Assembly (NCBI GenBank): GCA_038087015.1 | Contig: JASBNA010000019.1 | Span: forward strand, 558,001 to 622,000 | Direction: 5' to 3' | DNA: 64,000 bases | Source of the DNA: Cerrena zonata | Lineage: Eukaryota > Basidiomycota > Agaricomycetes > Polyporales > Cerrenaceae | Shown here: positions 1-64,000 of the stretch, in pieces | Position numbering within the stretch: the first letter of the stretch is position 1 | Layout: the number at the start of each line of letters is the position of its first letter | Notes under the pieces: model-generated | What the model saw: only the letters and a program-made list of their open reading frames with translations | What the model was told of the DNA's origin: nothing | The model's database searches: none | Translations under genes and position numbers: made by a program

Positions 1-462
1 CCCTCGGGCGTACCGCGCTCTGAGTGCGTGAGGATAACCAGGTACCCTAAACTGAAAGGCGTTGGGGCGAATACAAGGCAGGGATGAAGATCTTCACGCC
101 CGGCTAAGTAGTTGTTGATGTGGGTCCTTAGGGTAGGGGCCTCGCCTTCTTGACCCGGACCAGAGTGGTCCATGGAATCCGGAGGGGGGATGAATTCATG
201 ATTCAATGCGACACATAACTTGTCCCTCGCTATAGCAAGCGGGATACAGTAACCACCTACGAAGCGAAGATCCCAATCGGACTAATCATCGAGAGTCATT
301 ACTAAACGGATGATAATTGTCCGTAGGTATCAAACTTACTGGGGGCTGGTTCTCCATGATGGTAGGCTTGGGTTTGGATGTTGAACGTCTCTTAAGTTAC
401 GTTTAGACTTTACTCGCTGGTAGTAACGCTTCAATTTACCGATGTCTTCTTTTCCCAGGGTG
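1..462 (-). pseudogene. Diverged partial copy of the orphan gene at 2344-2933
   Basis: Bases 1-462 align without large gaps to about 2573-3017. Shared landmarks are the start of the segment, the EcoRI-like stretch near 190, the intron-like block near 300-350 and the conserved block ending in TTTTCCCAGG near 450. Read on the minus strand it would encode a shortened relative of the downstream protein (same RDKLC...LHPCL pattern), but the frame is not kept throughout and the window edge cuts it. It is probably a decayed tandem duplicate. I see no independent open gene here. Confidence 0.5.
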
Positions 463-2343
463 GCAACAGCCCAGAGTGTCGAAGAGCACAGGGATGGACG
501 GAAATGTTTGATGGCAAGAGAGAACGTTAGAAGGATCCAAGGGGTGCTCCGAGCACCAGGACGTTCGACAAGCACCTTGAAAAGGTTGCGGCCATCAACG
601 GTGTATGCGGTTCGTACTTAAGATATCTTCGTCGATCGCTTCCGCGTATACTCCCGGTCTACGAGAAGTTGCAAGCTATATGCGTTTAAATGATGAGATT
701 ATTCTACACAAAAATGATATAGTAAGTACTCACTGACATAAGACAACAGTCTCGCCCATCCTAGGCGCAATATTAATCACTAAGGGTAAGTCCGTTCCTA
801 GCACGGGATCCAGTACGTGTTGTGGTTGCAAATCCAAGTCTCGGGTATTAAATAGAGAGTATTTTTCACAAATAAGATCTTCAAGGTAGGATGCTTGAAC
901 GAGAGGGTCAACAGTGACAAGAGACCTCGAGGGAGAATGGCGTTAGGACTGCGGACGTGCTTCAAGTTCGTGCCGAGGGTATGCCGTCCCCATCCTCCCT
1001 ATAAATCAGAGGTTGAAAGTTCGCTAGACGCCACCAACGTTGCACTTGAGAGACATCGGCCTAGAGAGAACGTCCATCTTGACCAGCACATCTCAACACT
1101 ATTACCCTAATAAACGTCGCTTTGCGCCGCACCTCCTTCCTGTCTCTCAACTCTACCCCGTCAAGCGGATGGTTCAGACTGATGAGGCCGAACTGTAATG
1201 AGATGTCGTTGTATCGAGGGTCTGTTCTCGACCAGTGGTTTCCGATGTACCCTCTTGTACATATGATACTGCAGCTCTGCTATACCCTAGAATCGACATG
1301 ATCTACCTGGTGATTCGAGATTATAACTGAGATCCACGAACACCAAACCGCTCCTCGGCGTGGCCTTTTGTTTGGTTAACTCGATGAGCACAATCAAGCG
1401 GTGTAATGTGGCCCTTTCTCAGGAGACGCGGCTAGACTATAGGAAGGACCTCTCGCTGGCTAGCTGGCTAGGAACGACATCCTTTCGGTATGTTTTCTGT
1501 CGAAAAAAGGTCAGTTGTTGGATAAAGCCTACATGGTAATGATGTATCCACCGTTGCTACCTAGAGGAGCCAAGGCGATCGACGAGGCAATGAAAACTGT
1601 GAATGTCCCCCGGGATACCCATAAGGAAACTCTCAAGCAAAGCTCTCCAACCCGTGTTCGCGAGTTGTTCATGCGGTGTAACAAGGCCACCCGCGTGAGC
1701 TCTCATGCACCCACAAGCTCTCCCGTTTCATTTCATACTTCAAGTTCTGACGACACGGCTTTCCTGCTCTCCCTTGTTACCTTGGATCGTGTTTTGTTGC
1801 TGTGATTTGCATCGTGTTGTGCTTTTAGGCTTTTATTTCTTGAAATAATAATATCCTTCTCTCACCCAGATACTTTATTTCTCTTGCAATCTTCGAACGT
1901 ATCTACTATCTCAGCGAAGGAAACACAAGCAAGCGCTTCAATACTGATCAACCAATTTTACTCCCTATTTTATTAGACTTTCCTCTGCGATATTTCTGCC
2001 ACTCCATTTCGAATCGAGGGTAGCTCCAGTCATCTAGAACTTACTGTCTTGAATGGCTGCCTAACCGAATGGACCCGATAACGTGGCGTATAAAGACCAC
2101 CCGGCGACGATCTCATCTTTACCCAGCGTAATGTAGGGGGTCAATTCCGAAGAACAATGAGGGAGCCTGGTGGTGTGACTAGTTGTTTATAGTATAGACA
2201 ACTACCTCAACGCAACAAGTACTAAGTAATCCAGGGAGGCGACATGTGATAAGTACAAAATTCCACAAAAGTCAACATATGATTCGGGTCTGGCACGTTC
2301 ATCATCACATTACTACTCCACCAAATCAGAATAAGAGAGTAGC
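463..2343. other. No supported gene
   Basis: Only short ORFs without recognisable domains or convincing splice structure occur. One imperfect palindrome (about 2180-2204, arms TAGTTGT/ACAACTA with TATA repeats inside) could form a small hairpin. The ORF at 1515-1805 (96 codons) has no family resemblance I can name and no clear upstream signal, so I did not call it. Confidence 0.4.
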
Positions 2344-2933
2344 TCAACGACCCCTTGTGATAAACCTGGCTATGAACTCCTCGGTGGATGCAACTTTCTT
2401 GCAGAACATCGCTCGATCAGATGAAACTGTTGGAATTAGTCTTTCATCTGCCAAAGTATTATGATTCTTCCACATGCAGCGCCATGCTATATCTTCAGGA
2501 TCGAGTTTACCCTCCGACAAGAGAAACTCCTTGATCTTGAGGTCGTGTTCGTTTTCTTCTATGTTGCCACCGCCCTCGGGCTTATCGCGCTCTGAATGCG
2601 TGAGTATCACTAGGTACCACGGGGTATCAGGTGGTCGGGGTGTGGCGAATGTAAGACAGGGATGAAGATCTTTGCGCTGTTTGGCTAGGTAGTTGTTGAG
2701 ATGGGCAGCTAGTATAAAGCCCTCCTCATCTTCACCCACACCACAGTAATCCCTGGCGTATTCAGGGGGGTCGAATTCGTGATCCAACGCAATACATAAT
2801 TTGTCTCTCACTGTGGAGAGCGGGATCCAGTAACCACCTATGAAATAATAGGCCCGTTCGGACTAATCATGGTGAGTTGTTACTAGACAAAATTATCCAT
2901 AGGTGTCAAACTTACTGGGGGCTCGTACTCCAT
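2344..2933 (-). CDS. Orphan hypothetical protein, main exon 2344 to about 2835
   Basis: I do not recognise this protein. The main exon encodes about 155-165 residues of mixed charge (RDKLC near the start, an acidic GEDEEG stretch, a Glu-rich centre, C-terminal FIARFITRGR). Upstream, an in-frame GYWIPLSTV segment follows a TTTCATAG acceptor at about 2837. A short first exon beginning at ATG 2933 (MEYEPP, donor GTAAGT) is likely, although its phase does not join cleanly, so the start is uncertain. The upstream degenerate copy at 1-462 preserves the same donor and acceptor, which supports a real spliced gene. No signal peptide or membrane segment is visible. It is divergent to the next gene. Confidence 0.5.
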
Positions 2934-3177
2934 GATGGTAGGCTTGGGTTTAGATGTCACCAAGATAGTTATGGACGTTGGACGACTCTTAAGTTACCGA
3001 TGTCTTCTTTTCCCAGGTGTAGCGATTGTGCTTCTCAACTCGCAATACCCAATCTTGATTCTATATCGTCAGACTCTCAATCAAGTCAGTTTCAATTCAA
3101 TGTGTAACATACTGTGTTGATATGGCATATAGGTCTACTGACTATAGGGCTGCAGTGGGCCTAAGAGACCCTTCGAT

Positions 3178-5343
3178 ATGCCAGTGGTGTGTCAGACTCG
3201 GCGATCAGACGTAAGCTCAGCTTGTGTTTACCTCTGTACGTAACTATTAGTACTCGCGGTCAACGTTGCAAGTTGCAACAGTCTCGGCTTGATGTCTCTT
3301 GTCTCCGACTAACTTGGAAACTTGAAAATATCACTCAAATTGTACGCCGGGCTATGCCTCAAGAGGAAACACCTAGTGGCATACTGAACCGTATATCATC
3401 TAAAGCAACTGACAGCATCTTAAGAAATGCGCTAGAGAAGAACCTGTATCCCGTGCTTGATCAACTGTCACCTACTAGTAAACCCCGGTCGCAGATCATC
3501 AGAAGTCTCAGAATTGTTGAACGGGATGCCTTGGCTGCCGCGGAATTGTTGGAACTCATTAACTATGACGTCCACGAGAAGAGCTTGAACGAACAGGTCA
3601 AAGCTCTAGAACGGGACTGCCAACAGGATTGGCACGATGGGTATGAGAAGCAAGGTAAAGATTGCGAGCCTTGTGATGATCTAATAGTCCGTACTGATCT
3701 AGCGAATAGCGGAGATGATGATGAAAATCTCAAAAGAGGTGCTCCGGTGGCTACCTAACCTATGGCAGGTTGGCGTAGAGAGAGGATTAGAAATTCAGTC
3801 GGTGCAGAAATGTTTGATCTTGTGCACGACTATTATCAAGCAGGTTGCACGATGCAGATCCCGGTGAGTCCATATGACGATGGCAGGTGTCCTTCGAGGT
3901 AGCTAACTGATTTCGTTTACTGGACTAGGACTGAGTTCGGTGAGCTAGACTTCAGCATAACTATCTATAATACCGATGGGAATGTGGTATACGAGGATCG
4001 CCGATACATCCTACAATCCATTGCATGGGTATGGAAGGAGTTGCTCGTCTCGGTTATCTCCAAGAACGGGTCGTCTGGTGATATTCTAGCGAACATTAAT
4101 CGCTTGGAGCTTAAGGAGAAGGTTTACGACTACTTACAAAAGGGAGATGGTAAGGAGCCGATTTCGAATTGAATTAGACTACGTGGCTCATTTCTTTCGA
4201 TTGGGTTAGAGGAGACGCGACCTGACGGACGTCATTATTGGGACGCACACTGGAGTGAAAATATGAAAGCAGTCGCTATTGCATTACTGGATGAAAGGCA
4301 CCAGGATCGTATCAAGGCTTTCGAAAAGTACTTCAACTTCACATTGTATCAACAGATTCTCAGCGAGGATCCAACTCTGAAAGATCATCTGCTCCAGGTT
4401 ACTCGCAGACAGATGTTTCAGGACAAACGACTCATGGTTTCTAGCGACTACCAAAGAGCTGCAGAGATCTTCAAAGCCGAGTCACCTGACGATCTCCTTA
4501 ACCTTTACGACGCTCTTCCGGGGCACATGAACACCGTGGAAACCAAGAAGATCATCTTCAACGCCTTCGCCGAAAGTGACATACCTGCACTTCGTGCAAA
4601 GGCTTTGGAATTGATCGAGTCGGGACTGAAAGGAGCCAAAAGGCGTGTCAACGATGAGGTCGAGATAGCTTTCCCTTATTTTGGTGACGCGTATGACTGG
4701 CTTGAGATGATGATCGACGATGGCAAGTTTACTATCAAAGCACCGGGAGATCGGAAGAGTCGTGATCCAGCTATCAGAAACGCGATTGCAAGAAGGGAGA
4801 AGATGCTTGAAAAGTTTGCGGAGAAGGCAATAGGAGACCCCGAACGAGAATGGGAAGATCCCATGGATGGCTACAATTCCGACGACAGTGGCTATAGAAA
4901 TCGGAAACAGAGGGCGGCACCGGACTTGAAGGAGGGGATTCTCTACTGGTTAGAGGTGTTAGGTAACTGGAAGAGTAGAGAGGAGGCGGAAAGGGTGTGG
5001 GATCAAGTGAAAGAGGAAAATACGGAAGATGATGGGGTTGGGGATTACTTGTTCGATGTTGACGGTCTTGCGGACCACTTGGCTACTGTGTGAGTCCCAT
5101 AGAGTGACTATAGCTCCTAAAACGTCCTATCATTGATCTACTAACTGTCCTTGTAGGTGCGATTGGTCGTACCGTCATAACGGCGTTAAGCAACACGTCG
5201 CTGACGGACTGCGAGCGATGTATAAGATCTTTACCTGCGAAAGTATTGCAAAACTGGATCAAAAGGGGTACATACCGAAGACTAGAAGCGCAGGCCCAGG
5301 CTATAACATGATTTCCATCAGATCCATGCCTAAATTCGACTAG
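3178..5343 (+). CDS. Orphan multi-exon protein, intact paralogue of the pseudogene at 60417-62515
   Basis: Function unknown. Comparison with the inverted copy at the far end of the window fixes the exons: about 3354-3654, 3710-3863, 3929-4149, 4210-5089 and 5157-5343, giving a 581-codon frame from ATG 3354. The paralogue has an extra short 5' exon; the equivalent here could be ATG 3178 to 3210. Conserved blocks between copies are NLYPVLDQLSP, YDVHEKSLN, EVLRWLPNLWQVG, a stretch ending ELLVSV, AYDWLE with a DGKFTI tail, GILYWLEVLGNWK and DGLRAMYK. The protein is alpha-helical, charged and Trp/Leu-rich, with no signal peptide or membrane segment. Intron 4210-flanking and terminal introns are 55-67 bases with normal GT-AG ends and CTAAC-like branch points. 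It may be an undescribed fungal family. Confidence 0.75.
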
Positions 5344-8185
5344 AAGTACAAATATACATTCAATGTCAATTTGCTTGATGCTGCTACATCGAACGCCGCG
5401 TGGATGACTGATACAATGTACAATACTCTATACGACGGCGGTCTCAGTAGGAAATCTGTCTCTGGATTATTTTTGATTAAGAGCCGAGCTCAATAAGTTT
5501 CTTTCCATATCCTGCACAAATTGTCGCCTGCACCCATTCTACAGCACCTTCCTATTCTGGAAAGCACAGTCTTAACCGTTTTGCCGCATGCTCTCGACCG
5601 TTGGAAAACGCTCCCTCATTGTCCTCCATCAACGGGTATCCTCTCATCTTAGAGTTTCATGAGCACCGCAATCTCGCGATGAGACGGACGGCGTCCTGCA
5701 GACTTCAAGCGATCACCGTAGCTTTTCCGTATACCACGATTGTCATCGAAAGTCGCGCTGGCTGGGAACAAGGATGCAGTACTGACCTGTATATGCTCTT
5801 CAAACTATTGATATTGTTCAAAGTCTGATATGTCTTGGCATGTGGGTCGGACGTATTCTTCTCGGTGAAATATCCTGGGGTATGTGCTGGTATGTGCTCC
5901 CGATTTGCTAGTGAATAACGTTATGTGGACTAAGTATTTTTCCTAGTCAGAGAACGGAAGAAACCACGCTATTGGAATTCCGTCCGCTCATCCTAGGCGA
6001 GCGATCGATTTTAGTGGATGACTTTCCATAAGCCTTCTATCCTATTTTGGGCTCTAAATCCTATTTCTAACTACATATATGGAAGTTAATCAGCGGGAGT
6101 TGCTCTAAATTTCGGGATTAGCGACGAGGCTGAGTCTCAAACTTCTATTCGGCATCATCGGCGAATGCATGCCGGGAAGCCAGAGCGTCTGAGGGCCAGT
6201 TCTCATTTCAAATTACAGGCGCCTTTCCTATCCGGGAGAGAGCCGTCTAGCATAGACGGTTACATCTACAAAGGGGGTACCCCCTCCCTCTGTAGATTTG
6301 GCGTTCTATTTCTAAATTCCCGCTCCCAATTAGGAAGGTCACTTTCCACCTGTGTCAAATATGTCAGGGCAACATAGTTTCAGCTCTACATGAGGCGCTT
6401 TATATCTTAATATACCTTTTTAATGTATGAGAAATATTTCCGTAGGTTAAATGTTATGTTTAAGGGTAAAAAATCGCAATCATGTAATGTTTCGTGTGGA
6501 ACACTTATTGTTCAATAAGGTTACCTTATTCCGTTGTGCCATCCCTAGGCAATGAAGAAAAATGATAGAGACTCCACCTCTTGTTGAGGAAAATTGTGGT
6601 AGTACTTTTGCGACTTTGTCTTTCGTAACGTATATAGGCTTAGGTAGCCTCACACACGGCGGTTACTTACACGCGCACGCTGAAGTTCTCACCTTGGTCA
6701 ACGATGCTTGAATGGAGTAGAAAAGTGGCATATTTTACTTCATGATTATCTTTCCCGTGCCGCCCTTAGTTCCCCAAAGCCGAAAGTCGTATGTGAACTC
6801 GCAGCTTCACCTAGCATTTACCTATGCTGCCGTTGATTTCAATTTGAAGAGCGGTTGAACGTTATCTAATCTAATCACGGTAGTGCTGTGCAACGTGCGG
6901 GTAATCGGTCCGTTCAGCGCCGGAGCTGCTCCAAAGATGCCTGTAAAGTGAGCCCCAAAGCCACTGACCTCTGGCCTTCGTTATGGGCTTTCAATGAGTG
7001 TATATCAACAAAACAAAAGCATATATCTCATATCACGGTCAAAACATTGCTTAATATGCACCCTTCCCTTTACCATGGCCGAAGTTACAATATGCTGAGT
7101 CAGCATACCAACACTCCAAGTAAGGGAAATCTAGATCTAAACTCCGAATCATTGTCCGATTTACAGCTAGAAATCTAGAACTAGAATAGAACGCTTATGG
7201 AAAGTCATCCAGTCTTGGTTTGACCCCATTCCTGATCCCGCTGTAGGTATCAGCTGGCTCTGTCCTACTGCGTAAATGACGTGGAACAATGCTTGGATGG
7301 GCCGAGAAGCCAATCTCTCATGTCACCATATCGCAAAGGTTGGCGATCGTACTTATCGTGACTTATTTGTGACCCTTGTTGTATACCAATCTGTCATCGA
7401 AGCCGATTTGCTTCTATACCGTGCTTCGGTCTCACTATTAAAGCGCAGAGAGAGGATCCGCCTGTGCGTCTATCAACCTTCATTTTCTGAGACAACTCAC
7501 ACGCCAAACTCACTGAGAGTTGGGCCAAATTTGGACCAAAAGTCCAGCGTAGAAGAATCTCCAATTGCCGACTCATAAACCATCTTAGCTCGCATGCGGG
7601 ATAAGCTGCTCTTTAGGTTGCCAAACAGCGTCTCGTGCCTACATGTGCTCTATTTGACTTGCGTTTCTTCTAACTTCTGCGAACAACGGTCCACCCTACT
7701 CCCGGTTCCATGTTGGCACCGTGGCATGCCGATGGCACCTCTATGGCGCTCAAAGTCCTCAACGAAACTTCACTGTTTTACCCTTCGTCAGAGTCCTGCG
7801 GCAATCCTCAGCAGGAAAACAATAACGCCGTGATGGATGTGGTTCGGAAGAATGACCAATGCAACTTGATTTCCCGAAAAAGGTTTTTCATGAACTTAGA
7901 AAGTTTCCAGAGCATCTAGGCACGGAGCGGTAGCTGATCTCCACGGCATCTAACGAAATTTGAGGCTCGCTTCCAAACCAATCCCCTGAACTTCAAACCT
8001 TCTCGAGCGTTTACAGATTCAAGCTGAGGGTATAATATGTCGTTCCCTACGTCGCGTGAGTACTTGCTAAGCAGTCCCTCCACAAGTTCCCCGCGTCCCC
8101 CGCTTCTTCCAACCTGTACGCCTCCGCCAAGCTGTATTGCTGGTTCTACGACCAACGGTAACCTGACACTCACCTTGTTCAAAAA
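5344..8185. other. Long intergenic stretch, no supported gene
   Basis: About 2.8 kb with only short overlapping ORFs on both strands and no domain I recognise. Two adjacent hairpins occur: 6243-6259 (CCGTCTA-GCA-TAGACGG) and 6264-6297 (ATCTACA...TGTAGAT enclosing a perfect GGGGGTACCCCC palindrome). They might mark remnants of a small mobile element, but I found no flanking inverted termini. Confidence 0.4.
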
Positions 8186-10077
8186 ATGGATCCAAGTGCG
8201 GCTGCTCGAACACTTCCCATTGCCGAGATCTTGGGAGGTTTCATAACTGTGATTGGTTTAGGTTTAGTGTATGTTCATCTCCCTAGACTCTTCAAAGCCG
8301 TGTTTATGAACGCTTAACTGGCATCTCTACAGCGCATATGGAGTCAGCGTAGCCCAGGCATACGTTTACATGCTGAACTGTGAGGGTGATCCGATCTGGA
8401 TGAAGATTTTAGTGGCTGTTGTTGTGTACGTGGTGGCGTTGTGTTCTATTGTATATCCTCGGCTAAGCACCATTACTTGTAGACTTCTAGAAACGAGTCA
8501 CACTGCAATCCTGTTCCGGGAACTTTGGAATTATACTATCGATGCCATTGTCAATCCTCTGGTTATTGGTCACATTGATTGGTGCGACCCATTACTTCTA
8601 CTATTAACGTTCATCGACCTAACATTATCATTGTAGGAGTATCGGAGTATGTCGTTCATTGCATTGACGCAAGTATCCACTAATCTCGTGAATTATAGGT
8701 GACTCTCTTCCTATCGGTAAGCATGTTTTAGAGTGTGTTTAGCCTGTGGCATGATACTGAATAGTATGTTATCAGAGTGCAATAGCTACCTTAGTCGAGG
8801 CGTGCGTTCACCTATGTTTCGGCGGTATTCCTATGTTACTAACTCTTGGCTCATATTAGATTTTATATTCGTCGTCTATGGATTCGTAAGTAAATGTTTG
8901 AGCCGTCTTCACTGAAAAGTTTGGAGCTAAATCCTCTTCCATAGTGGGCAGGCACTGGCTGCTTCCCACTTTCACGGTACGTTTATATAAACAACACCGA
9001 TAAAGCTCGATTTTAACCCCGGATTGTATCAAGAGTATGCTCTTAGTTGCTCGCTTCAGTATTCATTTGGGTAAGAATCATCTTTTATTTTCGAGACGCA
9101 GTAGGACTAACACATTGTTGTATTTTAGCTGTCAGCGTCGAGACGTGAATATTTTTGGGCTCAGCAGTCGCTTCTATTGTTCTAATGTCTTCTCATGATA
9201 GGTTCTTCTTCCCCACATGGACTGACTTCCATGAGAAGCCGACACTCAATGTGAGAATTTCATTTAAGTCTTCGACCTTTCTCACTCACACAATCGTCTC
9301 CCAGGCTTTGGTGAAAACGATCTTATCTCTCGAAGCAGCCATCGATGCCATAATCGCAATATCCATGGTGTGGTTCTTGCGACGCCGAAGTGACACATAC
9401 ACTGGGTATGAATTCAAATTTCCCAGGTGCTTCCTAAACTCCAGCTAATTTAATGTTCGTAGAACAACAGGTATCATTACTTGGATGATGGTGTACATCG
9501 TTCACAGTGGTCTTATTCTCATGTATGTTCTTTCATTTCCGAACTTCCGAGCTTCGCCCATAACCTGATACCACGGTATGACAGGGCCACTTCATTAACT
9601 ATGGTCATTACGGTAAGCATTTGAGTACCTTGCGAAAGACGTTATCTTGACATTGCCAATTGTAGTTCGAAACCATGGCAAACAGTCTCACATTTGCCGG
9701 TTTTATAGCGGTCATTGGGAAGCGTAAGTTCTAATCCTGGTCTCATTACTTCCACCCGTTGACCCGATCTCCCACCGAAAGTTTATGCAAACTCATTGCT
9801 GGGAACGTAAGTTTTCTATTTGCTTTCCCTGTCAAACTTGACAGCACGTTAACGCTCATTATGTCCGCTACGCAGCCTTAACACAAGGCAGATCTTCCGG
9901 TCAAAGAAGACTGACATCATTATTACTCCCGAGGCAACTGGTACCGAGCTATCGAGCTTCCGACGAGGAGGGCTCCAATCGCAAAATGGAACGTTCACTA
10001 GCGGCCACGCACCGATGCAAGTTCGTGTTGACATTACGCGTGATACCAGTAGCATGTCAGATAAGCATGTGGTATGA
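8186..10077 (+). CDS. DUF6534-type seven-helix membrane protein
   Basis: The start is ATG 8186 (MDPSAAARTLPIAEILGG). The order of motifs follows the agaricomycete DUF6534 family: first helix, then after an intron AYGVSVAQAYVYM with a charged DPIWMK turn, then LLETSHTAILF, a helix ending in IDWSIGVTLFLS, then SLEAAIDAIIAIS and FLRRRSDTYTG, then TTGIITWMMVYIVHSG, then FETMANSLTFAGF, and the family's VYANSLLG / LNTRQ signature near the C terminus. A polar tail follows and ends in KHVV at TGA 10075-10077. At least eight small introns break the gene. Exons between about 8700 and 9250 (middle helices) could not be joined with confidence, so a lesion there is possible. Function is unknown; it is predicted to sit in a cellular membrane. 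A paralogue is at 29821-31545. Confidence 0.75.
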
Positions 10078-10822
10078 ACCATTTCATATTTCTAAGCACG
10101 CTTTCCAGCTGACTAGTGATTGGCTCTAGCCTCATGACTTGAAGGAAGAAGTGTGAATTCGAGAAGAGTTCATCCTTATAATTGTCGTCGCCTTTTCGAC
10201 TTTAAGGTGCACCTTATTATCTTACCTTATTCTGATTATTTGTAGGTTTTACTTGTAGAAACGTACCCTCGTTTTAGTTTCGCTCGTTGAATAAAGTCAA
10301 CCGTTCCGGTGCTACTGGCTGTAATTGGTGAGGCTGATAATCGGGTATGCGCATGTAGTGAGATGGAGAGACCTTTCTCAGTACATGCTCGACTTCTCAA
10401 ATAGATCATGATACTGACTGCATCATTATTATCAGAAGTACTAAATTCGAAATAAAATATAGAAAGCAGATACCGCCAGCCCTGTCAAATGGTCTGCAAA
10501 TACTACGCCCTTCATCTCGGCGACAGGTTGTATCAAGGTCCGGAGTCGATTGTCGTACATCACGCTCTTATTGTAATGGGTGTTACCGATATGCCCATAT
10601 AATCCATAGGTATGTGTAGCCTCTGGTCCAACGACGTTCCTAGCATGTGTTTGCTACTGTGCTCAGCCACCTCGTATCCCCATTTAGAAATCTTGGGATT
10701 CCCCTCGCTTTATCAGCGTTATCCATCAATACTAGAGGTGTATTAGGTTCGGACGCAATATTATATAGACAGCTATCCCAGTACTTGCTCACCCATCGGC
10801 AACCTCTTCAACGAAATCAACT
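10078..10822. other. Intergenic, no supported gene
   Basis: Three-prime flank of the DUF6534-type gene and presumed promoter of the next gene. I see no RNA gene or repeat. Small ORFs here lack recognisable features. Confidence 0.4.
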
Positions 10823-13354
10823 ATGTCGAGCCGTCCATGTGACATCTACGCCAAAGAACTAATGCCCAATGGCTGGGGATATGCTCTCTGGCAACCCGAG
10901 CTGGCAGCCGAAAACGGTGGTGCCCAGATCGGTGATGTGGGGATAATCGACTAAGGTGGATTTGAACCCTTCTTCAATGCACATACACCGAGGAATAACC
11001 CGGATGGCAAGACACTCCCTCCGAATTTTGAAACCCTCGAGAAACCGAACCCGATCCTAATGAGAAACAATAAATCTCTTTTGCATCAGGGGCTGCATTC
11101 TAGCGAGAGTGTGAAGACATTGGGAATCGAAGGCGGTGGCGAAACGTATGTCCTCAGCTTTTCTCTTTAGGGCGGGTGTATCTTCTCATGCATGGAGTAG
11201 GGCAGGGGTCGAAGCTAAAGTTCGAGTCAAATGTACTAAGGTCCATGGTGCTTGTCTGTATCTAAAGGATCATGGATCCCAGGAGAAGATATTGAATAGT
11301 CAGAAATTCGACCAATATATCAAGTGTCATTACAAGAACTGGGAGAAATACCTTGCCGAAATCGGAACAAAGTCAAAATGGAGCGACTTAGTTTTGATTA
11401 CTGGTACCATCAAGACGTCGGCTTGGGTCCTTGCATCAGCCACAGGTAGCTCTGAGGACTATGAGTTTAGCTTCAATGTCCCAGTCGCGAATCTAGGGTC
11501 GCTCGGTATAGGCGCGGGTCTCCAAGTGTCAACAACATCGTCCACCATCGTTCGAATGGGCCCTCAGAGTTTTGATTCTATCAATGCCGGGCAAAATGCC
11601 GAGAGAAATCAAACTGTTTTCATTCACTATATGAAAGGCAAACCAAGATCTATGATCCCTGGGCTGAAGATTGTAGCCCAGGGTGTAATCCAAAGTTCTA
11701 GATCCAGCGACTCTGAGGACGAACCTGATTCACCCGGTAGTCCTTGCATCTTAGTTGAGAACACGATGGAAGAAATACGAGTACGTGTAATTTATGACAT
11801 ATTAGGCCATCAATTCATGCAGATATTCATAGGCATATGAACCACTTGACGACGTACTCGATTATATTCTTGAGGTGCCAAATTCTGGAATACTGAAAAT
11901 AACCTGCTATTGACACGCACTTCATGGTAGTATTCAGATGTGGACGTCGCGTTCGCAAACACTATGGACATGGTAGAACTAGTAAAAGTGATATTTCTTA
12001 CCATATAACTTCAATAGTATAGCTGATCAAATCCCTAGGGCGAATGGCCATTGGATATGCGATCTTACCTCAAACAGCATACGCCGACTATAGAAGTGAT
12101 AGTAGACGGAACGACCAAACGTAAGTGCTCAGACATTCTCTCATAGCTAAGTCTCAGCAAGCTCCAGATGGGTTCTTGTCTATTGCGAATACAGACATTC
12201 ATAGGGAAACCATTTTCGACGAACCGATCTACATACCGGATTACCAAAGCCATGATGGGATATGTGCGCGCCAGGTATCAGAGCCACCAACTCGATATCA
12301 GAATTACCAAATCGGAGTTGTGCCACGGACAACAAAAGATAATAGGGTGGTTCGACTCATGATTCGGGAAAGTATCGAGGTAGATTCACGATTGAAGATA
12401 TCTCCCAACGAAAAACATGCCATAATCTATAACCAAGCTGGTATCCATGTATATGAGGTCACACCAGGCGACCCAATGGACAGAGAGGGATTTTCTTCCA
12501 GGACCCCCGGAATGCCATACCACCACTATGAACCAACTCCCGTCGTCTGCATTTCTGACGAGAATCTGTTGTGGAGTGCTGCCTTCGAGTCTCAAAACCT
12601 GAACCATACGGACATGCCCCTCGATGACTTTGCTATCTTCTCCCCGAGCGGTAACGATCTCCTTATCCTATATGGACCATCAGCCATCGATAAAGGAGTG
12701 GTTGGTAGCATATACGTTGTTGTCTCTGGCACGTTGCGATGCCATCTTATCCGACCTACAAGCCTGCGCTCGATCTCCAGGATTTCAGCTGCGGCCTCCT
12801 GTGGAAGGTACATCATCGTTGTGTTCATCGGCGACATCTGGACCCTTTGGGAAAGTGGCAGCGGAAAATTTATAGGCAGCATTCGTGAACTCCAGAATGA
12901 CATACATCGGTTGACTTCCATCCAAATCGATAGGTTACTATGCTATCTATTTAGCGAGGAAAGGATTGGTGATGTCAATTCATGGAAGCAGATTGCTCTG
13001 GATGATGGAGGACGGTCAATGGATTATTACGTGGAGCATTTCTTCTCTACGTCTACGGTCGACAGACTTTTGATCAAGACCATCCGGATTGCTGGCTTGG
13101 ATTACCTCTGGGGTGATTTTCTGTCTGGCGTGGTCGGTGCTGCTTCCAACCGAAACACGCCACCAGCGAGATCTGTATCTCCTACGGAGATCACCCATGC
13201 TAATTCTGTCTTCCCTCCTTGTACGATGCCCCCTCATGGAGGGAACGTTTCTTCTCTCCACGATATGGACAAAAGTCACGATACGGATAAACGCCATTGG
13301 AAAAATATTTATCGTAATTTCCGCATGTTCCCAAAAATAACACGCAGGCGTTGA
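10823..13354 (+). pseudogene. Agaricomycete GDVG-family protein with in-frame stop, possibly fused to a downstream ORF
   Basis: ATG 10823 opens MSSRPCDIYAKEL...GYALWQPE...IGDVGIID, the usual start of a protein family common in mushroom genomes (role unknown). An in-frame TAA at 10952-10954 interrupts it where relatives continue (next residues GGFEPFFNAHTP). Downstream the family is well preserved: CTKVHGACLYLK, DLVLITGTIKTSAW, ATGSSEDYEFSF, then about 11849 EPLDDVLDYILE and, after a splice, SDVDVAFANT. The frame appears to run through TIEVIVDG and an intron at about 12121-12205 into the long ORF ending at 13354. That last 380-residue part has LKISPNEKHAIIYN and hydrophobic strands reminiscent of a beta-propeller, and could be a separate gene. 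I call it a pseudogene because of the stop; everything else looks maintained, so a recent lesion or sequencing error is possible. Confidence 0.55.
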
Positions 13355-13693
13355 GGCCTATTTATTAGGTTCCTTTGTAGTCACAATATTGGAAGCACTT
13401 ACACTAGTCGGAGGGATATGGAATAAAATTAGAACCTGGACAAAGTGGTAAACTACTGGGCCAGACGGTCGAACTAAAGTCCCACATTGTCTGTCACAGG
13501 ATAGTCGTGCGTGATATACGATTCATCCTTTTTTGTTTGTAGGTTACACAACTATACCGCTGGGATCGAAGAAAGTTGTACAAGGGAACAAATAGTTAAA
13601 CACGTTTTATACATATTATCATTGTTCTAGAGGAATAATGTTCGTTCCGAAAATATAGATTAACTCAACATACGTAACCATGAATCCAATCCT
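13355..13693. other. Convergent 3' flanks, no gene
   Basis: Short AT-rich region between the 3' ends of the plus-strand gene above and the minus-strand membrane protein. Nothing further seen. Confidence 0.4.
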
Positions 13694-15154
13694 TTATACA
13701 TGTTCGTCAGATCTCGGCCCATACTCCCCCGGACTTTGAGTGAATGCCTCTGCAACTATCGGCGTAGGGTCTGGAGTGGGCGAAGTTGAACTACTCGAAG
13801 GGAAGGTCGAAGATACATTCTTTTCCGACACACTCCTCTTCTTCTCTTGCTCCACATCTCGTTCCCGACTGACGTCAACTTGACCATCACTCTTCGTCCT
13901 GCGCTCTCCAGGTACGTTCGCATGCCGATCTGCGTACTGAGTCGGTTCTGGGACCCTGTGAACATGAGTGCTACTTCTTCTTGCAATCATCCTCTCGAAC
14001 GCTTCTCGGTCCACCCGACTCTCGACAAGATGCAAGGGTTTCTCTCGATGGACATGGACAAGGTCACCCCATTCCTTCTTCTCCCTCTCCAACTCTCTTC
14101 GGACCCATGCAATCGTGATCGCAGTCGATACGAATGCCCAAAGCCAAGGCATGCCATACCCCAGTCCGTATCCTATATCATGACTAGTCATCCACGCAAC
14201 GATAATCAACGCAATAGCGATCAACACTCCTGAGATGCCCCAGAATAGAGCAAGGTCTCTGAGTAGGGTACGCATCACGAGACTGGCTTCGTAGCGATAT
14301 CGCCAAGCTTGTCGGAATTCGAGTCCGCCGCCTCCGTCGACTGCGATAACGTCTTCGATGAGGGTGTAAGTGAGTGGGGGAAGTGGATGACGGGGTGGGA
14401 ATGAGGATACTCGGAAGGGGAGACGGAAATGAGAGGGGAAGAGGCCGCTTATGAGCATGGGGATACAGAACGCGAGCATGAAGCAGGGGAGAGCCATGGC
14501 TACTGTTGGAGGGCTCGCTGGCGTGCTGAGGAGAATTGCGTTAGTGTAAAGTAACCGATAATGAGAATTGACGTACAGAGAGGAACCAATAATGAGGGGT
14601 ACAAAGAAGGCAGCTAAACCGATATTGATTAAAATACTAACCAGAAGGTTAGCGATAAAATCAGATGATATTGCACGCTGAACTTACTGAGTAAAGTCTA
14701 GTCCCCACCGACCAGCACCGATCGGTCTCCGTGTCTCGTGGTCATTCTTAAGCCACAGAAAATACGTCCGCTGCGCAACCTTGAAACCAGAAACTGTACC
14801 GATCAGGGAGGTTATGATAGCTAAGTTCTTCGTGATCGACAGATGCGCTCCCCACATCAAAGAGTAGAAGAGAATGAGAGGAAGAATCCCGGCTTCGAGG
14901 AAAAGCAAGCCAAAGAAGACAATAATGTACCTCTCGCGTGATTTCGTACGGAGTGTGTAGTTCAACGGCGGGGGTGATGTCTCGTCATGGTAAGCAATCA
15001 TGAGGTTCGGCTCGTTTGCGTGTTTTTCGCTATGAGAGGGTATAGATTTATGAGTGGAGTGTGTACTGGGCACACGAGTCCTACTCGACGAGGTATTCGA
15101 AGACGGGCCTTCTGGTGTAGAAGCATATGAGGTGTTGACTGAGGGATCTTGCAT
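13694..15154 (-). CDS. Conserved fungal multi-pass membrane protein
   Basis: Three exons (15154-14688, 14636-14577, 14525-13694) join in frame to 453 codons, all with GT-AG introns. The first about 75 residues are Ser/Thr/Pro-rich and polar. Helices follow: YIIVFFGLLFLEAGILPLIL, LSITKNLAIITSLIG, then exon 2 (INIGLAAFFVPLIIGSS) and in exon 3 CFMLAFCIPMLIS, LALFWGISGVLIAIALI and MPWLWAFVSTAITIAW. A conserved loop holds FRVSSFPPRH, IEDVIAVDGGGG and FRQAWRYRYEAS. The last about 110 residues are charged and Ser-rich. I recognise the general type as widespread in fungi but do not know its function. The start at 15154 gives no signal peptide, as usual for a type with an N-terminal cytosolic tail. 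Confidence 0.8.
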
Positions 15155-16412
15155 AAGGAGTTCGTTATGGTAGAAAGAGACGATACTTCATGAAAGCAAG
15201 AAGTTTGAGGATACTGCGGAGGATGAAATGCAGGGTTGGCTAGCTATGACACTGGAAGTCTCCAGTCCAAGACTGGACAATGTGGAGTGCGTCATAGTAC
15301 CCACTCCAGCGCGCCACGCCCGGCTGGGAGTAGAGTATACATCCGTTTAAGAAAGGATGAATTTGAGAAATGTGAAGATAGTTACTTATGTTTTATATAT
15401 GCTTGTTGTCTAGGAACGATGTTAGCGGTAATCCGACTCGAGGCGGGAGGTCGTCCACCCGGAATGACCCCGGCACCCGAATGTGGATGTTCATCGCGAC
15501 CGAGGGCATCAGCAAGCTCACGTTGAAAGACAGAACACATTTCTTTTTTTGAAACGAAAGCTGAACGTGGTGACTCGGACACGGACTTGGAAGACTATAC
15601 GAAAACATGGGACTGGTGATCCCGGGCCTGTGCAAATTATCCTAATTAGGCCTATCGGCAATGTCCGAAGTGAGTGTCCGCCCAGCAAGCACTGCAGCAC
15701 CTCCCACCTGTAGCAACTGCCATCCTCTTGAAATGCCAATATAACGGGATTATGCGTACATCCTAGTATCAGTACGTTCTATGAAATATTAGGACTTATA
15801 CATGTCAACTGTATGTTCTTTCTAAATAATCCTTTATCTATGGCGAAGCGTGTGCGCTAACCTTCCTTTTTTTCAGTCATATATTTCGAAGATGTTGTTT
15901 GCAGGATGACCCAGATATCCTGGCGGTACCCCCAAACTGTACTTTTTCTAGCTTGTGTCGTAAATATATACTCCTACCCAAGGCATTTACCTTCTGTGCA
16001 GCCGCGACGTTTGGAATGAACGCGAGGCACAGGCACCGATATTCAAGACACTAGGTGTATTCTCGAAGAGGTCAATACGCAGTCCTGGAAGATATCAGGT
16101 ACGCTGTTCCTCGGTCCCTGCATGTCCCGACGCTCATCGCACATCGTAAGCACAATGCGCCGGTATGATGAGCGTACAAACGACTTGATCACAATCACAG
16201 AGACGTAAACATTGACTGTTTAGGCACCCGTATACCTCTTAGGACTCTCTACGCAGGTACCAAAGCAATCATGCCTTCCTATTTCTTGGTTTTAGCTTGT
16301 ACTCCATTGCATGGAACAATCTGGACGCATCGCCGGTACGTACCTGGGTCCGTCAACTCAGAACATAGAGCAAGGACAAAGACTCACCAGACTGCTGCTC
16401 GACGATTCTGAC
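15155..16412. other. Divergent promoter region, no supported gene
   Basis: About 1.25 kb between two divergently transcribed genes. Short ORFs on both strands overlap one another and show no domain. The plus-strand end carries the TATA element described separately. Confidence 0.4.
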
Positions 16413-16420
16413 TATAAATA
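16413..16420 (+). promoter_or_regulatory. Probable TATA box of the 16487 gene
   Basis: TATAAATA lies 74 bases upstream of ATG 16487. The upstream in-frame ATG at 16436 would be only about 16 bases beyond the TATA element, before the expected transcription start, so the TATA position favours ATG 16487. Confidence 0.5.
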
Positions 16421-16486
16421 GCCCTTTCGAAATGGGTGGACAGTATCCTATTCCTTTCCAATCACAGCTCGAGCTCTATCTCTGCA

Positions 16487-17990
16487 ATGGCTACTCCTAT
16501 CCTTGCCCCCGAGGGTCCCTACATCGCCGGTCAACACAAGTCGGCTAAAGATGGGGTTATTCTCCGCCACCGAATCGTCTTTTGGGCAGCTCAAACTGGT
16601 GACATCCCTCATGTTGCTGCTGCTCTAGCACTCGATCCTTTCGTCGACGTCATTATACTGTACACCACCTCCATGCAAGCCAACGCCGATGCCGCGAATG
16701 ATACCTTCCTAAACGCATGCGCCGCTTCCCGACTCCCTCCAGGGCCCCAGCCCGACTCTACCGTGCTGAAGTATCCTTGGGCTAGAGTTAGGCTGGTGCA
16801 ATGTACTTCCGACGAGGAAACCCTGGAAATCTTTTCCGGTTTAAAGCCGAAACAGGTGCAAGGGAAGTTCGTCAACATTGGCAAGGCCTGTTGGCATACC
16901 TTTGACAAGGTGAAGCCTCGTTTCCAGAAAGATGTGAGTTGTGTTTGTTCTTTTCAAGTACTATAGTTGCCTGACCGTCACGTCATTTGTTTGTTATCAG
17001 CTCAAACTATGGACGTACGAAACATCGGTCAAACCGAAGGACAGCAAAGACGACAAAGCTAGGGAAGACAAGATTTACGAGTATCCCAGCATTACTCCAG
17101 TTGGCTCAACCGAGCTTATTGCTACCCTCTTCAAGACCGGCACTTATCCCGGTGGCTTTTACGATTTTGTCGGACACGCCTTAGGTAGTCCTAAGGTCTC
17201 ACAAGTGGATATTAGTGACTGGGCTGCCAAGAGGTTCGCCAAGACCGCCTTTAGGCTACCCGTCCCCGGTGCTACTTCTCAGAAGATGAAGATCCTCCTT
17301 CTCTGGAGTCGCTACAGTGGCCAAAACACGGATAGTGGATACAACCCCGAAGGCGACAGCGATCCTGTGGGCCAAAGCGAACTTATCAACATCGGCCGGG
17401 GCCTCGGTTTTACGGTCCTCACTATCGGTCATGACGCAAGTTGGGCCACGACCCAGCAGAATGAAGCGGCTCATGGGGATATCCATCTAGGCGAATTCTG
17501 GAACGAAGCATCGACCTCTCAAATTCCTAACCCCTTCCTCGACAAGGGACGTCCTGGCCAAACATCCTTCTACGTCAGCCTCGCCCGGAACCACAACGTC
17601 GTCCAGATCGGACAGAAGACAGGTGGGATGGATAATGCTGCCTTGGTTGGGATCCCGACCATTTACATCGAAGATGTGAAGAGTCCTTCTAACTTCAGGA
17701 TGAAGATGTGGGTGAACATCCTTCGTTACACCGGTGCTGAAGTTTCTCGGCCTCCTACCATCCTTGGAAAGTATCTTCGTACGCTTAGTGAGGACGAGAC
17801 GCGTGCATTGAGGGATAGGGAACGTGCGATTGGGATGTCGCCGGAGAAGGTGAGGAAGGAGGTAAAGGAGGCGGCGAAGAAATGGGCTGTCCAGGCTAAG
17901 GTTACGCCTGGGTATGAACAGGTTGACAAGGGCTTGATCAAGCCGGCTTTGGATACATTCTACGCCAAGACGTATCCTGTTACCAAGTAG
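16487..17990 (+). CDS. Conserved fungal protein, unknown function
   Basis: Two exons, 16487-16933 and 17001-17990, join to 479 codons. The N terminus (MATPILAPEGPYIAGQH) precedes LRHRIVFWAAQTGD, a Rossmann-like hydrophobic run VDVIILYTTS, and later MKILLLWSRYSG, GFTVLTIGHDA, HNVVQIGQKTGGMDNAALVG and IPTIYIED. The alternation of strands with a glycine-rich GQKTGGMDNAALVG turn suggests an alpha/beta nucleotide-sugar or glycosyltransferase-like fold, but that is inference. There is no signal peptide from ATG 16487. The C-terminal 70 residues are a Lys/Glu-rich helix. Codon use is strongly C/G-ending, as in well-expressed genes. An alternative start at 16436 adds 17 residues. Confidence 0.8.
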
Positions 17991-18272
17991 TGAGCGCGTT
18001 CTCCAGATATTCTTTGCGCTTACTGGACTAACTTTGTTTATTAGATCTAGTTGAAGTCGTATGCCCTCTTATGTTTCTAACACATTCTCTTTTCTATCAT
18101 CGGGAATTGACATTATGACGATCAGTTTAGTCATTTCTCATGCAATGACAGCAATGTTACAGTTGCATATACGTATTTTTCATCTGACAGGACAACTCGA
18201 CTCGTCGACTAGGGCTACAATACACGTATACACAGATAACCCACAATAGTATAAATATATGACGTCCCATTT

Positions 18273-19676
18273 TTACTCAAATCCACTGACACCATTCGCA
18301 AACCGATCGAACAGGCTTAAATCAAACTGAGCCGCAAGTTTCCTGTACCCAGCTGGGTTAGGATGCAAGAAATCCCCCGAATCGAACTGAGGAGCCAACT
18401 GAGCGGGGTTGGAAGGATCACGAATAGCAGCATCGAAATCCACGACTCCATCGAACTTCCCACTGGTACGTATCCAATTGTTGATTCGTTGCCTCTGTGC
18501 TTCTCGTATGGGGTCGGAGTAGGGCTGGATAGTAGGGTCTCCTGAGAACGGAGTAATGGTGGCTCCGAATATAGGTAAACCGACAGCATGGACTCGAGTG
18601 ATGATTTGTTGGAAGGCTTGGATGAGTCTGTCACCGACAGCCTGTTGCGAACTATTGGTTGCTGCGGCTGTACCAATGTCGTTTACACCCTCGAAGATCA
18701 TGACGTAGGATACTCCTGGTTGGGAGAGAACGTCGCGGTCGATACGAGAGACAGCGTTTGGACCGAGACCGTCATTTAGGATACGGTTCCCGCCTGCGGC
18801 TTGGTTAAGGAGTGCTATGGCTCCACGAGAGCGGGTTGATTGACCCAGTACACGAGTCAATAGGTCATCGGTCCAACGGTCATTCCCGTCAGTCGTACTG
18901 CCTCGACCGTCTGTGATACTATCTCCTACGATGGCCATTGCTCGTGTGTTAGGCGGAGACCAGGACTCGACTGCACTCAGGAAGTACCTGTTTCAAAGGT
19001 CAATAGGTACTAAGATTATATTTCCAGAAATATAACGTACCAGTGAGCAACACTGGTTGTCGAGGGATCAGTGAAAGTTGTTGCCTCATGGTGATCCCCA
19101 AAAGTCATCCAAGTCGTCGTCCGACTTCCAGGATGACTCGTAATGGAGTTCCCTGTTTGTCCATTCTCCAAGAACAGCGAAACAGAAACCATGTCGGTTG
19201 GTTTTACGAGGAAGTTGATCGGATCTGAAACAGCCAATGCGCCTCCAGGAATGGTAATAGACGACGATCCACTGAAGGTAAGTTTTTGGAGTGTATTAGG
19301 GATGATGAGGTCACTTCCTGCAGTGTTATTTGGTGGGAGAGCGATGGAGGCAGCAGTGATGGTGAGGTCTGTTGGCGAGAATGCATTGGAGATTCGGATG
19401 CGCAGTTGTGAAGAGGAGAGTGTCATGCGAAGCGTTTGGCGCAAGGTGGTATTAGGAAAGACGAGTCCAGTGGTATTCTACCAATACGAGTTGAGGTCAG
19501 AAAGATACAGACAAGAAGCTGGAAGGACGTACAAAAGGAGCAGGAGGCAGATTCGCTGGCTCAGTCAGCTGCGGCATCGACACCCAACTGTCCACCCATT
19601 TCCCAATGGCAGGGTTTGGAGTGATCGCACTCACGCCAGCGATGCAAGCAACAAACAATGCGGATGATAGACGCAT
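18273..19676 (-). CDS. Secreted SGNH/GDSL-type esterase
   Basis: Three exons (19676-19533, 19477-19041, 18987-18273) join to 432 codons including the stop. A signal peptide (MRLSSALFVACIAGVSA) opens the protein, followed by WVDSWVSMPQ and a beta-rich N-terminal domain. The catalytic SGNH domain then shows block I GDSITDGRGS (nucleophile Ser), block II with the Gly of NQAAGGNRIL, block III GVNDIG (Asn) and block V DSGDFLHPN (Asp and His). All catalytic residues are present. Relatives are extracellular lipolytic or carbohydrate esterases; the substrate cannot be read from sequence. It is convergent with the preceding gene, the 3' ends being 282 bases apart. Confidence 0.9.
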
Positions 19677-20342
19677 TTTGAGGGGTAAGGGAAAGGCGTG
19701 AACGTACCTTGTGTCGCATTCACTATCTTTATATTAGCAGACGCGATGATTTTAACGGCATATACATATGACCAGGAGAAGATCTAAGTTTGGCGGCTGG
19801 CTTCGACGATGACTGCCATGGTCCTATGACACGAAGCATAACGTGAAGAATTGAGCGAGATACACCCGTCGGGATCTCCGAGAGCCTCTGTTTAGGGAAT
19901 TGTCGTGATCAGGTGACACTAGAGGCAGTCGTAGCGGCGCGGTTTGACCAAAATCGACCTCAATGTCGCCGGTTGGGTATCTTTGGGTATATATTCATGC
20001 TTCCACTCGTATGCTCTGGGTCGGTCGTTGTTGTGCCTGACGGGAGGGAACCCACTTCGCGTTCGATGATGTGAAGGTAGTCAAGAGGACGTATCCGCTG
20101 TCCCGACTTCTAGCTTATACACTGTCCTTACCATTGAGTTTCGTCAAAAATACCACGTCCTTCATTCCAAAATAGGGACGCGACAACGTGATTGCTGAGT
20201 CACGGGCTGTACGGTGGAGATGCGGGGGCATTACGATTCGAAAATAAAGCTCATCTTGGAGAATAAATACATCTCTGTATCGCATGGTTCTAGTCGGCGT
20301 TTTTTCTCTTAGAGGGGAAACCAGCCAGATTAACATTGCACT
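19677..20342. other. Promoter of the esterase and 3' flank of the next gene
   Basis: About 660 bases. A TATA-like TAATATAAAG (minus strand, near 19724-19733) lies some 50 bases before the esterase ATG. No other feature found. Confidence 0.35.
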
Positions 20343-21182
20343 TTATGAAGATTCCCGACGTCGAACGAGGAAGTCACGGATACCTGCAACAGGGACTCGA
20401 ACAAACCAAACCATGAGGTAGATTGCGAAGGCGATACCAAGGATCACTCCCAAGATATCACAGAGGGCTTGAAGCCTTTTGTTTATTGCGTGGTCTTTTG
20501 CACCTAAGTATGAAGTTAGCGTTAAGAGATGATCACGAAATCGGACCATCATTTACAAAAGTTCTGTAGTCGTTTGATTCCAGAAGGCAGAGACTTCTCC
20601 ATTTCATCTTTTACCTAAAGAGGTGGCGTATAGAGTTAGCAAGAGTGAGTAATGAACGCGCTTTGTATACACACTTCTGAAAGCCAGTTATAGGAGAGAC
20701 CAACTGCAGCGATCCCTCCGTACAGAAGGATTATGATGATCACCTTATCCACGTCGGAAGCATGTTGTATCAGGTATACACTCACGCCCACACATGTGCC
20801 ACCGAGGACGAAGATGTTGAAGATGGCGTAAAATGCACAGGGAACGACTACAGAGAGGCAATTTGGTGGTTGAAACGGGTAGTATTGACTATTAGTACTC
20901 ACACACTTTCCCAAACTCCAGAATCGTGAACACGATATGAGGGGCATAGTCAGTGTGGAAGAATGAAGGCAATACTGGAGGGCAAACTGCTTCGTATTGA
21001 CCGACCCAATAGAGACTAGTTAGATGACGTTAGTTTCATAGCGTTGCCAGTATACCGTGTTGTTAGACACACATGATTGTAAGAACAACGCCTAGGATCC
21101 AGTCGAGAGTTGTAGGAACCGCCGAAAGTCCCTGGTAGGTTAAGATAGCCTTTGCGATACCGAAAGCTGATATCACTAGCAT
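20343..21182 (-). CDS. Multi-pass membrane protein, unknown family
   Basis: Several minus-strand exons read as one gene. MLVISAFGIAKAILTYQG (ATG 21182) is followed after an intron by LYWVGQYEAVCPPVLPSFF and HIVFTILEFGK, then YAIFNIFVLGGTCVGVSVYL, VIIIILLYGGIAAVG with SYNWLSE, a short exon VKDEMEKSLPSGIKRLQNF, and finally a helix near VILGIAFAIYLMVWFV before a basic end (RRRESS). Four to five hydrophobic helices are predicted. The coding frame continues upstream of 21182 (LLLVKLTGYKLLN) to an acceptor near 21260, so the true start is probably in a further 5' exon that I could not place. Splice sites are canonical. Function unknown. Confidence 0.65.
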
Positions 21183-21259
21183 GTTCAATAGTTTATAGCC
21201 AGTAAGCTTCACGAGCAATAACGGACTCTCGGTGTGCTCGTCTGTATCACTCCTGTCCT

Positions 21260-21778
21260 ATGTCATGAAAAACCGAGTCGATCGACGTATTCAGGCGAGC
21301 ACCTACAGCAACGTTGTGTCCTCAGTATTTTGTTCTACATCAATGGACTGGGTCCGCGCGGCTCGCCTGATGCTATGATTCGTCGAGGTCATTGTGGACG
21401 GCAAACATTGAGGATAGCTCTCGAAGACAGCATCGAGAACATGTCACAGTGGACGTGTCAATCAGAGAACTGTCATAGGATATTGCACCCAAGTATAGCC
21501 CGACTACAACCGATTACAACGCCAGACAGGTTAGTTGATATATAAATCAAATATTTGTAGATGAGTTGAATGGTGTTTTTGAAGTTGTTTATTCAGTTGC
21601 GCAAGAAGGAGGTAAGAGGTAAGAGGTGAGTGCGTAAGCAATTTATATCAAGTGTCGGCGTCTGATAGAAACAAAATGCGTTTGTAGTCCTTACAGCGAC
21701 CACAGTAACGTTTTCTTTCACCATAATCTGCCTGACCTAGACGATAAAACATTCACGAATATTTCTCACTGAATCATC
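21260..21778. other. Divergent intergenic region
   Basis: It may contain a first exon of the minus-strand membrane protein. GAGGTAAGAGGT short repeats occur near 21609-21628. Otherwise I see the promoter of the co-chaperone gene only. Confidence 0.3.
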
Positions 21779-23859
21779 ATGGCAAACAAGAAAAAATCTC
21801 AGCAGAAGAAAAAGCAGCAGCAGCAACAGCAGGAAGCTGCAGACAAGCCTTCACCACAGAATGTACCTGTGCCACTGACACCGGTAGACTCGTAAGTTGT
21901 GAGTTGTATTGTAAAGTATATGTATGAACACTTTAGCCAAGTCAAGAAGCAGAAGAAACTACTGTCCTAGAAGCTTCCGAAACTTCTGCTGGACCTACCC
22001 CTCCTGAATCTGTGGATCCTATCAAGGAAGCGGAGAAAGTGAAAGAACAAGGGAATGTTGCTTTCAAGGCATCGAAGTACCAGGAAGCTATTGATCTATA
22101 TGGCAAAGCTATCGGTATGTCTTGCGTGTTGTTTGAGCACACGATCTCGAACGTACTAATACTTCCGTAGGATTCAATGGACTCGAGCCAACATACTACA
22201 CAAACCGAGCAGCCGCATACATGGCTCTCAAACGATTCAAGCCTGCCTTACTAGATTGCCAACAAGCAGCTAATCTTCAATCTAATTCTCCATCACCCAA
22301 AACTCTTGTTCGTCTAGCACGATGTCAGCTCTCAACAGGCTCAACAGCTCCTGCCCTATCTACTTTACGTTCTGTCTTGGCGATCGATAGCACAAATGCT
22401 GCTGCTTTACAGCTTCAGAAGAAAGTATTGGAGTTGGAAGCTCATTTGAGGAATTTCGAGGCGGCGAAAGGAAGGAAGGACTGGGGTATGGCAAGACTGG
22501 CTTTGGATAAGTGTATGCAGGCGATCGAGAGTGAAGGTGGGGATATTCCGTCGCAGTGGAGAGTATGGAGAATTGAGCTGGAGGTTGCGCGTGGAAACTG
22601 GGATGCTGCTGGTATGGCTGCAAAGTACGTTCGCCGGTTCTTAAACTAGCTCTGAATCTCTTCTGACTATACTTGATATATAGCGATGCTCTACGACTGG
22701 ACCCCACCTCACCAGATATTCTCACCTTGCGTGGTTCTATTCTTTTCCTCGCTGCCAAAACCGTATCAGCCCTTCAACACGTGTCTTCCGCACTTCGGCT
22801 AGACCCCAGCTACGAACCTGCTCAAAAATTGAGAAAGCGGATAAAGGACGTGGATCGTTTGAAGGAGGAAGGAAACGTTGCATTCAAAGGTGGAAAGTTG
22901 CAAGAAGCTGTCGACAAGTATTCAGAGGCTCTCGAGGTGTGTTTTAGTGATCTCGAAAACATTACCTTGGCTCATACAATGTTACCTTTTATAGCGGATA
23001 GGCGAGAGCGAGGAAGAGGGCAAAGGTGGACAGATACGCGCTATGCTTTTGTCAAACCGAGCGACTACTCTTGTTAAGGTACATATCTATCACTTACCAC
23101 TCCTTTCGATTCCGCTCACCTTTACCGTATGTGCAGCTTGAAAGATGGGATGACGCGCTAGCAGATACAGAAGGCTCCCTTGCACTCAATCCCACATATT
23201 TCAAAGCACTGCGTACTCGAGCACGTATCAACGTCCAACTCGAGAACTTCGACGCAGGTATCGCCGATTTCAAATCCGCGATCGAGCAAGCTCAATTCGA
23301 AGGAAGCGATGCGGACGTAAGAGCTTTGAAGGGCGAGCTCAAGAAAGCTGAGGTAGCGCTGAAGAGGAGCAAGACAAAAGACTATTACAAGATCTTGGGT
23401 ATTTCGAGAGAGGCGACGGAGAGTGAGATCAAAAAGGCGTACAGGAAGGAGAGTTTGAAACACCATCCGGATAAGGTACGTCCTGTGGCTTTGGGCACTA
23501 CGCATTTTCATTCCATTTTGGTTGTCTACTTTGTTCCTCTTGCGTCATGCAAATCATTCCCATCATTGGTCACTTTCATTCCGAGGCCGATCTTTCTGAT
23601 GCTGATCGACTTTGTCATTTCATAACAGGGCGGTGATGAAGAGAAGTTCAAACTGGCATCTGAGGCGTACTCGATCCTGTCTGACCCCGCGAAACGTGAA
23701 CGCTATGATAATGGTGAAGACGAAGATGGCATGAGCGGAATGGGCGGAATGGGTGGTGGGATGCACCCTATGGATCTGTCAGAGCTATTCGCTCAGTTCC
23801 ACGGGTTCTCCGGACATCCTGGCTTCAGTGGCGGACGAGGCGGAGGGTTTGCTTTCTGA
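21779..23859 (+). CDS. TPR/J-domain co-chaperone (DNAJC7 type)
   Basis: Seven exons (21779-21891, 21942-22114, 22171-22624, 22684-22936, 22995-23078, 23137-23475, 23629-23859) join to 549 codons. A Lys/Gln-rich start ([12 protein letters not shown]) leads to TPR units: [49 protein letters not shown], a second [20 protein letters not shown] block, [13 protein letters not shown] and [14 protein letters not shown]. The J domain follows ([19 protein letters not shown] with the HPD motif intact), then a Gly/Met-rich tail ([13 protein letters not shown]) and [11 protein letters not shown] plus C-terminal J domain is the DNAJC7/TPR2 arrangement, which passes clients between Hsp90 and Hsp70 in the cytosol. 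Length and order match the family. Confidence 0.95.
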
Positions 23860-25442
23860 AAGACCCGGACATGATGTCTCATAGAAATCTCCTGCTGGTA
23901 TATCTCAGCCTTGTTTCCATAGTTGCTTTCCTTGTCTCCTTGTTGCTTACCATATGCATTTGTGTTATGTTTTCATGTTTTCCCGTTTCGCCCTCCCGGT
24001 ATTTTTGCGGTCGAGCTCATCATAGGCAAGTGCTCATTTTGACGGTAACGATATCTGACCCCTACTGTGCTACTGACGACTTCTTTTCTCTCAGTCGTCC
24101 CTCAAGCTCCCTCTTCTTGGTGCGTGAAATAATACTCCAACCATCAGATTTCGTTCCTCACCGCATTCAATACTTGCGCAGACCTCTATCCCACCTGCCG
24201 TCGCCCGTCCTAATGGCCGAAATCCGATAACAAACAGGTTAATCATGAGAATAGCGCTTTAGGTAAGTGAAGGATTTGCTAGTAACCTGTGATCCTCATT
24301 TTTCCCGTCATAATTCAAACAGAGAACTCTCAAGGCCTGTGTTCATTGAGAGCCGTTGTCCTACTTGTTGCAGCCGTTGATAGGATCCCGCAAAGGGAAT
24401 AAAAAGTTATCTCGGTCGCAGTAACCGGACCCGCACGACAAAACCTCAGCACTTTATGTAAGTGATACTAGATTTTCCCTGCTAACCATCTGCTGTTGCC
24501 TTTCTCGTTATCAGCGTGGGCAGCTCTTCCGAACTAACGTGTGTATGTCGTGTTTACTGAGGTGTTGACGGTACTGCATATTCGATTTTCTGGAGTTCAC
24601 GATACTACAAGTGAGTGTGACGTGCTCGAAAAAAAATCACATCACCAATTGTACGTTTCTCTTGCAGTGGGTAATGCGTTTCCCAGCTGATTTTGATCTC
24701 TTTCTCGAAGCTTCAAACCTTCTCTGAAAATTACACCGTCACTCCAGATCCCTTAACTCAGATCTCACAGGGACGGTGATATCTTCGTAAGGAACCAACT
24801 CCATCTTCACGCTTCTCGCATTTCGGACATTACTTTTCCTCATCGATTATTTGAGCCGGCCGCTCAAAGATAATCTAAACTCCGTCACATGTGTGCCAAT
24901 GTGTATCATGCTGCAGGGTACCGTCCTCATGTACGTTCTCGTGGTTTTTTATATGAAACTTCTCTAACGTTGCGCTCATGAGAAGTGAGCCTTGACCGCC
25001 CTCAGTTTCCATCGGAAATACAAACATCATCTGTGAAAACCGGCCGAGAAAAATGCTCGTCATTATTCACCTCTGCAGTGTTCCTCACAATTCATTTCAT
25101 AGCCGAGAACGAAAGTCGTGTTAGTCAAGCCTACATTCTACATCAACTCGTGATAATCCAATGTCTTATCCTTGGTGTTCCTAGCCCGAGTCGAGTTAGC
25201 CAGTTTCATTGCGTCAATCGTCATTCATATCGATATCGGTAAATGTTGGTGACGTAGAGTTACTGAAATGCTGGCAATCTTTTACAGGACCACAAGTGCT
25301 AGGCAAACAGGTCCAACTCCAATTTGCATCTGAGACTGGTACGTTATGTTTCCGTATTCTTAGTTTTGTTACTCCAGCAGTAATGAAAGCCTCAAGACAG
25401 AGTCGAGTAATCCCTATCAATAACAAAGCAGAGACCGCCATA
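23860..25442. other. Long intergenic stretch before the tRNA gene
   Basis: About 1.6 kb. There are several GTAAGT-like and CAG sites but no frame joins into a recognisable protein, so an untranslated or very small transcript cannot be excluded. No repeats of note. Confidence 0.35.
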
Positions 25443-25526
25443 GCCGGGATAGCTCAGCTGGGAGAGCAACAGACTGAAGTTGACATAGATTTCTGGAGGT
25501 CCCGTGTTCAATCCACGGTCCTGGCA
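25443..25526 (+). tRNA. tRNA-Phe: tRNA-Phe (GAA) with an 11-base intron
   Basis: The acceptor arms GCCGGGA and TCCTGGC pair fully with one G-U. The D stem is GCTC/GAGC, the anticodon stem ACAGA/TCTGG has one mismatch at its outer end, the anticodon loop is CTGAAG+T with GAA at 34-36, and the T arm is CCGTG-TTCAATC-CACGG. The intron TTGACATAGAT lies one base 3' of the anticodon (37/38), the standard nuclear position. Removing it leaves 73 bases. Both internal promoter boxes are present. Confidence 0.93.
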
Positions 25527-25533
25527 CATTCTC

Positions 25534-25537
25534 TTTT
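25534..25537 (+). terminator. RNA polymerase III T-run
   Basis: A TTTT run begins eight bases after the discriminator base, and an eight-T run follows at 25567-25574. Together they would end Pol III transcription of the tRNA. Confidence 0.6.
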
Positions 25538-26591
25538 CCCCCAAGGGTCTCTCAATTGTTGGCTCATTTTTTTTGGAACCGCCATGGGTGCGTTATCTTT
25601 TCAAGAATTTCTCGGCTTTTGAAAGTTCCTCGTTTCTCCGACTTATACGAGACGTTTGTTTGTCATACCAGATTGAGATCTCCGGGACGTCGGACAATGC
25701 TTGCACATGATACTGCCATAAACGGATTGAGCAAACCAAACCGTACTTCTTGCTCATTTCTTTAGCGAGACCCAGAACACCACATTGAACTATCTTGCCT
25801 TCCCAATAAGCTTAGACCGATACTGTTAGCTATTCTGAAAAGCGATAACGTCAAGCACCCGATGTCCCTACGCCGATCGGTGAATGTGCATAACATCTGT
25901 CTCGTTAGCACTATCGCTCAACCGAATTCCCATCTACTCTTTGTTTTATTTTCTCACAGACGAAAGCCAGAAGCTATCGGTCCGGAATCGATGCCCTCAT
26001 TTTTTCCAGCTAGTATGGGTGTCGATAGGTGCATGTCCATCTCTTGCCCGGTCTGCGTGGTTTTTTTTGATTCTAGTCCTCTAAATCGAAACAAGATCGG
26101 GTGAATAGGCTGATCATATGCTCCATGTATAGTCATGGCCGTGTCCGGCACATCTTCTCGCCTCCCTGTGCCTCCCGACACCTGTTTGGCAACCACGTTG
26201 GTACCTGCTCGGTTATGCGACATTGCTTTCATTTACATGCAGTCTCATTTGTGAAGAGGTAGGATACACTAGTCTCCCTCTTTAGGGAGGCATCAAATCT
26301 CGAAGGATCTTATATAATTACACATATAATCACACATCGGTTGTAAGTGTTGGGATTCATCGGCGGAAGACCAATCAGAGGTGTTTCCGCGTTGGACTCG
26401 GGAACGATCAGTGACGGCATTTTCCTCGTAAAGACCGTTGATTGTTCGCGGAAATCAATTTCTGCTTCCCTAACGTACCAGGGCCTCCCTTATCCGCGCC
26501 TTCTGACACATCTCTCGGCGTCCTCAGAGGCATATAATCACTACTGGTAAATCAGTCTTGCCAGTCAATCCCCTTCTTCACTACTAACATC
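25538..26591. other. Intergenic, no supported gene
   Basis: About 1 kb of mixed sequence between the tRNA and the methyltransferase. Small ORFs overlap on both strands with no domain seen. Confidence 0.35.
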
Positions 26592-29329
26592 ATGTCTAAG
26601 ATACCTGCCTTCGCAGAAATTGACCAGCTGGTCTCATTAATAACCTCATCTGTTGAAACTATCAAGACACAATACGCCTCACTTGCTTCAAACCCTTCCA
26701 CGTTGGATCTTTCTCTCGACTCCACTGCCAAACATCCCCTCGACCTCAAAGCGGTACCCTCTGCGCTCCAGGATGCTTTCCGCACTCTCCAAGGATCTTG
26801 CGCCCAGCTGGAAAACATTGTGCTTCCACCTGCGTACACTATTGCCAGCGTATGTTGCTTTGTCTCATGCTTCAATCGGTTTCGTACTCAGTGCTGTGTC
26901 CCGATCATCCCTTGTTAGCTGTCTATGAATGTAAGTAACATATCCTCTGACGTCGACCATGTTGTAATCTCATTTCCCTCGTAGCATTTTACAGCTTCGT
27001 GTCTCAACGTGGCCGTCACCTCTAAACTGGCCGACCATTTACTTCCGGCGGGCCCTCAAGGTCTGCAAGTAAACAAACTCAGCAAATTGACCGGCATCAT
27101 CCCGAACAAGCTTAGCAGGGTGCTAAGGCTACTGGCCCACAAAGGATGCTTCAAGGAAGGTTAGTCCTATCCCGTTTGTAGATACTAGCCCCGTCATTGA
27201 TTAACATTTCACCTTCCCGATGTAGTTGAGCCTGACGTTTGGGCGAACAATCGTCTTAGCATGGAACTACTCTCTCAACAGCCCACAAGTGCGCTTGTAG
27301 GTCTCTTGTACGTATCACCAGGTCTTGTCTCTGGACAGTAGCGTGCTGACAATTCCCGCAATGATGGTTTCCCTGATAGTACGGATGAAGCTTATGTCGC
27401 CGGAACAACCCTCTCTTCGACACTTACCGACTCACACTACGGACCGTCCGTTCAGCTCAATGAGGCATCATGGAACCGTGCTATGAATTTTACAGGCACG
27501 TTGTGGGATTTCTATCAAAACGTCGATCCTGCACGAGGCCTGCGATTAGCGGAGGCGCAGATTGGCTACTGCCATGTACTAACGTTTGAAAGTGTCTTAC
27601 ACGGTGCGCCCAATCATTCTCACGTCCTCTTTCTGGCCGCATGGTATGAATGGATCTCATGACTTCGCTTTCAGGGTATCCCTTCAAGGATTTACCTACA
27701 GGCACCACAATTTGTGATCTTGGCGGCGGTTTCGGTCACGTCTCCATGCATATAGCTAAAGCTTGTCCTCAACTTCGAATCATTCTTCAAGACCAGCCCG
27801 GAACCATTGCTGCGGCCAAGTCATATTGGGAGAAGGGGGCCCCAGAAGTCGTTCGCGAGGGAAGAGTGGAGTTTATCGCAATCGATTTTATCACCCAGGT
27901 CCCGAAGCAGGGATGCGACTATTACTTCGTAAGTACTTAGTCGGTTTTTTTCGCACTTCGCATTGACAGGTGCCCATATTCCGCTTTTGGACAGATAAAG
28001 AACGTTGTCACGGCACGCAGGACGCTGTCTGACCGAGGGACAGACGGAGTACCGATTTGATCAAAGAGTGGGGATTTTCATCCTGCTCTGTCGGTCTGCC
28101 AGAAATAATAATAAATTTACAATATGTTACATAACCAGACTTCAAGTCTGTCAACGATTCATGTTTGATTACATAGACAGAATTAATATTACAATCTTTC
28201 CGCAGGATAAAGTTCTTTGCAAATTCCAAATCTTTGCAGCGGACAGATTGTTTTTTCCCATTCAATTGTGTAATCTGTCTTGGGAACCGATTCAGTATCC
28301 CTCTTTGAGTCTGTACAATAGGAAAATTGGGTTACTAATTGAAAATATGGTATCAAATCTTATCAATATACAGACTTGAAGTCTGGTTATGTAACATATT
28401 GTAAATTTATTATTATTTCTGACAGACCGACAGAGCAGGATGAAAATCCCCACTCTTTGATCAAATCGGTACTCCGTCTGTCCCCCGGTCAGACAGCGTC
28501 CTGCGCGCCGTGTGTGTGAGTTGGTTCCTTCCATTTTTGTAGTACATTCTGATTGTAAATTTCTGTAGGCATGATTGGCCAGACCATGATGTGGTCACAA
28601 TCTTATCAAATGTGAAGAAGGCGATGAAACCAACTTCACATGTTCTGATCCGTAAGTTCTCCGCTTTTGCCTCGTGGTGCGTAAATCGACATCTGGCCAA
28701 CTCACCTTGATGTGATAGACGAGTTTGTCATGCGATACGCGTCTAAGGATCCCGGATCTGAGGATGGCATCTTGAACAAGGTAACATACTTTCACACAAC
28801 TCACCTACCATCCTGATAAAGTACTGACATTCATCGATCCTATCATAGGCCCCTGAGCCTTTGCTCCCTAGTTATGGCGAAGGCCGGATTCTTCAATATT
28901 ACCTAGATATTGGAGTAAGTCGAATCGATCGATTATCGCGACTCAACGCATACTGACAATTACACTCACAGATGATGGTAAGCATGGGGCCGTTCTCGTA
29001 AAAGAGACAGTGACTCAATTTTACATCTTGTGATCAGAGTGTCGTAAATGCGAAAGAACGCACCCTCTCCGAATTCAAAGCGATTGCGTACGTTTTAATT
29101 CCCTTTATGCTTCATGGTACTGAACAACACATTGGCGGTCACGTCACACAGCGCCCAAGTTGGTCTCGAGCTAGACAAAGTGTGGGATTCAGGCTTGATG
29201 AACACCGTCGACTTCAAGCTCGGTGAATCACAATCTTCAGCACTACTTGGCAATCATAAGACCTCTTCAAAGACGCAACTCACTAGTGTCCTCACTGCTG
29301 CTGTCCCCGAACCCAAGACACATGCTTAA
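26592..29329 (+). CDS. SAM-dependent O-methyltransferase, interrupted by a MITE and a frame problem
   Basis: Recognisable exons are 26592-26849, a 12-base microexon 26919-26930 (LSMN), 26985-27159, 27226-27307, 27380 to about 27570, about 27650-27928, 27995-28008, then 28570 onward to TAA 29327-29329. The N-terminal part is the helical dimerisation and winged-helix-like region of class I fungal O-methyltransferases (CLNVAVTSKLADHL, NKLSRVLRLLAHKGCF). The SAM pocket is ICDLGGGFGHVSM, followed by LQDQPG, and the active-site strand IKNVV-HDWPDHDVV is complete only if 28008 is spliced to 28570. Two problems stand out. The frame between 27570 and 27650 cannot be joined by a normal intron. A 504-base inverted-repeat element also sits exactly at the 28008 donor. 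The gene may be inactive or alternatively spliced. The substrate is unknown. Confidence 0.75.
28009..28512. mobile_element. 504-base MITE with 143-base terminal inverted repeats
   Basis: The left arm 28009-28151 and right arm 28370-28512 are inverted copies of equal length with only a handful of mismatches. They begin CACGGCACGCAGG and end with its complement. The direct repeat TGT (28006-28008 and 28513-28515) flanks it as a 3-base target duplication. The interior (about 218 bases, AT-rich) has no coding capacity. A non-autonomous DNA transposon is the straightforward reading; the 3-base duplication resembles PIF/Harbinger-type elements, but the family is not proven. Confidence 0.85.
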
Positions 29330-29820
29330 TCCACCAATCTGGCATTCATTATAGTACCTGGACAAAATCAAATAATACCTGTCATATCTAGCCCTCAAAC
29401 GTTTTCCTCTCCGCGTCCCAAGTTCTGATCCCTTGCTTTGTTTGTATGTTGGCTATGCCCTAGCATGTTACTACCAATACCCGCGCAAATATCTCGAAAT
29501 AATATTGTACTTGTAACATGGTCATTTCAAACACGTTCTACTACACTGCATCTCAACTATCAACAATCAGTTATTCCGTCTAGTCCATTCAACCTGTACT
29601 CTGCTTGGGACCTTGGTAACTGTGACTCTACTAGATCAGCGCTCAGTCCCTGCTTGATACGTTCTACACTGTTAAGAGATGGCCTCCTTCTCCGAGAAAA
29701 GGTGACGTACTAGTACTGATTGCGTAGGGCTCGAGTCAGTGGCGAAGACATTGATGTTGAAGTGAGGTGTAGTGAGTACACCAGTAATTGCCGTAGTTTG
29801 ATGGTTGAGCTTTTTACGTA
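29330..29820. other. Convergent 3' flanks
   Basis: About 490 bases between the methyltransferase stop and the stop of the minus-strand DUF6534-type gene. No feature seen. Confidence 0.35.
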
Positions 29821-31545
29821 CTAGGTGACGTGAATTGAGCCTGAAAGTGCGTTTAGTTCATTGGGTATAGAGCGCTGACGGGAGAAGACATACGCTCCCA
29901 AGAGGGAATTGGCATACACTAGTAAGACGTAGACGTGTGTTCAGTGAGTACAAATAATTGAATTAAATAAGATTTCTTACATTTGCTGACAACAAGAACG
30001 ACCCCAGCAAATAACAAGCTATTTTCCATTGCGTGAAACTAATCACATGGGTCATTGCAGTAAGTGTACAGCTATTGATGAGCTAAGGGGATAGTTATGA
30101 GGTACCGTGATTATGATAGCGATCGACCCAAACCTGATGATTTAGTATTAGGGCGAGGTCGTATGTCGCACGTTGCGTTGAGTACTCACATGGTGATAGC
30201 ACCTGAGTTGACAGTATAGGCCATGATCCAACGGATAGCGTTATCAGTCCTATGAAAGATTGGTTCGGTAGATGGTCTTGAGCAGAATATGGCTCGGAAT
30301 CACCTTTCAACGCCTGTACGGTTTTGTTTCAGGAAGTAAATCATCATTAGTGCAATGGTTCCGTCCACCACCGCGGATAAGCTGTTGGCAACGATGACAG
30401 TTAACTATAATGACATCAGCCATTGCCTCGATGAAATTGAGTGTCAACTGACATTTGCCCAAGCATGGCTTCCGTGGAAGGAGGACCATGTACGATCCAC
30501 ACGCCTGCCAGTGAGAGGGTTATTTGGGCTATTCGACAGACAATAAAAGTGAAACATAACTCACGTATATGCAGCAGCGGCTGTTAATAATAGATTGTAA
30601 GTGCATTGTGATAATCATAAAATGGCAGAGTGCTCAACTGAAAAGAAAGCCTGTAAAAAAAGATATGTATCATGTATCACATGATGATAAATGTTATATC
30701 ATACCGATGCGAACAATAAGCAAACCAATCTGGAACATGGAGGGCAAAGATCAATGGCCATACAATTCGATCGTACAAAGTAACAGACCAGAGTACATGT
30801 TAGCAATCGGGACCTGCCACTCACTGACATGTTTTAGTAGCTTAAGGAAGAGTGTAGACATGAGGTCACGTACAGAACCATATCCGGCGTATGTAGAAGC
30901 TGTTGATGGAGTGAGACCATGACATTTAGAACGACTTGAACATCCCACCTTTGCGAAAGAGTCACAACAAGGTCCTTTAAAATCTTGTCAAAAGACTGAT
31001 GCAGGTGAATAGAACAAGATTACCCCCGAATATAGGCAGACCTAAGTTTCGGTGAACATTTTGTGTAAGGTCCAGACTGTATCCTCACTTACGGGTATAG
31101 ACCTATGACCCTGATAGTTAGTGTTTGTTTTGTCTAAGCTGCTGTTCGGTATGGGACGACTACTCACCAATCAATGGCCAGGATGGCTTTATAGTCCCCA
31201 AACGCAATCACGGAGTAGAAATACAATTGCCGGGTAATGAAAGCACTTTGGATAGTGTCTATTGTCCTAGAACGAATTCTTAGCCTTGGCTTTTTTGTAT
31301 AACAATATCAATAGAGAGGAGCCTACCAGATCGCGCATACCAAGCACTTCATCCAGGGTGGATCACGCTCAGAACGTATGATGTATACGTATGTTTGAAC
31401 GCAAGTGATTCCGTACAAGCTGCGAGTCCGTTAGGAGCATGCCAGGAAACCACAACGTGAGCACCAACATGTATGTTAGACATATACCGATTATCATCCC
31501 GCCTAGTAGGTCTCCCGCAGAGAGTGAGGGCTCGGAGGTGTCCAT
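29821..31545 (-). CDS. DUF6534-type seven-helix membrane protein, second copy
   Basis: ATG 31545 opens MDTSEPSLSAGDLLGGMIIG. After an intron comes YGITCVQTYVYIIRSERD with PPWMKCLV, then DTIQSAFITRQLYFYSVIAFG and KAILAIDW, a poorly resolved stretch (about 31160-30420), then VVDGTIALMMIYFLKQNRTGVER, RTDNAIRWIMAYTVNSGAIT, MENSLLFAGVVLVVSK and the family's YANSLLGAYVFSRQR signature. The tail ends SGSIHVT at TAG 29821-29823. Order and motifs match the gene at 8186-10077 and the agaricomycete DUF6534 family. Function is unknown. Small introns are frequent, and the middle could contain damage, which I cannot rule out without a transcript. Confidence 0.72.
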
Positions 31546-32480
31546 TTGAAAGAGTCATAGCCCTTGAACGCAGCCTTCGACGTCTGAAGTTGTAGGTAGG
31601 GTCGCGGTTAATCCCACGATGTGGGGACACGCCAATATGGTATCGCTTGCACTTCTGTACCCATTGGGAGCCCCGAGCCTAAAATACATCGCATGTTCAT
31701 TGGGTGGTCGGATCTAGTACAGGGAAGCATTGATCTACATCTGTCCAATCGCGACGTACTGATGTGTTGTAACTATACTGGATGGTGCACGCGCCTCAGT
31801 AGACCATCTCCATAGTGTGGCTAACGTATTGCTACCACACTGAGGTCTAAGAGCTTGATATGCGCTAACAGAATGTCTTTTGGACAATATAGTGACCTTG
31901 AAACCTTTAGGAGTGTCATAGCTAGAACAATTATAGTGATGGTCGTGATGATCTGACAGCGCTCCTATCTGACATCTCGGTAATCTACATCAAGGGTCTT
32001 GACTTTAAGTTCTTCTATATGCAATGGGAGTGTTACGATCGTGTCTGAGATGTGAATTTTGGAAAACTCACTACCGTCGATGCGAATTTGGGTATAACGA
32101 TATTACTATATATGGCATGTCGGATTTCCTTGCCGCTCGTAGCTCGGTCTTACGGATGTACATTCCATTTGATCACCAGCCAATATGAGCAACAGAAATC
32201 TGAAGTCAAAGTAGTCCTGCTGTCAATGGCAATATACGAGACACAAACTCAGCGCATTGTCTTGGGACTAGATTACATAACCAGTTAAGCGCACATAATT
32301 GTCCTTAAAGAGACGAGCCGCAGACGAGTTAATGACATCCTTGCACCCCTCCTTCACTAATACTACATGCTAAAGATTCAAAGGAGCTTTCAAATGTGAG
32401 TCCAACAATAATATCACTATACTCGAGTGTAATTTTGACCGGCGGGTCAATAATAGACTCTTTACTATTATCCAATCATC
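31546..32480. other. Divergent intergenic region
   Basis: About 930 bases between divergent genes. Short ORFs (for example 32052-32288) have no recognisable domain. It probably contains both promoters; I see no clear TATA element. Confidence 0.35.
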
Positions 32481-33341
32481 ATGTCTGCGACCGTTTTAAC
32501 TTCAAACCACAACGAAGCCCCTCTTCGCATTCGTGCTTCCGCTAGCCTTGTCCTTTCTACTAAGGAAAAGCACTCCAAGATACCCCAATCATCTAATATA
32601 CCACGGGTGCATATTGCCCATACAGCCACTTCGGCCAACACCTCTTTCACTGGCCCAAGTACAATTCCAATGTCATTCTCGCACGAAGTCTCTGAGCATG
32701 GTTCTCCCCGAAAACGTCTGAGAGCTGACAAGATGACCCCTTCATCGTCATCTTCTTCGTCAATTAGACGTTCGGAGCGGAGGAAAGTGCATCATCCTTT
32801 AGGACCTCGACACTTGGAATATGACTATCACCAGGCGCACGAAGAGTTGAGAGCGGCTACGATTCGAGCCGTCTACGAGATGGGTTACAAGCCTGTTAAA
32901 CAATCTCTAAACGGGCCTTCCACCCGAAGTAAATCGAACGCCACTTCCACACCCTCTAGACTCCCCACTGTCGCTGAAGTCCTCGCAGCCGATTTGCCCT
33001 ATGTCATCCAAGCTCGGCGCAAGCTTGACCAAGCTGACCGCGTCCTTCAAGAGGCTTTGTCTAATGGTCAATATTGGGATAACACGCCTGTGCCAGTATT
33101 CACAACTACTTTAGACTCGCCACCGAGCGTCCCGTCCTTCCTCCCGTCATTGCGAGACGATGAGGTCTCAGACTTCTCATCAGACTCATCTCTCTCTTCC
33201 TCTGCCTCTAGTAGGCTCAACTCTCGTCAATCCAGTATAGGTATGACCCCTCCTACTACTGTTGCATCGACTCCTGAACCCGAGACGACTAAAGAGTCTG
33301 CCAAACCGACTCAGTCTCGTAAGCGTCGACGTCAGGATTAA
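32481..33341 (+). CDS. Intronless Ser-rich, probably nuclear protein
   Basis: A single 286-residue open frame with C-ending codon bias and no intron, unusual beside its neighbours. It is Ser/Thr/Pro-rich and mostly disordered. A basic SPRKRLRADK cluster (near residue 75), an S-run with RRSERRK (near 95) and a C-terminal SRKRRRQD look like nuclear localisation signals. The most ordered part is residues 105-135 (YDYHQAHEELRAATIRAVYEMGYKP) and 165-200 (PTVAEVLAADLPYVIQARRKLDQADRVLQE), both amphipathic helices. I recognise no DNA-binding domain. It may be a transcription co-factor or a stress-related small nuclear protein; this is inference. Confidence 0.75.
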   Translation: MSATVLTSNHNEAPLRIRASASLVLSTKEKHSKIPQSSNIPRVHIAHTATSANTSFTGPSTIPMSFSHEVSEHGSPRKRLRADKMTPSSSSSSSIRRSERRKVHHPLGPRHLEYDYHQAHEELRAATIRAVYEMGYKPVKQSLNGPSTRSKSNATSTPSRLPTVAEVLAADLPYVIQARRKLDQADRVLQEALSNGQYWDNTPVPVFTTTLDSPPSVPSFLPSLRDDEVSDFSSDSSLSSSASSRLNSRQSSIGMTPPTTVASTPEPETTKESAKPTQSRKRRRQD

Positions 33342-34933
33342 GCTCGCAGCGACACCCTTTCTTGGATTCCTCCACGGGCTACCATTTCCGCATTGTATCG
33401 TTATAATCATCCTGGCATACCTCTCATTGTATCACATACCTACATCATCATCTTGATCTCTCTCCTGTCCACATCTTCTCCTTACACTACGACTCGATGG
33501 AGCCATTTGACCGTGGCACAATAATCCTTTTCTCGTCCCTATTCCTATCACATATGACTCGATATACTAGCATTGATTAGACTACCGCAGCGATACACGC
33601 CTCAGCAGGTTCTGTATTTTGTAGCGTTCCGGACCTTCTTGTACATTTTTCATTCATTATTGTTGACCAAGTGCTGCATCCGCCTGCTTCCACACGGCTT
33701 GCCTGTCTAGGCCTGTCTAGGTAAGTTCGGTGATAGCCGTACCCATAACTTTACGAGCAGCCTGAGTTCATCATTCATTCGATTGATCAGTTTTACTTAT
33801 TGGCCATGGGTTTGGTATCATGAAGCTTGAGACTTATCAATCGCTCTTGCAGCGGTCTGAACTGGTATGTCCTCGACAGTGACCAGTCACACAGTGTGCA
33901 AATAATTTCACCTACTAATAGAGTCTCATGCTCGGTCTTTCTCTTAATGGTGGATCTGCTCAATCAGTTCGCTTTATGTGCCTATTGGAGGTACATCGCA
34001 AGAGTGAAGTTTGCGCGATCTCTAACCATCTCATGTCTATCTCACCATTGTGTTCGAAGCGAACCAAGCAGTCATCATACTTAGTCCCACAGCACGTCCT
34101 CGTGATAATGCAACTCCGTAGTAGGATTGAGTAATATTCCTGCTCACGTCTAATGGCCTAGTACTGTGCCCCGGCCTGAAAGGGGTTACTCTGACAATGG
34201 GCGTAAGTCACTATTGTTGGATGTCTAACTACTACTAACTTGAGTTCGACGGGGTCAGGAACTGGAAATCCTGATAAGATAAGATCTTTAGCAGTTCAAA
34301 TGGCTACGACTCATACTATGGCGGACTTCCCCTCCCATCACTTTACGCTTTGTGTCGTTTCACTATGTCGATGTAACCATGCAGAGTTTTTGCGAAACAC
34401 CGTTGACACGAGAAGAATGTCTCCTTAACCAGCCGCCATGTTCGATAGGAACTGAGATCTCGCAACAGCTCGGATTGTGACCGTCAGGGTGGTGACTCTA
34501 TGTTCAGGTTCGTATCTTCGTGTCTCGATGGTTTTGATTTTTGATTGAAGATGTACTTTCAGAAAATGAGAGGAACAGTACTGGTATTCACGAGCGTTGG
34601 GAATACCCCTCGCTGGCACGCTCACACGACTACATTCGTGTGAGGAATTTCTAATTTTGGTCAAATCGAAATCAATGTTGCTATTATTCGATGACCTTGC
34701 CAAGGCATTTTTCGGGTGGCCTGCTGTATTGCCTCTAGCTTACAGGTACATCCAGTCCATATCTGAACCTGAAACAGCCTGAAACACGCCGTTCATTGCC
34801 TCAAATCACCGTTCGTCTCCATCTTCAATTCAAGTTCCCATCCTTCTTTTGCAAATGATGACACTGATGCTGTGAAAAAGCCTTGTTAGTCGATGTTCCT
34901 AATGTCCACATGTCTCGACTATCTTTTCAAATC
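33342..34933. other. Intergenic, no supported gene
   Basis: About 1.6 kb. GCCTGTCTAG is repeated directly at 33701-33720. ORFs are short and overlap on both strands. The right end, from about 34862, is the lipase promoter, which is also recognisable upstream of the inverted lipase. Confidence 0.4.
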
Positions 34934-34940
34934 TATAAAG
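34934..34940 (+). promoter_or_regulatory. TATA box of lipase 1, conserved with lipase 2
   Basis: TATAAAG inside a block (CGACTATCTTTTCAAATCTA preceding it) that is nearly identical upstream of the lipase at 43599-44854. In both genes the TATA element lies 176 bases before the ATG. A pyrimidine-rich leader follows (about 35000-35080). Confidence 0.7.
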
Positions 34941-35109
34941 CAATCAAGCAACCAAAGATAGCTCTTCAGCGAGCCCGGTGCTACTCCCCCTCCGAACTTC
35001 TTTCTTTCGTTCTACCACTTTCTCCTTCCAGTTATAAACCCTGGTGGTTTTTTTTTTTTGTTTTTGTTGTTCATTCTGTTCAGACGTTATTTTATTTTCT
35101 GCTTAAGCC

Positions 35110-36348
35110 ATGTTGTTCACTCTCGTTCTTGCACTTCCATTCCTTTCATTGGCCCTTGGAGCGCCAGCACCCATACCTCTCTTTGGTATTCACATTGGTT
35201 CTGGATCCAGTTCAGACCTAAAGACCACAGCGATTTCGCAGCAGACGGTTGACTCTCAGCTTCTGCGGCCTGCCTTATTCTCGCGTCTTGCTTATTGTAG
35301 CACCGAGAAGACGACGGCTCTGACGTGCGGTGCGCCTTGCGACGCCGTCAAGGGTATCAGTGTGGTTGCTGCCGGTGGTGATGGTGAAGAAATCCCTAGA
35401 TGTAAGAGCAAGGTCTTACTTCAACCATGATAAAATGTAACACCCTTCGAACACAGTCTTCGTTGCCACAGATCCATCTACGCAGAGCGTTGTAGTCGCT
35501 CATCAAGGGACTGATCCTACGAAGATCCTATCTATTGCAAACGATGTCAAATTCGTACAGAAGGACATGGATTCAAAAGTCTTCCCCAAACCTGATGGTG
35601 TGTAGAGACTTTCCTCAGACTTGAGCAATATTGACAGTTCTACTCTCCTCTAGCGGGCGTGAAGGTTCACGATGGCTTCCAAGATGCTCAAGTTCGGACG
35701 GCAGATACTGTTCTTAGCACCGTGAAGGACACCCTCACTAAGAGTGGATTCAAGCGCGTACTGGTTACCGGTATGTAAACTTCAATACTGCAGCGAAGGT
35801 CAAGAGACTGAGATCCTATGCACAGGACATTCCCTTGGAGCGGCGATTGCTACACTCGACGGCGTCATGCTCAAGATGGCCTTGCCTTCCGACGTCGAAG
35901 TAAGCGCTGTTGTATTTGGACTTCCCAGGGTAGGCAACGAAGAGTTCGCCAACATGGTTGACAAGCTTGTGCGTTGTTTTATCATTGCATTAATCACTTG
36001 ATCTTGATGAAGTTTCGTAGCTCCCAAGCTTCACCCATGTGACAAACCAGGAGGACCCTGTCCCTCTCGTCCCTCCTCAGCTCCTCTCTTTCCAACATCC
36101 CTCAGGTGAAGTTCACATTACGTCGGTTGACCCCAAATCCGGAAAATCTACTTTGGTTGCGTGCCCTGGACAGGAGAACAAGGTGAGAATTTGCGTAATC
36201 ATGTCTATCACCCAAGAAAAGTTACTGATCGTGGCATGCGTTTCAGAGCTGCTCTGACGACAATAGCCTCTTGTCAGCGAGCATTCCTAATCACTCAGGC
36301 CCTTACTTTAGCGACATCTCATTTGGCGCGAGCGCATGCCCAGTGTAA
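35110..36348 (+). CDS. Secreted class-3 lipase (lipase 1)
   Basis: Six exons (35110-35401, 35457-35597, 35654-35770, 35826-35968, 36021-36182, 36247-36348) join to 319 codons. A signal peptide (MLFTLVLALPFLSLALG) opens it. The mature part has LFSRLAYC, an extended strand VVVAHQGTDPTKI, then the nucleophile elbow GHSLGAAIA (Ser split from its Gly by an intron just before it), FGLPRVGN, and DPVPLVPP carrying the probable catalytic Asp. NHSGPYF near the C terminus supplies the probable His. These are the marks of fungal extracellular triacylglycerol lipases of the class 3 (Rhizomucor/Thermomyces-like) alpha/beta-hydrolase group. Cysteines at CGAPC and CPG/CSDD/ACPV likely form disulphides. The paralogue at 43599-44854 is inverted. 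Confidence 0.93.
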
Positions 36349-37494
36349 GGGTTGACTAACTGGATGTTGATGGTTTAGTACGAAGTGAAAGACGGGCCGG
36401 GGGTATTATTTCTTTTTTTATTATGTATTTGGGATCCCTGGGGGCAATTGTTTTTTTTGAATATCACCACTACTGATTGTCATGTTTCTCTACACAGAGA
36501 AGCCTCAACCATATTTGTCTAAGGTAAGGGATGCAGGTGAGAGCATTGTCTCAGGCCGACGCTCTGTTGAATGGCTTACTAACGACGTACTGATGCATTT
36601 ATTCTGACGCTCTATGCAGATCAGAGATGAATTATGTTCAACAATGTCAAGATGTGCATTTGTTGGTACACATACATCACCCAATCGCTTTCTGTGGGAA
36701 ATTTATGGTTAACTTCGAGTCGGTATGTGAATGCCAAGGGCAAACCTACAGGATTACCCCGGATATCAATATTCCCCACAGCCCTCTTCGAATTCGATCA
36801 GAGCTGGTGAGCTAGGCTGGCGAAAGTAGACGGTTGCCCTGTTCGACTTGTTATGTGGCACACTACTGAATGATGCTGATCGGATTAGGTCAAAACGGAT
36901 CAAGAATTTCGAAGTCTACATGTGAGTCGAGCTCTCAGCGGCCAACTTGTAATGATAGATGCAACCTCCCGACGTGGACTGTAACCGGTCTTTCATGTTA
37001 CGCGGGTTGTTGATCTAGGTGTTCGGCTGGCGGTGGACTGTCCGCCACGTCAAATTCATCAAGGAAACCACTGGCAGTGTAGTATATGATCATGAGACGC
37101 CATGTATCATTCACGCTACCTCCCACGTATGTTATATATATTCTATGATTGCTACTAGTCAGAAGCCAACAACCCAGTCCGTGTTCTGCTTTTCGGACGG
37201 CTTCTATCTTTTGGCCAGGCTTGCGATTTTCTTTTCTTTCGGTAGCGATTGTTGGCATGATCCCAGAGCTTTTCGCCTCCCCGTTCGTTAGGAAGACGTC
37301 TGTAATAGATGTGTCATAGGAGTCGGACACGTCCGACTATCTGACAAGATAGATGGTCGTATGTATATATTATCTCTAAGTCAATGTCCCTTACTGTCGA
37401 TTGAAGTAATCTACAATATCGTTTCAATGCAAACATTAATGATTTAGTACAGTAGGTAGTAATCTCGGAATCCCGGGGCGGAAACTGCCGAAAC
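36349..37494. other. Intergenic, no supported gene
   Basis: About 1.1 kb. A minus-strand ORF of 110 codons (36998-37330) shows no domain. T-rich runs at 36411-36420 and 36449-36458. Nothing else is evident. Confidence 0.35.
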
Positions 37495-38404
37495 ATGAAG
37501 CCGACGACGACAATGAAGCCATATACTCCTCTGCAACAAACGCAAATGTCTCTGGTCTTCGAACTAAGACATCTGCGTCAACTATATACTACATTACCAC
37601 AGAGACTTTCATGTAGACAAGCATCGACCTCCAGCCCACATTCCAATCAATATCCGTTCCCTACCCATGCAAGACCTACCCCACACCAGATCTTTCACTT
37701 ACCGACGACTGCGACCAAACAAGATGTAAAGTCTCGGTGTACGTCTTAAATTGGTCTTTTGCACGAGAGTCATTGCACTAACAAACACCTTGCAATATAA
37801 GGAAGACTACGACCTTGTCCGAATACACCACCCTGACTCTCCGCATTGCCGACACCTAGATTCCTCTATACGACATGCTCAATTCCAATCTATCCGTTCT
37901 GCATATGACTATCTTATGGGAAGAGGTTTCAGCCCATCGGGTTCTTATGACCCTGCTTTCTCTGAACTAGACCGGATACGGAGAGCTCAAGAGGCTCATA
38001 GACGAGCACGAGCGAGGAGACGGGAAGCTGAGTTCGCAGATGGGTTTGGGAAGAAGAGGGAATGGGAGGCTAGTGCGGATGATAGGTGGAAAGATAGGAT
38101 GATTTTCTTTACGGGTGTAGCGGTGAGTAGTGTTTCATTTTGTCTCGTTGTATCGTTGCAGCTTATGGGATGGGGTTTATAGTGTTTGTTTATTGGGATC
38201 GGACCGGGGATATGGTCGTCGACACAATATTATGAGCAGGTACATACTGCTGCTTCTGCGAATCTGGCTCAAGCGAGGAGTGAAGCACGGGAGTATGGGA
38301 CTGAACGTCGACAGGAGATTAGACGTCGTGTAAAGGAGAACCAACAGAATCAGGATCAGGGAAGACTCTCGACTGAACCCAATGATTTCGAAGATCGAAC
38401 ATAA
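37495..38404 (+). CDS. Membrane-anchored J-domain protein, probably mitochondrial
   Basis: The N terminus is basic and Ser/Thr-rich without acidic residues (MSLVFELRHLRQLYTTLPQR from the second ATG at 37546), as in mitochondrial presequences. A short J domain follows: PHQIFHLPTTATKQDVK, then after an intron YDLVRIHHPDSPH with the HPD motif, and FQSIRSAYDYLMG. A charged segment (AQEAHRRARARRREAEF) precedes WKDRMIFFTG, an intron at 38122-38182, and FIGIGPGIWSSTQYYEQ as a membrane helix. The tail is a charged coil ending in EDRT. The first splice (near 37745-37801) is not phase-clean, so the exon border or start may be misread. J proteins stimulate mitochondrial or membrane Hsp70. Residue after HPD is Ser rather than Lys. 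Confidence 0.75.
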
Positions 38405-38487
38405 CGGCTATTATGCTGTAGCACGAATAATGTATTCTTAATTTGTGGTAATAAAGTTACATATTTGTCTTGTCGGAGACTCCTCAA

Positions 38488-39212
<725 letters not shown>

Positions 39213-39753
39213 GGAGGGTCTTCTTAAAGCTGAGTTCTATAATAAAGTACACTGTGAACAGATCCTATCTTGTTCCGTTATCGCAGAGGCCGGAGGTTAT
39301 AACCCTAACCACAAAAAAGTCCTGGTGCCTCTTGTCCGTCGGCGGGAGCCTGAGTGCAGGGTTGAACGAGCTACGATCATGCTTTCGACAACATACCGGC
39401 ATGTTCAAGCATTCACCGTCAATCTATCAGACATTTCTCCTCAAAGTTATTGGCTATAATCACTCGGCTCCTCAGATTACCTCTACGTCACTGAAATACC
39501 ACTCCAAGCGCGCACCTGTGGCCAAAATCCCTCAATGCAAAACATACCTGAACAAAGTTTGCGGGGTTTCTGCTATTCATGATTCAAGCTTGTCTTCCAG
39601 GGCGAAAATCTAGTGAACAATGAATGGAGATCTTAATGCGGGAGTACCGGCCGACCTCTACGCACAGCCAGAGCAGCTTACCTTAAAATTCGCGGACGAC
39701 TGTGAACAACGAGAAACCCTCTTGACTCGCTCGCACCCGAGATAGCACCCGAT
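39213..39753. other. Divergent promoter region
   Basis: About 540 bases between cytidine deaminase and the potassium transporter. Small ORFs only. The frame of the transporter is open a short way upstream of 39754, so an extra 5' exon is possible. Confidence 0.35.
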
Positions 39754-42700
39754 ATGCCTCACGATGGAAGGGTCCCAGTTCACGCGGAGGGCATGGCTTT
39801 GGTTGCATTGAGCTATGAAGCCTTGGGTGAGCTACCTCACTATATGCGCTGGTGTGTTGCTCATGTTTTGACAGGGATTATCTACGCCGATCTCGGAACC
39901 TCGCCTTTGTACGTTCTGAACGGTATCTGGCCCGCGGATGGACCGGTACCTCCAGAAGAGGACGTTATTGGAGGTGTCAGTGCTATCATATGGGCTATCA
40001 TCATCTTGCCTCTGATAAAATACGTACGTCTTATCAAGTTTGATTACGACCAACTACATATTTACGAAGAATAGGTCTTTATATGCCCTCCTTTCGGAAC
40101 GGCGGAAGGTCCGTCGATGTCTCGATACTCCCGAGAGTGGTGCATAACCTCCCACATAGGCGAGGGCGGCACATTTGCATTATACCAAGGCCTCTTTCCT
40201 CCTAAACATATTGACGCAGACTCTGATCGTGCCCTTACAACGTATGAAACGACTGGAACTAGTGACCTCAAAGCGTCCAGGAAGTCTACAATATCTCCCA
40301 AACTTCGTTGGCCTCTCATGATTTGGGTACGTCGGATGGATTCTTTCTGGCTAGGAAAACGACCAATGCTCGTGATTTAATCCTAGGCCCTCTTTGGTAC
40401 TAGTCTCACCCTCGCAGATGGTATTTTTACGCCAGCTGTTTCTGTCACAAGTGCTGTAGCTGGTATAGCCATCGCAAAACCTTCTGTTTCAGGGGATGTT
40501 ATACCTATCTCTATCGTAAGTCCTCTGGACATCGTCGGTGTAGACATTTCTCATCGTATCGTGTCATAGGCCTTCTTGGTGGCATTATTTTTGGTTCAGT
40601 TCAAGGGCACTCATGCGTTAGCCTTTATCTTTTCGCCAGGTACGATCATCGTCTCGATGACAAATTTCGTTTTCCTCCTACTTACTCTGATATAGTTATG
40701 ATTGCTTGGTTCGGTCTAATCGCAGCGACGGGTATTGTCAATATCGTCTCATTCCCAGGCATTCTGAGGGCATTTGACCCTTCGCGTGCGGTATTACGTA
40801 CGTTTTTCATTTGACGTGTTCGATAATGTCTCTACTGATGGTCACAAACAGTTTTTGTACGAACTAAAAACTACGATTTGTTAGCTGGTATTCTTCTCGC
40901 CTTGACAGGTGCCGAGGCGATGTTTGCGAAGTAAGGACTTCAATCAAGCCTCGATGTTCAGTGTATTAAGTAAATCTTTAGCTTGGGACAGTTCAATAGT
41001 CGATCGATCCAGGTAAGGTCGATATCCCCTAGAAACCCATTTTTATGATATACCAACAGCACGACCACATTTCTAGATCTCATTCGGCACCATTGTGTTT
41101 CCGTCCATTATTCTTGCGTACTTGGGTCAGGGTGCTCGTCTTATTGTGGACGGGGACGAAGCACTCCCCAATCTATTCTACAAAACCATCCCTGGAAGCT
41201 CCAATGGGCCTTTGTTTTGGTATAATTTATCCTCTCTGAGCTTCAGGGTTGTTATTGAGGACGTGTAAACGTTAGGGTCCTTTATGTTGTTGCAATTCTA
41301 GCTACGGTGAGCAAATATTACACGTCGCGGAGTATTAGAAACTCATCTCCGTAAACAGTTGATTGCTTCCCAATCTCTCATCACAGCGACTTTCAGCTTT
41401 ATGCAACAACTCGTGAACATGCGTGTCCTACCATCGTGCGTTCCTTGTCCATTTTTGGTGACATCGTGATATTCATCAAGTTATTTAGATTGGCTCTGAG
41501 ATACACCAACGATAATATGCAAGGACAGGTTTATGTTCCGTTCGCTAACTGGGTTTGTAAGTCTATTTTCTCTGGTAAACCGCTACTCCCGCTCGAGCTC
41601 TGATGGTATTTTTTAGTGATGATTCTTACTATCGTTGTTGTCGCTGCATTTAAGAGCTCCGTTGCTCTTACCAATGCATTCGGGTACGTTATAAACATGC
41701 ACCACGCCCGTGGAATTCATTGTTGACATTATAGGATAGATTCTCTGTCGCAACAGTGATGTTCAGTACCACTATTCTGATCAGTGTCCATATCGTTTAC
41801 GTCAAGCAACTTCCATGGTTTGTTGCATTAGGGTTTTTCTTGATGTTTGGGTTCTTTGATGGTTGGTTTTCTCCACCTAATACCATTTGCGTACAGGATC
41901 TGATTTGTTGTATGCAAACATAGGTCTATTTTGGGGAGCGGCGTTGAAAAAGGTTCCTCATGGTGCTTGGGTGCCGTTAATGATTGGACTTATTCTGTGA
42001 GCCATCATGCTTTCACTCTTATTCATCAGTACTTAGGAGATGGCACAGTATGGCGTTTATGACATTTTGGACTTGGGGAAGGGTAAGCATATAGTGTTTC
42101 TCGAGGCTTCGTAACACTATCTCACCCATCGTACCTTGATTCTAGGAACTCGAAGACGATTTCGATAATCACAATCGTCGTAACCTTCGTGATATCATCA
42201 TCAAACGAGATATCCAACATCCTGGTCAACCAGCCTCGTCATTTCAGTATAGTATTGGTCCAACCTCCCTTCCTGAATCGTCGATGACAAGTCAGGATGG
42301 AGAGCAGAGGATGGACGAGATGTATTACGTCGTTGACCGGAGGGCCTCGTTGGATGAGGAAAAGGGTGCTCTGAGACCGGAAGATATGAAGTTGAAAGCC
42401 CTTGCCAGGATCCCGACTTGTGCGGTATTCCACAAGCTTACGCCTGGTCAGGGTGTACCCCATTCGTTCGTTGGTGAGTATAGTATCCGACAATCTTTGT
42501 CATCGTTTTCGAATGCGACGTTTAGGATTCTTCCGTCAATGGCCTGCGTTACCTCGAGTTGTTGTAAGTTGTCGGACTGATGACGTCTTGAACTTCTCTA
42601 ATCCCCTTTCTAGATATTTCTTTCTACGACAAAGCTGCCTGTGGCTAGAGTACCTCCGGAAGAACGCTACTCCGTTACGAAAGTTAGGACACTGCAAGGT

Positions 42701-43330
42701 ACGTCTTAGTCAGATGCTGTATTGGAATGAGATTTAAATTGGGAGTACAGGCTTCTACGGTGTCTCGTACTATGTAGGCTTCCGGGATGAATTCGACGTG
42801 AAGGTAGCCATTAAACTCGATTGTCTCCCAATCTCAACGGCCAATTCACTATCCGATTTCCAGATAGCCGACATCATCAACATCATATGCAACATCGAAG
42901 AACGGCTGCACCCAGAATCGGAAGAGTCTGCACCTATAATACGTGACATCAAATTGGCTGCTGAAAGCTCGACACATATGTAAGCCTCTACGACCATATT
43001 CATGATTCAAACTAATAGACAACGCTCAATAGCGTACCACATTATGTTGTATCGAGTCGCAAGACTGAAACTGGGAGATTTTCTACTGCTGTCAATTTTA
43101 TCCGTAAGATGCTGATCGAAGAAGGCTACCGACGAATATGTGAGTATGATGTTTGGTAGCATAATCTCTTGGTATTTGCGTGCTCACTTCACTCTAGCCA
43201 CGATGTTCCCAGAGACAGCCAATTGGGTGAACTCGGCCGACGAGTAAGTCTGCATTTCGGAAGTTATTGGACTTATCAGCTAATCCTCCATCATAGAATC
43301 ATTCACGTCGGAATAAACGCATCAATATGA
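39754..43330 (+). CDS. HAK1: HAK/KUP-family high-affinity potassium transporter
   Basis: A many-exon gene (about 18 introns of 45-65 bases). The family hallmark near the N terminus is GIIYADLGTSPLYVLNGIW, followed by GVSAIIWAIIILPLIKY, TSLTLADGIFTPAVSVTSAV, FLVALFLVQFKGTHALAF, MIAWFGLIAATGIVNI, LLAGILLALTGAEAMFA, GTIVFPSIILAYLGQGARL, FTFSFMQQ-type helices and VPLMIGLIL, giving about 12 helices. A long soluble tail (ELEDDFDNHNRR..., RIPTCAVFHKLTPGQG, FYGVSYYVGFRDEFDVKVAI, and ending GINASI at TGA 43328-43330) matches the C-terminal domain of fungal HAK proteins. The proteins take up K+ with H+ at the plasma membrane under K+ limitation. The N terminus before EALG is short, so the start at 39754 is tentative. 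Confidence 0.9.
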
Positions 43331-43598
43331 ACGACGGCCCCTTTGTCTCTGTTAGAAACACGCGAAAGTTATTCTCGCTTGTATACCTTACCTTAGACGG
43401 GATGTGCAAGTCCCGTTCGTGTAGAAGAATCGTACAAAATCCTTAATGCAGTGTATGTTCTTGTTTGAAAAAAAATCGTTGTTCCTGATTGTCCTCAAAA
43501 AAAAATAAAGATACAAGAACTAGAAGCGGCGATTACCCCTTCTTCTTCTTTCATTTCGCACTAAACTACTAAACTCTCTACGTGTCAGTTACTCAACC

Positions 43599-44854
43599 TT
43601 ACACGGGGCATGCATGAGAGCCGAAGGAGATGTTGTTGAAGTAAGGACCTTCGTGGTTGGAAATGCTAGGTGTCAGTAGGCTGTTGTTGTCAGCGCAGTT
43701 CTGATCAAAGTACGAGTGCATGTTCCTTAGCAAATGGCTTTTTGAATTTATATCAGAGCGCTCTCACCTTGTTCTCCTGTCCAGGGCACGCGACCAAAGC
43801 TGCTTTGCCAGACTTGCTGTCGACCGATGAGATGTGGACTTCGCCAGCAGGGTGTTGGAAATCAAGGAGTTTGGGTGGGAGGAGGGGAACAGGATCCTTC
43901 TGGTTCGTCACATGGGTGAAACTTGGGAGCTGAGTAGAAGTAAATAAAATCAGGTTTTAAAATATTTGATAGAAAGAAAATCAACCTACAAGCTTGTCGA
44001 CCATGTTTGCGAACGCTTCGTTGCCAACTCTTGGAAGTCCGAATACGACGGCACTAACTTCGACGTTAGCGGGCAAGGCCATCTTGAGCATGACACCGTC
44101 AAGCATAGCAATTGCCGCGCCAAGTGAGTGTCCTGTGCGTGAGGAGATTCTTTCAATTAATATTTCATCAAAATATTGAAGATGCACATACCGGTGACCA
44201 ATACACGCTTGAATTTGCTCTTGGTGAGAGTATCTTGAACGGTTTTGAGGACAGTATCCGCCGTTCGGACTTGAGCGTCCTGGAAACCATCGTGCACCTT
44301 TGCGTCCTCTAAAAAATAGCAAAACGATTAGGGTGTCATCCACACATAAGAAGATGATCTTTACGCACTATCAGCCTTAGGGAAGACTTTCGCATCCATG
44401 CCTTTCTGTACGAATTTGACGTCATTTGCAATTGACATTATATTCGTAGAGTCAGTTCCTTGGTGAGCGACTATAACGCTCTGAGTAGACGGATCCGTCG
44501 CGATGAAGACTGTATCCAAGAGGTCAGATTGTGTTGTGATAGTAAAAGCAACTTGACCTTACATCCGGGGACTTTACCATCGTCACCACCGGCAGTGACT
44601 ACACTAATACCCTTGACGGCATCGCAAGGGGCGCCGCAGGTCAAAGATTTGGTCTTCACAGCGCTGCAATACGCAAGACGGGAGAACAGAGCGGGTCGAA
44701 CAAGCTGAGAGTCAACCATCTTTGCTGCAATCGCAGTAGTCTTCGCGTTGGTACTCGGGCCGGAATTGATGTGGATACCGAAAAGTGGCAAGGGTGCTGG
44801 CGCTCCGAGAGACAACGAAAGGAATGGAAGGGCGAGAATGAGAGTAAACAACAT
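43599..44854 (-). CDS. Secreted class-3 lipase (lipase 2), inverted paralogue
   Basis: ATG 44854 opens the same signal peptide pattern (MLFTLILALPFLSLSLG). Exon structure repeats lipase 1 with introns at the same places. Conserved elements are ALFSRLAYC, CGAPCDAVKGIS, VAHQGTDST, GHSLGAAIAMLDG, FGLPRVGNEAF, DPVPLLPP, NHEGPYF and a terminal HACPV at TAA 43599-43601. The catalytic Ser, Asp and His are all retained. Synonymous and intron differences are considerable, so duplication is not recent. Differences cluster in the mature N-terminal part (NSGPSTNAK versus GSGSSSDLK). It is probably an active extracellular lipase. Confidence 0.92.
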
Positions 44855-45023
44855 AGCTGAAGAATGAATGAAAGTGACACCTGAACAGAAAATATAAAAT
44901 AAAAGTAAAAGGCAACCACCGGGGCTGAGAACTGAAAGAGAAAGTGGTGGAACGAAAGAAAGAAAGAAAAAGAAGGGGAGTAGCACCGGGCTTACTGACG
45001 AGCTATTCTTGGATCCTCGATTG

Positions 45024-45030
45024 CTTTATA
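45024..45030 (-). promoter_or_regulatory. TATA box of lipase 2, conserved with lipase 1
   Basis: TATAAAG on the minus strand within CGACTATCTTTCCGGATCTA, the partner of the block before lipase 1; spacing to the ATG (176 bases) is identical. Shared promoter sequence suggests common regulation. Confidence 0.7.
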
Positions 45031-46007
45031 GATCCGGAAAGATAGTCGATGCATGTGGGCATTGGGAATGTCCACCGCGTCGACGGAACTTCGAGTTTTC
45101 ACAGCATCAGTAGTAATCATATGCCAAAAAGATGAGACTCATAATTGAAGATGGAGACGGACAGGTAGAATTAGGGGGATTTGGATATGAATGGCTTGTT
45201 TCAAGTGCAGATGAAGGCCGATATGAGCAGACGTGCCTGTAGAACACAGAAGCGATCAAGAGGCAATTTGACAAGTTACCAACAAGTAACCACACAAGTG
45301 GCCAGTGCCTTGGCGAGGCCATCAACGTTCATTTTGATTTGACCTAAATTGGAAGTTCCTCGCACGGATCGGTGTCTTCAAGTCCAGTTTGCCAAGTACA
45401 AAGCCAACTACACCCATATTTCTAAAATTTAAGTACGCCATCATATCATTTTCTGACAGCGCATATTCAATCATACCTATCGAGACACGGAGGTGCGAAC
45501 CTTGACATGTGGTCATCGTACGAGTGGTCACAAACCAACCATTCACCGGTCTATTAAAGCAGACGAAAGGCAAGGGCCCAGTACATCTGAGATTTACATC
45601 AATATTTTGCTCGGTGCTTGTACAGCATGGGGAAGGGCAAACGGCACGATGCTCACTTCATCACCGACATTGTGGCTGATGGAATGAGTGCGAACGACAC
45701 AACCTCTCATCCCATTATTGTGGCAGCTGTGATGGATACAGAGACACCGTAGTCAACGAATGACTGAGCTGAAGATGTAAAGAAAATGTGACGGAGTCGA
45801 CACATCTGAAGCTAAGGGTGTGCCAAGTTGTAGATCTAATCTTATCAGCATTACGTCAGTGGTGACTCTGGCGATTGGACAATCGACTCTTCCTTGTCAA
45901 CCAGTCGCACTGCATAGTATATACATATATTAGTGGGAACAGGGAATTGAAACGACGAACTAGTATTCTGAGATATTGAATCGAACTTCCAGGCGTTCGT
46001 CGTGATC
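45031..46007. other. Intergenic, no supported gene
   Basis: About 980 bases between the promoter of lipase 2 and the 3' end of the sirtuin. Minus-strand ORFs near 45107-45573 and 45851-46162 overlap the flank but do not resemble known proteins. Confidence 0.35.
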
Positions 46008-47078
46008 TCATTGTGATTCGGGTAATCCCAAGCCAAGTGCAATAGGTAACGTTTCTTCACAGGGCCCAAGAAACAGAAAGTCTGCATCTTCATCTCCTTC
46101 GCTACGATCAATATTGAACACGGCGACCTTTCCCCCAGCTGCCTTGACCTTTTCAGCAACACCAGCGGCGGGATATACCTTACAGGGGATGTTATTTCAG
46201 TCCAACTATTTCAGAAAAGCCATGACGAACCTTGGAAGACGTCCCTACAACGAGACAGAAGTCTGATTCTCGCGCTATTATGTTCATCAAAATGACGGAG
46301 GGAGCTGCTTCTCCAAACCAGACTACTCCAGGACGTCCTAATGCACCGCAGGCTTTGCATTGAGGTAACTCGTCAATTGGGATATCGGGTTCTGGTTTGG
46401 AAGAAGCCTTCTCGTAGACGTCTTCCGTCCCCTTCAGTGACGGACAGATAGGAGAGTTATAATTCTTCTCTACATGTTTGCACTCGGTACATGATAATTT
46501 GAACAGGCTGCCGTGGATCTCGAGAAGTTCACGTGGAGGCGGTTCTGGTTGAGAAGGGTTGCCAATTTGTTCTTTGTACTTGCTGTGGATTTCCCGAAGA
46601 GCCTTGCGGCTCAGTTCGTCGACATTTTGGGTAACAAGTGAGAATGTGGTGTCAGGTGAGGACATGACTGAATTGCGGAAGTGAGGAATTGAAAACATCG
46701 CTAAAGCATAGTGGGCAGCATTAGGCTGTGCCGTCAATGCTCTGAAAAGAAATGATCAGTTCGAATCGATGGGATTAGGGTACAATACGGGGTTGAGAAA
46801 CGTACTTCTCCCGTCGGTAATGGTAGAACTGCCACACTCTGGAGGGGTTTGAGCGGAATGCAGAAGGAGTAGCAAGAGACATTGCGTCGTATTTGCGCCA
46901 CATTCCTCCATCACCTCTAAATGTAGGAATACCTGATAGAGATATCATTTATTATATTTGAAAATGTCGGTCTACAGCTATTACCTGATGCTGCAGATAG
47001 ACCTGCTCCGGCCAAGCAAATAACTCGCTTAGATGACTGAAGCGTCTTCTTGAAGGCATCCATATCGTCCGAAGGCAT
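46008..47078 (-). CDS. SIRT5-type NAD-dependent protein deacylase
   Basis: Four exons (47078-46985, 46932-46806, 46741-46231, 46178-46008) join to 301 codons. Sirtuin landmarks in order are [20 protein letters not shown] (NAD-binding GAG), [25 protein letters not shown] (QNVD), LEIHGSLF (catalytic His), zinc Cys pairs CTECKH and [22 protein letters not shown] and [10 protein letters not shown]. The Y-x-x-R pattern within FYHYRRE is the feature that in class III sirtuins (SIRT5/CobB) selects succinyl, malonyl and glutaryl lysine rather than acetyl lysine. An acceptor GTATATCC restores VYPAAG. In fungi such sirtuins can be mitochondrial or cytosolic; no clear presequence is visible. Confidence 0.92.
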
Positions 47079-47696
47079 ACTAGACTTCGATGTGTTTCAG
47101 GTCAACACGTACAGCAGTGTAATAGTTGTGAATGGCGACACAAACTTTACGTTTGGCTTTTGTCATCGATCTCAACCTGAACGTCTGAGAAGCAAGTACT
47201 GGATATCGTGGGAACGTTTCAAAGTCCGCTACTACCTAAATTACGTAATCGCTCCCTGACAACTTCAAGATTTGACCTCTGACTTTGGACTCTGAAATTT
47301 GAATCGCTTTCGCAACCTTTACGGCGGGAACAACTTCCTTCAATATCATTAATTAAATAATACGTAGACTGGCCCTAGACATCAATATTGAAATGTATTG
47401 TATTCTCGGTAATCTGATGCGTACTATTTACAAGAGGTAGCCTAACAACCACTGGCAACTGCCACCACTGTGACTCAGAGTACAACTTGTTACTTACCAA
47501 CAGAAGCCTTCCCGGCCCCCATAGGGAATACTCAATCAGTATGTTGCTTGAGCTGCCTGTCTTTGAAGGAAACCAACCTGCACAAAAGCGATGACTCCTC
47601 AAGGTAGCAATATTGTCATCCATTCGCGACTAGGAGGCCCCAACCACACTGACTGTTAAGGATCTTGCAACTCCAAGTTCGCGATTGTTCCATGAT
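47079..47696. other. Intergenic region
   Basis: About 600 bases. A minus-strand 82-codon ORF (47375-47623) has no recognised domain. Otherwise it is the sirtuin promoter. Confidence 0.3.
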
Positions 47697-47867
47697 ATGC
47701 CGCTAGATATCTTTCTTGAAGTAAGTGAATCAGAGCCACAATGGCGTGAATCTCGTTACTAGATGGTCTAAGTACTTTAAACTATCTCTTGGTTGGACAT
47801 ACCGGACCTCCTGCGCCTCGTTTTCCTGTCCAACCGTTGTCGTGATATACTCGCGTCACATTCTTAA
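47697..47867 (+). pseudogene. F-box motif remnant
   Basis: MPLDIFLE, a GTAAGT donor, then LDIPDLLRLVFLSNRCRDILASHS followed by TAA at 47865-47867. This is the core of the F-box found in large numbers in agaricomycetes (adaptors of SCF ubiquitin ligases). The intron does not splice in a clean phase (a TAA lies just after the likely acceptor), and no C-terminal recognition domain follows. I read it as a truncated relic. Confidence 0.45.
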
Positions 47868-48132
47868 AGGCGTTTACGTGATAAGAAGAGCACAACAACA
47901 ATGATTTATTTCGATATAGCAAGCATTCTATACACAGCAAAAGAATCAAGCTAAGCAATGATCAACACGGTACACAAGGAAAACAGTACAAAAGTTACAC
48001 CTTACGATAGGGAACGTAAGAACAATCAGTGAGTCACTGGAATATCTATGCTACATCAAACAAGAATCAGTAATGGATCTGTTAAGCAAGAACGCGTCGA
48101 GCAAGAAAAAGTCACACCGTAGCCATTGTACA

Positions 48133-49431
48133 TTACACTATACGTCCACGAGCAGCGACCATCCGCCCGATGACCCTACCCCTCCTTGGGAAACCGGATC
48201 GGTGTCCACCTCCTAGTCCTCTGGCAGAACTACCAGATTCTTGTCTCTCGTGATGGGTTTCACCTCGAGTAGAAGGAGGAGGATGTCCGCCCTCACTTCC
48301 TCTGGCACCACCCCGTCCTCGACCCCGACCTTTGCCCCGTCCACCTCGACCACCTCTTGGTCTTCCTCCAGCATAATCATTGTCGACGTCCATTGCATGG
48401 GAAAGGTTATAACGATTCTGTGAAGAGAATCCACCCCGCTTGGCACCTCGGCCAAATTGAATCTTCGTAGGGATCAGTTTGAGGGACCCCATCGCATCCG
48501 TCAACGAATCGACTGAGTTGGCATCATTGCTATGATAGTGAGTGGTTGGTTGTACGGGTTCGGGATCAGGTTCGTAATCGTCTTCGATGACCAAAGGGAT
48601 TGACGATTCGGATGAGATACTGTACAGTGTCTTACCCCGATCGCCAATAACCTTATGATCACTTTGAACATCCTCTGTCTCCTCATCCTCGTCCTCATCT
48701 TCGTCATCGTCATCTTCGTCTTCATTGAGGATGGCTTCGGGATCCGATTGTGTGTCTTCGTTTCTTGACTTCCATTCTCGTCTGATCATACTTGCGCCTT
48801 CGCCCCATTTCTTGAGCAATCCTCCGACGCCCTTGTTTGTAATGGCGAAGAAGTACTCCTTGGGGTAGCCGTGTGCGGAGATGAGATGGAGACGTCGGGC
48901 CTTAGGGTTTTGAAATTTACGCATACAGGTAGCGAGATGGCAGGCAAACTATGAGTAAATAAATGGAGAGTTAGAGTAAAAGAAATAAGAGAAATTGCAT
49001 AACAGCATATACGTACGATCTTCTCTCCTCGATCTTTCCGTACAGCGGCGATCGGGTCATGGCACTCGGTTTGGTGCTAAGACGATCATAAGACAACGTC
49101 ATCTATGTACAAAACAACAAAGATCGCAACGTACTAGCTCTAAGAACCTAGCCTCCGGAAATACACATCCACATCCTCTTTCTTCGCAGACATGAGCATG
49201 GTAGTTGGCGTAATGGGATTCCAGCTCTTTCGAGTTAATCAGATGGGTCGGCCTATTTGGAGGATTACAAGTGGGTGGAAGAGTACAGAGCAGCGGTCGA
49301 TTTGTTACAGTATCATTAGGAAGAGAGGTTATGCGGACGGCTTTAGGTGTTGGTTCGGGAGATGGGGTTCGCGACGAGGATACTGGTGGTGGTGTTCGTG
49401 GACGTTTCGAAAACATAAATGAAGCATGCAA
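48133..49431 (-). CDS. C2H2 zinc-finger protein (ZNF511-like) with RGG-rich tail
   Basis: Three exons (49431-49135, 49076-49017, 48948-48133) join to 391 codons. Three C2H2-like units follow a Pro/Ser-rich start: LLCTLPPTCNP...HYANYHAHVC, CEERGCGCVFPEARFLELHQTECHD (across the first intron) and FACHLATCMRKFQNPKARRLHLISAHGYP with YFFAIT. This spacing and the AHGYP...FF block are features of the ZNF511 family. An acidic stretch (48660-48730) then a C-terminal RGG/RG-rich region (GGRGGRGKGRGRGRGG) suggests RNA binding. Expected nuclear; precise role unknown. The RGG tail is not part of the standard family and could be lineage-specific. Confidence 0.85.
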
Positions 49432-50232
49432 TTGGTGGAAATGGAGAGCTGAATAGAGTCGATATGTGTTAGATCATGTAGCACTAAACGCAATATAAAC
49501 AATGTGCAAGATGATCGACAACCAGTCTATATTCACACGATCACTTTACACCTCCAACCATGTACACGAAACCGAACACCAACAGGCGAGTCTTTTCAAA
49601 CGTGAGTGTCATGCTAATCACTCTGGTATGAATGAACTCGAGTCGTTGTTACTCAGCTTACATTCGCAAGTTGATCTGACCTACATATGAGATGCAATGT
49701 GCCTCTAGATCTGCTCATGACACCACAAGTAGCCCTGAACAAATTGTCATTTCGTAGTCACATCAATTTTGACCAAGTTTTAAGACCATAAAAGCGTTCT
49801 GACATAGCTGTAATGACCGTTGAGGTCAATAGGCATCTTGAGTAATTGTCTTTTCGATTTTGGAAGCGCTATTTGCTCATTTTCATGACGACGCTACTCA
49901 GGCAAAATATACATCTCTAACTTCTTTGGAAAACAAGCCGGTTATTCCACAACAAACCTCTCCGTTGTTCTCTGTCCTGTCTTTGCCATCGTGTACCTGT
50001 CCTACCCCACGGGCTTAGGAGTTAATTAAGTCTAATTGTCGAGGACCACAGACTGACGGTCAGTTGACCACGCTCCACACAAAACATCTCTCTTTTTCTG
50101 CGCCGACAGTTGTCTGATTTTGTTTTCTCATATGTGCCTTACAGGTGACACTGTTGCCGGGAAAGGGACCGTACATGGAAACAGTTCCGTGACAGCAGAG
50201 AGTGTGTACATGTTGATTGGCGAGACAGACGA
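49432..50232. other. Intergenic region, left flank of a foldback element
   Basis: About 800 bases, no supported gene. Confidence 0.35.
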
Positions 50233-51304
50233 TTTATTGTGCTTTGCGAAATAGTTGGCGCCAGTGTTCACATGCGGAAATCGTGAGATTTGGGCTTGAA
50301 ACTTGCGCAAGCTCTAGCTCCCTCAAATCATGCCCGTTTTACACGCTCTAGGCTGCATTGTGTTCGCGCCTTCTGTAGCTAGGTCCCAGTCCAACAACGA
50401 CGACGTAAAACCGAGTATAGCAGTATATATTTTTGCCACCTCAATTTTATGTCTGCAGAGCATGGCATGGTCAAAACAGCTCCAAATGAGCTCATTTCTT
50501 CAACAGCAGGTATCTATAGTGTGTATCTAGGGCCCTAACTATGCTTGAGTGACATATCTAAGTTGTGTTGCCATAGATGAGCCCGGAATGTGATTCTTCC
50601 CCATTTGGACACCACTTAGAATATACCTGAGCTGTCATCCTACTCAACTTTGACCCACTTACTCAACTCTTTGTCACTGTCAGCACACTCCAGGACTTGA
50701 GTAAATACTGTAGCTACATATTGTAGGACTAGTAATCACTTTGAACCTGTTTTTACTGTGTACTGTCTTGCAGACAGCCCAACTGAGCTGTCAGATCTTC
50801 AGATCTTACACTGCACCAACTAATGACTATACATACTCTACATGTCCTGAGTAGTATGTTGCTATGGAACTACCATCATATTAGTACTCCTCAGGTAAGT
50901 TATACCACTGGTATATTCTAAGTGGTGTCCAAATGGGGAAGAATCACATTCCGGGCTCATCTATGGCAACACAACTTAGATATGTCACTCAAGCATAGTT
51001 AGGGCCCTAGATACACACTATAGATACCTGCTGTTGAAGAAATGAGCTCATTTGGAGCTGTTTTGACCATGCCATGCTCTGCAGACATAAAATTGAGGTG
51101 GCAAAAATATATACTGCTATACTCGGTTTTACGTCGTCGTTGTTGGACTGGGACCTAGCTACAGAAGGCGCGAACACAATGCAGCCTAGAGCGTGTAAAA
51201 CGGGCATGATTTGAGGGAGCTAGAGCTTGCGCAAGTTTCAAGCCCAAATCTCACGATTTCCGCATGTGAACACTGGCGCCAACTATTTCGCAAAGCACAA
51301 TAAA
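50233..51304. repeat. Foldback element: two 395-base inverted arms around a 282-base spacer
   Basis: Arm 1 is 50233-50627 and arm 2 is 50910-51304, with equal lengths and no gap. Each arm carries an identical 66-codon ORF (50330-50530 plus, 51007-51207 minus), so the identity there is complete. The outer ends are TTTATTGTGCTTTGCG and its complement. The spacer (about 282 bases) has no gene. Flanks do not show an obvious direct repeat, so the exact ends are provisional. It is a palindromic non-autonomous transposon or a hairpin-forming repeat. Confidence 0.85.
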
Positions 51305-51834
51305 CGCGATGTTGCTTTCTAAACGAACGCAGGCTATAGCACTATGAGGTGGCCGTCTTAGTCGTCTAGGTAGCCAGACAGTACAAGGCCTTTGTTTTCA
51401 ATTATTCAGATTCAGCACTTGGTCTACCATGTTGCGACACACTGCGATCTGGCCTGATGATATTGAGCAGGTATGTTTCCGTTTCCAAGATTTTACACAA
51501 TGTGGTCTACTTGTTATTTTCTGTGAATGTCACTCAACAGGTTTGACAAAGTACAACAGAACCCGGCCCACTATATTCGCATCAGCAAGACCTGAGACAA
51601 CCTTGTACTTCCTCAGTGAGGGACATCATCGTTGTGCTCCGCGGTTTTTCGAAAACATTGCAGACCATTTCTGGATGTTGTATGGAACCCAACCCGTGAT
51701 TAGGTGGGCAAGGCGGCCTGTCCACTCTAGAAACGGAATAAAGGTCCAGGAAGCCTTTATAACTCTGATCGATATTAATGTAGATGCTCTATCTCTCGCA
51801 CTCCATAAAGCCTTTTATCTGTGTTATATCTAGA
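51305..51834. other. Region between foldback element and hAT gene
   Basis: A 134-codon ORF (51429-51833) is open but lacks any recognisable domain. It might be a short exon or chance. Confidence 0.3.
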
Positions 51835-54696
51835 ATGAATCCTGGACAATTTGGCGGGCCACCCCTTCCTGAGGGTGGCTATGATGAGGGTAATATTCAA
51901 GTTAATCACACTTTACGCATACCTCCGGGACACTATCTCTCACAACAACCTTTCCAAGGATATCCCTACTCACAAGAGCAATCTCATCTGCCTTTATGGT
52001 CATCATCATACTTCCCACAATCGGAGTTTTCCATGGGGTCATCTCAGCAGCCTTTGTACCACGCCCCGTGGACATCTTATCTCCCAGGCCGTATTGTCGA
52101 CTCTAGTCCCCATTCTACAGTTTACGATCTTCAAGATGACCCCGTTCAAGTGCCTCGAAAGCGTAAGTTGACTAGGACGGAGACCCCGTGTAGAGACCTC
52201 ATCCGCAGGAGGGATGCTACAATATTACCCGATGCCCATCTCCAACATGAATTTTCTCCCGGGACGAATTCTAATGATGATGCCTTGAAGAGGACAAGGG
52301 TGAAGGGTAAAGCTGTGGATCGCTCCAAGGTCAAGACGAATGCCGAGGATGAAGACCGCTCTTCCAAGAATCCCGCTAGCAAGAAGAAGCTGAACGAGCG
52401 TTTTGCAGAATTGGTTATCGCAAAGAATACTGTACGTTGAAGCTATACTTGGTATACGTATCATTTGGATATTACTGATTGTCTTATTTATGCTAGATGA
52501 TCCAGTCTATGGAACGTCCCGAGCTCCAAAGCTTACTACTTGGGAAAAGATTCCAACATCGAGAATGTCATCAGCCAAAAGGCAACAGTATCGTTCGCAA
52601 ATTTGGCTGAAGATATCGGTATAAGTAATATAATTTTCGTATTACAGCTGCCTGAATACTCACCACGATTTAGAAATCGCTCGGCGACATTTCCGTCACC
52701 TATGACTGTTGGTCCGATCCGCAGCTTGGTGGCTTCATGGCCGTCACAGCTCACTGGTGTGAAGAAACAGCAACCGGTGATCTAACGATTCGCTCTGAGC
52801 TTGTGGCTTTGAAATATGCACGAGGCGTTGATTCAATTGCCAGCCTCGCGAAGCAATCTGTCCAAATTCTCCAGAGATTGGGTCCGAATGTGATAAACAA
52901 GGTATATATCTTGCAGTTAATGCTGTCTATTCGGGCTCAGAGACATATATTTAGATTGGCACAATCACTGCTGGCGATAGTGCCAACAATGACGAGATGC
53001 TTTGGTTTGTGACTGAGGTACTGAAACTGGATGTGCCTGAGCATCATTTAAGGTATCGTGTCAAATTTCTCATTTCCAACCGAATTAGATGATAACATTC
53101 ATGACTTCGTACAGCTGCTTCTCTCGCGCACTCAACATAGCAATGCAAACTGGGCTTCAAGCCGATGAGCTGGTTGAACTGATAGAGAAGGCCACCAATG
53201 GCAATCGTGTAGTCGTGAACGCATCTCTATCCAATGCATGTCATCCAGAAGTACAGAAGCTTGCCGTCGAATTGTCTCCAGGATCGAGCAGACAGTTCGT
53301 TTTGTCTACAACTCGTTACGAGTTTCCGCATACGGACACAGGATGGGGGAAAATGTTATTTTTACTGGAACGTCTCCTTGACATGCAATCGGTACGTTAT
53401 AGAAATCGTTCTCCTTAAATACTTTAGCTAACTCTTTGGATCAACGTTAGGTGATATGCGACTCCTTGACCAACAAAATCACTCCTGACGTGGCCCGAGA
53501 CCAGTTGAACGATGGTGACTGGTCCACCTTGCGTGATATCAGGGATTGGTTGAGAATCGCCCATCAAACTCAATCCTCAATGAATTTCAAAGACTGCGGG
53601 ACCACCTCGCGCATGTTTACGGTATATAATGAGCTCAAACGCAAATTCCGTGCAATTCGAGACAAGAAACCAATCCTAACCCCTGCTATTGATGCATCTA
53701 TCTTTGCCTTTGATCAATTCAAAGAGGTGATGTGGCTAAATTTCGAGATGAAGAAAATTTACAATTACTCTTTTGAGTACGCAATTACCAAGCGGGTCGA
53801 TTCATACATGTTCTCCATGAGTAAGTCAGGATGATCTTCCTCGCTTCGACTGAAAACTGATCATGGCCTATTACTAGTTATTAATCCAACCATCAAATTT
53901 TCATACTTCACGGAAGAGGGTGAAAAGGATGTAGATACAATCCGCAAACACTTTGTCGACTTGGTGAAACATTTTTCTCTGCATGGATATGAATAATGAC
54001 TCACCGATGTCTTTATAGATGCTGGAGAAGGAACCCAAAGCAAGAAAGCTTAGTGTAAGTCTCAAGGATCATGGCTTCCTCGGAATTAGGCTGCTCATGC
54101 CCCAATCTCACAGGAATCGGATAATAACATATCTGAAGTTGTGACAGAAGAAGTTGAAAAGGAGGACCGGGATCGAATGGAAGCTGAGCTGGATAACTAT
54201 TTGGATCTAGATATTAGGGTGCACGAAGCAAATCTTGATCTCCTCGCTTTTTGGAAGGTGCGTCCGTTCGTACGAGATTGTAAACAATAATGCAATCTGA
54301 CACTCTATGATATCCTAGGCATACCAGAAGGATTTCCCTCATATCTATGCTATTGCACTTGATCTGCTGCCCATCCAAGTATCAGCGGTCTCCTGCGAAC
54401 GGGTATTCACAAGGAGCGATGGACTCGACTCCCTTCTCAATGATAGGATGTCTTTCGGAATCTTCGAAATCCTCCAGCATCTCAAATATTCTGGTGGGAA
54501 AGCTAACCTGTATGACACCGTATGGAGTAATTTGGATATTGAGGATGCACTCAAGCCATCCTCTCCGCCAAGGAAATGCACGTTGTCTGCTCTGCTTGAA
54601 TCCCTTGCGGATGCGGAATACGACTATGATTTAGATGATCCTGCTATCAGCTATTTTCCTGTCGACGAAGTCGACGAGGAGGCCGACTCGGACTGA
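51835..54696 (+). pseudogene. hAT-transposase-derived gene 1, with probable frameshift
   Basis: ATG 51835 opens a Pro/Gln/Tyr-rich leader (MNPGQFGGPPLPEGG) and basic KKKLNERFAELVIAKNT, spliced to MIQSMERPELQSLL. Then a frame change occurs near 52520-52545 (continuing WEKIPTSRM in another frame). After that hAT blocks are in order: SLGDISVTYDCWSDPQLGGF and MAVTAHWCEE (catalytic-core start), CFSRALNIAMQTGL, QFVLSTTRYEF, RLLDMQS, and the C-terminal dimerisation region LAFWKAYQKDFPHIYAIALDLLP with VSAVSCERVF and RMSFGIFEILQHLK. The tail is acidic (EVDEEADSD). No BED finger is visible, unlike gene 2. No TIR flanks it. It is either an old transposase relic or a domesticated gene. Confidence 0.6.
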
Positions 54697-55054
54697 ATCG
54701 CATGATGTGCATATTCAGTGATGTAAAAATACATGTTTCTGTACTGATATTTGTCACTTTGGAGTCTAAATGCTCTACGGTTTCCGGTTTTATATACTAA
54801 TATATTGGTTACACGGGATGTAGGATGCGTGCTACGCACGATCTGGACATGGGGTTAGTGGTACAGGACTCGACGCTCAAGGAGCGTCTGAGTACTTGAT
54901 GCCAGGGAGAAACCAATGATGTACGTACGTAACCTAGTAGAAGTCTTTTTGAAGTAAACACAATTTATTCTGGGAAAATGTTAGAATACAGAGAAGCCAC
55001 GGCGCACCAAATCACATAGAGATCGCAACCTACTTGATCCGTATATACGGTTAT
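54697..55054. other. Convergent 3' flanks
   Basis: About 360 bases between hAT gene 1 and the minus-strand membrane protein. No element termini found. Confidence 0.3.
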
Positions 55055-56077
55055 TTAATGACCAAAAATCATCAAACATAGCATGATAATAAAAAGCCAA
55101 AAGAACAGCGCAGTGTGATCATAAACCCATTTCAGTAAATTGAAGATTCCATATAACACCAGTCCTACTAATAGGAGTGGAAAGACCACAAGGAACAAGA
55201 TCACCTTGAGAAATAGGGAGAAGCAACTTTCATCGTCGGCATCGTCTGAAGGTACGTAAATGGTAGCAATCTGTTGGGGATACTGTTGGGCTTCAAGGTC
55301 TCGTGTGGTAGTGATAGATTGGTATCCATGATTAGTACCATTTTTGGAACCCGCGTGTATTAGAGGAGTACTGGAGGATGAGACGAATCGTTCTGTATTT
55401 ATGTTGTTATTAACGTATAACTCCAAATTCTCAGCGTAGCTTTACCTTGACGAGGGATCCCGCGTTGATCATAAAATGTATATCCAGGAGGAGGATCGTT
55501 GTACCCTAATAAAACATGTCAATGAACAGAATATAAAAGACTTGCTGTATGGACACTACCTCGTGACTGGCTGGAAGAAACGGGTGACATCAACGTCTCA
55601 CGTTTGAGAGACAGCATGTTCCGAAACTCGAGGACATCGAGTTTCTCAGTCTCCAGATCCCGGATATAGACACTGTGGTGATCCACAGCTGCATAATTAT
55701 AAGAGCATAAATCGTGCGACATATTCATTACAGAAAAACAACGTACCACCAGCACAGTAGCGAACGTGCTGGCTCTTCCTCATAGCGATCTCCCTTCCCA
55801 TGACATCAACGATCGCATTGATCTTATCCAGAGCTAAATCAACTTCCTTCACCGTCTTCAAGGAGTCGACACCCTCGGGTGAACGAAGTATTGTGAGCTT
55901 GTCTCGATGAGCATGGACCTTATCACTGAGAGCGAGGCATTCCCTCGCAAGGCGCGAGTACTGCCCACGATGGGCAGAGCATCTTGTTTGCGGAAGCGAG
56001 ACCACCTTCCAGCAGACGGTTTCCTCGTCCTCAAGGAGGGTGATGCAACGATATGTTCTCTCGCACTGGTACGCCAT
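55055..56077 (-). CDS. Cys-rich protein with C-terminal membrane helices
   Basis: Four exons (56077-55747, 55688-55560, 55505-55446, 55392-55055) join to 286 codons. The N-terminal part is MAYQCERTYRC, VCWKVVSLPQTRCSAH, SRLARECLALSDKVHAHRD and VDLALDKINAIVDVMGREIAMR, then YCAGAVDHHSVYIRDLE, which resembles zinc-binding modules in agaricomycete proteins of unknown role. A linker YNDPPPGYTFYDQRG leads to a Ser-rich stretch and two membrane helices near the end (FSLFLKVILFLVVFPLLLVG, LFFWLFIIMLCLMIFG). A membrane-tethered protein with a cytosolic Cys domain is plausible. The ATG 56077 start is preferred to the 13-residue longer one because the conserved CER motif follows directly. Confidence 0.72.
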
Positions 56078-56647
56078 TAGGTTGGTGAGGATGATGTGGC
56101 GCCGGTTCTCGAGCACAGCAAAGGGTTACGTATTGGGAGTATCGTGGAACTACTAGTGATCTGAAGCATGATCCTGAACTATTCTGAACGAAAAGAAATG
56201 TATCCCGTCCCAACCAGGTAACTACTGTATTTAGCTTATGTCGCGCTAGAAGGTCATCAAGTTACCGCCTTTCTACCTTTTGTCTCCCACATCTTCGTTT
56301 TAAACAGCATTGGACCTCTTACACCGAGCAGATTGTGCTCTATATCAAGTTCATTGAATGGACAATATCACCATATTCGGTCTATTTCATACATACCTGT
56401 GCGTAAGCAAATGATATGGCACCTCAGGCCTCAAGGCCCTATGTCATTGATGTGAAAAGAGGGCTTTGAATGGAGGTAAGGCCATGTAGGAATACTAAAA
56501 CGGGCCTGTGATGTTCATGACCGCCTGTATTAGGGTTAACAGGGCAGGGCAATCCCCATTTCTGCTCGATATTGGCGGCCTACTAACCATTGTTCCTCCC
56601 GTTCACATATCCTATTCTTGGACTATCGGCACTACCACTTCCATACG
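56078..56647. other. Divergent intergenic region
   Basis: About 570 bases. Contains presumed promoters of both flanking genes; no repeat shared with the flanks of hAT gene 1 was found. Confidence 0.3.
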
Positions 56648-59600
56648 ATGTCGTGGAGTGCTGCTTCATCGTACTCACAGCAGCCCACTGGAAACTATAG
56701 CAATAATGTCCACGGGTCTAATTCGTCTGACGTACAATCCCATCTATCTCACCACCGCGCAACAGGAATGCCGGTGAGTTTTGAATACCAATACCTGTTG
56801 AAAGATTCTTGTTCAAATGGCTTCTCGCAATAGTCTGCGTCCCATTGGTACAATATCTCCCACAATACTCCGTATCTTCCACCTGGCATGCATTCATCTG
56901 CTCCAGATTCGCCTACGTCCCATATAAATACGTCTAGTCAAGACTTGTACTGCGAGTCATCCTTGTCGCATGTCTCCTACACCATAAGCGGCCTATCCAA
57001 CCATCTCGACAACACCACCGCTCCTGCTGATGAGGACTCCTCCCATAAACGCAAATCGATAGGTGACCCGGCCGAGTCAAGACCAACAATACGGCAGAGA
57101 CAAATGACCACACCATCAACCATTGTTCGGCCTCAGCCGTACATAACTACTAGTCAAGGGACGAGGGAGGCTCCAGATATTCGTGTTCATGCTCCATCTA
57201 CTCATATGGGTATCATATCCCACGTTCCAGGTGCTGGGCCGTCGACAATACAACCAACGACAATTCTCTCTTCCCATCAATCTCACCTCTCTTTTACGTA
57301 TTCTAATGCGAAGGAAACCCGCCCAAACGATTCTGCGACTGATTTGTGGCATTTTGTTTTTGGATGTCAACAGCAAGACGAACCAGAAGATCTGCATTCC
57401 GTTAGCCATCAAACGAAATTCACCTCCAAGCCGAAGACGAACTTGTATCCGTTTATTGGGTGTAGGATTTGCAAGTGAGTCCTTTTATACCATCATTTAA
57501 CCGTGCCTCTACTAATGTTATCCGTGGACCAGAGAGCATGGGAAGTGGATAATGTGGAAGAACAGTAACGGCTGTAATAAGCATATCCGTCGCCATCTAG
57601 TCAGTAAACACGAGAAGCAGTACATGGTTGGAGTAAGAGAGGAAGGCCTAAAACATGCAGATGCCATTCCCTCTTGGACCTTAGGGGAGAAAGGTAAGGT
57701 TGCTGACCGTTCTCAGATTGAGCCCTGCACGGAGGCAGGTCTCAAGCATCGTCTCATACAATGGGTTCTCAACAGTGGCCAGGTATGCATTTTTCTTTCA
57801 CCGAGAGATGATTTATCAATTTCTATTGTTACATTAGCCTCTCCATGTTGTAGAACGCCCCGAATTTCGAGAGTTGATTCGCTATGCTACAGAAGGCTGC
57901 CTTGGTCACAAAGATCTTCCTTCTAGAGCTACACTAGAGGAAAACATCACTCAAGAGGCATCACGATTGCATGACAAGCTGGTTAACGATCTGGCGGTGG
58001 GTAACTACGACCTCGATCTTACCGTTTATGAATACCTATTGTTATGCAGCACTCACTAGGTGGAATATCCATCACTTATGATACTTGGCTCGATAAACAT
58101 CTCGGCGGTTTCTCGGCGGTGACTGTGCATTGGTGCACAGAATCGCCAACTGGTGATCTGGTGATACGGTCCGAGCTAGCAGCTCTAAAATATGACCAAG
58201 GCCCAAATGCAGATACGACCCTTGGCAAACAACTTCTCAAAGTATTCGAGACCTTGGGCCCAGCGGTGGCCAAAAAGGTTTGTGGTGACTAGTACCTTTC
58301 TAAGCTAAGACTTATATATATGTTTAGATCATGACCATCTCTCATGGCGGTCGTTGTTATGTTCCTGTCCAAACCCGCCTTGAATTAGGAGAATATAACG
58401 ATGTGGAGTATATATGATCTCTGGCATTTCGCAAATATTTTGATTCTAATTACTTCATTCTCATGCAGCTGCTTTCATCTTGAACTCGACACGACAATAC
58501 AGTTTGCCATAAAACGGATCAAATTTCTAAGGGATTCCAGTCAACCAACAGTGAATTCCCCCATTTCCGGATCCTCATTTGATGACGATGATCAAGCAAA
58601 TTTGATTCCTATTGGAGATGTTATCAAGCGTAGTCGGAATATTGTATGGCGTTGCCAATCTATCTCACGTCAAGACAAAGGTCCTTTGCAAAAGCTGGCT
58701 ATGGCATTATCTCAAGATTACGAAACGAACTGGGGATCATTCCTATTTATGATTGAACGTCTTCTTGAGATGCGACCGGTATGTCTTGAAACACTTTCGT
58801 TTGTGCTGTTTACTGAAGCAGAGATTTACTGGCATCAGATACTATCTACGATTCTACTAACCTCCTCCCCTCACGTGAAATATCACTCGTTGAGCGACCA
58901 TGAGTGGTCTAATTTACGCGATGCAAGAGATCTTTTGGATATTATTCGTCAAGCCCAGCTCTCACTAGACTTCGGACACTGCGAGGCAATGTCACATGCA
59001 ATCCTGACGTATATCAACATCAGAAACAAGCTTGGCGCATTTCTGCGCAGGACCTTTCTCTTTAGAGATAGTGTCGAATATCTGATGGATTGCTGTCAAT
59101 ACACCTTGAAGACTAATTACGCCCAATCTGCACTGAGTACGACATTCACAATCAGTCCGAGTCGAGTTCATTACTAATTCAGCATAGTTATAAATCCAAT
59201 AACCAAGTTCTCTCATTTCATCGAGATGAACGGCTTCGATGAAGGAGACAATGACAGGATCAAAGAGCAGTTCATTAAGTTGGTAAGTTATTCAGCGTAT
59301 CTTGACATGCCTAAAAGTAGTGATACCCATCGCGATCCTGACAGATGATTCAGAAGTGTCGTAACGCGAAACAGGTGAGTTTCTTCTGCATTTACACCCT
59401 CAGACTGCTCTTGATTCTAGTTCTGTCATTAGCGTACTGAGCTTCGATGTCGACATGAATCTCACGATATAACAGACGAGTCGGAAAGTGACGAAAAGGC
59501 TTTAGCTGAAGCCGAGCTGTCGAGATACTTGGATGCAGGCCTTGAAGTCCAGACATCAAGATTCAGTCTTCTTTCTTTCTGGAAGGTGTGTTAAATCGTC

Positions 59601-59978
59601 CTCATTGCATACTTATGAACCCCTGATATATTATATTAGGCTTCAAGAAAAACGTATCCCAGCATTTACGCTATCGCACTTGACTATTTGCCTGCCCAAG
59701 CAGCCGCTGTCTCATGTAAACGAATTTTCTCGACAAGTGAGCATACCGATGCTCTTCGTGATGGGCGAATGTCTTTTCAAACTTTCGAGATGCTTCAGCG
59801 TCTCAAGTTTTCTGACGGGAAGGTTCGTTTACACAATACGGTGTGGAGTAATTTGAACATAGAGGACGCATTCACGTCGTACCTCCCTGCACACAAGTAC
59901 CCTCTAGACACTCTACTTGCCGCCCTTCCTTACTTGGAGTATGACTCTGGTCCCGACTCTGATTCCGACTCCGAGTGA
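56648..59978 (+). CDS. hAT-transposase-derived gene 2, with BED-like finger
   Basis: ATG 56648 starts MSWSAASSYSQQPTGNYS. After an intron comes a Ser/Pro-rich leader and a BED-like zinc finger GCRICKEHGKWIMW...NKHIRRHLVSKHEKQY. Then RLIQWVLNSGQ is spliced to ERPEFRELIRYATEG, KDLPSRATLEENI, HSLGGISITYDTWLDKHLGGF and AVTVHWCTESPTGDL, CFHLELDTTIQFAIK, SRQDKGPLQKLA, RLLEMRP, and the dimerisation domain LLSFWKASRKTYPSIYAIALDYLP, AAAVSCKRIFS and RMSFQTFEMLQRLK. The acidic end is DSDSDSE at TGA 59976-59978. Introns join in phase wherever compared with gene 1. No flanking inverted repeats were found, so it may be immobilised or domesticated. ATG 56618 is an alternative start. Confidence 0.75.
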
Positions 59979-60416
59979 AATCTACATACTTATTAGTCTT
60001 GCGCTCTTACCGGAGCTCTTTCATTTCATTTCATTATTAAGATCCTAATTCGTATGTACATGCATATGCATATGTTTGGTTCTCCATTTCTCTCTTCTCC
60101 GAAATTGTCACAATCCATCCTGTGGCATTATTCCAGACAAATGTCTTAGTCGTTGTACCTGTATCTAGGCGAACCCAGTATTCATTTAGCATTTACCTTT
60201 CGTCACACCGGGGCGTATGAGCTGAGAAGCTCAAACTTAATCGAAGGATGTGCCAACAATTCTGTGATTGATATAGATAGCTCACATTTTACGTGTAGTA
60301 TCGAACTTACATATTATATGTATAGTAGGGAGGGAAGTATATTCAGGCTGCTGAAGCTTCGGAATCGTAGCGACGAGTCACGGTAAGGAGTTAGGTAAAC
60401 GTTCACTTCGGAATTC
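59979..60416. other. Convergent 3' flanks
   Basis: About 440 bases between hAT gene 2 and the pseudogene; contains GCATATGCATATG near 60062. No gene. Confidence 0.3.
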
Positions 60417-62515
60417 TTAGTCAACGTCGAACCTGGGGACAGATGTCATGGAGATCATCTCATTCCCACGTCCAGTGGTCTCCGTCCTCGGAATATACTC
60501 CTTCTGATCCAACTCTGCAATAGTCTTGTACGTGAAGACCTTATACATTGCGCGGAGGCCATTGGCGACATCTTGTCTGTTGTAATTACGACAGTTGTCT
60601 CAATCACATCTATCGAAGATCAGTCAGAGTAATAAAGGCAATTGAGCAATACTCACGCAGCAGCCAAGTGTAACGCTAGACCGTCGACAACAGACAAGTG
60701 ATTTTCCTTTGACTTCTCACCTCTCACCTCCTTTACACCTTCTCCGTCTCCTTCTTATTCTTCCACTTGCCTAACATCTCTAATCAGTAGAGTAGCCCTT
60801 TCTCCAAGCCTGCGGAGTCAATCGTCTTCTTTCGTTGAGCCTTGTAGCTGACGTAGTGGCCATCAGCGTTATCCTCGTCTTCGTTGCTATCATGACCGTC
60901 GCTATCATCGCCGTCTTTTCCATCGGCCTTTTGAAGAAACTCGTCCAGAAACTTGTCCCTTCGTGTAAGGGCTTTTCGGACAGCGGGGTCGGTACGACTC
61001 GGGGATCTAATGGTAAATTTTCCCTTCTCAATTCGGTCGGAAAGCCAGTCATACGCATCCTCCCAGCAAGGGAATATGTTTTCGACTTTATCGATAACAC
61101 GGTTCTTAGCCTCCACGAGTACCTGAGTTATCAAGCTCAGAGCCTTCTGACGAACTTCGGCGGATTTGCTTTTCGCAAAACCGTCGATGATGATCCCCAA
61201 AGCTTTCAGCGTCTTTGCCCGCGAGGGAAGAGTGTCGAAGAGTTGGAGAAGATCCTTGGGTGAATCTGATTTGAATATTTCTGTAGCGGTGTGGTAGTCT
61301 GTATTCGAGGGTTTGGGCTTCTTATCAAATACATGTTCGCGGATAATTTCAAGTTGTTTCGTGAGTTCCGGAGTTTTGCCACAAGTCTTGCGATACAGTA
61401 CGGACGAGATATATTGTTTGAAGGCTTGAATACGACCCTAGTGCTGCTCATAGAGTAGTGTAGTAGCTATATCTCTCATCTTTGGAGTCCAATGAGCCAT
61501 CTGGGATCTAGAACCGTCCATCTGTTCTACGTCAAGTAAGATAAGTCTGGATGAGTTATGAAGTTACACAGCCAATAGAACATTTACCGTCTTCATAACC
61601 TAAATAATCACAAATTTCCTCTTTGATATTGAAACGGTCAATATCGGCAAGGATAGCCTTCGTGGACCCTTTCTTAGATCCGACAGAGACCAACAGCTCT
61701 CTCCACATCCAAGCAATGAATTGCATGGCGTTTGCCTTGTCTTTGTATATTACCCTCCCGGAGGAATTCAAGATCGTTATGTTGTCGTCGAAGTCGCGAA
61801 AGTCCACGCTGATTCACCAGTTCAGTAGTTTCCATGAATATAGATATCCGAGCTTACGGAGAATCACATTGTTCAACCTCCTCTATAACGGTTGTACACA
61901 ATACGAGGCATTTGTGGACCAATTGAACATCCAAAGCCTTCTCGATACCAATTTGCCATAAATTGGGGAGCCATTTCAAAATTTCGCTGGCAATCTCCAT
62001 CATAATATCTCCTGAACGAAGCCCTAAACATTAGTTCCGATCAAACGAGAACAAAAATATCGGAAAAGGAACCTTGTTCTTCATATTCGTCGTCACTGTT
62101 ACATTTGACGTCCTTGAGGAACAGCTTAACTTTGGTGTTTAAGCTCTTCTCATGGACATTATACTTGATAAGACCTCGCAGCTCCGCAACCCTGATATCC
62201 TCTTGAGCCAAGTCGAGTCTTTCGATGATCTGTTGTTGCGCTTCGGGCGAAAGTTCATCAAGCGCGGGGTACAGATACTTCTCCAACAGACTTGGAAGAG
62301 AGTCAGCCGGTACTTTGGATGAAATCATACGTAGAGTATCGCTAGGTTTCTCTCCCTATAAGCATAAGGATAAGCATCAGGAGTTCGCGTTAATCATGAC
62401 ACGTAGACATGCTACTAGTGCAAAGTGGGACATGCTTCATGCAGCATCTCACACTCACCGCTCTCGCACTGACACCTTCATTGGAGGTCTTTCGTTTCTT
62501 CGACACTCGTGGCAT
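60417..62515 (-). pseudogene. Dead inverted paralogue of the orphan gene at 3178-5343
   Basis: Same exon order and nearly the same exon lengths as the copy at the left end of the window: 62515-62459, 62355-62073, 62023-61858, 61808-61588 (221 bases in both copies), then 61526 downward. The start is MPRVSKKRKTSNEG. Three premature stops interrupt it: TAG 61438-61440 (replacing the Gln of HQDRI), TGA 60784-60786 (replacing Trp of LLYWLE) and TAA 60733-60735 (replacing Trp). Downstream homology resumes (DVANGLRAMYK, ELDQKEYIPR) to TAA 60417-60419. Splice sites are all still canonical. Confidence 0.8.
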
Positions 62516-64000
62516 ATGTGGGTAGAGTCAAAGTAGGGTATGTGCCGAAGAGTATGCATCGTCAGTGTCAATTACGTATACGGCAAACTAGTACACATCA
62601 ACTAATCAATTTTTGAATATTTCCGGAATCTTAAATAATGAACTTATACTGTAGTATTCCTGAGAATATATGATATTGTTACCGTCGGACTGAGGAGCAG
62701 TCTACCTCAGGGCTGCCTTGATCGAAAAACGAGGGAAGGGCGACCTTAATGCTTCTTGATCTACGGAACACTAAACGATAATAAGCGTCAGCCGCGGACT
62801 CTATGTGCGTTTCCATAACGCAAGGCGGACGATCAAAGGATTTCAAAAGCAAGATTAGCTTCACATGGATAGGCAGGGGACGAACGGTACGCGGCTCTTC
62901 TGATCGGACGGAAGTAAAGATGGCGATGTAGATGAAATAGACCGGGTCTGTAGATCGAGGGTCCCCCACATAAGAAAACCCAAAAGAGATATATGCGTGT
63001 GTCGTTAGAGACCGCCGGGAAGCAAGGATCTCTGGAAATTTTGATTGATTGGCTGTTGACGCTTGGTTGTGGCAGATGTACGGAGGTGCATGTCATACCA
63101 GAAAAAGAGAAAATTCTTTCCCGCATAGCATAGTCGTGGGATACAAGGATTCTATGCAAATATGAAGCTTGAGAGCGCTGCACAGTCGAAGGATAAGTAA
63201 CACACCTAGGCCGATCGTCAGGGTCAAGGAGCCTTGACTTGAAGCCTTGGTTCCTTTGGTTCGGGGGTCGATTGATGTTACTTGAGATAAAGTTTAACAT
63301 CACAGCATGTCACGCACATCTGTCCTGTACCACCATTTGGCGAAGGATGATGTCAAGCGTGAGACCATACCCGGTGACGATTGTTGACAAGCGGAGTCGG
63401 CACTGTGTCTCCCAGAGAGAGCCTGCAGCAAAGCTCCTTCGATAAAGAGCAAACGATGAGGCCTGAGAGTTGGTGACGACGGCAAGCATCGAGGAGGTGA
63501 TGAAAAGATATTCTTAGAAGCACATATTGACTAATGAAGACTTTACGAAGTAAGCACAGAAAGTGCGCAGGTGGCATTCCTTCTTGGTATCATGGTGGGG
63601 AACAGGTTGTGTCTTAGTGTTCCCAATCCTGATAGCAGATAGGTATGAAGGTAAGGCAAGTCAGGGTGAGTCAAGGTACCCTACGCTCGTCAACCTCACG
63701 GCGGTTCGTACGCATACAGCAAGTTGTAAGTTCGTCTGCTTGGCATACCGGTAATTGCCGAAGCATCGGGATCTGGGTTCTGTACCTGTGAATTTACCTT
63801 GCCCTGCCTTGGATCCCGCACATCACACTGACATTCCCTTACTGGAATGCAATGTCTGCTTCGTCGGTATTTGCGAATGTTACCGCCACGGTTTGGATAT
63901 CTCTTTGTCAATTACCACTCTATTTCTGCCTGTATCTCGGCACCTGAACTCTAAAAAATTCTTTCCCATCGGGATTCGGGGCAGCATCCTCGAATATGTC
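62516..64000. other. Right edge of the window, no supported gene
   Basis: About 1.5 kb. Minus-strand ORFs (62679-62969, 62833-63303) overlap in different frames and have no recognised domain. Possibly part of a gene that continues past 64000. Confidence 0.3.

What the first reader, a model, noticed from the sequence alone, without database searches (positions are those of the whole stretch)
28006..28515. MITE inserted exactly at a splice donor of an O-methyltransferase
Removing the element and one TGT copy leaves GTTGT followed by GTGAGT, an ordinary exon end and donor. The element therefore split the exon/donor border of the intron that separates IKNV from HDWPDH. The TGT duplication restores a copy of the exon end before the surviving GTGAGT. 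If that donor is used, the 507 added bases (divisible by three) become exonic, but a TGA follows within about 17 codons. It is a natural experiment in donor capture and gene decay.
Basis: partly seen in the sequence, partly recalled or inferred. Interest (0 to 1): 0.75.

Follow-up and report, generated by a model that had tools for sequence, protein, structure and literature searches.

The report
Recent mobile-element insertion in methyltransferase gene
A short mobile DNA element jumped into the last bases of a tiny exon of a fungal methyltransferase gene and probably disabled that copy, while a near-identical copy without the element sits elsewhere in the same assembly; a clean but ordinary event.

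Summary
Window 28009-28512 is a 504-bp foldback element with CACGG..CCGTG ends and a TGT duplication. The genome (Cerrena zonata, by a database name) holds at least ten copies; all eight with both ends have 3-bp duplications, and one is 504/504 identical to this copy. Contig C109 carries the clean empty site GAACGTTGT|GTGAGT in an intact 13-exon PF00891 O-methyltransferase gene. C109 looks like the other haplotype: mostly 93-98% identical by block, with a 32-kb inversion, but 99.9% identical around the insertion, so the jump is recent. The hit exon is only 14 nt. Because of the duplication, the following 53-nt intron keeps its donor; nothing needs capturing. The expected transcript includes the element and stops at TGA 28058-28060, before the conserved His-Asp-Trp. 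The deposited protein QCA50_011199 ends exactly there, but its basis is unknown and no RNA data were available. Ends, duplications and subterminal repeats fit fungal EnSpm-like elements; no transposase partner was found. Verdict: a recent, probably null insertion allele with an in-assembly control; ordinary, but useful for allele-specific RNA tests. In passing: DUF6589, in an element nested in another copy, looks like a transposase.

The parts
26592..29329 (+). O-methyltransferase gene (PF00891), 13 exons; 487 aa in the empty version
   Evidence: gene model with GT..AG introns; PF00891 E 2.2e-24; 77% identical to a Somion occarium protein
27995..28008 (+). 14-nt microexon 7 (ATAAAGAACGTTGT) whose end was hit
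   Evidence: gene model; IKNVV also in P0002
28006..28008 (+). left copy of the TGT target-site duplication
28009..28512 (.). 504-bp foldback element (MITE), EnSpm-like termini CACGG..CCGTG
   Evidence: ten copies of 300 bp or more in the genome; 8 of 8 two-ended copies with 3-bp TSD
28009..28151 (.). left terminal arm, 143 nt (weaker pairing continues to about 28198)
28370..28512 (.). right terminal arm, 143 nt
28027..28028 (+). only GT in 27996-28568 that would keep the frame open (adds 6 aa); very weak donor, score -1.6
   Evidence: 1 of 40 GT sites
28058..28060 (+). in-frame TGA inside the element if it is exonised (codon 357)
   Evidence: deposited protein P0003 ends here
28513..28515 (+). 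right copy of the TGT target-site duplication; regenerated exon end
28516..28568 (+). intron 7, 53 nt, intact, donor GTGAGT
28569..28651 (+). exon 8, begins with the last base of a Val codon followed by HDWPDH

Best explanation
A non-autonomous EnSpm-like DNA transposon (a MITE) recently inserted into one haplotype of an O-methyltransferase gene, at the last three bases (TGT) of the 14-nt exon 7. Shown: the element, its copies, the duplication, the empty counterpart and the reading frame. Inferred: the introns are short (53-72 nt) and probably recognised as units, so introns 6 and 7 are still removed. Exon 7 then grows from 14 to 521 nt and translation stops at TGA 28058-28060. The product lacks the conserved His-Asp-Trp and about the last 30% of the protein, and the message may also be degraded, since six introns lie downstream of the stop. 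This version is most likely null; the other haplotype is intact.
For: Clean empty site in C109 with one TGT. Eight of eight two-ended copies with 3-bp TSDs. 504/504 identity to the C39 copy. Near-identical flanks: 16 mismatches in 12,429 aligned bases over the 1-kb bins 22k-34k, against 459 of 7,953 over bins 13k-20k (sums of rows, indels not counted). Donor 28516 is the best of 40 GT sites. The deposited protein QCA50_011199, from a contig of the same length as C19 (668,626 bp), ends ...IKNVVTARRTLSDRGTDGVPI. All 12 other proteins that I aligned (of 120 listed) keep H-[DN]-W at this place.
Against: No RNA data. The deposited protein is a gene model of unknown basis. The arms form an extreme hairpin in RNA, which could impair the donor right beside it. 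That C109 is the other nucleus's haplotype, not a duplicate or a strain mixture, is inferred from assembly only.
Confidence: 0.8

Rival explanations
1. Microexon skipping: the 521-nt hairpin-bearing exon is not recognised, and exon 6 is spliced directly to exon 8.
For: 14-nt exons are easily skipped (general knowledge); a strong hairpin sits beside the donor.
Against: Both flanking introns keep their own splice sites, and introns of 53-72 nt are usually recognised as units in fungi (general knowledge). The outcome would also be null: stop at codon 337.
Confidence: 0.17
2. Cryptic splicing rescue: the weak donor at 28027 is spliced to 28569, giving an in-frame protein with 6 added residues (TARRTL) before HDWPDH, as in maize Spm alleles where element ends serve as intron ends.
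For: It is the only one of 40 GT sites that keeps the frame open. CACTA ends are reported to act sometimes as splice sites (PMC4219821, passages).
Against: Donor score -1.6 against 5.2-10.4 for the gene's other donors and 8.3 for 28516 (small matrix).
Confidence: 0.05
3. C109 is not the allelic haplotype but a segmental duplicate, so the fungus keeps two full loci and the insertion hit a redundant copy.
For: For eight of nine other insertion flanks no second full-length match was found in the assembly, so it is mostly haploid. C109 differs by a 32-kb inversion.
Against: C109 matches C19 in blocks of 92.9-97.6% (99.5-99.97% near the insertion) over most of its first 52.8 kb, flanks included, as expected of a haplotype contig left in a dikaryon assembly. 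The last 27.9 kb of C109 lie beyond the part of C19 that I compared.
Confidence: 0.15

Closest known systems
Fungal EnSpm elements (CMCT clade) as described in PMC12730594
   Same: CAC..GTG termini and 3-bp TSDs, given there for families of Puccinia striiformis (passages)
   Different: No transposase partner identified here; the element itself is 504 bp and foldback
Maize Spm-suppressible and soybean TgmR CACTA alleles (PMC4219821)
   Same: CACTA-type elements in or near introns and splice borders that affect transcript processing (passages)
   Different: Fungal host; the ends here carry no good splice site; no RNA or activity evidence
Introners (PMC9860276)
   Same: Short elements, some with TIRs and TSDs, inserted in genes; TSDs may supply splice sites (passages)
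   Different: This copy is not predicted to create an intron: it lengthens an exon beside an existing intron
PlavakaA/PlavakaB (PMC12730594)
   Same: Same CMCT clade, 2-3 bp TSDs; Plavaka domain matches abound in this genome (147)
   Different: Termini TGT..ACA or CATCA..TGATG (passages), not CACGG

Membership tests
MITE (non-autonomous DNA transposon) | short element with terminal inverted repeats, several copies of the same length with TSDs | tested here: met
   seven uninterrupted copies, all 504 bp; 8 of 8 two-ended copies with TSD
Fungal EnSpm-like (CMCT) | termini 5'-CAC..GTG-3' | tested here: met
   CACGG..CCGTG; definition from passages of PMC12730594. One truncated copy (C11) begins CATGG
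Fungal EnSpm-like (CMCT) | 3-bp target-site duplication | tested here: met
   TGT, TTA, CCA, TCA, AAG, TAC, AAA, ATA: 8 of 8
Fungal EnSpm-like (CMCT) | subterminal repeats | tested here: met
   GACAG/CTGTC 7 times in bases 1-361, 0.51 expected from 2,000 mononucleotide shuffles. That this is a hallmark is recalled, not from a definition in a call
Fungal EnSpm-like (CMCT) | mobilised by an EnSpm/CACTA transposase whose element shares the ends | tested here: inconclusive
   12 PF02992 matches, none close to a matching end by coordinates, but their surroundings could not be fetched; larger relatives at C2, C5, C8, C48 share one end, no second end found for C8, no family in 4 of 6 ORFs scanned from C2
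Strict CACTA (TIR with core CACTA) | CACTA in the TIR | tested here: not met
   CACGG; definition from the abstract start of PMC1636069 in a search listing
PlavakaA/B | TGT..ACA or CATCA..TGATG termini | tested here: not met
   CACGG..CCGTG; definition from passages
PIF/Harbinger | TWA target duplication | tested here: not met
   only 1 of 8 TSDs (TTA) has the form TWA; definition from passages of PMC4482050
Introner | insertion creates a new, spliced intron | not testable with these tools
   no RNA data; the sequence predicts exon extension instead

The most novel reading that the evidence does not exclude
The insertion makes an Spm-type conditionally processed allele in a mushroom. The exonised 143-bp foldback and the transposase-binding subterminal repeats decide whether introns 6 and 7 are spliced, and the transcribed hairpin yields small RNAs that silence the element's own family, with the intact allele in the same cells as a built-in control.
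Probability: 0.05. Interest if true: 0.55.

Novelty: new member of a known kind. Interest (0 to 1): 0.3.

Why it matters
It is a clean, recent and probably heterozygous insertion allele. Element, duplication and empty counterpart are all present in one assembly, and the coding sequence is identical in both versions. That makes allele-specific splicing and decay of an exonised hairpin directly measurable in a fungus. As an event, a MITE disrupting a gene, it is ordinary.

Tried and rejected
Autonomous partner inside C46: the 6.8-kb stretch between two element ends at C46:107148-113969 first looked like the autonomous element. It is a MITE copy (TSD TAC) with a different 6.3-kb DUF6589/helicase element inserted in it; rejected as partner.

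Plavaka as partner: a PF18759 fragment lies 8.6-9.5 kb from a related end at C8:143645-143670. It lies outside the 5.48 kb that C8 and C2 share, no second end was found within 17 kb (best 15 of 26 positions), and published Plavaka termini differ; not accepted. Two Plavaka places (C62, C110) were fetched to read their ends but were 99.98% identical over the whole 9.8 kb compared, so no ends could be seen. The distant relatives at C17 and C19:80528 (74-75% over about 150 bp) gave no family in the one ORF scanned.

Targeting of splice sites: no sign. The TSDs have no common sequence, and 96 of 2,228 possible 3-nt targets in this gene (4.3%) touch a splice border. At the seven other two-ended sites the longest spanning ORF lay at the 8th to 55th percentile of its own surroundings. 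That test is weak: at the window site, which is in an exon, the longest spanning ORF was a chance antisense one.

The first gene model began exon 9 one base early and lost the frame; corrected. Rfam: no match at gathering thresholds in 27900-28600. Papers: no Cerrena zonata genome paper among the 4 found; no fungal parallel noticed in the rows listed. PMC9674265 was seen in passages and not used as evidence. No age in years is given, because no mutation rate came from a call.

Full report
What is there. Window 28009-28512 is a 504-bp element flanked by TGT on both sides. Its ends form an inverted repeat of 190 nt, 87% complementary, with 3 mismatches in the outer 140 nt. Folded as RNA with its surroundings it gives one very long hairpin (z -23.3; 0 of 20 shuffles as stable). 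The window lies on a 668,626-bp contig (C19) of a 55.5-Mb assembly. A deposited protein from a contig of that exact length is named hypothetical protein QCA50_011199 [Cerrena zonata], a polypore of the Cerrenaceae.

Family. Ten places in the genome carry 300 bp or more of the element (the tool gives such counts as lower bounds). Eight have both ends: seven uninterrupted, and one on C46 split by another transposon. Two (C20, C11) have one end only. All eight two-ended copies have identical 3-bp flanks: TGT, TTA, CCA, TCA, AAG, TAC, AAA, ATA. The window copy is identical over 504 of 504 bases to the C39 copy. It differs at 7, 9 and 10 positions from the C19:218277, C10 and C31 copies, at 10 from the C46 copy and at 35 from each of the C14 and C5 copies. 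The window and C39 copies share variants that none of the six others has (positions 73, 195, 279, 414, 498), so they are recent siblings.

Empty site. The string GAACGTTGTGTGAGTTGG occurs once in the genome, at C109:41389-41406. C109 (80.7 kb) aligns with C19 over window -289 to 32178 in the same orientation, and on both sides of that in inverted orientation. The two thus differ by an inversion of about 32.5 kb, or by an assembly error of that shape. C109 beyond base 52,818 was not compared, because the matching part of C19 was not fetched. Divergence varies along the region: 459 of 7,953 aligned bases in the 1-kb bins 13k-20k and 352 of 4,903 in bins 36k-40k, about 1-2% in bins 8k-12k, but 16 of 12,429 in bins 22k-34k, which include the gene. 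All 13 exons of the gene are present unchanged on C109. I read C109 as the other haplotype of a dikaryon; the insertion is then younger than the near-identical block. A second empty counterpart exists for the C14 copy, at C14:597.5 kb, with a single AAA. The other eight of nine flanks tested had no second full-length match in the assembly; the C10 flank had two partial ones at 83-87%. So polymorphism of those copies could not be tested.

The gene. The empty-version model has 13 exons and 487 codons before the stop and matches PF00891 (E 2.2e-24). The closest full-length protein listed is from Somion occarium, same family Cerrenaceae, 77% identical. The closest solved structure by sequence is 8pha (E 2.8e-84). 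Three exons are tiny: 12, 14 and 6 nt, and the Somion protein has corresponding residues. The element hit the end of the 14-nt exon 7. The following exon begins with the codons of His-Asp-Trp, kept as H-[DN]-W in all 12 other proteins that I aligned, chosen from 120 listed. That this His is the catalytic base in this enzyme class is recalled, not from a call.

How it most likely works. Because the TGT was duplicated, the 53-nt intron 28516-28568 is complete. Its donor TGT|GTGAGT scores 8.3 on a matrix made from this gene's 12 donors, itself included; the other eleven score 5.2-10.4 and the next best of 40 GT sites in the stretch scores 5.9. Intron 6 is untouched. Introns here are 53-72 nt, a size at which fungi usually recognise introns as units (general knowledge). 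So the default prediction is that exon 7 becomes 521 nt and translation ends at TGA 28058-28060, after ...IKNVVTARRTLSDRGTDGVPI. The deposited protein ends with exactly these residues. That shows that a gene predictor chose this reading; whether transcripts supported it is not known. Skipping exon 7 stops at codon 337. Only 1 of 40 GT sites could keep the frame, at 28027, and it is very weak (-1.6). The likely outcomes are therefore null for this version. Nonsense-mediated decay is plausible but untested.

The interpretation needs two changes: the intron's donor was never lost, so there is nothing to capture, and the 'decay' concerns one of two versions. Landing at a splice border is not remarkable: 4.3% of possible 3-nt targets in this intron-rich gene touch one.

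Classification. PMC12730594 (passages) takes CAC..GTG termini with 3-bp TSDs as consistent with EnSpm in Puccinia, and gives other termini for PlavakaA and B. The element fits EnSpm-like, with repeated GACAG/CTGTC (7 in the first 361 bases, 0.51 expected), but its ends are CACGG, not CACTA. No transposase could be tied to it. Four larger places (C2, C5, C8, C48) share a related end. The C8 and C2 ones are 99.8% alike over 5.48 kb, and the C8 end is 80% identical to the MITE end over 66 bp. Four of the six ORFs of 120 aa or more on the C2 stretch were scanned and matched no Pfam family.

Papers: seen as passages only were PMC12730594, PMC9674265, PMC9860276, PMC4219821 and PMC4482050; PMC1636069 only as the start of its abstract in a listing.

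Noticed in passing
L016:1185-7493 (C46:107184-113492); C4 about 1663724-1670032; C12 about 192924-201798: Transposon family encoding DUF6589 (and, in C46, a DEAD-box helicase-like protein) with CAGGCTCC.. ends, 341-bp TIRs in C46 and 9-bp TSDs; the predicted DUF6589 fold resembles P element, Hermes and RAG1-type transposases. DUF6589 is 'unknown function' in Pfam.
   Followed up: partly
window -289 to 32178 versus C109:13340-45060: About 32.5-kb inversion between the two versions of this region, with a nearly identical block (window 22-35 kb) running across the right breakpoint.
   Followed up: partly
C109:34108-34930, at window 21623-21630: 823-bp insertion in C109 with ends GGGACAACCGCTGAT..ATCAGCGGTGGTCCC and an 8-bp duplication GAGGTGAG; absent from the window.
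   Followed up: no
window 24968-24973: C109 has 88 bp more than the window here, with a 6-bp repeat CGTTGC at the borders; looks like a microhomology deletion in the window version or an insertion in C109.
   Followed up: no
L050 (C14:597300-598100) and L017: A stretch of C14 occurs twice about 100 kb apart at 99.6-99.8%, once with and once without a MITE copy.
   Followed up: partly
window 26919-26930, 27995-28008, 28972-28977: Three microexons (12, 14 and 6 nt) in one O-methyltransferase gene, supported by a relative's protein.
   Followed up: partly
C2:2666227, C5:2059688, C8:143670, C48:12879: Four places share an end CACGGCACGCATGACGCC related to the MITE end; C8 and C2 are 99.8% alike over 5.48 kb; no opposite end found for C8, the others not examined for one beyond the pattern search.
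   Followed up: partly
P0003, QCA50_011199: The deposited gene model is a truncated 268-aa protein whose last 16 residues are translated transposon; no full-length protein of the intact C109 version appeared among the 120 hits listed of 259.
   Followed up: partly
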